A DNA stretch of 64,000 nucleotides from Halichondria panicea. Lineage: Eukaryota > Porifera > Demospongiae > Suberitida > Halichondriidae. Shown here piece by piece: positions 1 to 64,000 of this stretch (positions are counted from its first letter, which is position 1; each line of letters begins with the position of its first letter). The DNA is taken from assembly GCF_963675165.1 (NCBI RefSeq), contig NC_087383.1, positions 5,434,839 through 5,498,838 on the forward strand, in the 5' to 3' direction. Position numbers and translations under genes: made by a program. The notes beneath the pieces are model-generated. The model worked only from the letters and a program-made list of their open reading frames with translations, was not told the origin of the DNA and searched no databases.

Positions 1-3000
1 ATTTGCTCACTTCCGAAACATCTTTCGACTGAAAACTCAGGAGTTTCTGCGAAGGGAATAAACTTTAATGTCTGTACACAATGAACGTTCAGTACCTCAA
101 TTGAGATTGTCGATCTACAAGGCTCTCTCAGAAGCCAATTATCACGCACACAGTGACAGTTAGAAAGCTTGGATTCTATTTTTATTAGAAGCTGAATCAT
201 TTTTAGAATACGTACAATGTACATAATATAATAATTTACACAACAAAAGACAGCCTCTGAATAAAGACAAATTGTGGGGCTAGAAAGTGTTAACGATTGG
301 CAACCTTGTTCACTCACCAGTGCCAGCTTGACTCTTTGAGCAGGGGTGTGGTTGTCGAGGAGACCGCTTTGACTAATAGCGTTCTGGAGGATCACATGCG
401 AGTTGGACGTCACCATCACACACGGGTCTCTCCGAGCTAGGAGGGTGGGGGCGTGATCATTATTTTATTATTAAGCAGCTACTTTGTGTACATATAATAA
501 TTATACATAGATTGATTGTGTTCATTTTGTTTCGAGCTGCTAAACCTGCTTAATCATTTCTTGCAGCAAGGTTAATGCAATCATTAACAAGCTGTTCACC
601 TTGTGATAGCTGCCAACCAACTTGTACCTCTCGTATCATGTGATACCAATTGTCTCTCTCTACTGACGAGCGGAAAGCCATGTACAGGTCCATCTGGTGG
701 GAGAGAGGGGAAATCAAGTATCCATAATTATACGTGCCGTTTTATTATGCATGCAGTTTGCACAGGCAATTAAAACACACAAAGTTATGACTTTGAATTG
801 TAGGCTCAACAATTTGATAATAAAGGAGGCTATAATAACTACATAGCTTGCTGGCTAAGTACGCACGAAGCTATAATACGCATGTACATCATGTACATAT
901 AACTTTGAAGGATCTTTTCAGAATTTCAAGCCCAAAATTCCTAGCTCCCCTACTCACGTGTTTCGTCGGTTTCCGCCAACCAGTACTACCACCAGTCGTG
1001 GGACGAGCTCTGTCTCCAGAACTGCGTTTGTCCAGCTTCTCAATCCGTATACCCGGAAACTTGGTGCCCCCAAACATCGTGGAGTGACTGAAATTTTCAA
1101 AGCGGATCTGTGTTCGCAAGTCAGCCATTTCGTAAGTCTTGAAAGCAGCAACCACTAACAACCTAGGTCACCAAAATAAAATACAAACTGAAACAACCAA
1201 TCTACTGCCTCTGTGTAAAGGGTACGTACATGCATGTGTGCATGTATCATAATTTTGTATGCGTGGGTGTAGAAATATACAAACTAATTACCGTATAGCG
1301 GGAAATTTTCGTGATGTGCAAAATTTCACGTTTTTCGAGCGCAGGCATGCACCGGTATTTCACATGCAAAGCTATTGGGTGTAGTTTCTTGGTTGAAACG
1401 CGTATATGAGAAATTTCTGCTGAGGGCCCTGCAGCCAAATAGCGAAAATTTCCCGCTGTACGGTACACACACTGTGGGGGTATTTACATGTATAGTTTGT
1501 ATAACAATTCTAGTGACACACGAGGTCAAATAATTGTTGCGAGACTAAAACTAAAATCAACGACACTGGGGTACATATATATTAATTGACTCACACAACC
1601 ATCATAGTATGTAGTGCAGCTGTGTGTTTACATGCATGCACGTATTCAAGTTGGGGTGTCTGAAAAACCCTCTATCTGAGCCAGGTATAAAAATTGCTTG
1701 GTCCCCACCTGTAAGTGGTGAGTACGATAGTGCAGGAAGATCCGTAGTTAGTCTTCTCATCCTGCGAGACAGCCAATACAGTTTCTGCCACTCTCACACC
1801 TTTCTCTTCCTTCTCCAGCTCCATGAGGGGCAGTTCAATCACTGAATTATCCTGGTGTACCTATATATATACATACGTGTACGTATAATTATTACAAGGC
1901 ATGGTATAAAAAAAGGTGAGACGAAAGTGGCAACTGCTATAACTAACCACTTTCCAAGAGTCATAGAACACTCGGAATGTATCTGGTGAAATAGCTGCAT
2001 GGGCATAAGAATGACTTCTGAACTTCATGTATAAGAGTGAGGCAAAATGAAATAAACTACACACGTCAAAAGCCAAGACGTATGTGGCTCAAAAACCAAA
2101 AAGTGTATGGCAAACACTACGTACTGGTATTAATGCCCTGAGATAATATGCGATGGAGGTTAGTTGCTGACTCAGCATCTTCTGCAATAGCATTCTGTCG
2201 AACCAGCTTGAGAAAATCATTCAAATCTGCGGTGTCCAGAAAACGTATAATAGTATTAATTAAGAGTTCATTATGTACAGTACGTCATGTACATATGCGT
2301 AGATTCTAACACAATAATTATGACATACACTAATGCTACGTAATTAATTAAAAGTGACATCATATAATAAATTAATTATGCAGAAGGTAGTCCAAAAAAA
2401 CAATATTCCAAAACTTACTCAGAGGCTTTGTTGGCATCTTCTTGTCTAAGCTGAAGAGAGAAACAACAAGTACAACGTATTACTCTCAACTATAATTATT
2501 TCATTTTAAGGCTAGACGTTGAAATTAAATATCATCAACATTAAAAGTTTCGCATGACTAGCACTATAGAACAAATACGTATTCTGTGAGTCTGCTTAGT
2601 GGGCAGTTACACTGGTTAAGTCAACTAATAGAAAATGTACTTGAGTACCACAGTGTACGTATAAGGCTAAGGAAATAAAGTATAACAATGCAACGACTAC
2701 ATAGTTAATTGTCTAACGTAAATGGACTAGAAGTCACGAGTATGGAATGTGTGTTACTTGAATGTGGAAGGTGAGAGTCCTGATGGGCCCCTCACTGAAG
2801 CACTCTTTCTTTTGGAGGGGAGAAGATGTTTGTAGTAGGACTTGAGGGAGAGCTGTCCCTGTTCAACATTACTCACATACTTCAGCACTACCTGTAGGGA
2901 TCTAAAAAGAGATGGAGGCCGGGATCATTGCAAATCCTACGTTATGTACATTATGTACATGTACATGTACATGTACACATCAAGAGCGCATAAAAGAGAG

Positions 3001-6000
3001 AGAGCGTGTAACTTTTGTCTGCTACAGTACGGGCAGAATCCAAAACCACTACTATAAATAGAACTATGGTCACGTGGGATTACATTCCATGCACATGCAG
3101 CAGTGAGAATTGTTCTATTTATAGTAGTGGTTTTGGATTCTGCCCGTACAGTAGCAGATGCGTAAGTTACACGCTCTCTCTCTTTTATGCGCTCTTGACA
3201 CATGTATATAAGACTGCATAGTAGCAATTATATATGTATACTACGCTATGTGTCGGCCAGGCCAAAAAGATATCTATTTAATTGATAAGTTAGTGATATA
3301 AAGACGGTCAGTTTATGAATACATTAGAGGATGCGTGTGCAAAGCCAAGAGTGGTATCACAAGTAATGCCATTCTGAATTTCATAATTGTACTATGGGCT
3401 TATATCATTTTGGTGTGTAAAGTGGAGGATTATACGTGCATATACTTCTTATCTGGCACAAGGTTAACGTCGACTCTTTGGAGCGTGTCAAACAAAATGT
3501 CGAGTCCTGAGATGATCTCCCCCTGACATATGCTGTAGTAGGCACCCAAGTACAGACACTGGGCTTTGACTGCATTGTTCTGAGTGGTTAGAAGAACAGG
3601 GAAGTAATGCAAGTATAAAGAGTTTTAAATATGACAGTGCACACCCAAAAATTAGGCTGTTCTATTGTGCTCTATTGGATATAATACACTATACACATTA
3701 ATTATGTAGAGGTATACGTACACATTTGTACATTTGAGAAGCCTAACCTCTACATTGCTGTTGGCCTTTCTTCAGGACCAATAAGAACGGGTCCATTGCA
3801 ACCTCACCTTGGCTAGTTCTTCCAGTAGAGTAATGGCCTCCTCCAGAAAAGTTGCTCTGTCCGTGAACTTTGACCCTAATGACGGCAACTCTAGTAGAAC
3901 TGGTTCCAGTGAGACTATACTTCCACCTACATGTATAATGGAGTAAATGATTGGCCCCAGATAACTATAGCATCGCTAAAAAACATGGCCTGGCTTTGAA
4001 AGATGCAGCCACTATTAATTATTAGTTGCAGAATGCAGCATTTTGGAGAATCCAAAACTCAAAGTATATATAAATATATACAAGCCGAAGGAATGTATGG
4101 TAACATAGCAGTGGTACATACATACGTAATACACACAGCACATTGAAGAACCTACTCCTATTGTACTCTCCCTGTGGTGAGTAGCGTAGAGGCCCCTCCT
4201 CATTGACAGAAATGCTCCCACCTACTTGAGAGGGAGCGTGGGACCGATACGACGATGGGCTCGTCAGATAACGGTTCTGGGGCAGACTTCTGCATATAGA
4301 GGGGAGAATAACTCTAGCGATTGGCATTCAAAGTTAGTTACGTACGTAACAAACTCTTTACTATAAGTTATAATAGACACAGGAGAAGTTCTTATTAGCT
4401 ATGTAGTACACTCAGCCTAATCCTCTCCTTTAATATACATGTACGCAAAAAGATTGACATCAATTTGCCTTAGAATCCGGAATAGCATATTTCAGATTCT
4501 AAGGCAGTGTAAAAACAGGGTTAAAGACACAATAATTAATAGCTAATTTGAGAAATTTACACATGTTACATGAACATGCAGGCTTGTGCAGTTACAGACA
4601 CAAACATTAAATTGCAACAGTTATAGTGAATACAAATAGGTGTTATATAGTAGATACGTATGTACAGCCATGGTGGACGAAATGGAGAGTAATCCAGCTT
4701 ATGGTTGGGATGCAGTGCTTCCAGAGAATCTGTACGAGACGGTGCCACATAGTACAAAAGACAACAAAAGCAAGGCAAGGTTTTGGAGAAGGCAGGTGCA
4801 CCTGATCGACTGAGGTGGTTGACTACTATTTTATGCATTACTATATAGTATTGCGGATTCACTATCGTCTTAACCACATTTCCGAATGTTACATGTATAT
4901 CCTGAGTGCTCTGTACATGTGTGGCTGATAACACTTGATCTAATAATAGTAAATACAATGAATAACGTTAGCAGCACTTAGCGGTTGGACATATGATTTG
5001 TACATAGCTAGCCGATACAGATTCCGCATAGTAAGACGCTCCAATCCCTCATCTGCTCCTGACATGCAGTAGCAAGGTTTATGCAGTTGACTAGCTCCTG
5101 CACGTATAGTAGTTACTAACAAATGACATGCATGCAATGACCTACATACATGTACATGCATGTAATTGTACAAAGTACGTGATTGCCCCTAGCTCCAAAC
5201 GCACCCATGAGAAGTGTTGGCAGTGGTCCTGAGACTAGAGGATGCACCATACAGGTTGACAATACTAGAACGATGACTAATCTGAAGGCTGCTAGTGAAC
5301 GAATCCTCCGAAGCGATCTTTGTCACACGTTGAAGGCGCTTGAGACGTTCGGCCAGTAGGGTGAACTCGTCACGAGCAGTACACTGTCTGTGGGTAGTCA
5401 AGGGTGTCAATAAACTATAGAAAGCCATGACTTTAACTAAATATTATGCGATAATCAATAATCTTCAACACCAAAACTAACAATTAAACGTGGCTTAATA
5501 ACAGCTATTGCCTTTCACATCTTGGCAAAGATTATTTTTGACATGTTATACACATGCAAATGAGTGTACTCATTCGTATGTACATGCATGTACCTCCTAG
5601 CATGACAGAATGAAGCAAACATGTCGGTGGTTTCGATCTGATGATAAAAATCCTGGTCCTCCTCAGGCATTAGCCGCACTGTCTCCTCAAACTTGATACG
5701 ACTGTGCAACCGTTCTTGCGTAACCTGACTGCACGGAACACAAAAAAATTATTGTTTTAGGCGCTATTGAATGCTATAGAGCACCTCCGCGTAAGTAAGG
5801 TACATAACAGGAGGAGTGCTGTACATGTACGTGTGATGAGGAAAATGAGGATGAGGAGACAGGGCATAAAATAATAACTACAGTCTAAGCTAGAGTAGTG
5901 CTGCACTTCACCCAGCCACACCTGAAAACGGCATGCATTACTGCAGTTTCAGATCCCTAGCTATCTCACCTGTACAGATTGACCATTAGCTCCAGAAACA

Positions 6001-9000
6001 CTGCATAAGAATGATCATTATCATAATAACAGTTATCATACAATTACAGTCATAATTGATACGTGCCTTTCTAATTCACTACATGTACATTGTATTTAGA
6101 AAATGCTTGTCACAAATAGTGCAATCTGATTGGTTACTGAAAGGTCCCATATTTCACTTAGAGACCTCAGCAAAGGTCTTCTACAGAGATCCATTATATG
6201 TACTTGCCTATGGAAATTTATGTTGAAGTCATAGTAACGATGATGCAGTGCATCGTTAAAAATTGTGTTCTGCAGTGCCGCTTTGCAGCTTTTATCTCAC
6301 TCTTGCAGCTACCAATAGCTAGTACTCCAGTGCAGAGCTAACTACTAAGTAGAATAGCAACTTTCTATTAGCAGTTTTTGCTATGCATGATTCTCAAGAG
6401 ACGGAAACGGCCTTCAATGTGAGTTTTTATGTAGACTAGCCAGAGCGAAGTTTTAACGTTGCTTGAGGCTTGTAGAAACTCTTGGTTGCAGAGTCTTCTT
6501 ATAGCCTAGCTTGCTTAGCACTATTCTAAATCAGTTATAGACCTCGTCCAACGGTCACTATCATAGAGACCTTGGACTCAGTCTATAACTATTAACATGT
6601 ATATATGTAGTAATAATTCGAACATTAAAGCGGTGATATCAGTGTATAGAGCGTACAAGAGGTCCAAACCTTATCGAGAGCTCAGGCTATACGCAGTGCA
6701 ACAAAACTAACTTTTTGATAACAGTTCGTCATAGGAGTAGTCAAACTTTTCCCTCTCCCTGAGGGTCTCCTCTGATGAGGCTAAGGTAAGTTTCTCCATC
6801 TCTTCCAAAGAGAACGTTTTCTTCACCAGCTCAGAGTATCTGAGGGTAGCGGATGTGATTCAGATAGGCCCACATACTCAATTGAGTATAATTATTATGA
6901 TTATTATAAGCAAATGCCACACTCTAACATTCTAAATGCATACAGCCAACCCTCCACAACACCTAAACCCCACCTCTTTTTGAAGGTCTCCTCTGCATGC
7001 CGGGGAAGTGAAGCCAATGTGGTCTCCAAGTCTTTGCAGGTCACCTCTCCATTATCCACGTCCACGATTACCACATTGCTGCACTGTGGGGGAAGACAAG
7101 TGCTAGGGAAGGGAACTACTAACGTAGAGTGTGAAACTAACTGCAGTAAAAGTTCCACTGTCGGCATCATCCGAAATGACAGTCTTACATGTATATATTG
7201 ACCTTTACAGGGGTTCCACTGTACAGTGCGTAAATATTGCATCATGCCGCTAAAAGGGGGCTCTTTCCAACAGATCAATGAGTTTGTGTCACAAGGACAC
7301 ATACCAAAAACGCTTAGCCAACCGACTACAAGTAGTAAATACCGTATAGCGGATAATATTTTCGGGGGACAAAATATTCGTGGTTCAGCAATATTGAGAC
7401 ATTTCGTGGGTAATATTTTCGTGGTTGGAGCTTGCACTGCACGTAAAGGTAGGCAAGGTCGCTTCATTCGTGGGTAAAATATTCGTGGTTAGACCTTCAA
7501 CCACGAAAACCATGAATATTTTGCCCCACGAAAATTACCCTTTATACGGTATAAATTATAGTAAGAGGTACGGTTATCTTTCTTCAAAAACTGAGGCCCA
7601 ATTCTCATGCAGATACATGTAGATATGCATAGATTCTTACCCTCTGCACTTCCTCAGTGTTCATCTGAGAAGAAAGGATACCCATTATGGTGGGGAATGG
7701 GGCGTCCAGTAGCTCTAGGCTGTCTGCAGGGAGAATGGGGGCCACAGTGAACTTGTATTGCATCGGCGTGATGTACGAGAACAGACACTGCATGAATGGA
7801 GGAAAGAGAAGTTGTTAGTTTTCGTCGCATTGCAACCGTTGAGTAGTTACAGCTGGAACAGACACACACACACAGTCAGCTTTAGCGTATCCCTCGTGCG
7901 GCTATGCCTCGAGGCATAACTAGAGCACTGAAGTGCTAACCCTCGACTGACATGGATAAATAGAACCAGAGGAGTGTTCAGTTATACAATCACTGCAACG
8001 AGTCTAACAAACTGCTTTAGTAGAGACTGGTAAAGAATCCCTTCAGCTGCAAATAATTATGTAGATCTACCTCGAAAAAAGGTCGCGTGTAGAGTTAGCC
8101 AGCCAACGTGCTTCTTAGCTTCTCAGCTTTTACTCGCGAAATTACAAACAGACAAATAAACAAACCAAACGACTATATACTATACAGGGTTTCATCTAGG
8201 ATTAAATGTTTGAGGGGGGTTTGAGCGCGCCTAAACACGCCGCAAATGTTTGACCACACCCCTTATTACATGCTAGTGCATCACAGGAGATGTAGTTACA
8301 TATTGCACATCATAGACGTACTAATGTGATGATGTCATTACTCTACAACATTTGGGTGGGGGGAAGGTTCACCCCTGCCCCCCCCATTAGATGAAACCCT
8401 GCTATACCTGCTGGCCGCGGCACGGCCTCGGGTAACGAGTGATGCAAGCTGCGCTGTGCTAATGCCTCTCGCCATGTTTTGCTTCGCTCAAAAAGTATCA
8501 GGTGCTGGAGTGTTATATAATAATCACCTTTATATGTAGAGGTAAAATTGGGTTTGTATTGTCATAATTATTGTTTGCAATTGTTGACAATGATCTCATT
8601 ATGCCTCGGGTGGCAGGCGCAAGCGAGGTATATGGTAGTGTGTTTACACAGTGTGTGTGTAGAGTGCTGCAGCTGCTCAAGGATCAATGAAGTGCAAGTA
8701 CAGGCTTCTAGTCATGTTTTCTTGGATTTTAATTAGTGGGTTTGCAAAATAATGCTTCATTCTCGAGTTATGTCTAGTTGTGCTTACTTGGAATGCCATT
8801 GCAGCCTCTTCAGAAGAGTGCATCGCAAAACTTGTTCACTGAGTGTTGCTACTCTACTTAGTAGTTAGCTCTGCACTAGAACGCTGGCTATTGGTAGCTG
8901 CAAGTGTGAGAAGAGAGCTGCAAGGCTCTGCTGATGCAGCCATTTATTTTAGACTTGAACTTTTGGCATCAATCGTTTTTAATAACAATTGTGGTCGATC

Positions 9001-12000
9001 ATTACCCACTCTTTGAGTTTGCATGCAGCAAAAATTAATCAATGCAAAAATATGTTCATGATGGCATCTACACCAAGGAGATTATAGAAGAGAAGCTTAA
9101 TTGATCTTCAGGGATTTACCTTAACCCTTTCCCCGTTTTAATTAAAACAGAATAAATAACTTATTATATCATGAACCATACATTGAAATGACTTGTAACT
9201 ATTTCCTACAGGTAGCGCAGACCCCAGAGGTATCTTGACACCATCTTCGTTACCTAGCAACTGACCACCCCCACTAATTAGCAATTGTTTACAAACATTC
9301 ACAATTATGTACACAAATAATATTGTATGAGGGCACAGAGTGGCTAAAGACACTAAATAAGTGTTCTCAATGTTCTCACGGTGACATGGTTCAATCAGGA
9401 TCTGCAGAAAGTTCTCTGTGAGGTCGTACCAGCAGACGCCCTTTTCCTGGGAAATGTTTTCTTCACCTACACACAGGTTTACAAGTTCAATAGTGGCTCA
9501 TGATGTCCACTGCTGTACTAACTAGCCTAAATACATGAAGCTATCAAGACTACAGATGCTACTTACCAGATCCAATAAGTTTATCCATCGCTAGACTGAG
9601 CTTCTTCCTCAGGCCTTCAGCCTCTATATTCTTTAGCTTAAAGTAGCTTCTTATCTAGCTATGATCCCAGTCACTATCCTCTCACTCAACAAGGCCATAA
9701 GCATCGATATTCTCACTGCTCTAGAACCTCACTGTGGTTGTACTACGAAGATCTTGAAACATCATCAAACAGTCACTTTTATTTCGATATTATTGTACGA
9801 AGCGTACCTCGAGGCAGCATATTAAAGATACCATGTGAAAGAGCAGCTCAATGCGCATGTGCTGGTTGGTACCTACAGCGTGCGTATAGCTCCAACACAG
9901 CGTGCACAGCGAATTTTTGAAAATGACCACTAGAGTGGCCGTCATATGACGGCTTCAACGGGGAAAGGGTTAAAAAGGAATCTCCCATGCGGGGAATCGA
10001 ACCCCGGCCACGACGGTGAAAACGTCGGATCCTAACCACTAGACCACATGGGATGCACATCATTAGTTAGAACAATTTTTCTGCTGATTTGGCTCACATG
10101 CATGTACAGTAGTGCCTTTAGTCTTAAAAAATGCAAAAATTGCTCTTATTGGTGATTGTAACATTTCTAAGAAATGTGTAGGTAAAAGAAACATATCCAA
10201 AAAGATCTCCATGGCAATCAAAGGCGATAAGTATGTGGTGGTTTATAAAACAGAAAGAGTAGAACCTCGCTAATCCGGACCCCTTTAGTCCGAAACATCG
10301 CAAATCTGGACAAAATGGCAAACTGAAAAAGAGGAAGGGCTGTCAGTAGAATAGACTATTGCGCATGCGCAATCTACTTGCTTTGCTGAATCAGCAATAA
10401 TTTATTGCTCAATACAATGGCTACTAAAAGAAAGCAAAGAGAGAACTCACAAGAGACTCACTGTATTGGAGAGAAAGTTGAGATAAAAGACTGGCAGCTT
10501 CCCTTCTGGCAACAGTAATATCCATACATGTATAAAAGTGTCTTCGTTAATGATATTCATCATCACACTGTAATTTATGAATTTCCTGACAAGAACCACG
10601 TGGGCAGTGATCGCACACGACAATAAAGCTAATTCTCAGATGTCAGTGAACATCACTCCAAGACGGCCGCTTTACGCACAGTAGATAGGGAAAGTAACGC
10701 TTAGCCTTCCACAGCCTCATTGAAGTGTTTTCACACTGGCTGGGCTTATGCATGCAAAGTAGGTTGAAATAATTAGAAAAGTTTACTACATGTACAAGGG
10801 CATGCGCAGAGCCCCAAAATGAATTTTTATTGCAAATCAACCACCACATACATGTAGGACGACGGCACATTTGTAAGTGCTGTATAATTATATGTAATGT
10901 ACATACCATTAACAATGCACTTCACAAAGTGTGAAAATAATAACTATCATCACCCAATGTGGAGCTCGAACCCATGACCCTGAGATTAAGAGTCTCATGC
11001 TCTACCGACTGAGCTAACCGGGTGATTACTACTATACAGTATTCTTACATGTAGTTTCAAGTCTATAATAATGAACAACGTTTCTTCTTCACACCAGTTA
11101 CCTTGATGACGTATGTTGGTAGATAGTAAGACGATGATACAAAGAGAATCGACTGTTCGGTGAGAATGGCACAGATGACCCTTAGGACATTAGCTACACC
11201 CAAGCATGTGAACGGGTGGTTCAGACGAATATCTGTCTCAACACCTACAACAAAAAGAGAAGAAGTTCAATCACATACAGTATACTATAGCCAGGAGAGC
11301 ATCATAGTACATTGTACAAGTACATAACACACTTCATGCAATTCCCTACTTCATGCAATTCCCTACACCAAATATTGTTGGGTACAATAATGTACGTACA
11401 CATGCAGGCACTGTACAGTACTCAAGCATAACTATGATACAAACATGTACCATATACCAAAATTACCACTAGACTATATCCATATAATGATTGTTCATCA
11501 GTTACACAGCAGTTTGATCATGCATGCTATCTTTCACTCACTTCCTCTGGGGGGCCTGACGGTAATTTGTGAGGAGAATCCAGGAAGACTGACACTCTAC
11601 AGTACAAGAAAGACAACATTTCTATAAGGCAAAAGTGTTTTCTAGAGCCTCGTATAGCGGGTTGGTAATATTAATGCACAATAGGTCCTACGTTATATAA
11701 TTCTGAGCTGTACGAAATTTTTAAATACAAATATTTAACGGTCAATCTGTTGTTATAATTATGCATGTGCCAATTTGAAAATATCCTTATCTGACCATGA
11801 CACTCACAATGGAGAGGAGTCCAGGGGGTGGGGCTGGTACAAGGAAAACCCTCTCAGCAAACTCCCTCACTCCAGACCAGAAGTACAACTCATCACAATC
11901 TGACAACCAGCGGTAGAACCTACGTACACGTCACATGAATGCATGCATATATGAGTGCAACTACATGTAAACAGTGCATGCATGTTCAAGTTCGAATGCA

Positions 12001-13669
12001 TACTGTGTGAAGGAAAGGTAGTTAGAGCACAAGCAAATAAAGTGGTTACACATTGTATGTATATTTCTGACGCGCCACATACGTACCCTGATAAAGCATC
12101 CTTCATAAACTTGAGGTACGGTTTCTGAGAGACCAGTAGACAACACGTTGGCAGATAGATCAGCTTGCTGCTTGGGGAGGGCACTACTGAACTGGACCAC
12201 GGCGTCAAGCAGAAGTACCTATGTAAGGGGAGATGTCATTACCGTATGTACTACTATGCACATCATAAACTTAACATTAATGTTATACTTATGATCGCAA
12301 AAAACTACATGCACAGTATGCAGGTACATGTACTTGTGTCACACCACGATCCGCATGATTGCAATCAGTTACAAATACACGTAGAAAATTGTGGGGGCAT
12401 GGAAAAGCAGGAAAAGGAAAACGGAAGTATACATGTACAGGGGCGTAGCTTAATGGTTTCCTAGTTGCCCAGAAACCCCCTTGCTTGCTGAAAAATGGGT
12501 GGGGCTGATCATGTGCTGAAGTTAATATTGACCACGATATCCAGTCTGTATTTATTGCACCTATTAGTTACCTTCTGCAATCCAAGATAAGAGACCAAGA
12601 TCAGCCCAGTTCCTCTACTACTGCTCAGAGTCAGACTCCAGACTGTATTTTACAGTGTATACTGCTAATGGGTGGAGACTAGCAAGAGTATGGATTGATA
12701 TCTAGCCTGGATTTATTTCAATGCCTATTATTAATACAAGTTTAGCTTCTGCAATCCAAGATAAGAGACCTGATTGTCAGCCCAGTTCCTCTACTGCATG
12801 CTCAGACTCCATCATGCAGTCTCACCACAATTTGATTCTCAGCCAGCCACCAACCTCAGAGCTCATGCCCACTGTCAATGCCAATGGTACTGATCCTGGT
12901 AGTACATTTGTACTTACAACTAAAAAGTTTAGGAGATGAGGCCGAGGAGAACTGAAGCTACGACTTATCAAAAATGCAGCCATAAGGGGCATAATTAAGG
13001 AGCGTGGCACCGGAAATGGGCGTGGTCTCAAAAATTTCGCGGCGCGATAATTCCTTCAGAAACCCCTTTGGTAAATGTCTGGCTACGCCCCTGCATGTAC
13101 ATCGTTTATACATCATTAAAAGCGAAAAAATGAGTGATCGATTAATACTGAAAAGAAAAGTTTCTACTTTGGAGGCTCTGCTAGCGCTTAGCGCAAGGCT
13201 AACTATAAGTTGAATAGAAAGTTTGTGCGAACGAAGGATTCTATAAAAGATTCTGAAGAGACTGCAACAGCCTTCACTGTGAGTCAAACTAGCCATAACT
13301 CGAGAAAGAAGCTTTTACAAATCCAAGAGAACGTGGCTACAAGCCTATAGAAGCTGTTAGTTTGGTCGCATTGCATGTGTGGGTGTGTGTGGGGGTGTGT
13401 GTGTGTGTGTGGGGGGGTGAGCATGTGACGGTATAATTATCTTCCCAACGGTTATAATTGACACTTGAATTGAGGGCAGACATATACAGGATGCCTTTGG
13501 GTTTTGCAGTGGGGACATTTCGGAGTTGCGTCTGTAGCACTCGAGGTATGGGAGGTTATTGTCCTTGTGTTGACCTTCTTCTGGTCAAAACGAGGATGTT
13601 TTTTGGCATCAGTTGAGCATGTTTCTGAGGCTTGAGCAACCATTGAGCAGTTACAGCTGGAACAGACTC

Positions 13670-13738
<69 letters not shown>

Positions 13739-14824
13739 CAGCTTTACCGTATCCTTCGTGCGGCTACGCCTTGAGGCATAATGAAGAAATCATTGACCAC
13801 GAATATGTGCGTCCTGTTAGCTAGCTCAATCTGTTTACATAGATGAATGGGTCATAATTATGTCTAATTGGAGATACATGTACCTTGATCAGTAATAAGG
13901 CCACTTCAAATGAGATTGTAGTCCTCCGCCCTGCCCTCTTCCTGCCATAGCTAGTTTAATTATCCAATGAAAAATTGAAATTGCTTTTAAGCACACACAC
14001 ATGCACGGTGGGTTTTTTAATGAAATTCATTGATGAATTCATAGTGATAATGATATTCATGCCTCGGGTGTGCATGCGCAGTGAGGTATACGGTAGTGTG
14101 TTTGTTTGTGTGTGTGTGTGTGTGTTTGTATGTGCGCCACGTATAATTATATACGCATTGATTATTTGGAGTGGTGGGGTTTCATTAACCTAGTACACAT
14201 TGCTTAACCGCGAACTTCATGACCCACTATACACTAACAGTAATATACATATGTACGTACTTGCAGTTTTTTTTCTTCTCAATGAAGAAAGGTCGCAGGA
14301 ACCTGATGCCGACACCGTACGAGAAATCCCCCAGAGCATTTGTGAACAGCATGGGCACCAGTGATGGCTCAACGTCCTTCAGATCAGAGCAGATCTTGGC
14401 TCCCTCTGCAAAAGATGTGACATATATACCGTTAAAACATTTCAGGTACAATGTAAGTAACATCTCTGATCTAACTGGATGCAAAGAAATTTGAATCGAA
14501 AATGTAGATACATAACTATACACAATTATATACAAAATGTATATAATTATGTCAGGGTGTCATACAGGGGAAAGGGGGGATATCCCCCTCCAACTCCCCC
14601 CCTAAAACTTGCATTTAGGTACTGAGTGTCCATAGCTGGCATACTAACAAATATTGAAATAACAGTGGACCTTTTTCTAGCAAAGTTTTTAGTTACTTTT
14701 CTTATATCCCCCCTCTACTTCAAAATTCTGTATGACACCCTGTATGCACATGTAGATATGTTATACGTACACGTACATGTATCATAATCATGCCTCGGTG
14801 CGCATGCGCAAGCGAGGTATACGG

Positions 14825-14865
<41 letters not shown>

Positions 14866-17212
14866 CTGCTACAGCTGCTCAAGGATCAACAAAAAGTTCT
14901 ATAGGCTTCTAGTCATGGATTTCAATTCGTGGATTTGCAAAATAATGCTTCGTTCTTGAGTTATGCCTTGTTTTGCTTACGGAATGCCTGCAGCCTTTTC
15001 AGAAAAGTGCGTAGAATAACTTGTCCATGGAGTGTTGCTACTCTACTTAGTAGTTAGCTCTGCACTAGAACGCTAGCTATTGGTAGCTGCAAGAGTGAGA
15101 AGAGAGCTGCAAGGCTCTGCTGATCCATTAATTTTAGACTTGAACTTTTGGCATCGATTGTTACAACAATCATGGTCAATCATTACCCACTCTTTGAGTT
15201 TCCCTGTGCATGCAATGATGTGTGAAGCTATTAGAAGCTATGTTAAATGTAGCTTTGGCACCTTCACCGAGGTATCAGCACCTGTGGTGCTTTCATTTAT
15301 ACAATGTATGTATGCATGTACATGTAATTGTATAATGTACAAAACACTGCAATACTGATTCAGAAATGTTTGCTTTCACTGTCAAAACTCACTACGGATT
15401 AGTACAGTTTAAATGTGTCACACTTACGAGGGAAAAGGAACGCTTGTCTGTTTTCAATTGTGTCCCAACTGAGACCGAGTTCATCCACATTGAACTGCTT
15501 GTTGGAGTGAGTGGATGAGGGCATGATCAACGAGTCCTCTACTGAACCTGTGTACGCAGGGAAGCACAAGTCTGACCATACTATTAATCATTGTGTTACA
15601 TTAATTGTGCATGAAATTCACAATACATAATTATTGTACTAATACTGTTGGGAAAACTCAAGATAAAAATTATGTATACATAATTATAGCTTTCAATTTA
15701 ATTTCGTGCTCTTTTGAGGTAAATTCTTACGTGGACAGTGTACATGTACTTCATTTCGCACATTATTTTGGTACTGCATAGTGTGAAATGAAGTTTGCAA
15801 ATAGGACCTGATTCATAGGTTGCATGACTTCAGAAATGTAAGGCATACAGTGCACAACGTACGTGCCTATTGGCTTAGAAGCATATACTTATATAATTAT
15901 ACTGTCATGTACCTTTGACCTCGAAGGCCTTCACAGTCGTGGTACAGTGTCTCTCAGGGTACACTCTGCCTGGGGCAATGACTTGTAGGAACCTGACATT
16001 GATGTCCCTCTGGTAAATCTTCTCCATGGGCAGTGAAATATCCTGTAGTGAGAGAGAGGTGAATTAAAAAGGGGTTCATCAACGGTGGGCTGGGAAAGAT
16101 CCCTGAAAAAGCTCAATAAACAGTGAGGGGGTGGGGTGGGGGTGAAGATACTGTAACAGTGAAACCAGCATGGCCACCGGCTATATAAAACAGCCAGGTC
16201 AATAAACACTAGGACGTGTGTCCGTATAGGTACGCATAGAAGGTGTTTCGACCTGTGATTTATTTTAATCAGCTTATGGGTGCCAGCTCCTAAGAAATAT
16301 CTCGACATGCTGTCCTTCGTGTAGAGAGGTGCACATGTTTACTATAGACATGAACAAACACCCTTCATTGTGGAGACTGAGGTAATTATAAAACTGTAAC
16401 AGTGTTCCGTATTTGGGTGGTCTTTTAATTGTCACTGCAGATCGATGTAAATGTAGAGCATGCACAAAGGTCTTCATTGTCACAAGTATTGTTAAGAAGG
16501 TATTTTGAATGCTATAGAGGTAGAGCAAGTTTGGTATTCGCTTTGACAAACGCAATCCTACGTATAATTATGTACCGTAAAATAATCACTCCTACTGTGC
16601 TGATCAATTGAGATATTGACATAATTATGTGGAGTGAGGAGGAGCATACGTACGTATAGTACGTGCACCTACGCACTAATTATAAACGTACTTGTACATG
16701 CATACACGTAACTATAATTGTACAGAGATCGAGTAACACTCTTCAAGTCACGAAAGATAACGATTGTTTTGACTAGGGACTATGAGCAAATAATGGCTTT
16801 CAGTATACTGAGTAACCAAAAAATAATGTCATCTACACACGAGAAAAATGCAAACTATAAGAGGCGGATCAAGAGGTAATATTTAAGGGCCACATAATTA
16901 TAGTGAGGAGGAGACTACAGCATTGGTTCATGGGGAAAAGGTCGATCTTTCTATTCAGGTTAAGTCGTAGAGATACATTTGTGGGTGAAAATGTTCTCTG
17001 AAGCGAAGAATATAGTTAGTGACTGACCACACTGCACAGCTGCACATTGTCCCCTCTCCCACAACATAACTTACTTCAGAGTCACCCTCTCCAATAACCA
17101 GGTCACACTGACACGTCTCATCGAAGCCATACACCAGACACACGTCCACAATCGCATTGAGCAGTCGTATCTGCTCCCCTGGCAGTTGAGGGGGTGGTGA
17201 CAGAGTTGTCAT
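1..17212 (-). CDS. DENN-domain protein, DENND3-like (partial, C-terminus beyond left edge)
   Basis: Probably a Rab guanine-nucleotide exchange factor acting at membranes. Exons from the 5' end: 17075-17212, 15913-16042, 15428-15547, 14261-14405, 12087-12218, 11808-11919, 11542-11596, 11102-11244, 7641-7787, 6974-7083, 6712-6839, 5970-6000, 5594-5728, about 5210-5396, about 4150-4298, 3808-3926, 3436-3579, 2758-2891, 2419-2450, 2125-2226, 1709-1860, 958-1162, 628-693, about 327-453, about 15-53. The uDENN part reads QAFLFPQGAKI; the cDENN part has IYLPTCCLLVSQKPYLKF, LTEQSILFVSS and ITPMQYKFTVAPILPADSLE; the dDENN part has CSNVVIVDVDNG. A PH/GRAM-like fold follows (CTIVLTTYRLLVV, then FRSSVERDNWYHMI). 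DENN followed by a PH-like domain fits DENND3, whose WD40 tail would lie outside the window. Most junctions keep phase, but 2125/1860 and 628/453 are unresolved. The assignment to the DENND3 subfamily is inference. Confidence 0.75.
1289..1465. mobile_element. MITE, family A (taccgtatagcgg ends)
   Basis: About 177 bp with inverted ends: taccgtatagcgggaaattt at the left, and aaatttcccgctgtacggta at the right. It lies in a DENN-gene intron. The same ends recur at about 7340, 26550, 33336, 56470, 57262 and 59646. Confidence 0.75.
2981..3197. repeat. Long inverted repeat (about 84-bp arms)
   Basis: The left arm 2981-3064 (caagagcgcataaaagag start) is matched in reverse complement by 3112-3197 with only a few changes. 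The spacer is about 47 bp. It could fold as a large hairpin in the DENN pre-mRNA. It is likely a fold-back transposon remnant. Confidence 0.8.
6099..6590 (+). repeat. Dispersed repeat, copy 1 (uninterrupted)
   Basis: About 490 bp nearly identical to sequence at 44231-45315 in the same orientation. It includes gcaatctgattggttactga, cactcttgcagctaccaata and gattctcaagagacggaaac. This copy lacks the two insertions present in the other. It lies in a DENN-gene intron. Confidence 0.85.
7340..7551. mobile_element. MITE, family A
   Basis: Starts taccgtatagcggataatat and ends accctttatacggta, about 212 bp, with internal inverted copies of the 'attttcgtgg' type. It lies in a DENN-gene intron. Confidence 0.75.
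8185..8401. mobile_element. MITE with cagggtttcat ends
   Basis: A 217-bp block starts cagggtttcatctagg and ends ccattagatgaaaccctg. The 5-bp ctata lies directly before and after it, a likely target-site duplication. Ends and duplication length resemble the cagggtgtcat elements near 14.55 and 22.67 kb. Confidence 0.75.
8597..9030 (+). repeat. GT-anchored dispersed repeat
   Basis: Begins near atgcctcgggtggcaggcgc and contains a short gtgtgtgtgt run, then ctgctcaaggatcaatgaag, and ends near cccactctttgagtttgcat. It shares order and sequence with 14790-15215 and, inverted, with 41760-42250. Confidence 0.8.
9121..9973. mobile_element. piggyBac-like element (TTAA target site)
   Basis: Flanked on both sides by TTAA (9121-9124 and 9970-9973). 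The ends are perfect 13-bp inverted repeats CCCTTTCCCCGTT / AACGGGGAAAGGG. TTAA duplication with CCC-starting ends is the hallmark of the piggyBac superfamily. The 845-bp interior has no transposase, so it is non-autonomous. It carries two exon-like units on the minus strand. Confidence 0.8.
9380..9654 (-). other. Two exon-like units inside the piggyBac-like element
   Basis: Unit one (9567-9654) follows an acceptor ctag, is open in one frame (IEAEGLRKKLSLAMDKLIGS) and ends at a good donor GTAAGT. Unit two (9380-9466) follows ccgtag-like acceptor sequence, continues in phase (YDLTENFLQILIEP) and ends at GTGAGA. They are separated by 100 bp. They do not fit the DENN fold, and the flanking DENN exons join directly in phase without them. 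A captured gene fragment or a cryptic exon pair are both possible. Confidence 0.35.
9982..10053 (-). tRNA. tRNA-Glu (TTC)
   Basis: The minus strand folds as a 72-nt cloverleaf. The acceptor TCCCATG pairs with CATGGGA, the D arm begins TGGTCTAGTGGTTAGGA, the anticodon loop carries TTC inside GTTTTCAC, and the T arm contains GGTTCGATTCC. The 5' half closely matches animal tRNA-Glu. A run of five T (9972-9976 as A on plus) just past the 3' end can serve as the Pol III terminator. It lies in a DENN-gene intron, on the same strand, 8 bp from the end of a piggyBac-like element. Confidence 0.95.
10258..10575 (+). mobile_element. pogo/Tigger-like MITE, 3' end eroded
   Basis: Starts agtagaacctcgctaatccg and follows the same order as the complete copy at 35250-35638, including a short ATG frame with MATKRKQREN. 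No matching 3' inverted end was found. Confidence 0.7.
10951..11023 (-). tRNA. tRNA-Lys (CTT)
   Basis: The minus strand folds as a 73-nt tRNA. The acceptor ACCCGGT pairs with ATTGGGT with G-T wobbles, the A box is TAGCTCAGTCGGTAGAGCA, and the anticodon stem-loop TGAGACTCTTAATCTCA carries CTT. The B box is GGTTCGAGCTC, with discriminator G. It is very close to animal tRNA-Lys(CTT). It shares the DENN intron with tRNA-Glu, and a short T run follows the 3' end. Confidence 0.95.
12438..13093. mobile_element. hAT-like element, family caggggcgtag
   Basis: About 656 bp between caggggcgtagc and gctacgcccctg, with catgta on each flank. The same ends bound the block at 52040-52400. It contains one 72-codon frame (MPIINTSLASAIQDKRPD) that I cannot link to a transposase. 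Confidence 0.7.
13674..13737 (+). repeat. CA/CG microsatellite
   Basis: About 64 bp of ca dinucleotides with a cgcgcgcg interruption near its start, next to an end fragment (cctcgaggcataa type) of the GT-anchored repeat. Confidence 0.9.
14553..14742. mobile_element. MITE with cagggtgtcat ends
   Basis: About 190 bp starting cagggtgtcatacagggg and ending ctgtatgacaccctg, with a C-rich interior. It closely matches 22667-22879. It lies in a DENN-gene intron. Confidence 0.8.
14790..15215 (+). repeat. GT-anchored dispersed repeat
   Basis: Starts atgcctcggtgcgcatgcgc and carries a (gt)n run of about 35 bp at 14828-14862. It then shares the body seen at 8597-9030, including actctacttagtagttagct. 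Confidence 0.85.
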
Positions 17213-17717
17213 GGCTACACGCTTGTTTTACTACGGACCTGAGAAACAAGCCATCTGTAAAATCTAGTGTATATGACTCTTAATATCTTAGGCTTAATAA
17301 ATTGTTGCTGGATACAAATGTTTAACACTATAATTACAATAAATACAAACATATCTAGAAGGAATTCCAGTACCAATAGATCTATCACTGGCGCTGGCGT
17401 GCACCCAAGCCAAAATTGTGCATGTGATGGTTCATATAAATATTAAAGATAGACATCTATACATCTGCTCCTCTGCTCAAATCTGAAGCAACAATATACT
17501 GCACTCATCCTTAGGCCTTACACTCACCTCTTGCTCTCTTAGATACGGGTATAGTAAAGTCAAGGCTCGCTCTTTCGACAATCAAGCTGCAAGTTATAAG
17601 TACGTACGTATGGTGTGGAGTGGACACGCCCCTTCTAGAGATACCAAAAGTTTAAAGGTCAACAACAATGATGGGCATTATTTTATGAGAGCCAATTTTG
17701 TAAGAGCAGCTTCAAAA
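17213..17717. promoter_or_regulatory. Bidirectional promoter interval between the DENN gene and TADA3
   Basis: About 505 bp separate the minus-strand ATG of the DENN gene from the plus-strand ATG of TADA3. No coding frame or repeat was recognised here, so both promoters and 5' UTRs must fit in it or overlap. I see no clear TATA box or defined factor site. The call rests only on gene arrangement. Confidence 0.5.
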
Positions 17718-20700
17718 ATGGACTCATCTCCTATAGAGGTATTCTATCCTTCGTCATATTTCTCGTACATGAATGTCTCTTTATTAATACAGTATCAGCC
17801 TTGTCCTCTGCAGTTCTATGAGTTTCAACAACTCGACACGGCTTTGGTAACTAAGCATTATCATGATTATTCTACGATTTAGTGATTTCCAAACATTTAT
17901 TGTTTCACACATGCAGCTAGTTCTATGTATGTCTAATTATTGCATCTTTACTGCAGGACTGTCCCATCTTTACAGACATTTTGGCACATCAAGGTGAGCA
18001 ATATTAGTTAATATCTCCTATTTTAAACACTTTTGGGGGATATAATTATTTAGTAGTAGTAGTAGTATTAAACAGAGAAGTCTCATCAGCAATATTGCTG
18101 GTCTTCCTGAGAGCCCTGACAAGCAATACATAATGTATTATACAGACAAAAAACAAAACAAGTAAAGCAGTATTAAAAAGTAATTTTTGTTGAAGTAGCT
18201 TTTTTTGCTCTTTTGTCTAATGAGTTCCAGATAATTGTAGATTTGTAAATGAAGGAGTTTTTTAGCCAGTTTGTGTTAGGTCTCTTATGATGTATAAATT
18301 ACGTGTACACTGTACATGTAGATGTCCTGAGGATACTTTGGTGAGTTACAATTTTGTAGGTTTTGATTCCAGTTTGTAACTTTCTTCTTGTTGATAGTTG
18401 TTCCCATCTCAGTTCTCGGTTCTGATTATGTGTATACATAAAGGTGTTCCTTTGTGCTCACTAGAAATTAGATTTCAGTACTCAAGACTCGGTAGTGTTT
18501 GAACTAGTCCAGCCCAAGTTTTTTCAGTCTAGGGTATGTTCAAGTGTACGTGCGACACTGTAATTTGGCTCATGCGGTTTTACTTTTTATGGCAAGTAAA
18601 CCCAATTTGACATCGACTGCTAATTGTACAAGTACTGTATATATACAGTATGCACCAGTAGTGAACAATTACATGTACATGTATGTGTGAGTTCATAATT
18701 TCTTTGCAGATCGTCCGATAAATGTGGACTCTATTTCCTCTCTACAAAGCGAGCTGATTGCTTTACAAGGCAGTGCTCAAAGGTTTATATATTAAATCAC
18801 TCGATTGTACGCTGGCCCTATTAACTGAGGCAGGAGTGCATAATTATATTCATGCAGCACTCCTGACTGAGGTTATAGTGCCAGACAAGACCAGTTCATT
18901 CTCTGTATGATTGTGTATTTGTATGTGGTGATGTTACTGTATTTTCTTCCCCGTCAGTCGAATTAGTCTTCTAGAGGCGGAGGTGGCTGCATTGGAAACC
19001 TGGCAGGTCAAGAGGGACTACAGAAAGTAAGTTATGACTTTTTATGTACCCATTATCGTATCATGTACATGTAGTAATAATCTATAGAAGGCGACTTGTT
19101 GCTTAACTAGCTCTTTGACGGCGCAAAATCTGGCATAGCTTTGCTCTTTTCTTTAATGTTGACCAATCTGCAAAATACTAATTTCATTCAGTCTCGCAAA
19201 CCACACCTGATAGGTTGAGCAGCTAATCTTCCACATAGATTGCTCAACATTTTGAGGGTTTTTTTCAAGAATAAATTTTCTTACTAGTAGCCGCGGATTA
19301 ACAATGATTCCCAAATTGCGCGGCTGTTTTTTAGGTTTGAAGAGTCCGCGAAAACTGAAAAATTTGGCCCTATAATATGTAACCTCCTTTTACTGCACTG
19401 TATAATTAAAAATTAACTATAGGCGTAAACACAGTGACGGTGATTCAAGGTCCCAGCGATCTGACACTCCCCTCAAGAAATTGAAAGTGGAAGAAGTATC
19501 AAAGACCAAAAAAATTAAATCCAAAAAATCTCAGAATGATTTCCCAACTCCGAGTGACCCTGTAAAGGTCAAAGGTGATGCTCCAGACAGGTTTTGGGCA
19601 TCGGTAGAGCCATACTGTGCTGATCTGACTGAGACGGACCTCAAACTACTGCAGGAGGGAATCAGAAATGTATGTATAATTATACATCCATGTACATGCA
19701 TGTGTAACATTCAAGTATTGTAATGCTACATAATTTATTCATCGAGTAAAACAGCAGTTTCCATCATATTTAATGTGCGTGCATGTATTTATACGCACAT
19801 GCACCACAGCGTAAACAAAAAGTTCTGTGAGAGTATTCGACATATTTTCGATGTGGTGTGCAATGTGTTTTTACTTTCCACCCATGCATGCAGTGTTCGC
19901 CTGTTTTCTGCATATTTGCGTATACATGTAAAATGTAAAATCCTTTTTATTAACTCCTGCATAATGTGCATACGTGTAGCATTTACAGCAGGTACAAATT
20001 TGTGTGTGTGTCGTGCATGCGCTTGGTACTTGTATCTCCCAATAAACTCCGTAGTATTACAAGTACAACATTCTTCCTTTGTAGTATCTTAATTGCCTGT
20101 CTCTCACTCCCTCCCAGCAGGAGAATGATGATGCTTACAGTGTCCCTCCTCTGGGGGTGCATTATTCTCGACAGTGGGCCTCTCACGACATACACAGCGA
20201 GAGAGAGGTAAGGGAATGTCTGCAATGGAACTCCTAAATCTGGACTCCATACATGTACATCTCTTATTATTGCATGTGAAACACTGCATGTAGCTGTGTT
20301 TAAGCACATAAAAATTAATGAGTGTACAGGACATCAGAACCCTTGCTTTAAAGCTGCACTGTGTATAATAATTATTTGTATAGCTGAAGACTATAATTAT
20401 AGTACGTTGCTTCAGAGTAATGAAGTTACCCCTCTCTGTGTGTTGTACAAGTTCTATAATCGCGTTTATCGATGCAGGTGTCAGCTCGACTGGGTCAGTT
20501 GGCTGATCCCTTTACTGAGAGAGGTGGAGAGTGGGAGGATGAGTCCGGTGAGCTATATACACGTAGCTTTATAACTTTAATATTTTACTGTATAAATTAT
20601 TCATTCAGGATATTTTTATTCAGTTTACGGGAACATTTCTAATAATTTGCCCATGCGCAAACAGGCCTCCTTTTTTTCATTGAGTCCCTGTTACATGTAC

Positions 20701-22256
20701 ATGTACATGTACGCATAATGGACAATTCATTACTGCTGTAGACCACATGCTGAACCAAGCTGACTCAGCTAAAGACAAGCCCCAGTACGGACCCCTTACT
20801 GAAAGACTTATTGCAGTAAGCACGCAAGACTCTTAAGATTATTGAGATATTGTAGTGTGTGCTCTCTCTCTCATAAATTAAAAGAATGTTTTGGGTCAAC
20901 CACTATTCTTTAGATACAGTACATGTACACGGTTGCTGGCAAATGTATAAGAGTTCATTTCACAGTAGCTGTACGTACATTTTCATGCAGTTAACATTTC
21001 CGGCTCACAAAAATTGTCGCATTGATTGAGGCCCAGAGCTATACTATGTTCTTGCATATAATTTTATGTTAGCTCATAAGAGGATTTAGGCCTCTTAAGT
21101 TCGGTTACGTATGTACATGTACAATGTGACACACACACACTCCATTCCCTGGCAGGCATTTCTTGAAGACTCAAATGGTCAGAACAGAGGCACTACAGGT
21201 CAAGTGCGTATGAACACACCCCCTTCTGCTGTTACTGTGGATACGTTGGAGAATAGGATTAAACATGAATTGATAGCACTGGGACTCTTCAATATTGAGG
21301 ATGTAAGAAGGCCTGGGTATACTGTTTTTCATGCCTGAATTGTCAGTAAAATAATACAGTAGTACGTCCCATATACTATCTACATTAATTTTGTAAAATA
21401 CCAGAAATACATACATGTAGGTGCGTTATACATTAAAATAATCTGACGCCTAATCGAATGTTCCCGTCAACTTCATAGGAGTTAAGAGAAGCTGATGAAG
21501 GTGAGGACGAGATACTGGCAGAGCTCAGAAAGAATCAAGATGAACTCAATACCATTGTAAGGACACAACACTATGCATGTGCCTACATGTAGTACACGCA
21601 CTAAAATTGTACAATGTCATGTATGTATGCACCCACCTCTACATGTACATCCAGATCATACATTGTAGTTGCATGAATAAGTTGGATAGAATTTCTTTTC
21701 TGCTGCCCTTATAATTATAGGAAAGGGCTTCTTCATGTATGGTAGCCAGCATGATAGCACACGTACATGGGCAGTGCATTGTACATGTACCTCAAATGAC
21801 AATATACATACCCCCATCCCTCCAACACACACAGAGTGAGTACAACCTTAGCCAGAGACAAACACTTTACAAGCTGGCAAAGCAGGAGATGAAACGGCAA
21901 GAACTGAGACAAGCTGCAAAAGAGGTACATGCACTATACGTATAAGTGTGGTTGAAGTTTGTAATTAGAAACTTGTGGAGCCTTCTATACTACGTACGCT
22001 TAGTATTACAGTAAATATGTACGTACTAAGACATTTTTATAGTTTATTGAGCAAGGTTACGAAACCCTATACATGAGGATCCTTGCTATACATAATTACT
22101 ATGTAGGCTGATGAGGAAGTGATAACTTGGTTGGGCCGTATTACTAGCCTGAAGCAAAAACGTAAGGGTGCTCTCACTCGCAAAGAGAAGGAATCTGCTT
22201 GGAGGGCTCTACAACAGAGGGAGGAGATTCAGAGGAAAATCAATCACAAACTATAG
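17718..22256 (+). CDS. TADA3: Transcriptional adapter 3 (ADA3), SAGA/ATAC subunit
   Basis: TADA3 is the adaptor that, with TADA2 and SGF29, holds the GCN5 acetyltransferase in SAGA and ATAC complexes in the nucleus. Exons: 17718-17738, 17793-17846, 17957-17993, 18710-18782, 18958-19026, 19423-19669, 20121-20207 (or from 20118), 20478-20547, 20742-20815, 21156-21302, 21479-21556, 21835-21924, 22107-22256. Every junction keeps phase and gives about 398 residues; human ADA3 has 432. Family landmarks are CPLQFYEF near the N-terminus, LLEAEVAALETWQ, RFWASVEPYCADLT, SVPPLGVHYSRQWA, YGPLTERL, RIKHELIALGL, EILAELRKNQ, LAKQEMKRQELRQ and a basic C-terminus. The ATG was chosen because MDSSPIE joins the next exon in phase through a 53-bp intron. 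Reading through that intron is also open, so the N-terminus is the least certain part. Confidence 0.93.
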
Positions 22257-22666
22257 CAGATAATATAGTCCACTGAGTGAGTATGTGTACATGTATGTCG
22301 TCTTGTGTGTCTGTCAGTATAATTATTTCTGTTATATCGACAATAATTAATTACCACCACATGTAACCCAGCCATTAAAGAGAGACAGTTAGGCTAGGTC
22401 AAAGGTCACTATTCGACTTACGGTAAAAAGTTAAACAAAGGCACACAAATTAATAGAATGGAGAAGGTGACGATTAGCAGCACATTCAAATACGTACACT
22501 GTAGCTTGCATTCATGAGGCACGTTCGGCACACAACTAGAGCCAAGAAATATTTGACGGTTCGTCTCTGAACAGAACCGTCAAATTTTTCTTCCCAGGGG
22601 GTGCTCAAATTTTCTAAAAAAAGGTCAACTGTTTTTGCGACCCTGTCAGTATATAACTTGCCAATC

Positions 22667-22879
22667 AGAGTGTCATACAGGGGGGGAAAAAGGGGATATC
22701 TCCCCCCTAGCTCCAATTACCCCCCCCCTAAAATTTACATTCAAGTACTAGTTGTATGACTGGAGTGTCCATAGCTGGCAATTTTACATACTAACAGGGT
22801 ATTGAAATAATAGTTTACGTACCTTTTTTTAGCAACATTTTTTCTTATTTCCCTCCTCTACTTCCTGTATGACACCCTG
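22667..22879. mobile_element. MITE with cagggtgtcat ends
   Basis: The left end is agagtgtcatacag and the right end ctgtatgacaccctg; ccaat lies on both flanks, fitting a 5-bp target duplication. The interior matches 14553-14742. Confidence 0.8.
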
Positions 22880-24289
22880 CCAATGCTGATTGCGCATGCT
22901 TAATAGGGCCTGGTCATTACAGTACTGTTGTCATTCTCTTGAGCTCGTGTGGAAAAGCCGAGTTGTACTCTAGAGCTCCTTGAAAAGAAAACAGACTAAG
23001 TAGCTCAATGGATGGTCTTGGGAGGTGGAGATTATCAGTTCCACGAGTTGAGACTTGTGCTGGTCTATTAGGTAACAGTTCTTGCAATTGACAGAACTAA
23101 TATGAGAGATTTATACAGTCGGCTCTCTGAAAGGCAGCCACCTCGATATACTGGCCATTTGGTTTGGCACGGATTGCTAGCTAGATGTTTACTGCACAAA
23201 ACTCGCCACTCACTATTTCGTATACTGGCCAGTACTGGCTGCCCCAAACGATTTATAACTACCTATTGTGTGTCATTGCAAGATCTTGGAAAATACAGTA
23301 GCCATTAATTTTTGTACATGTGGTTTTATGAGGTTTCCTACTGCGCATGCTCAGCTATAACGGTCTACTACATGTATTGGGCTAGGGATACACTAGCAGG
23401 CATTATAATTATCCTATAATTATTATGTGCACATGCCACACTAGCTGTAAATTTTGTGTGATCAATGCGACAGCGCTAGATCTACATTAGCTGACTGTGG
23501 ATTCTTTTTTGCGGTATAATCTTTTGCTTGTTTTAATTAGCAGTGTTAAATGTGACCATTATGCACAGATCGACGTGATTCATCCTTTACAGCAACATAA
23601 GTATTAGTTTTATCTCCCTTCTCTCCTAGTTTCTCAGTTGCCATTTCTCCTGCTACTATTTGCTGCCATCACCACAATGTCGTTCTTAATTGGCTTTTAT
23701 TGACTCTCCAAGTACACCCTGTATTATAATCGTAGGCAGCTGTAAAGCACAATTCAATTAGTCTAGCTACTATGGTTACAATTCGTAGAGCCACCTGCAC
23801 ATGAGTTTGTGATCTAATTGTAAGGGTCACACGTGCAATTTATTACCGTATTACTATAATAGAGACTCAGAATGAGCAGGTATATACGTAGCTAGCCTCG
23901 ATCCCAGCCCCTCTCGCCAGTCTTTCTCAATTAAGAGCGGCCTGGAATCGAGGCTAGTACATGTATATAGCTGGAACAGACACACACAGTCAGCTTTACC
24001 GTATTCCTCGTGCGGCTACGTCTTGAGGCATGATCTAATCAGCAGAAAGTTTACACTTTGCGATCTACCTTCTTGCATTCTGCCAAGGATCGTGATTATG
24101 TCCAGTATATACGTTTGCCATTTTATTTTTGCAATTTGAGAAGCGATCACCCTCGCAAAATTTGTATATTTTGATGCTTGCAACTGAACATTCGATATCG
24201 GAGTCATAACCATTATAAAGAATGATAAATTATGACTGTATTTAAGCGTTTTTGTCTAGTAAACTGTACGTTAGTTAAATGCATGGAGT

Positions 24290-24520
24290 GTACAGACACT
24301 CCGCAAGCATTATAGAAGTCACCAAAGTTCAATTGGAGTGGTCAAGAGCACTTAACCAATTTAGGTAGACAGGTTTCACTAATTAGAACTGTACCACATT
24401 AAGCTGTACACACCGCAAGCATTAGCTAGAAGTCACCAAAGTTCAATTGGAGTGGTCAAGAGCACTTAACCAATTTAGGTAGACAGGTTTCACTAATTAG
24501 AACTGTACGTACCACATTAA
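24290..24520 (+). repeat. Tandem duplication of about 115 bp
   Basis: Two nearly identical copies in direct order, each running from ccgcaagcatta to agaactgtac and including gtcaccaaagttcaattgga. Differences are a few indels, so the event is recent. Confidence 0.9.
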
Positions 24521-25805
24521 TTTAGACCATGCCAAAGCTGTACACACACTCACCCATAACAACTCGATGGTTTAATTTTGACTGTAATGCACATCCATCG
24601 GTCAGTCTTTGATGTGTATCAGTAATGGCTGCATGCATGGTCTAAGCAAAAAGCAACATACTGTATGTCTCGAATGGCCATACTTAGAAATTATGCTTTG
24701 TTGTTGTCATAATTGATGGCCTGATTCATAAAAGCTATAACAGGCGTCGAAAAGAGCTTTAAAACTCACTGCCAGTATAATTTTGAGTATAATCATCGCT
24801 TATAATGTGCAGATGAGTTGTCTGGCTTGTCTCATAGCCTCCTTCGCAGGCCTGGGACCGAGGCTAGCATGTACACGACTACCGGGAGGCTTTCGTACAA
24901 ATATACCATTTGCATAATAATTTATACTGCGCACAAAAGTATAGTCATAATAACTTCATGATCCTGGAAGCGGTTGCTGGTTTGCATCCGAAGTAATGTA
25001 AGCGGAGCCACCTGTATAATAATTATATGTGGTCTACCCAATTCACAACACAAAACCACTCATCACTATAAGCAACGGGTTTCAGCCACAACTTTACCAC
25101 CAGCATGCACTCAATGCAGATAGCTATAGTGTGTAAATATTACTCAAATGCACAGTCAGGCCACACCAAATTGATCTTATGTTTCACGGACTTTTAGCCT
25201 CCAAAAACAGACCAGGGTGGCAGGCAAAAAAAGAACAAAATTGATGAATATCATTATAAAACCACAAACAGAGTCACAAAACACCACAAAAAGTCACTCT
25301 AGCAAGACATACAACGTTTTGCTAGATCACATGGCTATTCTGACCTCTGACCTGGACCACTATAATTATTTTGGGGCATTCTGCAAAAGTATAGTGTACA
25401 AATGGGATAATAATGTATAGCTGCCGTAATTATGGTAATTAAAGACAACTCATCTGCACACTATATATTATAAGTGATGATAATAGTTGCACTGCTAATC
25501 GTATGATGTGCTGTTAGTGACTGGCAATAATCTCGTATCATATCCGGTCCAGTAATTGCACGTTCTCATTGACAGCGTGAAATTACCTGTCAAGTGCACG
25601 ATGTCAATGTCAACGGATTGTTTTCGAATAACAGCCACGACCGAAAAACTGCAAGACATACACGATTAGAAATCTACTCCGTGCAATAAGGGGTTAATAG
25701 CACTCATAACAAACACTGGCAATTAACAATTAACAAACACTGGCAATTAATAATTATGGCAAGGCTATTATAGTAGCCTTGCCATAATTATTGCATCTAT
25801 GATTA

Positions 25806-26052
25806 GGCCACTCCAAGTGATACTCTGGTTTCTGGTCCACCGCCCGCATCAGATTTTATTCTTGGATTTCTATCTCATTATTTCTACTACGCATGCGCAG
25901 AATGGTCCATGTGGTACAAAATAGTGTGATAATGATATTCATTTGCAAAATAATGAGGTGAAATTGATAATGACATAATGAGAAAAGCCGCCCGCCCGCA
26001 TGCAATTAGAAAAACTTCAGGACCAGAAACCAGAGTGTCACTTGGAGTGGCC
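25806..26052. mobile_element. Inverted-repeat MITE with TTA flanks (PIF/Harbinger-like)
   Basis: Both ends carry a 33-bp inverted repeat with one change, ggccactccaagtgatactc onwards, and both are flanked by tta. A 3-bp TTA duplication fits the PIF/Harbinger group. The interior has a short purine-rich stretch and no frame. Confidence 0.75.
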
Positions 26053-26438
26053 TTATTGCACTATTAATCAACTACAAATTATAGGTTTTCAAGTAAATGT
26101 CGGTCACTAGAATACCTGCATGAGGCCACACCAAATTAATCTTATGTTTCACGGATTTTCCAGGTCATACCGGACCAAGAACTGGATGTGACAGACTTGA
26201 ACTTGTCTATAGGCTAAGAAATAGTGTAGAATTTCATGTGTTCTTTTGCATTTTTAGTCATGCATTATTCTTTTGAGAATATTCTAAGAATGATTTCATA
26301 GAACCATGCAATGCAATGCATGCAGGCAACAAAGTTAAACGAAGAAATTTTTACTCACAAAAATCGTTGTGTTCAAGTTGAACAAACCCACGAAAATTAC
26401 TCGCTACAGTCATGTATAAATACTTTAGTCCGACAGAC

Positions 26439-27445
26439 TAAAAATTACATCACCAAGAATATGGGAAACGATGTCATCTCTTCTGTGAGGCTGAGGTGAA
26501 TATTACCATGCATGCATGCAGTACTTTGTAATAATTATTGCACCTTGTATACCGTATACGTATAGAAGGTAATTTCTTATGGGGTAAAAATTCGTTCAAC
26601 TCGAAAACGGTGATTTTCATGAGTAAAATTCGTTTGACTTTATTGCATGCATACGTTCCGGTAAGCCACGCCTACGTTTTCGTGGAGGTTAGCTTGCCCA
26701 CGAAAATAATGAAAATTTTACTCCACAAAAATTACACGCTATATGGTACATAATTATCATAATTAAAATGTAATACTTACTATATAGCTAGTAACTTTTA
26801 ATTTTCATGCATGTATGTTAATTATACTGTAATGAGCATGCGCATGCAAGCAATAGTTGTATAGAACTTGTACAGTGTCAGTGATGGCAAATGACTAACT
26901 ACACATTCCAAACTTGATTGTGATTCCCCTCCAGAAAACCTGATATTGTTCTGTACGAGCACGCTGGTTACAAGGGTCAAACTCTTCCCCTCACTGAAGC
27001 TACCCCCAACTTTATTCCTCTCGGCTTTAACGACAAAGCCTCCTCCATTGAAGTCACGAGTGGCAAGTGGACTGTCTATCAGGATGTCAACTACAAAGGG
27101 AAAAGCCTCATTCTGGGAGTGGGAAAGTACGACATCGATTACATTACCAAGAACCTGGGAAACGATGTCATTTCTTCTGCTAGGCCTGCCGAAATATCCC
27201 TGTTTGAGCATGCCAATTACGATGGAAAACGCATGCAATTGTCCAAAGATACTCCAACCTTGGTTCCGCTAGGTTTTAATGATATTGTCTCCTCTATTGA
27301 GGTAATCTTTGGTGATTGGACCGTGTATGAGCACGTTGACTATAAAGGAAAGAGCCTGGATCTGAAAGTTGGAAAGTATGACATTGACTACATCAAGACA
27401 AATCTAGGAAACGATGTCATCTCCTCGGTGAGATTGACACCATGA
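26439..27445 (+). CDS. Beta/gamma-crystallin, calcium-binding type (5' end uncertain)
   Basis: The main exon, 26935-27445, encodes two crystallin domains, that is four Greek-key motifs. The key starts are VLYEHAGYKG, WTVYQDVNYKG, SLFEHANYDG and WTVYEHVDYKG. Each motif carries the (N/D)(N/D)XX(S/T)S calcium-binding signature: NDKASS, NDVISS, NDIVSS, NDVISS. A short upstream exon ending at 26495 codes for the end of another domain (ITKNMGNDVISSVRLR) and joins the main exon in phase 2 through a 439-bp intron with normal GT and AG ends. The protein therefore had at least part of a third domain. Further upstream the similarity ends in transposon-like sequence, so I see no start codon. Related proteins are known from the sponge Geodia. 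Either exons lie elsewhere or the 5' part is broken. Confidence 0.8.
26550..26748. mobile_element. MITE, family A, in the crystallin intron
   Basis: Starts taccgtatacgtatagaagg and ends ttacacgctatatggta. It lies inside the 26496-26934 intron, and similar sequence also abuts the upstream exon. Confidence 0.7.
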
Positions 27446-28281
27446 AAAGCTTGAAAAAAACACTTGTATACTGTACACGTAGCTAAATTTACAACAAATG
27501 TCAGTCCCATGGTAAGGGGTAAAAATATAATGAATGATTGATCTGTGAAGTGTCTTCCATATTGTTTCTGTAAAAATGAAAGCACGGGGGTGCTGATGCC
27601 TCGGTCAAAGCTAAGTACTAACACACATGATAATTATCACTGCATGCAGGGGAAACTCAGATATAAGAGTGGGAAATGCATGATCAACATGATTGTCCCT
27701 AAAAATGATGCCAAAAATCCACGACTATAATGGCTGCTGCACCAGTGCCAGTAGCTGGATCCTTGCAGCTCTTTTCTCACTCTTGCAGCTACCAATAGCT
27801 AGCGTTCTAGTACTATAATTAAACATGAAACATAAAAATTATATATTGACCTATATCTATAGCTATAGATCGCATGCAGTAGAATGGAAGCCTAGGGTTA
27901 CGTAGCTTAACACGTACTATAAAAAGGATGTGAACAAATGGTTTTTTGGAATTGATTTGATGGTGAAAAGAGCTATGGTTACCACACTTTAGAGAATTTT
28001 TTTATCTAGAGCTGAAAGTGGCCATGCAGGTCAGCAACTACTCAACAACATGGCTGCTGTCAACTAGGCCATGGAGAAAAGTTAGCGCTTATTTAGTGCA
28101 CGTGATCTCATACACTACAGCATACATGTATGTAGGAGGCATCAGTTGAAATTACTTTCACTCTGAGAAACTCGTGTACCAGTCCTAACAGTCAAGTAAT
28201 TATTTACGACACTCATTAGACCGAAAATACTATGATAATATTATTATAGTGACTTTAATTGACAAATTTCTTTCAAAATTA
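27446..28281. other. Intergenic interval with repeat fragment
   Basis: No gene recognised. At about 27770-27815 lies a fragment of the dispersed repeat marked by cactcttgcagctaccaat, also found near 6.3, 41.95 and 44.95 kb. Confidence 0.5.
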
Positions 28282-31200
28282 TCAACTACTAACAGTTCTA
28301 CTCCGTGACTCAAAGGTTGTCTTTAGTTCTCTGCTTCTATCAACAGTCACTGAGCTGTGAAATTCTGGTTTCCGACCATTAACGTAAATATTGTCCAACA
28401 GTCTGGACAGGGGTACCTGTAAGTCGTCAGTGGAGACAATGGTGGTACTGATTGAGCCGTCTTCATTTATTAATCGATATGCATCAAGGGGGATTAAGGA
28501 ATCATCAGCTGAAAATTTCTTGGTCTTTATGCAGCAAGATCTGCAGCAAATGTAGAATTATGATTGCTTAGACACAATATTTGATTTATAAGAGACTTCT
28601 TCTATTAGTATAAGCAGCTCCAAAGCTCCCCACCAAGCAAGCATTCTCCCCGTACAAACCCTATAAATAATTATAATGCCACACAGGTCTCAGACACTGG
28701 TGGTCCAACATAATTATTAAGAACCAATAGACAATAGACTGATCTGTTTATTGATAAACAGCAATTTAATTTTGTAACATGTGCATGGTGGTATGCTGTG
28801 GGTTTGTGAAAGAACACCGGCCTAATAACTGAGCCTTTATTAACAATTCTACCGTATTACATGTACTAGAATGTTGTTTTTCGAGGGAAAAACCTTACGA
28901 ATCAACAGAAAACTGAACATTTTGCGATCTAACTTCTGCGTTCTAACAAGGATTTTATTTTTACAAAGCACTCAAAATGTTTGATGCTCGCAAAATCTTA
29001 TAATAATACGGTATCGCCTGATTGTTGTATACGTACATACCTCAATACAAAAATGGCTGATGCCATTGATGCGAAAATAAAGACAGCCAGAGGAAAGTAG
29101 TATCCAGGTAATAGGAAAATGTTGCTAGCAATGATTGTATGAACAGCACTATCAATACAGTCATCAGCAGTGTAGTCTTTCAATACAATGTATGTTTGAG
29201 GTATGTCACTGTCGTAGACGTCAATGCTTCTTGCCAGGAGTAGCACCATCATGTTGGTGGCCAGCAGAGCTTCAATGATGTTTGCTGAGCGCGACTTGTA
29301 CGGCTGAATAAATGAGTACAATCCAAAGATGAGGGAAAAGCTGAAGATGACCCAGTACTGCAAAGAAAGACAGAAGTGTATTCCAATTACTAGCATGGGA
29401 GTGCAATATGAGATTAATAAGACGTGTAGCAAGGAATGGCAAGGCTTCTAATTGCACGAGGCGTAGCTGAGTGCTATTAACCTTGCCAAAGCTTACTGGA
29501 AACAATGATTTGATTCTGAAAGGCATGTTTGGCAGGCCGGCTGTTGTTCAGTAAAAGGTGGACTGGACTGATGACTAGTACTAAGTAAAGGAGATAATTA
29601 CTTGGCTGAGATTGAAACACCTACTTCCACAATACACAGTACTTTACACAGTACCATACAAAATGCAAAATGTTAATGTGGAAAGCTGTGAATTCTTAAG
29701 CAATGTAACCATCATAACCATGACAGAGAACCCAATTAGGCAAGCTAAAGAAAGAAGATATGGGATACATCTGCAAGCTATATAATTGTAGTTTTCTGCG
29801 TCGCATCACCTCTTTTCCAGGCAGTGCCACTGTAAGCACAATGAGGAGACCTCTTCTGAGCAGCTCCACAGCTCCCCACCATGCATACTTGCTCTTGTAG
29901 GCCTCACTCGAGGGAGACACCGCGTTGTACAACAAGTAGGTGTACCTCTGAGAATCATGATACATGTAACTATGCATGCAGTCATGCATCTTTGGTAATT
30001 TTTAAGAACATGGTCAACAACACCGACTACTAAAGATTTAGAACTCGCTAACGGTATCCACACGAATACAAAATCAGCACATCTATAATTATGCACACAA
30101 TGAATTCACTCACTTTTGAGCATTGAGTTGTGTACAAGATGGCCACTGGCAGTAGCACCAAGAAGAGGAGCAGCATGGCTAGAGATAAAAGGGCCAGCGG
30201 TACGTGTCCATTAGTGAAGCACTTTATGTTCCCATTCACGTACCAACGCTGCAGTGAAACGTATGTACTCACAAATCATTCTTAGATTCTGGAAAAGGAT
30301 TATTTATTGTGAACATCATGCACACAAGCATTTGGAGCAAATTTGCGTTTGAAATACTTGTGTCAAAGTATGTACATGTATGAAATTGTTAGTCTTGGGT
30401 GCTCATGGACACGTACTACATGTAGCAAAGGTAACTAGTAGCCTCGATCATTTGCACTGAATTACGTACTTCAAATACCTTCCGACTGAAGTGTATTTTT
30501 GGGTTCTTAAAATTCTGTAAACAGACAATTAAAGTGTGATCCCCGCTCAAAGTTAGGTATATAATATAATAATTATACTGAAACAACCACGTACCTGACT
30601 CACAGCAGCTCCATTGTGTCCAGGAAGATAGGGACAGTTAAGTACTGACATACTTGTGTGTATAGTGTGAGTGGACATGAGGAGGGCCACCAGCCACAAA
30701 CCAGGCCATGGGGCAACCGTCTTCTTATGGGAACAGTGTCTGCATGTGTGCATGAGGGTGGATCAATCAAATGACCAGCTAGGGAAATTCCGAAAAAGGA
30801 TGACGCAATACACGTCGCATTCGTATATAGAGTATAATATAGAGTATAGAGGGTAATTTTCATCGAGAGGTTGTTCTTATATTGAAACATGCATCTTCTT
30901 CTTAATTGACAAACAGAAGTTTCACCTGACAATGGCCACGAGGCAAGCTGCAAGAATCAACACAATAGGTGGGATGAATCGAATGAAGTACACCAGCAGT
31001 GCTGAGAATTGAGGCCCAAGACAAAAGTCATATATAAAGTAGAAGCTCAGACCACTGCTCACATAGTAGACCTACATGCAGATATAAGGAACATTATTTT
31101 ATAAAACTATGTGATGACCGGAGTAGCAGATAATAATTATGACCTAATCAGCAATCGTACAAATCTTATAAATAATCATAATTTATATGTTCAAAACTAT

Positions 31201-34200
31201 GGGGTCAACAAAACACCATGTGTCAAAACTGCATGTTACTGAAAATCCACTTCACTGTACCAATCTAAATGAGTACACACTTTGGTTAAATTATTGTCCA
31301 CATTAATTAATTAATTTCACGCTGCAGCCTAATTCAATTATGAGAGATTGCGCCACATGGTATATCGATGAAAGTGCAGTTGTGGTCGGTGCTATTACAT
31401 GACATTGTCATCTACACACTCACAGTCAAGCACCAGCAGCACAGCAGATCGAGTGAGGCACAATACTGGCAATCTGTCATTGCGCACCCACGATTAAATT
31501 ATTGAATACGGCTGCAGTAGCACGCAGTGCGGAGACATTAATTAGGACAATCATTTAGTAATTATAGTGAGGCCGACCAGTTTTAGCAATGGAAAATAAC
31601 CTCCTAGAACAGACAGCCACACCCAGAAAATTATTGCTGAGACAGCATTATTTTGAAAACCTAGCCATGTATTTTGACACAAACGGCACCCCATAAAAAA
31701 ACTGTACATACACTTACGTAAGGATGCACTACTTCAAATGTTACGGGAAAATGGAAGGTTAGGAATGGAAGAACCTGCATGAAGAGGGAAGACACATCGT
31801 AGTTTAGATGGCAAGCAAATTAATGTTAATTAGTGGTAGTCCAAGACTCATTATTTACTAACTTTCCCTCATTTTAAGTTTCTGAATGTCAAGAATTTAT
31901 TTCTCACCATGCATGCAAATTCAACACTATAAATATGCTTATACCTGCAAGTAGAACAGAGTTGGGTAAAGCCAGTCATGGATGGACCATTTGAAGAACA
32001 GGAGAAATCCTCCGATTACGAGGACATCTAGAATCACTGTATGTATTATACAGAAGGCACCAGCAGTATTGAGTGATTGTGTCTCCGTAAAGGGGGGAAT
32101 CGGGGCACACATAATTACTATCTTCTTTCTGCACGTACGTTCTATTTTATGGCCCAAAAATATGTAGAGCTTGAGATAAGAGTAAGAGTGTTCTAAACTG
32201 CTGTAGTAATTGTGGAACTCTTACATGTGGAACTGTATGTGGAACTCTTATCTTGGTACGTAGCATTGAATATAATTATAGCATTGATTTGTTATTGTTG
32301 TGCGTGCATGCACGGTAACTTACACAGTGCAATAATGTAAAGCAGACTGACTGTTCCACAGGTTTTACAGTTGCTGAGTAGAGCACTGAAACCAGCACTC
32401 TCGTCACTACAATCACCACACAATACACCTGCATATACAAAACACATTTTCGAGATTAAATGATAGAACATAATTATTGAGTGGCAAAAGAAAATAATTC
32501 AAAATGAAATGATGCATTAAATATAATTATGTATGCATGAGCACCAAAAAAACTGTGTAAGTTACTATTAGTTGCAGTTTTTGGGTAATAACAATCTAGT
32601 TAGTGAGCCGATAAATCTAGATGGACAAAAGTACAATGTACCTTGCCTTCCACAAATGCACTGTTCGTCTGGCGACTTGGGATTGAACAGAAATGAGCAT
32701 GTCAACTCTAGGCTGATGTTGGTTACCCTCAGGCACTGACAGAAATGCTGGGGACAAACGTAAGTCACCAGCCTGTCTCCTGTTTCACCTTCCTTAATAC
32801 CACCCACTCCCCATCTCCCATTCTGCAGGGGGAGAGTAGTTGGACAACAAATATAGAATTTACTAAGTGCATTGTAAGCCTTTGCATCTTCAATACCGGC
32901 CAAAGCCACACCCATGCACATGTCTATATAGGAGTGGTTCCACCGTACAAAATAATATGTTACAGTGAGCGACAGAATTGTACGTGTCATTCCGCCATAT
33001 CATTAATTATAGTACTTAACTCACAGATAATTGCAGAGTTTCCTGGTGGCAGTTCATAATGTGATCATTTTCCTGATCATTGCATGTACACACACTGCTC
33101 TGACCTCCACTACTACCACTCGGCTTCAACGCGTGCCCCACTGGACAGGGAAGTGGGCGGAGGGTGATGTTTACCACTAGGGGGGTCTAGTGTGAGTGCG
33201 TGTGCGTGTGTGATGATGAGGGTTTTCATGACACTTTAAATATGTAGATGAAGTTTAGAATGCGATATTTTAAGGTTTCCCCCTCAAAACAGTAACAGTA
33301 GTTAATTAGAAGAAAACAACAATCATGTTTGAACTTACGTACAGTGGGAAATTTTCGAGGGTGTAAATTTCGCTATTTGGCTGGAGAGCCCTCAGAAGAA
33401 AGTTAAGTTTTGTGGGTTCTAACATTCGCAGTTCAATGCCAGAAAACCACACCCACCAAGAGCTAGCTTTGTATGTGAAATACCGGTGCGTGGTAGTTTA
33501 TCCCAGTTTTAATTTTCGTGTTATAGCTGCTCTGCCCTCGAAAAACACGACACCTCACGAAAATATCCCGCTATATATACGGTGTTACGGTGTTCACATT
33601 CGAAGCGTGATCTACCGCATAGCGTTTTCGTCGCATTGCAACCGTTGAGCACAGCTGGAACAGACAGACACACACACACACACACAGTCAGCTCTACCGT
33701 ATCCCTCGTGCGGGGAGGTGTAATAAATTGACAAGAGCCCCCCTGGTTTTTAGAAAGGTGGGGCACTTAGTCATGCACAGCTTACATTAGTGACAATGGA
33801 AGTGACTTGTATTATCTTGGAGTCTGGTAGCATAGCGGTATTATTTGCCACAGAGAACTGTGTTACAATGCTGGGGGTGCCAACTGTATCAGGACTGGCC
33901 GCTGAGGGGCTGAAGTCGATCTCACCAGTAGTCTGTAGGGAATTACACACAGTGCAATTCAGTTCAGTAGCATATTCAATCCTGTTTACGTAGGTAATGC
34001 AACAATCGATTATATAGACTTACAGTGAGCAACCAAAGTAAGTATAGTCGGTTCCGTTTTTGTATATAGTACGCTTTGCGTGTTTCACACCAGCCAACAA
34101 CTATGGTGTCTTAGATGGTCACCCGCTATACCCACGCTAACACATCATTAAATTGCAAACACTCCCACCGCGTTAAGTACAGTATATCCATGCACATGCA

Positions 34201-37200
34201 GTCACTCACGTCGGTGAGCCGTACTGAGACTATGATGGGCAGTCCGTACTCATCGGTCCCTGTCATACTCACTGCAATCTCCTGACCGGGATATGCCGTC
34301 ACCTGGTATACAAGGGGGCAGGGTGGTTGTACATTGTTTTTATAGGCTTGAGGCGATATACATGTAGCTAGGAAGTGCTCCTACATGTACTGTGCAACCG
34401 AAGCCCCTTGGGGTAATTAAGTGCATGTGCACGGCAAAATAATATTGTACGTGGAACCCACGTATGGATGACTACGTGCATTGGCGTATACGTACATGAC
34501 ACACATGCCTACACTAACAAAACTCATAAAATTATGAGTTTTGTTAGTGTAGGCATGTGTGTCATGTACTCCTCACATTGGGTGTGTCTGCCCTGAGGCT
34601 CTCGGCTTGTGTCTGCACGTACCACAGTGGGTTGTTCTCATCACTTGAGTGGGCACGGTTCACACTGTCATTACTAGGGGGGAGGGGGGTTTACAATGAT
34701 CGTTACTGCTTAAAATTATAAGAGAAGAGTACGGTTCCTACTAAAAACACATTAATTTCTGGCACATTAAATTAGTGCATTTTTAGTGGGACCCATGCAT
34801 ACTCTATTATTGCATGGGGGGATGAAACGCTTGCAAGAATGTATTCAATACACATGCATAAATTCCTTATAGAGCATGGGCCAATAATACCATAATTATT
34901 GTCTAGCGCATACGTACAATATACAACTGTAAGTCTATAGTGCATGCATGCAATTGCTAGATCGATCTACACTTTCTACACTTTAGCTTACGAGAAGCTG
35001 ACAAAATCCCATTGAAAGACTTCCTTCCTATCAAAGAATTGTGGCCCAAATCCAATCCAAGAGCAAAGGTCAATGTTGTTATGGAACACAGCTGATGCTA
35101 CAAGGGCTTGGTTACCAGAAAATGAGATCTTCACCTAAGGTAAAGACAATTACAAATTAGGGATCTTCAAGAATTTCCAAGCAGGATCAAATGTACATAG
35201 GAATGTAAACATGCATATAGAAAGAGCGAAGTGACCCTTTTCAACATTACAGTAGAACCTCGCTAATCCGGACAAAAATTAATGGCAAAATCAAAAAGAA
35301 GAGGCTGTCAGTAGAATAGACTACTTCACATGCGCACTCTAACTTGCTTTGCTTAATCAGCAATAATGTGTTAAACACCTCGATCGCTCAATACAATGGC
35401 CACAGCAAAGAAAACAAGGAGAGCTCACAAGACTCATCACTCTATTGGAGAGACAGTTGAGATAAAGACTATTCTGGCTAGCTGCTTCCCTTCTGGCCAC
35501 AGTAAGTACATTCATAATACATGTACACAAGTGTCTTTGTTAATGATATTCACAATCACTATGGCATCCGTTAATCCGGAAATGTCATGCATTCGGATGG
35601 GGTCTGGTCACTCTATTCGGATTAGCGAGGTTCTACTGTAGTCAATGTACATTGAGAGTTCTGTTGTTGCGTTGTGGGGTAAAGACAAGATGACAAGTAA
35701 ACAACATAATGGAAAGCAGTAATTTAAATTCCATGGACCATGGATCATGTGCTCCAGTGTACAAATTAATGCATCAATCCTTAATTTAGATGAACAGCTT
35801 AGATTGGAAGTACCGGTGAGAATAAACTTACATTCTCCCAATCGTGAGGTCTTGCTGTCTCATTCTCGTAACGTAGCACACAGAGTGGGTTGTACAGTAT
35901 CCTAGAGAAGGCAGTCACAAATCCGAGAATATCCTGTACCACTATTGATGCTCCAATACTGCAATAAATTATAGTACAGCCTTCACCAAAGACAAAAATG
36001 CTGTGTATATACATACATGTATATATAAAAAGCAATCAGCTGACTATGCATTGTTACTGTTAACTGAGTGTATGTAAGATTATTATAGAGTAACAGTTAA
36101 TAGCTTTTATTTTAGTAGAAACATTAATCCTCAAATCTAGCTACCAACTCACATGCCAGAATTATTTGTGAATGCCACATCGGCTCCTGAGAACAACTGT
36201 AACTGTCCAAATGAGGTGATGTAGAGTGATCCAGATTCTAGACCACTGCCGAAATTTGAGGTGAACTGCAAACTTCCATGTATTTCAACACGTGTCCCAC
36301 TAATCTACAGACAAAAGTGAGAAAGAGTCTACATATAATTATATTGAAAACATGCGTACAACCCGAATTCGAAACAGTCTCTCTAAGAGCTAATAATAAC
36401 TAACAACTCTGCATACAGGTGTTCTTGAGTGAGTGATGCTGCTCATTATAATGACCGATAACGCTTTATGTTTGAGGAGCCAATATTTCGCGGATTGCTC
36501 AAACTAAACATTTCGAGGGATTATGGAGGATAGAGGTTCAATATCATATCACCGAAAGTAAACAATTTTTGAGGAACTAACATTTCGACTTTCTAGGTCA
36601 ATTAATCCGCAAAATCTTAGCTCCTCAAATAAAGTGCTATACGGTATGTAATTTGTTCTTGACATTCAATTATTCTCACAATTAAAACACGTCCAGAGTT
36701 GTTTCTGAATGTGTTAGTTCCATAGAATGCCAGAGGAAGATAAGCCGTGCTCAGTACACCAGCCCTACCTCCAAAGTTATCGAGGAAAGTGCTGCATGCA
36801 GTATATACATTATAATTATACAGAGGGAGAGAGAATAATTATAAATCAAATTGGGTGGGTTTTGACCAATCAAAAATTACACTATAATTATGCAGAGAAA
36901 AAGGCCTAGTGACTATTGTACAGAAATTGATCTATAATATAGTATGGAAGTGTAACCCCTTGTAACGGCCGCCCCTGAAGAAAGACCAACTGCGATATAA
37001 GGCTATGCATGCAGTCACCCATCCAAATTAATGAACAGTTTGTGCACAAAACAACCCCTCAACAAAGACCATGCAGCTCTGTATAACTTGTTCTCCAAAT
37101 AATATGTCTGGCATAAAGAGATTCCACCGTACGGCGTATAGAATTAAGAATTAAGTGCAGATAATGAAGACGGTGATTGCTAGATGGTAGTACGTACTTT

Positions 37201-39844
37201 GCCATGGCAGTACATCTATAGCACATGTACGTACGTAGTATATAGCTCACACCATATACATACATGTACACGCATTGTATCTCTTAACAAGATGTACAAT
37301 AATAATAATTGTGATAGTACAACAATAATAGTCAACAATTATAGTGCGTATACAGTCACGGAGACACAACGACTCACCAATTAACAACAATGAGTGGCTC
37401 CACACTACTGGTCTCCACTAGAAACAACAGTGAGGCAAGGGCCATGGCGGCTCCAAACTCCTCCGCATAGTTTCTGGTGAATGTACAGTTCTCGACATAA
37501 GCCACTTGACTCAACTGTGGGGCTCCATCACGACTAGAACTCTCTGTTAAAGGAGAGCAGACAAACCGTGTCGGTCTTATGGGAACATGCAATCAATTTT
37601 GACCGTGTACTAAAAGTACGTATAGTGCTTACAATAGCTGCAGTAAAAGCAGGCTAAAAAGACAACAACGTAAGCCACTCATTTTTCAGTGACTATAGAA
37701 CTAAAACGAGACTCACGGTTAGCGAACAAGTGTACTGCTCCACCAAACTCTGCTCGATTTTCCTGAAACACTGAGTTCAACAATACCAGTCTCACAGTAA
37801 ACCCATTATCAGCTCCCTCTAGGAACCCTAACTGCAAACCACCTGATGGTCCAACACATTGATTCTTAATAAATAGCGTTCGATCTATAGTGCTAGTATG
37901 AGCAGCATGTCCACTATAGCCTAGATACAAGCCTCCACCGAAGGACACTGCACTGTTGTTGTCCATAACACAGTCTGTGATGATGGCATCGAGAGAAAAT
38001 CTGGTATCGACAGTGATAGACATGGCACCACCCCGGCCAGTGAACACAAAGCTTTGCAATAGCTCTGAGGTGGAGACAACCTGACGTGGGTCGCTGGTGT
38101 TGTTTGTGAAGACACAGTGTGTGATAAAGATGCCACGATTGTTTGGCACACTGTTGGGGTCAGTGCCATTTGCATTATAGTGGTTGTCATCGAAACCTAT
38201 ACAGAGAAGAAATAAGCAATTAAATATAGTATTAGCAAACCAAACAATAATAACTCAGGTATATCACTTTCATAATAGTACATTCCATTAATTCGAATAC
38301 AGTTTGTTTTACTTGATGGAGTAATAATTCCTAAAGTCTATTAGCGTTGAGTTCGGCTACGTGGTCAATTATGGCTCATTTATGCTTTATGTGGTTGACA
38401 AGTATGCCTTTTATGACTTTTACATGGAAAATACTAACTAGTAGCGAAGTGAAGCTTATCAGCTCTAAAGCACGTAGATCCAGCATGTATTAACAAGAAA
38501 ACCAATGGTATATATGACATTTTAGTGAAGTATGAACAGTTATGAAAACATAATGAAGGCTAAAACTCAACACAAAATTATAGTGAATATACATGTACCT
38601 TGACTAACACCAAAAACAATTGGAAGCTCTCTCTAGATACTGATTATTACAAACCGTGCAATCTGATCGGTTAAAACCTTCAGAGCCCTGTGACAAGCCC
38701 CTGCATGGTTATCTAGCTCACATGGTCTAGATAATGTTTAGTTGGTATCTATTTGGGATTAAGAAACCTTAGGGACTATAATTATAATAGTAGTACCCTC
38801 ACTGCGGTCGGCAGCCGGTTTATACATAGCATACCTCGGTTAACCCATACCTCGCACTGCCTAACTAATAAGATTGAGTGGCATGTACATATATACATTG
38901 TACCCTCACCTATAGACAGACCCCCAGCGTGACCTCTGTACTGGTAGTCAGGTTTGGCCACACCCTCGAATCCGTTACTGTCAAAGGAGCAATTGTGGAC
39001 CTGCACTAAAAAGCTTTGGTAAATATCCACGGCTCCACGGGAAAAAAACCTGGAGGGGAAAAAAGTTATGTCGTACTCAGAAATTTAATGGTCATGCACT
39101 AACATACACATACAATGCATGACTGTACACATACACACTATATTTACTGAACAGCCAAACTTTTCTCCCCCAAAGACGCCATGCATGCATTACAGCTATG
39201 TAGTTTCCAATGAATCACTATAAAATCATAATTATATAGAAACTGTTAGATAATTATAGCTTCCAAGTAAGACGTACGTATAGCTTCTACGTATAGCTTC
39301 TACAAGTTTGATATAGAACTTACATGAAACTGCAATCTGAAATAGTCGTATTCGTGACTTTCTCAATAGCAATAATTCCAACACTTTGTGAAAAATGTAT
39401 TCCTCTCATCTCAACAAACTGTGCCCCGAATATCGTGACAGCATAGAACACACTGACATTCTGTGGAGCTGTGAGATTACTAAATTCCACAAAAACAGAG
39501 CCAATATCTTCAGCCACTATCCTAATGTTCTGCACAAGGTACACACTTTGTTCAATTGAGTACGAGCCGGCCGATAAAGTAACCTCTATACAACCGCTGT
39601 CTCTATGAAATATTGTAGTGTTGAGAGCTGACAGCACTTCTTGCAAGTTGCCAAATGTCAGCGTAATGGTATTATTTGTGCCTTGTCTGAATCTGTTGTA
39701 TTGTGGTCTCCAATCTGAGGTAGTTGAGTTCTTGTTAACACTGATGGTGATCTCACAATCAAGGGTGGTGGTCTGGGAGCTGACAGCAAACACTGACACA
39801 GTACAGAAAATTGCTAGGAGCCTCATTAAGGAATTTAGATGCAT
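28282..39844 (-). CDS. Beta-helix ectodomain, multi-pass membrane protein
   Basis: Not a family I can name. The N-terminal exon (39324-39844) starts with a signal peptide (LMRLLAIFCTVSVFAVSS) and an Asn-rich region that then reads like right-handed beta-helix rungs. Further rungs are in 38910-39049, 37717-38196, about 37378-37543 and 36680-36797, with repeated patterns such as NCSFDSNGFEG, CVFTNNTSD, VMDNNSAVSFGGGLYLG and SVFQENRAEFGGAVHL. Smaller ectodomain exons lie at about 36.2, 35.9, 35.05, 34.6, 34.25, 33.9 and 33.1 kb. A Cys-rich segment follows (TYVCPQHFCQCL, CICGRQG, VLCGDCSDES; about 32.33-32.85 kb). About eight hydrophobic segments lie between 32.1 and 29.0 kb, including PLALLSLAMLLLFLVLLPVA and YYFPLAVFIFASMASAIFV. 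The last exon, 28282-28540, is a polar tail. The rungs resemble Pmp/pectin-lyase-type repeats; a cell-surface sensor is inference. Confidence 0.7.
28851..29012. mobile_element. MITE related to family A
   Basis: Starts accgtattacatgtactag and ends cttataataatacggta. The interior contains gatctaacttctgcgttcta, which recurs in similar form near 24.06 kb. It lies in an intron of the beta-helix gene. Confidence 0.55.
33336..33583. mobile_element. MITE, family A (older copy)
   Basis: The left part has gtgggaaattttcgaggg and the right part cgaaaatatcccgctatata followed by tacggtg. It lies in an intron of the beta-helix gene and is followed by an end fragment of the GT-anchored repeat to about 33.72 kb. 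Confidence 0.65.
34493..34568. repeat. Perfect palindrome, 36-bp arms, 4-bp spacer
   Basis: The left arm 34493-34528 (tacatgacacacatgcctac start) is exactly reverse-complementary to 34533-34568; the spacer is aaat. It lies in an intron of the beta-helix gene. Confidence 0.95.
35250..35638 (+). mobile_element. pogo/Tigger-like MITE with intact ends
   Basis: 389 bp bounded by cagtagaacctcgctaatcc and ggattagcgaggttctactg, with a TA duplication on each side, as in Tc/mariner-pogo elements. Near its 5' part an ATG frame begins MATAKKTRRAHK, and the next frame gives KRLT-like residues, resembling the N-terminal DNA-binding domain of Tigger transposases in a decayed state. Confidence 0.85.
36455..36642. 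mobile_element. MITE related to family A
   Basis: Left ccgataacgctttatgtttg and right caaataaagtgctatacggt are imperfect inverted ends around atttcg-type inner repeats. It lies in an intron of the beta-helix gene. Confidence 0.55.
38345..38580 (+). repeat. Dispersed repeat, copy 1 of 2
   Basis: Starts gcgttgagttcggctacgtg and shares about 230 bp in order with 43219-43460, including agcttatcagctcta and ccaatggtatat. Many substitutions show it is old. Confidence 0.7.
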
Positions 39845-40365
39845 CCTCTAAAGTATAACTACACTAATTAGTTACTGTAAACACTCTTTTAATAATTATT
39901 GTGACTTCTTTAACTGTCTGAGCCAACGCCCACCATCCAGGTGTTGTTCTGTGATCTAGCCCCACCCCCCACTAGCACTCAGGTCGACTTTTCTCTACAT
40001 GTCCTATGTATATATTTCTTACTCCTAGTCATCAGTCTAGGCCAGGATAAATGGTCTAGCTAGCTACAACAGAACAATTTTCCAAAATTCTTGATGATTT
40101 TATTGACATCACGCCATACGTATAATACTAAGAACACATCGACCGCCGTAGGCTAGGCTGGAGAAGGCTATTCTGATTGTGACGACTGGAAATGCAACGG
40201 TACAAATTAGGTCGAAATATACACATGAGGGGTTATATACACAAGGCTAGATATCATGTGACAGCACTAAATCACGCTGTATTAGTACTTAAGATTGATC
40301 ATTAAAAATAACACTGTATTTGGCAGTTACATACAACTCATTGAAACTAAAACAACGCGCTAGCG
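39845..40365. other. Intergenic interval, 5' flank of the beta-helix gene
   Basis: No coding or repeat feature recognised. It must hold the promoter of the beta-helix gene and the 3' end of the next minus-strand gene. Confidence 0.5.
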
Positions 40366-43300
40366 TTACTTTAAATATATACACACTATAGCTCCTTGCC
40401 CATCATTTAGATACAGATAGAGTCCATGGTCTTCATCATGATCTTCATCACCATTCACATGCTCACGCCCTGGCAAAATAACAGAGAGAAAACTGCGTGG
40501 CCCTATCCCTAGACATGGAAGCACGCCTCTCAGCTGACCAACCACTGATATCCAGTATAGCTCCTCTCGAAAATAGTCCCCAAAGTTGGTTGTACTCACA
40601 ATATATCCTAAATGAATGAATGAATTGTGCAATAACAAGTGAGTAGGTGTCGGTATTAAATAGCTTTATTCGTACTCACCAGACGGACCCATCGAAAGTA
40701 GTTCAGTTGGTTTGCCAGGGAGTAGTACATCTAGCTCACATTTCACGCAGTCATTTCTACAATAATGTAATTGCATACATAGGTACGTAACACCACAGAC
40801 TACACTATATTATTGCTGTTTGTACATGTACAACCTTATTACATAACACCATACAGAAATTAACTTACTCAATATGCAGTATCAAGATTCTGTTGTTCAC
40901 TGCTAGCCCTAATTTGCAGCTCTCATGTGCCCCAGCAGTTCCTTCAATAGTCAGAATGGAACCCTGTTTCAGGTACTTACTCCAAAGCTGAATCGTTCCA
41001 AACTGTGTCTTCTGAAGTTCAGCACCTTTAGGTTTTGGTTGACTTGGTTGTGTGTGGGGATCATACTGAACATCCCACACCTTGAGTACCGAAAACAGAC
41101 TCTCCAATACAGGAAACTGGTACAATGTCTGTACGTCTTCTTCTGGTGAACTGAGCCCAAGGATACTGACCGGAGCCAATGTGTGTGCGTTCAAGAGCAG
41201 GACTCCGTTGTTGGTGTGCACTAATACTAGTCCAGGAACAGGTATCAGTGCTTCAATGAGCGTTGAGGGAGGGAAATTATCATAGGACAACATATTTCCC
41301 AAAGTAAGGTCACAGCTGTACACCACAGGCCCGCTGCATGATAATGACTCATGATTATAGTGGTATATAAATTTCTAATAAAGATTGTCCTCACCTCTGA
41401 TCCACCCCCCTCCATCCAAAGAAACGAGACCCCATTGAGAAGTGAGGGCAGAAGTAACGAAGAATTTTTCTAAAAGTAAAGGGCCCATGCAGATTTGGGG
41501 TTAGATCCTTTTCTACAACCACATCTCCATTGAGGTCAAAGACCATGTAGACAAGAGTGCACTTTGGATTCACTCTCAGAGCTGTCGCATATCTACATGT
41601 ACATGTACTTTCATGTAGGAAGGATTTGCACATACAGGTACATGACATTTACAGTCATCATCATGCAGGGAACCACATTTTGTCTGTTACCATAAACATT
41701 CGTTACTTAAAATAGGGGGCAATAGGGGATGATTTTCATGAGATCTGTGTTAATGAAAGCACCGCAGGTACTGTTGCCTCGGAGATGCCAAAGCTACATA
41801 ACATAAAGCTACTAATAGCAATATTTTACTGCATGCAAACTCAAAGAGTGGGTAATGATCGACCACGATCGTTGTTAAAAACGATCGATGCCAAAAGTTC
41901 AAGTCTAAAAATCAGCAGAGCCTTGCAGCTCTCTTCTCACTCTTGCAGCTACCAATAGCTAGCGTTTTAGTGCAGAGCTAACTACTAAGTAGAGTAGTAA
42001 CACTCAGTAAACAAGTTTGGCTACGTGCTCTTCTGAAAAGGCTGCAATGGCATTCCAAGTAGGCATAACTCGAGAACGAAGCATTATGTTGCAAATCCAC
42101 AAATTAAAATCCAAGAAAACATGACTCGAAGCCTATAGAAACTCTTACTTGCACTTGATTCATCCTTGAGCAGCTGTAGCAGTCTACACACACAGACACA
42201 CAAACACACTACCGTATACCTCGCTTGCGCATGCGCACCGAGGCATAATAAGTTGTTTTACTGCCATAATTATTTCCCAAGTACATGTAGATAGAAGTTT
42301 GTGCATTTCATGTCAATGAATTTATCAAAATGTGGAGGATCTGTTGAGAGGTCAAAGTTCACAGTGGCTGTGCTGCTTCTGGAAATGTACACTCTAATTG
42401 GCCACTAAAATATAGCTAGCACTTTTAATTAGTGGAAGACCAACTATAGATGTAGGTTAAATTGTATGCGAATAGATGATATCGCTACGAACGATTTTGA
42501 TCTTCACTGTAAGTATAGCTAGTCGTACATATAACTAGATTCTACCATACTCCATGTGAGGCTAAGCCTCGAGGCATAACTACATGTATATAGTTGATGG
42601 TCTATTCAGGGGATGACTTCATGCTAGAGTGGTACAGCATAATTTCATAGTAAAGTACTGTAACAGTAGGTTGATCTTAGCGCATGATTATGTTTGAACG
42701 CTGTTTAGCACTAGATCTATATACACCCCGTCTCTCTTCTAATTACAGAACCACTCTAATAGAAGAACCAACTCGCATTATTTTTTGTTCTATTTATAAA
42801 CCATTTGTAATTATGTATCTATGCAGGCTCAAAAGCTGTGGCGACATAATGCACGTAACTGCTAACCGTAGTTCATTTCGGTTTACCTGATATGCCTGAA
42901 GTGAGAGATATAGAGCTGGGGGGAGGGAGTTACTTGTTCATACCATTGGTGCTTGGGGTCAGGAACACAGTGGATCCTGACATCACCAAAACTGTCACTG
43001 TCTGAGCAGTTCACAAACTATGAAAAAGACAACAAAACATGATAAATACGATTTCAATATACCAAAGATGTAGTGCTTTTTGTTGCAGAAATTTCGGAAT
43101 AGACACTAAAAAGTCTATTTAAATTTATGGTTGCATGCATGAGCAGCGACCACCCCCAGAGAAAAACTGAAACACAATTTGAGCGAGTTACCAAGCGAAA
43201 AACAGGTGGGTCTAGTTGCGTTACGTTGAGTTCAGCCCCGGAAGTTATGTGGTCAATTATGAGCTTTATGTGGTAGATAAGTATGGCAGGAATCGACTTC

Positions 43301-46300
43301 TACATGGAAAATGCTACTTCTAGTTGCTTGGAGCTTATCAGCTCTACAGCATATAGATAGAAGCGCTTTTTAAAAAGGAACCCAATGGTATATGAAACTT
43401 AGAATTTCAGTGAAGTATGACAAAGTTATGACATTTTTATGAAGGTCAAGCTCAACACGAATGAACTTTAGTTTTGATGCCTCCATTTGTGTAAAAGTAC
43501 CACTTCCGTTTCCAATCCAATCCCTCCTTTTCCTATATCTTAGCATCAAACACTCGAGCTACGTAAGACACTCACCACTAGGACACTGCAGTTTCTGTCT
43601 TTCTGTACATGTAGCTCTGGACGTACAGAGAACTTTAGCAGAAGTGTGGCTTCCCCTAGTATTACTGTTGAGAGCAGACACAGGCTAAAACAGTCGTACG
43701 TTTCATTCAGAACTTTGAAAGTTTGTTTCTTTTTTTCCCAAGACCATTTTTTGAAACGAGGAGGCAACGACCTCTTAACTTCCTGCATAAATAAATTATT
43801 ATAATTATGTGTACTAGGATTGTTACACGTACACAATAACAACAAACGTTCCGTTCCGTTCAATAGTAGATTTTTTTCAGCACCTACAGAAGCCCTCGTA
43901 AAAGTTCCCGTTCCATACTGATGATCAACGGCGCTAAGACGTTTCGGAGGCGGAGGGCCAGCTCAAAGGTACAGAAATGAAGTACCTGTTTTCATTCCGT
44001 AACAACGATATAGCACGTGTAATGCTACTTAATGAATTAACATGATAACACTCGGTTGCTAGCAGGTTACAAAATCAAGCTGGTGGACTGTTATACTAAA
44101 AGAATCCTCATCCTTCACAGACAGCCCTAAGAAGCGAGTCAAGCGAGTTACTGACATTCAGCTTAAATATTTAATTAATACTGTATGTACAATATTTTTC
44201 ATTTGGCATGATAATTCTTATGACACTATAAGAAAATGCTTGTCACATAGTCTCATGAATCAGCCACCGTTCCTTTGGAACACCGTCTGAGCACTCTTGT
44301 CATCGTTTTATGTGCCAAGATGGAATTCCGTCTTGACCAATCAGATTGCAGAAGTCCAGTCAGGTGATGAACTTGGAGGCAGCAAAAAACTGCACTTTGC
44401 TCAACGCATTTGGATAATCATTACGCATGCATTACGCATGGTAAACACTTCACACATAGAAGCTGCTGCAAAGCATAAGCAAGCCAAGCAGGGTCCTTGG
44501 GCAATTTAGCACCACAAGAAAAACACAAATAGAGAGAGATGCCTTCGCTTGACGATTTGTATATTAACAATTAGCAAATATGTGTGGGCGTAAGATCACG
44601 AATTTAATTACATTCCATTGGTTTTGTGAGCAATTAACATTCCATTTTGAATTGACTTCATGACAAGAGTGCTTTCATGACAAGAGTGCTCAGACGGTGT
44701 TCCAAAGGAACGGCGGCTGATTCATGAGACTACTTGTCACAATGGTGCAATCTGATTGGTTACTGAGAGGTCCTTTATTTCACTTAGAGACCTCAGCAGA
44801 GATCTTCTACAGAGTTCCATTATATGTACTTGCCTATGGAAATTTATGTTGAAGTCATAGTAACGATGATGCAGTGCATCATTAAAAAAATAATTGTTTT
44901 TGTGTTTTGCAGTGCAGCTTTGCAGTTTTTAACTCACTCTTGCAGCTACCAATAGCTAGTGCTCTAGTGCAGAGCTAACTACTAAGTAGAAAAGCAACTT
45001 TCTATTAGCAGTTTTTGCTATGCATGATTCTCAAGAGACGGAAACGGCCTTCAATGTGAGTTTTTTATGTAGATTTAGCCAGAGCGAAGCTTTAACGTTG
45101 CTTGAGACTTGTAGAAACTATTGGTTGCAAAGTCTCTTTGTGTTAGCTTGCTTAGCACATTTCTATCAGTTATAGGCCTCATCCAACGGTCACTATGGGA
45201 TTATGAGACCCTCAGGCCCTTAGTAGCGCCCTCGCTGCGCTCGGGGGCGCTACAGTCTCGGGCCCTCGGGGTCTCATAATCCCATAGAGACTTTGGGTTC
45301 AGTATAACTATTATGTATAGTGTGACAGAAGCGTGCTAAAAAATTAATATGAACATACACTAGATCCAGACTGAAGAAGGGTTGTGTTGATTTGCAGCCT
45401 GGATATTGCAGTTATGGCAGTTTTTCTATGTGTCCCTGGATTACACTAGTAAAGTTAGGACTCCATTTTGTAGCTAGCTGTGTACTTACATTCTTTATTG
45501 CCCACTCACCTGTTTTTTCTCCTGTTTTCTGGCTCCGTAAAACGGAACACTGCGGTGCAACGGAAACGCAATGGGAACTTCTATTTATTTGAGGGCTACT
45601 ACATGTTACTATTACAATCAAGTATTACAATTATTGCTAAACACACAATCACCCACTCACTGAGAGGCCTATAAATCTCCCTGACTCCACTATCTTGTCC
45701 AAAATTGGTATTTTGTCACTGAGTGGTGAGTTCTCAAGCTCATGCAGAACAACCTGAAATAAGAGTACAATACATATTACCAGCATTGAGAAGAAGTATA
45801 CAAGTAGCAACCAAAAATAATATCCACGACTTACGTTTTTCAATTTCTTTCGGATGTTTTTCCTTAAGTCCAGCCTTTTGCAGGAGCCATCGATACTATA
45901 GTAACAGAGCCATGCAGAATGGTTCCCAAACTTTTCGCTATACTGGTTGAGGTTGTCGCGGGTTGAAACCATCGTCAACTCCACAACACAGTGCTGGCAT
46001 TCAAACACTCGAACGGGCCACGGAAGAAACGAGCGATCTATAGAAGAGTACGTGCAAATTGGTATCACCACAACCATGTGGTTAGGACACGACACATCAC
46101 TGTATAAGTACCTTTGCCTCTTGTGCTCATGATAGGACTGTCCAGTTTACTATCCAGAGAATTACGGTAAAAGTGTCTCTTTGATACCTCACGAGGGAAA
46201 CACAGCTGGCTATATAAATTCAGTCAAGAGCAATACATAAACAATTAGCCTGTTCCTTGCCACAAGAATCACTACACGCACAATACGTACAATAGCAAAA

Positions 46301-49300
46301 CATACCCAGTGTATGGGTCAAGCAACACAGTTCTCATTGGGGGGGAGTCCATATGCCAGTCTGCTGTGATGTAGCCATCCTCTGAGAGCCGGATACCAAT
46401 TTCTTGTGAACAGTGATCAGCTAACATAGACGCAGTACGATCTTGGTAGTAGTACGGGTAACGCGGGTGTAGCAGGCGGGTCCTCCAGCGTAGTTTGAGC
46501 ATTGGAGCGTGCTTCAGAGAACTGGTGCTCAGTAGGTTGATGAGTGGCTCCCATGGAGCTGAGGTGTTGAACATGTGGAATCGCGAATTTCTCTCAGGTA
46601 TCCAATGTGGCCACTCCATGTGACTGAATACATGTGTGTGTGTGCGCATCCAGGTATTACAATATAAGTCGATCCATTAACGTAGCCCTAGCTAGCTTCT
46701 TTTATGAAAAGAAGCATATAGATCTATTAACTATTAAGCACAAACACCCAATCTGTGGTCAAGCACGAACTACGTGTACATGCAGTTATGGACTTAGCTA
46801 TTTATAATAAGAAGTATTAATTTGCTCTATCTTACATGCTGTCGTTCTGGACTATATAGGAGGGTATTAATTAATGTTTGCGATTTTCGCTGATTAAACA
46901 TAAAATTATGTACCGCGAACATTTATACCCACAAATTTAATATCAGATGCATGCATGCTGCAAAAAAGGCTGCTATTCCGCAAAAATCCACGAAAACCTT
47001 TCTAACAGTATTCCGCAATACAAACATACAGTAGTAGCAGCCGAAATAAATGTTCTGTCCGTTCGCGTAGTACACTGTGTTTGTTTTGCTATTGATAATG
47101 CATGTAGGTTAGGGTCAAGCAACGTAACCACAGTGTACATGTGTACATGTAGTACGTGAAAAGGCAGAAACGGGTGTTCTCATGTTGCTGTAATCTAACC
47201 ATTATGTGTACTATATCTATACGCAAACAGAAAGAAACTTTTTGGGCTAGCTCCTGTTGTAATTGTGACTAAAATTAATGATGGTATAATTACGTACTCA
47301 CATGAATGCCTCCATGAAGCGTGTCCAGCTTCTCTTAGAGCTGCCTCCTTGTCCCAGCAACGCATGGATCATGGACAGATGGTATTGGAGGAGTGGCTGC
47401 CTCACTGCCAGCTGCTCCAAAAACTCCAAACATTGCTCAAGAAATTTTTTATTGAAGAAGTCTGGATTGGTACAGCCTGGAAAGAGAATTTATGAGATCC
47501 AATCACAAATCCAACAATGAATTACTTCTTACCTGGAGCAGTGGGGTCACTGGGGTTGACCCCAACCAATTCCCCTGAGTGAACCAGCATTCTGGACTCA
47601 GCAGCTGCTAACTGTAGGGGCCAATGTTGGCTTAACGAAGTAGGAAGAGGTTCTAAGACCTGGAGAACACTTCTCCACAGTCGAGCTGCGTCCCTCGCCA
47701 CTGAGCTTGTGAGTAGGCTACAGTGCGTGCAGTTGTGAATTTGTTGCTCAGTTCACATGCATTAACCTAAACTCTGATTAGTTCCTGAAACCCCGACCTC
47801 ATAGATCGTTTTATGTATGAATTGAACCTGGCTATACGCTCACCCACAATCGTAAGCAGCTGCTTCTAAAGCCAGAACAGAAGGTTGAATCTGTAGATAT
47901 CGATGAAATTCAACACTAGGAATTCGCTGCTTACCAGGAGATGATTAACAGGAAATTGTGCTATTCCAGGTGCTTTATGAAATCTGGTGAGCCCCTCGCT
48001 TTCCCTGAAAAATCTGCAAGCCAGCTCTCGCTCTCCAAACTGAACCAGCATACGACCAATCTCATTCAATACAGCTGCTTGGTGGTTACCTACAATATAA
48101 TCATAAGTGTTATATCAATTACATATAACTTGCCATGCACATCCAATTACACCAACCTAGAGCAATAGGATCTCCATCACACTCAAGCTTAGAGACAGCA
48201 CTCTGGAAAGCAGCCACAGCCTGCTTGATCTGTCCTCTAGCCCAGTAGACATATCCTGGCCACAGCAACAACATGCCAGACATCACTTCACTGAGATTCT
48301 TGTACCTGCAAAACAGAGATACAAAATTAGGTACAGTATGTCATTGTGAATAATTATATACATGTAGTTACATGTGTACTAAATAATCACGTACATTTGT
48401 AGCTACGGTACCGTTAGTGTTATAAATGCACTGAGAAGACCGACCATGCATGTGTGCAATATTATGCAGAACTCAGCAAAATGTTGGACATACCTAGCTT
48501 GGATAAAAGAGGACACATAATGAATTGTGGCTAGTTGAGCAGGTGTGAGCAGGTCCTGGGGCTTTGTGCTTTGATCTCTGTTCCCAAACAAGGGAAAGGC
48601 AAAGTTTACTAAGTGAAGCAAGGGCCCTGTTAATGGCTGTCTCATCCACAAAGTGTTCAAAAGGTTACATTCCCCGAAGTCAAAAACCGATACATGCAGG
48701 CCAGTATCTGCACATGGCTGCATGGATGAGAGCCCAGATGGTGCGAGTAACTTGGCCGGCAGCCCCCAATGCATCACGGGATCAGAATTGGGGTCAGCAT
48801 GAATCTGGAATATGTATGTACAAGGAATAAGCTCGATTATAATTATATTATAGACTACACACAGCTTACATTGTTTTAATAACAACTCGTATGATTGTAT
48901 AGTTCAGACATTAGTCGACTATTTGAATGAAAGATTTAGCAACGGTATTTGTATACATTGTAGCTGATCCAACCCTCCATCTGTAAAATCATAATAATTT
49001 CTACAAAATACTTACACTTTGAGTAAGTGGTTTATGGTACTAATCGCTTGTTACTTTGTTCTGTCTACACATGTACCGTATATGCTCGATCAGAGGCCGC
49101 TCTTGTATAAAGGCCGCACTCAAATAGTAGCCTCCCTTGCTAGCAAAATTAAACATTTAGTAGCCGCTCTCAAATAGTAGCCTCAGTAAACTTTGACTCG
49201 AGCATTTCTGCACGTGGCAGCCAAAAAAATTATTATTAGCAGCTAGCTACATGTAGTAGCTACAAGTAGCAGCTTGTTAGTGCTTCACAAAGACTTTCTC

Positions 49301-50847
49301 ATGGCAGAGTTCAAGTTTATGCAGGTGAAAGCAACTTTTGATGACAAACTAAATTATCTAGAGCTAATAAACGCCGCTCTTGAACAGTGGCCTCTCTTGA
49401 ATTGTAGCCTCCTCTTCCAGCAAAATGAAACATTTAGTAGCCGCGGCTCCTGATAAAGCATATTCCTAAGAATGGCTGATTTTACATGCTGCATTCAAAT
49501 AATTATCTCCAACTATTCATGAGAATGGCCCATTTTGGTATTAAGAGGCTGAACCATAGTAGGCACTGTACCTATTGATCACTCATCACTTAGGGTCACA
49601 AAAATACTCACTTGTGCCATTAGAAATGGTGTACTAAGCTCCTTTTCTAGCCATCGTAGAAAGATGGACACCTGTGAGATTTGGGAGCGGTCATTCCGAA
49701 GTAGGACTTTAAGGAGATACGGAACATACGTGGTGGTTTCTGAATGGATGGACAAAACTTGACCTAACTTAGTATTATACGTGTACAAGAATTAACACAC
49801 AATTTAGTGCACAGAATACACGTAGTGTAAAAGAGCGCACCAGCATCATCTTTTCTCATCCTTATGAGACAGAGTTCAACAAGACGAGGGACTTGAGCCT
49901 GGCTGGGCAATTTTACAGTTCCAAAATCCATAGCCGGTACACTATTTTCACTCACAAGGTCACACAATGGGCCTAAGAATTCAGCCACAGCCTTTCTATT
50001 TATGGACCTGTATAAAATACCAAAAGTGTATCAATATTAACAGTGCATGCATTGATGGTTCTCGGAGGCTCCCAGGAAGTTACCACAGTTTTGTACCAAC
50101 GTTTCACACGTGCCCTACTTATAATGTCACAAATTCAATTGACTAATATATGTGACTAACGACTTAGATAGAAGTTTGAGAGGCCAAGCTGTGGCTTTCT
50201 ACTTGCTTGTAATTGATTCATGGGGTCAGTTAACAATCACCGATCAGGGAAAATCTTGTGAAGGGGTGTGTGTGTGTGGAAAATAGGGGACTAGGGAATC
50301 TGTGCCTCCAGTAATTTTTACAGTCTGAGATCTTTTTTGGTGCCTTCTCAGTTAGTAATGCGGTAGCTCAGTGCGTACGCGGGCGGTGGACGGGAAATTA
50401 ATTTGTAAGTTCGAGTGGCCTTACTATACAAATTCCAGGGCATCCTCTCAATCTATGATGGAGCACATACCTAAGTTTTTTCTTCTGTTTTTTTGATTTG
50501 CCTTTACTCGAACTCCTACTTTGTTTGGTGGGCGTGTCTTCAACGGTGCTAGTGGCAGCCTCTGTAGCTGTAGCAAGAGAGCCTTGTTCAGATCCACTGG
50601 ACATTGGAGACTCTGGGGCAGAGTAGTAAACCTCATTCTCTCCGTCGCTGTTTACAACCACAACGTCGTAATCAAAGTCACTCTCTCCTCCCTCCTCAGA
50701 GTCACTGCAGTGTGAAAGAGAACCCACTTGTCTTTTTTTCTTTTGCTTCTTGACAGGAAACGCAGATGGTGTTGAGAGCTGCCAAGAAAGCATGCGCTTG
50801 AACTCCACTGGGAGCCCCACAGAGCTAGAGAGCAGATCATTTGCCAT
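40366..50847 (-). CDS. Unrecognised large protein: charged N-terminus, helical repeats, beta-rich C-terminus
   Basis: I do not recognise this gene. Exons lie at about 50470-50847, 49840-50010, 49610-49745, 48494-48806, 48155-48305, 47938-48091, 47840-47890, 47533-47720, 47303-47476, 46310-46625, 46110-46200, 45834-46037, 45665-45755, 43560-43780, 42945-43019, 41396-41593, 40868-41335, 40675-40756 and 40366-40610. The start MANDLLSSSVGLPVEFKRML is followed by a Lys-rich stretch, acidic serine runs (SDSEEGGESDFDYD) and a second Lys-rich stretch. The middle is helical and TPR-like (WARGQIKQAVAAFQSAVSKL, MLVQFGERELACRFFRES, SVLALEAAAYDCG). The C-terminal third has beta-rich, propeller-like strands (VLVHTNNGVLLLNAHTLAPV, LAVNNRILILHIE). 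No signal peptide or membrane segment is seen, so it is probably intracellular and the charged start may be nuclear. It could instead be two genes, but exon phase and spacing favour one. Confidence 0.6.
41760..42250 (-). repeat. GT-anchored dispersed repeat, inverted copy
   Basis: Reads as the reverse complement of the 14790-15215 element: caaactcaaagagtgggtaa at its left end and tgcgcatgcgcaccgaggca at its right. It lies in an intron of the unrecognised large gene. Confidence 0.85.
43219..43460 (+). repeat. Dispersed repeat, copy 2 of 2
   Basis: Matches 38345-38580 in the same orientation, starting gttgagttcagccccggaag. It lies between exons of the unrecognised large gene. Confidence 0.7.
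44248..44732. mobile_element. Mutator-like (MULE-type) element nested in an older repeat
   Basis: 485 bp with long inverted ends of about 65 bp, starting tagtctcatgaatcagccac and ending ggctgattcatgagacta. An exact 9-bp direct repeat cttgtcaca flanks it (44239-44247 and 44733-44741). 9-bp duplications with long inverted ends are typical of Mutator-like elements. The uninterrupted sister repeat at 6.1 kb has a single cttgtcaca at the matching point. The interior has a 70-codon frame without known similarity. Confidence 0.85.
45200..45285. mobile_element. Hairpin MITE with gggattatgagacc ends
   Basis: About 86 bp with inverted ends gggattatgagaccc / ggggtctcataatccc and a GC-rich middle (cgccctcgctgcgctcgggg). 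It interrupts the repeat between cactat and atagagac, which are contiguous (cactatcatagagac) in the 6.1-kb copy. Confidence 0.8.
49078..49465. repeat. Internally repeated element with agtagcc units
   Basis: Contains several copies of a unit like caaatagtagcctc and agcaaaattaaacatttagt, and imperfect inverted ends (tatgctcgatcagaggccgc; gcggctcctgataaagcata). Probably a transposon remnant, in an intron of the unrecognised large gene. Confidence 0.55.
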
Positions 50848-51085
50848 TTTTTATAGAAATTAACCTAGGTCAAAGGTCTCATGCCTTAGCCTCGACTCCA
50901 GCCCCTTCAATAGCCAAATTGCTTTTCGTTTTTGCTGACTCAGCAGTAGAACATGACTGGATCTATAATAATTATACCTAGTATGGGTATTATGTGCTGA
51001 TATAGGGAGGTCCAGTATATAAAACCATCATAGAGACACCTAGCTGTCAACAGACAGAAACCGTGCAGAAATATTGTCTCATGAA

Positions 51086-51567
51086 TCAGTCGCCCTCTAT
51101 AACGTACACAGACCTAAAAAAGTCACATGTAATTGAATAACTTCTTATATGCCTTCTGTGACTGAATGCTCTTTTCTCTTGGCTGATCTCCTGCATGTGT
51201 ACATTGATCGCAGATCGGCGTAGAAGGTTGAGAATGTGGGTGGCTTTGTGTGAGGCAGATACGTAGTCCTTCCTTTTAGGTGGCTGCATGTCTATATGTA
51301 CTCCTATATAACTACATTTCTACAAATTCCACTGGAGAATTATTCATTATGTATACTGGGCTGCAGCAAAGACAAATTCCAGATACGCTTGAAACCCAAT
51401 CTCCCGTCAGGGACGGTTGGGCCATGCCCAACTAGGTCACAGCAAGCTTGTTCTTGGGATTCTCCATACTCTATCGAACTCCTTCCACCAATCGGATTGC
51501 TCCATATTAATTCCAGTGTCTCCTTGCACAGCATATTAATTTGCAGCTCTGTGTGAGAAACAAGCAA
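51086..51567 (-). other. Coding-like open frames of unknown origin
   Basis: Two minus-strand frames look more protein-like than their surroundings. One runs down from about 51548, after a good acceptor (ctcacacag), and reads ELQINMLCKETLELIWSNPI. The other starts with ATG at 51289 (MQPPKRKDYVSASHKATHIL). I could not join them through a clear donor or match them to a family. They may be exon relics of a duplicated gene or chance. Confidence 0.2.
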
Positions 51568-51856
51568 GGTGAATTTCTACAATATTAAAACACTGGATTT
51601 GACTATGTTGCAATAAAATGCTCCTATATAAATACTATTTATAGACTAAAATTAATGCATTAATACCAGATGATGACTCTCTGCTGACCTACTTTCTACC
51701 ATAGATACAGTAGAAGAGACTACTTTATCTTTATGCTTCTACATGTACCTCACTAGCCTCCTTCACCGGCCTTCATAGAAAAGAACTGCTTGTGCATGCG
51801 CTAAATTATTGGATATTTTTCCCCGTAAAATTAATGTCCTATAATACAACTAATTT

Positions 51857-53075
51857 TTGATGCCTCAACTGATCCGAGCAACTGATCTGAGTGTGGCAAC
51901 CAAAGAGGAGGTGCTACATCTCTTACAATGTATATCAGTCCTCTGTGACCACACAGCTTTCAAAAAGTTGGATTTGTCTTCGACTAATATTGCTGAAGAA
52001 GATTGTGATTTATTAGCTCAACTCTTATGTTCTGGTCAGCAGGGGCGTAGGGAGGGGGAGGGCTTTGGGGGCTGGAGCCCCCCCTTTCTCTGCAAAAACT
52101 ACACTAATAGCCCCACCTTCTCTGATGAGTCTTCAGCCTGGGAATTACTGGTATAGATTAGTGGCAGACAAACAGCATGTCCAAGAGCTAGCTATACTAT
52201 ACTAGTAACTTTGATTCTTTAGTGCAACTAGCTATGGCTAGCTAGCTAGCTAGCTAGCTTTAGCAGTATTATTAATCGAAGCAAGGTGTGGCTATTTCTT
52301 GCACATGCGCAATGAGCCATTAATTAAGGGGTGTGGCTTCCGGTCACCGAAAACTTCGGCGCTCAGCCCCCCCTTCCTCAAATTCCTGCCTACGCCCCTG
52401 GTCAGTATCTTGAATCGTTGCTTGTCAGTGACAACTGTCTCTCCTCTGACAGTGTCCACATTCTGTTTAGAGGACTACAGCAAAATACCTCTCTAAAACA
52501 CTTGGACATGTCACAGAACAGCATTTCCCTAGAGGCCATGACGGCTCTCAGTGCTTTACCTTGGAGACAATGACATGTAAACTAGAAACACTGAGCTTTG
52601 AGTGGCTGTGACATTTCTCCAGGATCAGCTATTGAGCTAGTACATGGACTCAGTCAAAACTGTTCAGTGAAGAAACTGGACTTGGGTATCAATCCACTTG
52701 GAGACAGTGGAGTGATTGCTCTCGGTCGAGCACTAGAAACAAATGAAACAATCACTGGAGTCTGGTTAACCAACTGTTCCATGACTATCATTGGAGGAGC
52801 AGCACTGGCCTCATCTCTGATGGCCAACTCAACAATAAAAGAGCTGTACATTCACAACAATTCATTAGGTGGAGAAGCCATTCAAAAGTTTGCAGAGCTA
52901 CTACAACATAACAAGACACTCACAAAACTATTTATTTTCCATGATGACTCACTCATTAACTCAATCTGATATCGATACCCTCCTAAAAGTTTGACAAACA
53001 ATCAAACAATGGAAAAGCTGGTACTACCAAAGAAAATTAGAGTCAAGGACACTTACAAGAGAGTGGAATGGTGGT
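51857..53075 (+). pseudogene. Leucine-rich-repeat (RNI/NLR-like) gene relic, disrupted
   Basis: The coding matter consists of RNI-type leucine-rich repeats as in NLR and related proteins: FKKLDLSSTNIAEEDCDLLA, SLKHLDMSQNSISLEAMTAL, VKKLDLGINPLGDSGVIALG, TITGVWLTNCSMTIIGGAAL and IKELYIHNNSLGGEAIQKF. Three kinds of damage are visible. A transposon-like block (52040-52397) splits a repeat. The frame is lost near 52560-52575, where the Leu-Gly-Asp-Asn stretch continues in another frame. A third frame resumes at about 52610 with CDISPGSAIELVHGL and stops at 52969. A C-terminal tail seems to continue in yet another frame to about 53075. The first ATG is at 51860, but the start of the gene is not identified. 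An intron-rich working gene is unlikely because the breaks fall inside repeats and lack splice signals. Confidence 0.7.
52040..52397. mobile_element. hAT-like MITE inside an LRR exon
   Basis: Starts caggggcgtag and ends with ctacgcccctg. The 8-bp ctggtcag is present before (52032-52039) and overlapping the end (52398-52405), as expected of an 8-bp target duplication. The same ends bound 12438-13093. The interior has C-rich and G-rich tracts and no transposase. Confidence 0.85.
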
Positions 53076-53338
53076 AGTTACGTACCAACAATTATCGATC
53101 TTTAATGTCTACATCTTTTTATTCTTACTGATTATACTCACCATAGCAGGAACTATTATATTAGCAATTAATTTTGGTGATCGAGGGTCGCCAAAATTAA
53201 AAATCACCTAATACTTTCTTCGTTTGCCAATTAAATTTAATTACCCACATTTTTTTCATCAAAAATTATATCAAACGTCAAGAGTCAGTGCAGTATACGC
53301 CTATAGGTAAAAGTAGTTGTGCAGTCCAGACACAAATT

Positions 53339-56300
53339 TCATAGTTGTTGTGAGAGGTTGATGTGATTGTAGAGAGGGTTGTTAGAGAACAGCTGACTCT
53401 GGCGCCCACTCACACGACCACCTTCCCCCACAACACCCAGCATCGCCAAGGGAACTGGATTGTTGCCATGGTTATGGCTGAGATAGTCATCGACATAGTT
53501 GATGTTGAGTTCGTCTGTGAGTCTGACGGGAGGTCGTCGATTGCGAGTGGCTGTTGGAGAGGAACGACTGTTGAACCCAGAGTCAATCTGCATGGAGGGA
53601 GGGAGGGAGATTTGCGTTTGATGTTATAAAGCAAATCGAAGAAAGCTCAAATGAACACAATCACTCAAAACTGGCCACCTTTCCAAAAAGTTTACGATTT
53701 TGTTATCTTTTATCACGTACATTACAACATGCATGCACCTGAGATGTGTTAGAGTAGTGGTTAATCTTGCTCCTAATGAGAGGGTCCTCCCTACACCTCA
53801 TAGCACTGCGTACTCTGGACTGGGCCAGTCCGTAACTTAGGAACAGGTACATTCCACTCAGTAACCCCAGGGCGCCTGTTACCAATAGCAACTGATCTCG
53901 GCTAACACCAGAGAACTGAGAAGATGAAGCTGTGTATGTATGTGTTAGTATCCCTGGTTAATGTAATAGCATGTTGTATGATGTACTCCAATTAATTTGA
54001 AGTGCAACGTTATAACCATGCGTGTCCAAAACAAAGCATAATTTTATATCCAACAGTGTACGTGCATGTTAGCTATAATCTACGATCATGTATAATTATT
54101 ATGCAGGGAGTTTGCTATTGAATTATTATACGTCGAGTGTAAATGAGCTCGCATAATTGTTCTCTTTGCGCAAATCATCCAGGCAGTTGTTTGTTAGCAA
54201 GTCATTGAAGTGGCACACAACCGCTTTTAGTTACCAGTAAAGAATTGAGCAGTGAGTGTGCCACAGTAGAGGGCACAGTTGACGAGTGATGAGATGATCT
54301 CAAGATAGATGGACGCTTGGAGAGTGTAGTCACTGCACGCCAAAAGGACAAGGGTCACTGACGTCGTCACTATGACAATCACCGCCGTTGCTCCAGATAT
54401 GTACGTGAATGTGTTTGGAAATGAAACCCACTCAAACCAACACCTAAAGAAAGTGTGTGTGTGTTTGTAGGAACTCAATGCGATAATTAATTAACCTCTC
54501 CTAATGGCCACCTCTGAATGTGAAATTACATAATTATAAAGGTTCCAAATGAAAAGTCTGCGTAAAACAACCCCTCAAAAATAGTAATAAGTCTGTTTCC
54601 CAATTGTAAAAGGGTTCCTCTGTAGATCTACACTGCAGGTCCCATGCCTGATTATAATATTATTGAACTCACAGCTCCGGTGCTTGTGGCCAGTCAGAGT
54701 GCCTCAGACCAGAGTATACCCCCACAGGAATAGCTGGCCACACTGGAGGGTGAGGCCGAGGGTTAAGGGTTAGTATCACTACAATGACAGCCTTATTAAA
54801 GGTCTGGAAGCTCATACAAAGGACCATTCAGTTCGCCATAAACATTTTACTCTGGAATGCACGTCCATTTTGAACTTTCACTCTGACTTCCATACAGTGG
54901 AAGCTGAATGGAAGTGCTTCCAGAGTGGAACTTCTGACTTTCAACGGAGAACTGGATGACTATGAGCTTAGATTTTAATTTTATATATATGCATGGGCGG
55001 TGAGGATCTTGCAAAGAACATTCTAATGATTCGTAACTCTGTGCAATGGACGTAGATAAAAAATATTGGCTCAGGCTATAATTCACATGACTAGCTATGA
55101 ACAACCTATATGAACACGTGCACACTCACTCAGAGCCACTGCAGCGAATGGTGCAATGAGCCATCGCTTCTCATACCAGATCATCTTGTAGACCTTTAGT
55201 ACTTTCAGCACTGGATAGACTACCATTAGACTCAGAGTGACTAGTGCTGTGTAGTGTGTGAGCCCAGCTAGTGTATAGCAGAGAGCTGGTGGTTGAGGGA
55301 GGGTCAGTTGTAGAACTAGAGTGGAGAGGCCTTGAGAGAGAGAGAGGAGACACACACATTGCATCACCGGCAGGGAACGGAGGGTCCTGCATGTGTGTGG
55401 TGTGTATAGGGGAGCGTGTGCATGGGTTGGGGGTGGGTATTAGGTGGCAGTGTTGGGTGTGTGAGTCACTGTGTATGCATGGGATGCGCATGTGGGGTTA
55501 CGGGAGACTGAGATACTACATGCAGTGCGTGACTTACCGACAGGATCAAAAGAGCTATAAACTATAACAAAATGCTCATAGGAGATGCGTTGAGCTTCAT
55601 CACACTCCATGAAAGTGTCTAGTTCGCTCAAACAGCTCATTTTTGTGTCCACACACACACACACACAAACACACAACTGACACACACACACACTAATCAC
55701 TCTACCACTACGCACGTACAGGATAATAATTAACGTATCAAAGGGAGCATGCAGTTCTCACCCTGTAGCCAAAATAGTGATTGCCAATGTCAGATAGAGA
55801 AGCAGCGGCAGAGACAAGAATAAGTGGAAGATAATTTGAGAAACCATTGTAAACTGGTCATCAGTCGGCATAGCAACAACAGGTACCTGGACAGTCGAGA
55901 AACATGAATGGTCTACTAAAACTACACTCAAGAAAATCTAACAGAAACTATCGTTAAAATGCAAAAACAAACAGTAACTCTTACATCCAAGACGGCATAA
56001 GTTCCAGCATGCAAGCATCTGCACTGCAACTGGCCAGTACTGGAAGTTACCAGAGCACAGTTCACACTAGACCACACACCACCACCACCTGAAGGAAGGG
56101 ATCGAGGGAGAATAATAAAATTCTGCTTGGTATACATCAGCAACATAGATTTACCTATAAACAACATCTAACGTGTTACTCAAATGGCATGTCTTAGAGC
56201 ATAAGAGCATAATCTAAGACAATCATATTATTGTAGCCATAATACCAAACAGCTACTTACTAAAAATGCATCTGAAATTGGACGTTCAAAACTCTATTTT

Positions 56301-59300
56301 TGGACAAAAAAACACCTCAATTATTAGCTCCAAAAACAATGCATCTGAAATTGGACGTTCAAAACTCTATTTTTGGAGAAAAAAAACGCCTCAATTATTA
56401 GCTCCAAAAACAGGTTCATTTTCTAATGCATGTTTTTACGCAACAATAGAACGGCCATTATACCATTATTATAGCGGGTAAATCAGGGGTCAAAATATTT
56501 GTGGTTAAGAGTTATAGTTCGTGGGTATAATTATTTTTTCGTGGGATGTGTGTGCACTGTAGGTAAACGATCGCGTGCATGTGCATGGGCTATAGATATT
56601 TGTGACAAAATGTTTGTTCTCTCCCTCGCTATATATACGGTATAATTTTATTGTATGCTCATGCTAATTTGTGGCCGGATATTATACAGACAAAAATTAA
56701 CAGTAGGCTACAATTATAATTATTTACTAACTTACAATTGAGAGGTGTCCATCGTACACAGATGGTAGTGTGTCCCTGAGAGGTGGTCACATGACTATAG
56801 GATATCGTCACCACTTCATTGACCGCTGGATTCTCGTTACTCACACTGATGATAGGGGTCAGGATAATTCCCCCCAACTTTCCAGTGGCATTGCTGCAAT
56901 TTGATTGATTGAAGAGATCGTCACCTTCGTACACTGTAACCTAGGAAGATACAGCAAAACATATTACAAGTTGTCAGTAACGAGCACTTGTAGTACCTGA
57001 ACACCCCCTTCTCCGCCATCTATTGTCACGGTAACATCAGGTGAATCTGCACCCTCCCCTCCAATCTCAAGCCCTATTGATGTGTTCTGTAACCGTATGA
57101 ATGCCAACAGGCTACTCTGATTGGACGCTGGGATATAGGCCCCGCCCACTGCAAGGTGTGAGTACGTCAGAAGGAGGTGAGTATGGTTAGTTGAGAGAGC
57201 TCTCAACAGAACAGTGTCTATCAGAGAGCGGAGTCTGTGAAACGTGTGTGGGGAAAATCAGTACTGTATAGCGGGTACTTTTCATTGGTTGAGATTCGTA
57301 TGAACTGCTCATTTAAATTCGTACAGCGTTGAACGTATTGCGGTAGAATACATGCATGTGATGATCTACAATACAAAAATGTCCACCATACGAAAATAAC
57401 CCGCTATATACGGTATGTTCCATTGAAGGTATAATTATACCTTGTTAATTACAATGACTGTGGTACAATGTTGAAGATAATTTATAGTGCAGTATATACT
57501 CACTGTTGAGAGGTTGATGTTGTCAGTTGTTCAGAGCTGGTCAGTAGAACAGTGTTTAATACAGCCAGAGTGTTGTTGAGAGTCTGTATGTGTGTGGGGG
57601 GGGCATGCATAGTGGATCAATGGCATTCGCAAAACATTTTACGTTCTGCACATGTACTATATAGCTAGAACATTTTAATATTCACAGCATTCAATGATTT
57701 CCAGTACCACCTCCAGCTCTAACAATATTCAAGACCTCCTGCAAAGGACTATGCAGGGAATGTGCAATCTAACAATTCAATAACAAATTGTTGCCTAATT
57801 ACATAAAATTTAATTGGATGCTGCTATACCGCAAAATTATTTGCTAAAAGTTGACGATCTTTTAGCTAACTAAATGTACTCACCTCCACATTGCCAACGG
57901 ACACGTCTACGAGTTGCCTAGCAACCTCAGCAAGGGCGCCCAACTCTCGTGATGTCAGTGTAAGGTCAGAGGTCAGACCATCCACCAACTGTTGTGAAAT
58001 GTGTGCACTTGAATGCACTGTGATAGTTGTCTGTAGGGGGGGAGTAACGGCGGGACATCGGGATAAACTGTTGAAGCATACTATAATGCATGCATATTAA
58101 CAATTTTATTGTAATAGTCTAGTCAATGTTCTAGAAATGACTGTATTATTACTAGAATATTTTTCTGGTGAAAAATCTTCGCGAATGAGCCAAATCAGCA
58201 GAAAATTTGACCCCGTAGCTAGAGTATTAGAATGGCTAACTACGCAGCTCTATTACAGCAAATCTCTCTCACCTGAGTGATGATGGCCAGCACTTGCACT
58301 GCAGGTGACCCAGGTCCACACGGCGAATCGTTCACCATTCCCCACACACCACCACTCAAGCACTGCCGGAAACCCGCTGTGATCTCATTGGACGGACAGG
58401 GGACTGTTGCCAAGGTAACCTCAAGTATACGTGGCCAATCTAAAAAACCGATAGTAGTTAGAGTGGTCTCGGCAGCACAGTATACTGGTACTGCAGTCAC
58501 TGGAGTCGATGTGATAGTGATACTGGAGCTGGATGGCCTTTTTTCTTGTGTTGTTGTGATGTAACTTGTGCTCATTGCTATGGAAACTATCGGGGATACA
58601 TCCAGTCCCATACTTGTAGATGTAGGTGTTACGATATAGCTCGTACTCATTACCATGGTGATGGACGGTGTGGGCACATCAGGGACTAGTTCCTGTACTC
58701 TGGTGCCGTTGGTGCACCGGAGAAGATTAAACTCGGCAATGATATTGGACACTTCTAGTAGAATGTCGAGAGTGGTGCCATCGGAGCAATTGATGAAGTT
58801 GCTGCTGAGATATCTAAACAGTGTGTGTGTGTGTGTGTGTGTATGTCTGACTGGGCCCATGCTTTGCTACTATACTGAGATAGCATTACAACAGCCACAT
58901 GACAACATTATACCACGGCAGTCTACACACTACTTATAGAGCTACTGTTTAACATACAATGTTGTGAGTTGCTCCAGTAACGGTTGAAGCTGCTCGTCAG
59001 GGAAAGAATTCAGAGCATTATTTGAGAGATGGCTGCAAAGAGGTAGAGAGGTGTCACAATGTAAAACTTGACTATAATTATATACACAAGGGTATAAGCT
59101 TAGAATAATTATTTGACTGCATTGTGTGTGCGTGTGCGTACGTGTGGTCTGTTTGGTTAACATACAGTGTTCTCAAAGTGGAGAGTCCCTCAAAAGCGGC
59201 TGGGTTCACAAAGGTCAATGCATTATCACTCAGATCACTGAAGAAGCAAGTACAATGTTATTGTAGCTATCATTGAGTCGAAATACTAATACACATGTAG

Positions 59301-60871
59301 ATATTACAATCTCTCTCACACACGCACATGCATGCACACACTCACAGATGTTCTAGTTTATTGGTCGCTGTAAACAGTTGATCAGGCAGGGAGATGAGAC
59401 CACACCCACTCAGATTACTAGAGAGGAGAACGGAACAGTCTGTATAGTTAGTACTAAAAAGACAGAGTCATACATACAAGACAGTGGGCTGATACAATGC
59501 AGGCTTCTGGTACAATTTGGCTTCAGAAAATTAACACTGATTGAAACTACCTGTACACAATGCCATGCAATACTACATGAGTAGATCTATAGGGGAAAGT
59601 AGTCCTTGAGGCAAGTACAGATCGACCAATTAGTAAATTAGTATCCTTATAGCGCTAAATTTCGAGGCACTTAGATTCCTTCATTCGTGGGTTGACTGCT
59701 TATCGGAAGACACGCCTTGCACGTTAATAGCAGATACTTATAATTTCGTGTAGGATTGCTAATTAACCCACTAAAACAGCGAAAATTAAAATTTCGCGCT
59801 ATATAATTATTATCAATAAACCTCCAAGGCCAAGGGGATGGTTACATCTAGCTTTCCAGACTTTTTATAATACAAAAGCTTGTGGGTATGACCCAGCAAT
59901 TCAAGTGCTAAGCTTCTAGCTCTACATATACGTACACCGACTTGTCCAGATCCATGTCCAAACAGTGAGCCCCACCTTTTTTCTTGTTAGCAAGCTTCAC
60001 CCTATAATTATTTGTTCTGCCCTTTCCAACCAGCTAGTATAAATCAGTGCTCCCGCAAATCAACAAATTCGAAGTTTATGAGGAATGTGCTCTGCATGGG
60101 CTTGAGTTTATGATAGTTAAACCCGACCCACCCAGTTGCTATGATACAGACTCCAAGTGGTGTTAACTCACAGCGTTATTAAGTTGATGAGGCCAGTGAA
60201 AGATTCATTGTAGACTGTTAGAGTGGGGTTGTCAGACAGGTCCCTATAATTAAATATTAATACAGTAACTACAGCGCACTGCATAACTAACAGTTACCCC
60301 TGAAGAAAGGCCAACTGCAATTTAAAGGCCAGGTCCCAATGAGCATTTTTTGTTACAAAACAACCCCTCAAAAATATATAAGGACACCCTCTGTATATAC
60401 AATGCATGGTCGTTCCCCAAATGCATGCATGTAAAACGGGTTCCACTGTATAATTATAGAAGCGCCAATATAATTACTGTCTCACAGCAAGGTGATGTGT
60501 CCCCCATAACTGAAAGACCCAGGCACTACGTCCACAACTGCTGTACTTCCTGACTGCAATAGAGAGCTCCAATTACTATTAAGTACGGGAGGAAGGGGAA
60601 AACTATAAAACTCACTGATCACAGTTTTAATTTACGAGCTATGTACAGAACATAACATAGCTCTCTATTAAACTTATGATATCCCAACACAACATTTATC
60701 ACAAGTCTCTGCATGCATGTTTATGGGAGCTCACATTACTGTGGTCGTGTTCCCACATTGTGATCTGACGTTTGGTATGCACACACAATCCTGGGAGCAC
60801 TGCACTGCATAGCTCAGGTCCAGACCAGCCACCAATAACACAACCAGCAGAGATAGAGCTATCATAGTCAT
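53339..60871 (-). CDS. Adhesion GPCR with LRR, HormR, GAIN/GPS and 7TM domains
   Basis: A class B2 receptor in the plasma membrane. Exon 1 (60740-60871) has a signal peptide (ALSLLVVLLVAGLDLSYA) and an LRR cap with paired Cys. LRRs follow, one per exon, nearly all phase 2: 60486-60553, 60172-60243, 59346-59417, 59166-59237, 58958-59032 (motifs LDLSDNPTL, LNLSGCGL, LDLSDNAL, LHLSNNAL). Exon 58273-58813 carries the last repeat, a Ser/Thr-rich linker and a HormR-like domain (CPSNEITAGFRQCLSGGVWG). GAIN exons lie at 57884-58030 and about 57503-57583, 56998-57236 and 56738-56941. The GPS spans exons 56738-56941 and 55982-56091 with CVRW, WSSVNC and CRCLHAGTYAVLD. The 7TM exons are at about 55763-55887, 55540-55637, 55133-55336, 54675-54778, 54234-54443 and 53741-53929, with CWFEWVS before TM5. 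The tail ends at 53339. LRR plus HormR recalls the ADGRA group, but no Ig domain is seen. Confidence 0.85.
56265..56411 (+). repeat. Tandem duplication of about 73 bp
   Basis: Two direct copies of a unit starting atgcatctgaaattggacgt and ending ttagctccaaaaaca, nearly identical. It lies in the GPCR intron that separates the two GPS exons. Confidence 0.9.
56461..56643. mobile_element. MITE, family A
   Basis: The left end has taccattattatagcgggta and the right end ctcgctatatatacggta. It lies in a GPCR intron. Confidence 0.6.
57262..57415. mobile_element. MITE, family A
   Basis: 154 bp from tactgtatagcgggtacttt to aaataacccgctatatacgg plus ta. It lies in a GPCR intron. Confidence 0.75.
59646..59805. 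mobile_element. MITE, family A (diverged)
   Basis: Left ttatagcgctaaatttcgag, right aaaatttcgcgctatataat. It lies in the GPCR intron between LRR exons. Confidence 0.55.
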
Positions 60872-61968
60872 AATGATAGGCAAATCAAGGAGCTGTATGT
60901 TAGTTTAGCATATACGCCTAGCTACTGTGAAGCTTGTCTCTACTGTGCACAAAAAAAATGGGGGAGGGGCTCGCTTGCACAATCATGCTTGTTAAATCGA
61001 GGGCGACTTGTAATGGAAAATGAGATAATTGATAAATTATTAATGATCTTTACCCAGCGATTGTGACGACTGATGCATGATGGACCACCATGTGCACAGC
61101 AATAATTATAGGGTTGGCTGAGACATGTACATACACCAGAGCAGTTGGTGTTGCATGCATGGTTATTAATAAAATGATTATTTGTATGGTTGATTAACAT
61201 TACTTCAAGCATTTTAACTGTTAACTGTTAAGCTGGCGTTTCATGACAAAAACGGTACGTAATTTTCAAACAAAGCGCAAAATTATGTAGCCTTTGCATT
61301 CAAAGCTGAGAACTATTGTACGTATAAATTGAATTTGGACAACTGAACACAAAATAATCGGCAGTTATTATATAGTTGACTCTGGCATGTTTAGTATAAT
61401 TTCTACTGCCATTTCATAGTATAATTATTCTTTTTTACAGTGCGTATTATTCTGTTCTCACTTCCTTTCTCATATTCTAACCTCCCCCCCCCCACACATA
61501 TTCTAACCTCCCCCCCCACGCATACATTCTAACTTCCCCCAAAACACATATTCTAATATAAACCCCCCCACGCATGCATTCTAACTTCCCCTCTACACAT
61601 ATATTCTAACCTCCCCCCACACACATAATTGTATTCTAACCTCCCCCCCAAACACATATTCTAACCTCTCCTCCACACACATATTCTAACCCCCGCCACG
61701 TATACATTCTAACCTCCCCCCACGTATACATTCTAACTTCCCCCCCCCCTACACACACAGACTGGGTCAGCTACAGGTGGGGGACAGGGTTCTGGCTATT
61801 AGCAATTGAATCTCACTTCCATTCTACAACGTATTTCACTTCTATTCCACAACAAAAAATTAATTATTCATCTCTAAGATGTAAACAAACTTAATAATGT
61901 ATCACGAACAAACAAACATTTCCACGTACACTTATCACATGAATAACGTTAATTTCAGTTTTATGTGT
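60872..61968. other. Intergenic interval, 5' flank of the GPCR gene
   Basis: Holds the GPCR promoter side and the 3' end of the HECT gene, plus the minisatellite listed separately. No other gene was recognised. Confidence 0.5.
61478..61760 (+). repeat. Minisatellite, unit cacatattctaacctcccc
   Basis: About twelve degenerate copies of a 20-24 bp unit, each with attctaac followed by a C tract, varying in C number and in acacat versus acgcatgca spacers. All C tracts are on the plus strand. Confidence 0.9.

Positions 61969-64000
<2,032 letters not shown>

Follow-up and report, generated by a model that had tools for sequence, protein, structure and literature searches.

Does this sponge locus encode an adhesion GPCR that cannot cut itself, and if so, what role would its GAIN domain have? 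The window is a 64,000-nt stretch of Halichondria panicea contig NC_087383.1 (positions 5,434,839 to 5,498,838), in which an earlier note had described an adhesion GPCR with a conserved GPS scaffold and an altered cleavage site. Our best reading is an adhesion GPCR that stays uncleaved. We put at roughly three in four the probability that the gene encodes an adhesion GPCR with LRR, HRM-like, GAIN/GPS and 7TM parts in this order, with the GAIN fold kept and no cleavage.

Gene model and domain order

The adhesion-GPCR-like gene model occupies 53339..60871 on the minus strand, with the start codon at 60871 and the stop codon ending at 53339, and consists of 18 exons encoding 968 amino acids. Its splice sites were picked by eye for GT-AG borders and an open frame, so that the openness is partly built in, and for the donor of exon 1 and the acceptor of exon 10 a choice was made among alternatives. 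All 17 introns have GT-AG borders. In the spliced coding sequence, frame 0 contains the terminal stop only, and the two shifted frames contain 70 and 44 stops.

The predicted protein runs from a hydrophobic start through leucine-rich repeats (LRRs), a weak HRM and a GAIN/GPS region to seven hydrophobic segments. Exon 1 (60740..60871) encodes the hydrophobic N terminus, which from its hydropathy (Kyte-Doolittle mean of 2.41 over aa 1-19) is probably a signal peptide, followed by a Cys-rich cap preceding the LRRs. The LRRs occupy exons 2 to 6 (58958..60553), which are 68 to 75 nt in length, and were matched by LRR_8 in three stretches (62.6 bits, E 3e-17) in a Pfam scan of the predicted protein. 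Exon 7 (58273..58813) carries the last LRR, a Ser/Thr-rich linker and the HRM-like domain, whose PF02793 score of 17.1 bits (E 0.0075) lies under the cut-off of 26.2; the CRF receptor ectodomain matched this region with an E value of 0.13. A large N terminus with adhesion-type domains, as expected of an adhesion GPCR, is thus present in the form of LRR_8 and a sub-threshold HRM, and the GPS/GAIN region lies ahead of TM1, as in adhesion GPCRs (class B2).

Exons 8 to 10 (56997..58030) are predicted to encode GAIN subdomain A and the first part of subdomain B. The predicted protein did not reach the threshold of the Pfam GAIN model; in phmmer, the alignment to ADGRG6 chain 21du_R spans positions 11-402 of the GAIN-7TM query. 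The putative GPS exceeds a chance motif, as judged from its PF01825 score (26.7 bits against a Pfam cut-off of 22.5, E 8.3e-6, profile positions 2-45 of 45) and from phmmer alignments to adhesion GPCRs in the PDB, which pass through the cleavage-site region without a gap. The PDB matches included ADGRG6 (E 2.8e-9) and ADGRE5 (E 7.3e-9), and adhesion GPCRs made up 15 of the 17 listed sequences.

Exon 13 (55762..55886) contains a linker and TM1 (Kyte-Doolittle peak of 2.34 at aa 624), exons 14 to 17 (53739..55386) contain TM2 to TM7, and exon 18 (53339..53587) encodes a cytoplasmic tail of 82 aa. The seven segments were grouped by eye in the Kyte-Doolittle profile, and the phmmer alignment to E5 and L3 extends through about TM5. 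Elsewhere in the window, a second GPS exon or paralogue was considered and rejected: tblastn outside the gene gave E values of 1.7 or worse, and six-frame motif matches were judged by eye to be due to chance. Rfam found two tRNAs and nothing else.

The cleavage site and the split GPS

The GPS is interrupted by a phase-1 intron of 647 nt (56089..56735), as the earlier note had proposed. Exon 11 (56736..56940, minus strand) holds the end of GAIN subdomain B and the first half of the GPS, and ends with CVRWTPLN plus one base; exon 12 (55985..56088) encodes (C)GGGVWSSVNCALVTSSTGQLQCRCLHAGTYAVLD, which comprises the second half of the GPS and the agonist strand. The junctions are GT-AG and in frame. 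Read across them on the minus strand, the scaffold letters CVRW, WSSVNC, CRC and YAVL appear as the note quoted them, and the site is His594-Ala595-Gly596, which bears out its H-A-G reading. The scaffold residues Cys560, Trp563, Trp573, Cys578, Cys590, Cys592 and Leu601 are all kept. The Ser/Thr nucleophile is absent, and the H-X-S/T motif of autoproteolytic adhesion GPCRs, at which the described autoproteolysis reaction occurs (PMC13062082), is therefore missing.

The site and its determinants were aligned with those of six PDB chains, with residue roles taken from PMC13062082. Cleavage efficiency is tied there to Phe at S10.49 and to the Gly before Cys S12.50. The predicted receptor has Arg562 and Asn577, respectively, in their place, so that the nucleophile, the Phe and the Gly all differ.

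An alternative splice restoring H-X-S/T was considered and rejected. We enumerated single GT-AG introns of at least 30 nt from the start of exon 11 to the end of exon 13, the modelled join included; none of the 2,221 joins read in the frame of exon 11 placed H-X-S/T in a GPS context, and no GT lies between the CRC codons and HAG. Gly at +1 provides no nucleophile, two further residues linked to cleavage deviate, and the motif is restored by none of the tested joins; the exclusion of canonical GPS autoproteolysis is therefore well supported for the predicted protein. The uncleaved receptor of the earlier note stands in this form; non-cleavage of the protein itself is predicted from sequence.

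The GPS intron contains the tandem duplication that the note reported (56265..56412, unstranded), with a period of 73 bp, 2.0 copies, 96% matches and a TRF score of 275. The MITE placed in the same intron is only suggestive: the halves of 56420..56700 form imperfect inverted repeats with a score of 39, whereas the highest score among 300 mononucleotide shuffles was 37, and a portion of the intron shares 68.5% identity with 7345..7447. A further inverted-ended element, with arms at 57267-57283 and 57392-57408, is located in another intron; in the same test it scored 43, a value that one of 300 shuffles also attained.

Possible modes of action

If uncleaved, the receptor would be displayed at the cell surface as a single chain. 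Its GAIN domain might then connect a ligand held by the LRRs to the 7TM, either as a bearer of force or allosterically, so that signalling could proceed without shedding of the N-terminal fragment, and the degenerate agonist strand GTYAVLD would at most be used reversibly. The earlier note considered signalling by tethered-agonist release to be unlikely. That conclusion is too narrow, since adhesion GPCRs that are not cleaved may use their tethered agonist without dissociation, or signal independently of it (PMC13197933, PMC13062082, PMC13322242).

Could the strand still act as an agonist in an uncleaved chain? As proposed for non-cleaved human receptors, T-Y-A-V-L after Gly596 would enter the 7TM reversibly under force. 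Compared with the agonist consensus TxFxxLM, described in PMC13197933 together with the role of the toggle Trp W6.53, the strand in exon 12 (Thr597, Tyr598, Ala, Val, Leu601 and Asp602 after the Gly) keeps an aromatic residue, Tyr598, at +3 and, as Leu601, the Leu of S14.50. Work on G5, D1 and Drosophila Cirl supports the non-dissociation model, although reports on G5 and D1 conflict (PMC13197933). However, Thr1 is replaced by Gly, and Met7 by Asp (or one residue is missing); the model is free of Trp from aa 759 to aa 860 (TM5-TM7) and hence has no TM6 toggle Trp, W6.53, of the kind expected in tethered-agonist receptors; and in Cirl, where lack of cleavage was tolerated, rescue failed with a T>A change at +1 (PMC13197933). 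We therefore regard reversible tethered agonism as rather unlikely. The strand differences (G1 and D7) and the missing toggle Trp of the predicted protein are a better argument against tethered agonism here than the one given in the earlier note.

It is unlikely, too, that the product is a pure adhesion or decoy protein, whose GAIN domain and 7TM serve only to anchor the ectodomain with its LRRs and transmit no G-protein signal. The predicted 7TM is highly divergent, and that it can signal is an assumption: besides lacking the TM6 Trp, it did not reach Pfam 7tm_2, and its TM5-TM7 segment alone had no match in the PDB at E values up to 10. On the other hand, the TM3 Cys and the ECL2 CW of the model align with adhesion GPCRs, and the 82-aa tail exon is open.

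A canonical site hidden by a sequencing error, a pseudogene or a wrong splice model is very improbable. The splice choices were made by eye and on genomic sequence alone, but two adjacent codons (GCT GGA) would both have to be wrong, the 969-codon coding sequence can be kept open through all 18 exons with every intron being GT-AG, and the enumerated joins gave no hit. SEA domains split at Gly-Ser, and by analogy Thr597 might serve as the nucleophile of a shifted cut at Gly596-Thr597, one residue downstream and with His594 nearby. This hardly deserves credence, as the His would sit at -3, whereas the described reaction is at H-X-S/T (PMC13062082), and neither the Phe nor the Gly found in cleavage-competent receptors is present.

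Returning to the uncleaved receptor, we tentatively suggest that self-cleavage and tethered agonism may have been decommissioned together. The nucleophile, the Phe and the Gly are gone, and so are residues 1 and 7 of the agonist and, on the receiving side, the TM6 Trp. The GAIN scaffold is kept, which would leave GAIN as a mechanical or allosteric coupler only. If true, this would be a natural GAIN-7TM receptor in which the roles of the ancient GAIN domain apart from cutting could be tested.

Comparison with known receptors

Uncleaved adhesion GPCRs are already known, functional ones among them, and they occur in humans too, where H-X-S/T is absent in 10 of 32 adhesion GPCRs (PMC13062082); absence of the motif is thus common rather than surprising. 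A 2026 review names as open the question why many adhesion GPCRs self-cut and others do not (PMC13197933).

ADGRC1/CELSR1 (with ADGRC3) is described as naturally resistant to autoproteolysis (PMC13062082). CELSR1 and the predicted receptor both keep the His, followed by S-A in CELSR1 chain 8vy2 and by A-G here, but CELSR1 retains the Phe at S10.49 and the Gly before Cys, and the predicted receptor has neither. The CELSR1 ectodomain consists of cadherin, EGF and LamG domains, unlike the LRR ectodomain found here. The GAIN domains of ADGRB2/BAI2 and ADGRB3/BAI3, which read H-L-S and R-L-S, respectively, have been obtained uncleaved (PMC13062082), whereas the predicted receptor lacks the nucleophile itself. 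ADGRB2 has Ser876 at S10.49, where the predicted receptor has Arg, and both have Asn before the Cys (Asn893 in ADGRB2).

Among the adhesion GPCRs of the sponge Amphimedon queenslandica, at least 8 of the 40 were reported to carry HRM and 12 of the 40 gave no GPS domain, counts that refer to GPS domains rather than catalytic residues and include models that may be incomplete (PMC4302439). LRRs, present in the predicted receptor, do not appear in the domain legend of Figure 4 of that study (PMC4302439). A pattern search for relatives matched 2 stretches in viral contigs and 49 and 69 in genome contigs, none of them confirmed, and no description of an H-A-G site was met in the passages of the adhesion-GPCR literature examined.

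ADGRA2/ADGRA3 (GPR124/GPR125) contain LRR, HRM, GAIN and 7TM in that order, with an Ig domain between LRR and HRM. The predicted receptor shares this order, with no specific sequence match and no Ig domain of the ADGRA type in the Pfam scan of the protein. With its GPS scaffold and His kept but the nucleophile, Phe and Gly missing, an atypical agonist strand and a model lacking the TM6 Trp, it offers a natural comparison for the non-cutting functions of GAIN and, as one predicted gene, adds an example to the known class of uncleaved adhesion GPCRs.

Gene model and surroundings

The receptor gene is modelled with 18 exons on the minus strand, from 60871 to 53339, and all 17 introns have GT-AG ends. 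The 968-aa coding sequence has the terminal stop alone in frame, compared with 70 and 44 stops in the two shifted frames. Since splice sites were picked by eye for GT-AG ends and openness, the open frame supports the model rather than proves it. Counting from the N terminus, the predicted adhesion GPCR contains a hydrophobic start, LRRs (LRR_8, Pfam E = 3e-17), a Ser/Thr-rich linker, an HRM-like domain (PF02793; E = 0.0075, 17.1 bits, below the cut-off of 26.2), GAIN, GPS (PF01825; 26.7 bits, cut-off 22.5), seven hydrophobic segments (putative 7TM) and a tail. Overlapping hydropathy windows were grouped by eye to define the seven segments, and one LRR stretch (aa 81-102) also exceeded the threshold. 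The Pfam GAIN and 7tm_2 models were not reached in the Pfam scan. In phmmer searches of the PDB at E up to 10, the GAIN-7TM part matched 17 sequences, 15 adhesion GPCRs and 2 cGMP-dependent kinases, led by ADGRG6 (2.8e-9), ADGRE5 (7.3e-9) and ADGRL3 (5.3e-7); TM5-TM7 queried alone matched none.

Several other features were found in the window. A degenerate C-rich tandem array (61471..61746; unit 24-25 bp, ~10.8 copies) lies ~600 bases upstream of the receptor start codon. The intron that separates exons 9 and 10 carries an inverted-end element (57267..57408; arms 17 nt, 88% complementary) ending in TATAGCGGGT, with further copies of that sequence at 56470 and 11653. A MITE-like insert recognized by eye (52040..52400; inverted ends CAGGGGCGTAGG/CCTACGCCCCTG, GTCAG flanking both sides) sits within a plus-strand LRR coding stretch (LRR_6, 31.4 bits in a scan of 52595..52969 only). 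Farther away are a two-domain beta/gamma-crystallin ORF (26924..27445, plus strand; PF00030, 116.1 bits, 2 stretches), an open stretch (37679..38254, minus strand) with Chlam_PMP-type (35.8 bits) and beta-helix (17.5 bits) similarity, in which no PMP repeat passes individually, and genes for tRNA-Glu (ttc) and tRNA-Lys (ctt) (9982..11024, minus strand).

The GPS and its cleavage-linked residues

As the earlier note had described, the GPS is split by an intron (56735..56089), 647 nt long and in phase 1. Its 73-bp tandem duplication is real, but the MITE also proposed there is suggestive only; the modelled protein is unchanged by either. Joining exons 11 (56940..56736) and 12 (56088..55985) yields CVRWTPLNCGGGVWSSVNCALVTSSTGQLQCRCLHAGTYAVLD. 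The cleavage site indeed reads His594-Ala595-Gly596 instead of H-L-T/S, and aligns there without a gap to six PDB chains. The +1 residue is Ser or Thr in four of these (G6, L3, D1, B2) and Ala in E5 (9mqr) and CELSR1 (8vy2). The E5 Ala may be engineered, since a review mentions a cleavage-deficient E5 mutant structure (PMC13197933). Leu or Ile is usual at -1 (PMC13197933), the position of Ala595; the H-X-S/T motif itself allows any X.

A different splice might have restored the motif. However, H-x-S/T followed C-x-C in a GPS context in none of 2,221 single-intron GT-AG joins across exons 11-13 in the exon 11 frame, the modelled join among them. Exon 12 has no GT between the CRC codons and HAG, and no second GPS exon or paralogue was recognized within the 64-kb window.

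Efficient cleavage is also accompanied by Phe at GAIN position S10.49, which orients the His, and by Gly before Cys S12.50 (PMC13062082). Counted along the B2 row, S10.49 immediately precedes the first GPS Trp, and the Gly position the second scaffold Cys. Phe and Gly are each present in five of the six PDB chains, the exception both times being B2, which was uncleaved in the crystal despite H-L-S and has Ser876 and Asn893 there (PMC13062082). The receptor has Arg562 and Asn577. More than one cleavage-linked residue differs, and a single sequencing error would not account for this. The scaffold is retained, as claimed earlier (Cys560, Trp563, Trp573, Cys578, Cys590, Cys592, Leu601); three of these positions match the two Trp and the Leu in the 'VWWL' motif (PMC11697300). 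Judged from sequence, the GAIN pattern is one retained for fold rather than catalysis. Speculatively, Cys514 and Cys568 could pair as an extra disulfide.

Agonist strand and possible signaling

The tethered agonist consensus is TxFxxLM, which engages the TM6 Trp W6.53 (PMC13197933). The receptor strand, GTYAVLD, retains the aromatic residue and Leu, with Gly at residue 1 and Asp at residue 7 (or one residue missing). The region encoding TM5-TM7 (53739..54443, minus strand; aa 759-860) contains no Trp, leaving the modelled receptor without the TM6 toggle Trp, a result that needs no TM6 alignment but hinges on the exon model.

Adhesion GPCRs that remain uncleaved can function. Worms are rescued by LAT-1 carrying cleavage mutations, and the cleavage consensus is described as often lost while the GPS remains under selection (PMC3776922); mouse ADGRG5, CELSR1 and Celsr3 are naturally autoproteolysis-resistant yet signal (PMC13062082); BAI3 requires G-protein signaling, its tethered agonist and GAIN domain being dispensable (PMC13322242). 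Against a general rule, the ADGRF5 cleavage-deficient knock-in mouse looks like the knockout (PMC13197933). In Drosophila Cirl, uncut H>A gave wild-type behavior, whereas T>A at +1 gave no rescue (PMC13197933), pointing to weaker agonism with Gly at +1 as well. From the sequence and known chemistry, the receptor would stay uncleaved; it is probably a single chain, its LRR ectodomain linked to the 7TM through GAIN by force or allostery. Agonist-independent signaling appears more likely than reversible agonist use.

Comparison with known receptors

No relatives were confirmed in one scan of viral contigs and two scans of genome contigs. H-X-S/T is missing in 10 of 32 human adhesion GPCRs (PMC13062082). 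Among 40 Amphimedon adhesion GPCRs, 28 have a GPS domain and 12 have none, partly perhaps owing to incomplete models (PMC4302439); nearly all choanoflagellate ones retain the GPS and agonist (PMC12716839). The site reads H-S-A in CELSR1 chain 8vy2 but H-A-G here, and ADGRB2 has Ser where the receptor has Arg at the first of the two further positions, with Asn in both at the second. The receptor would thus belong to an already known class of uncleaved adhesion GPCRs, and the unusual point is the combination of changes.
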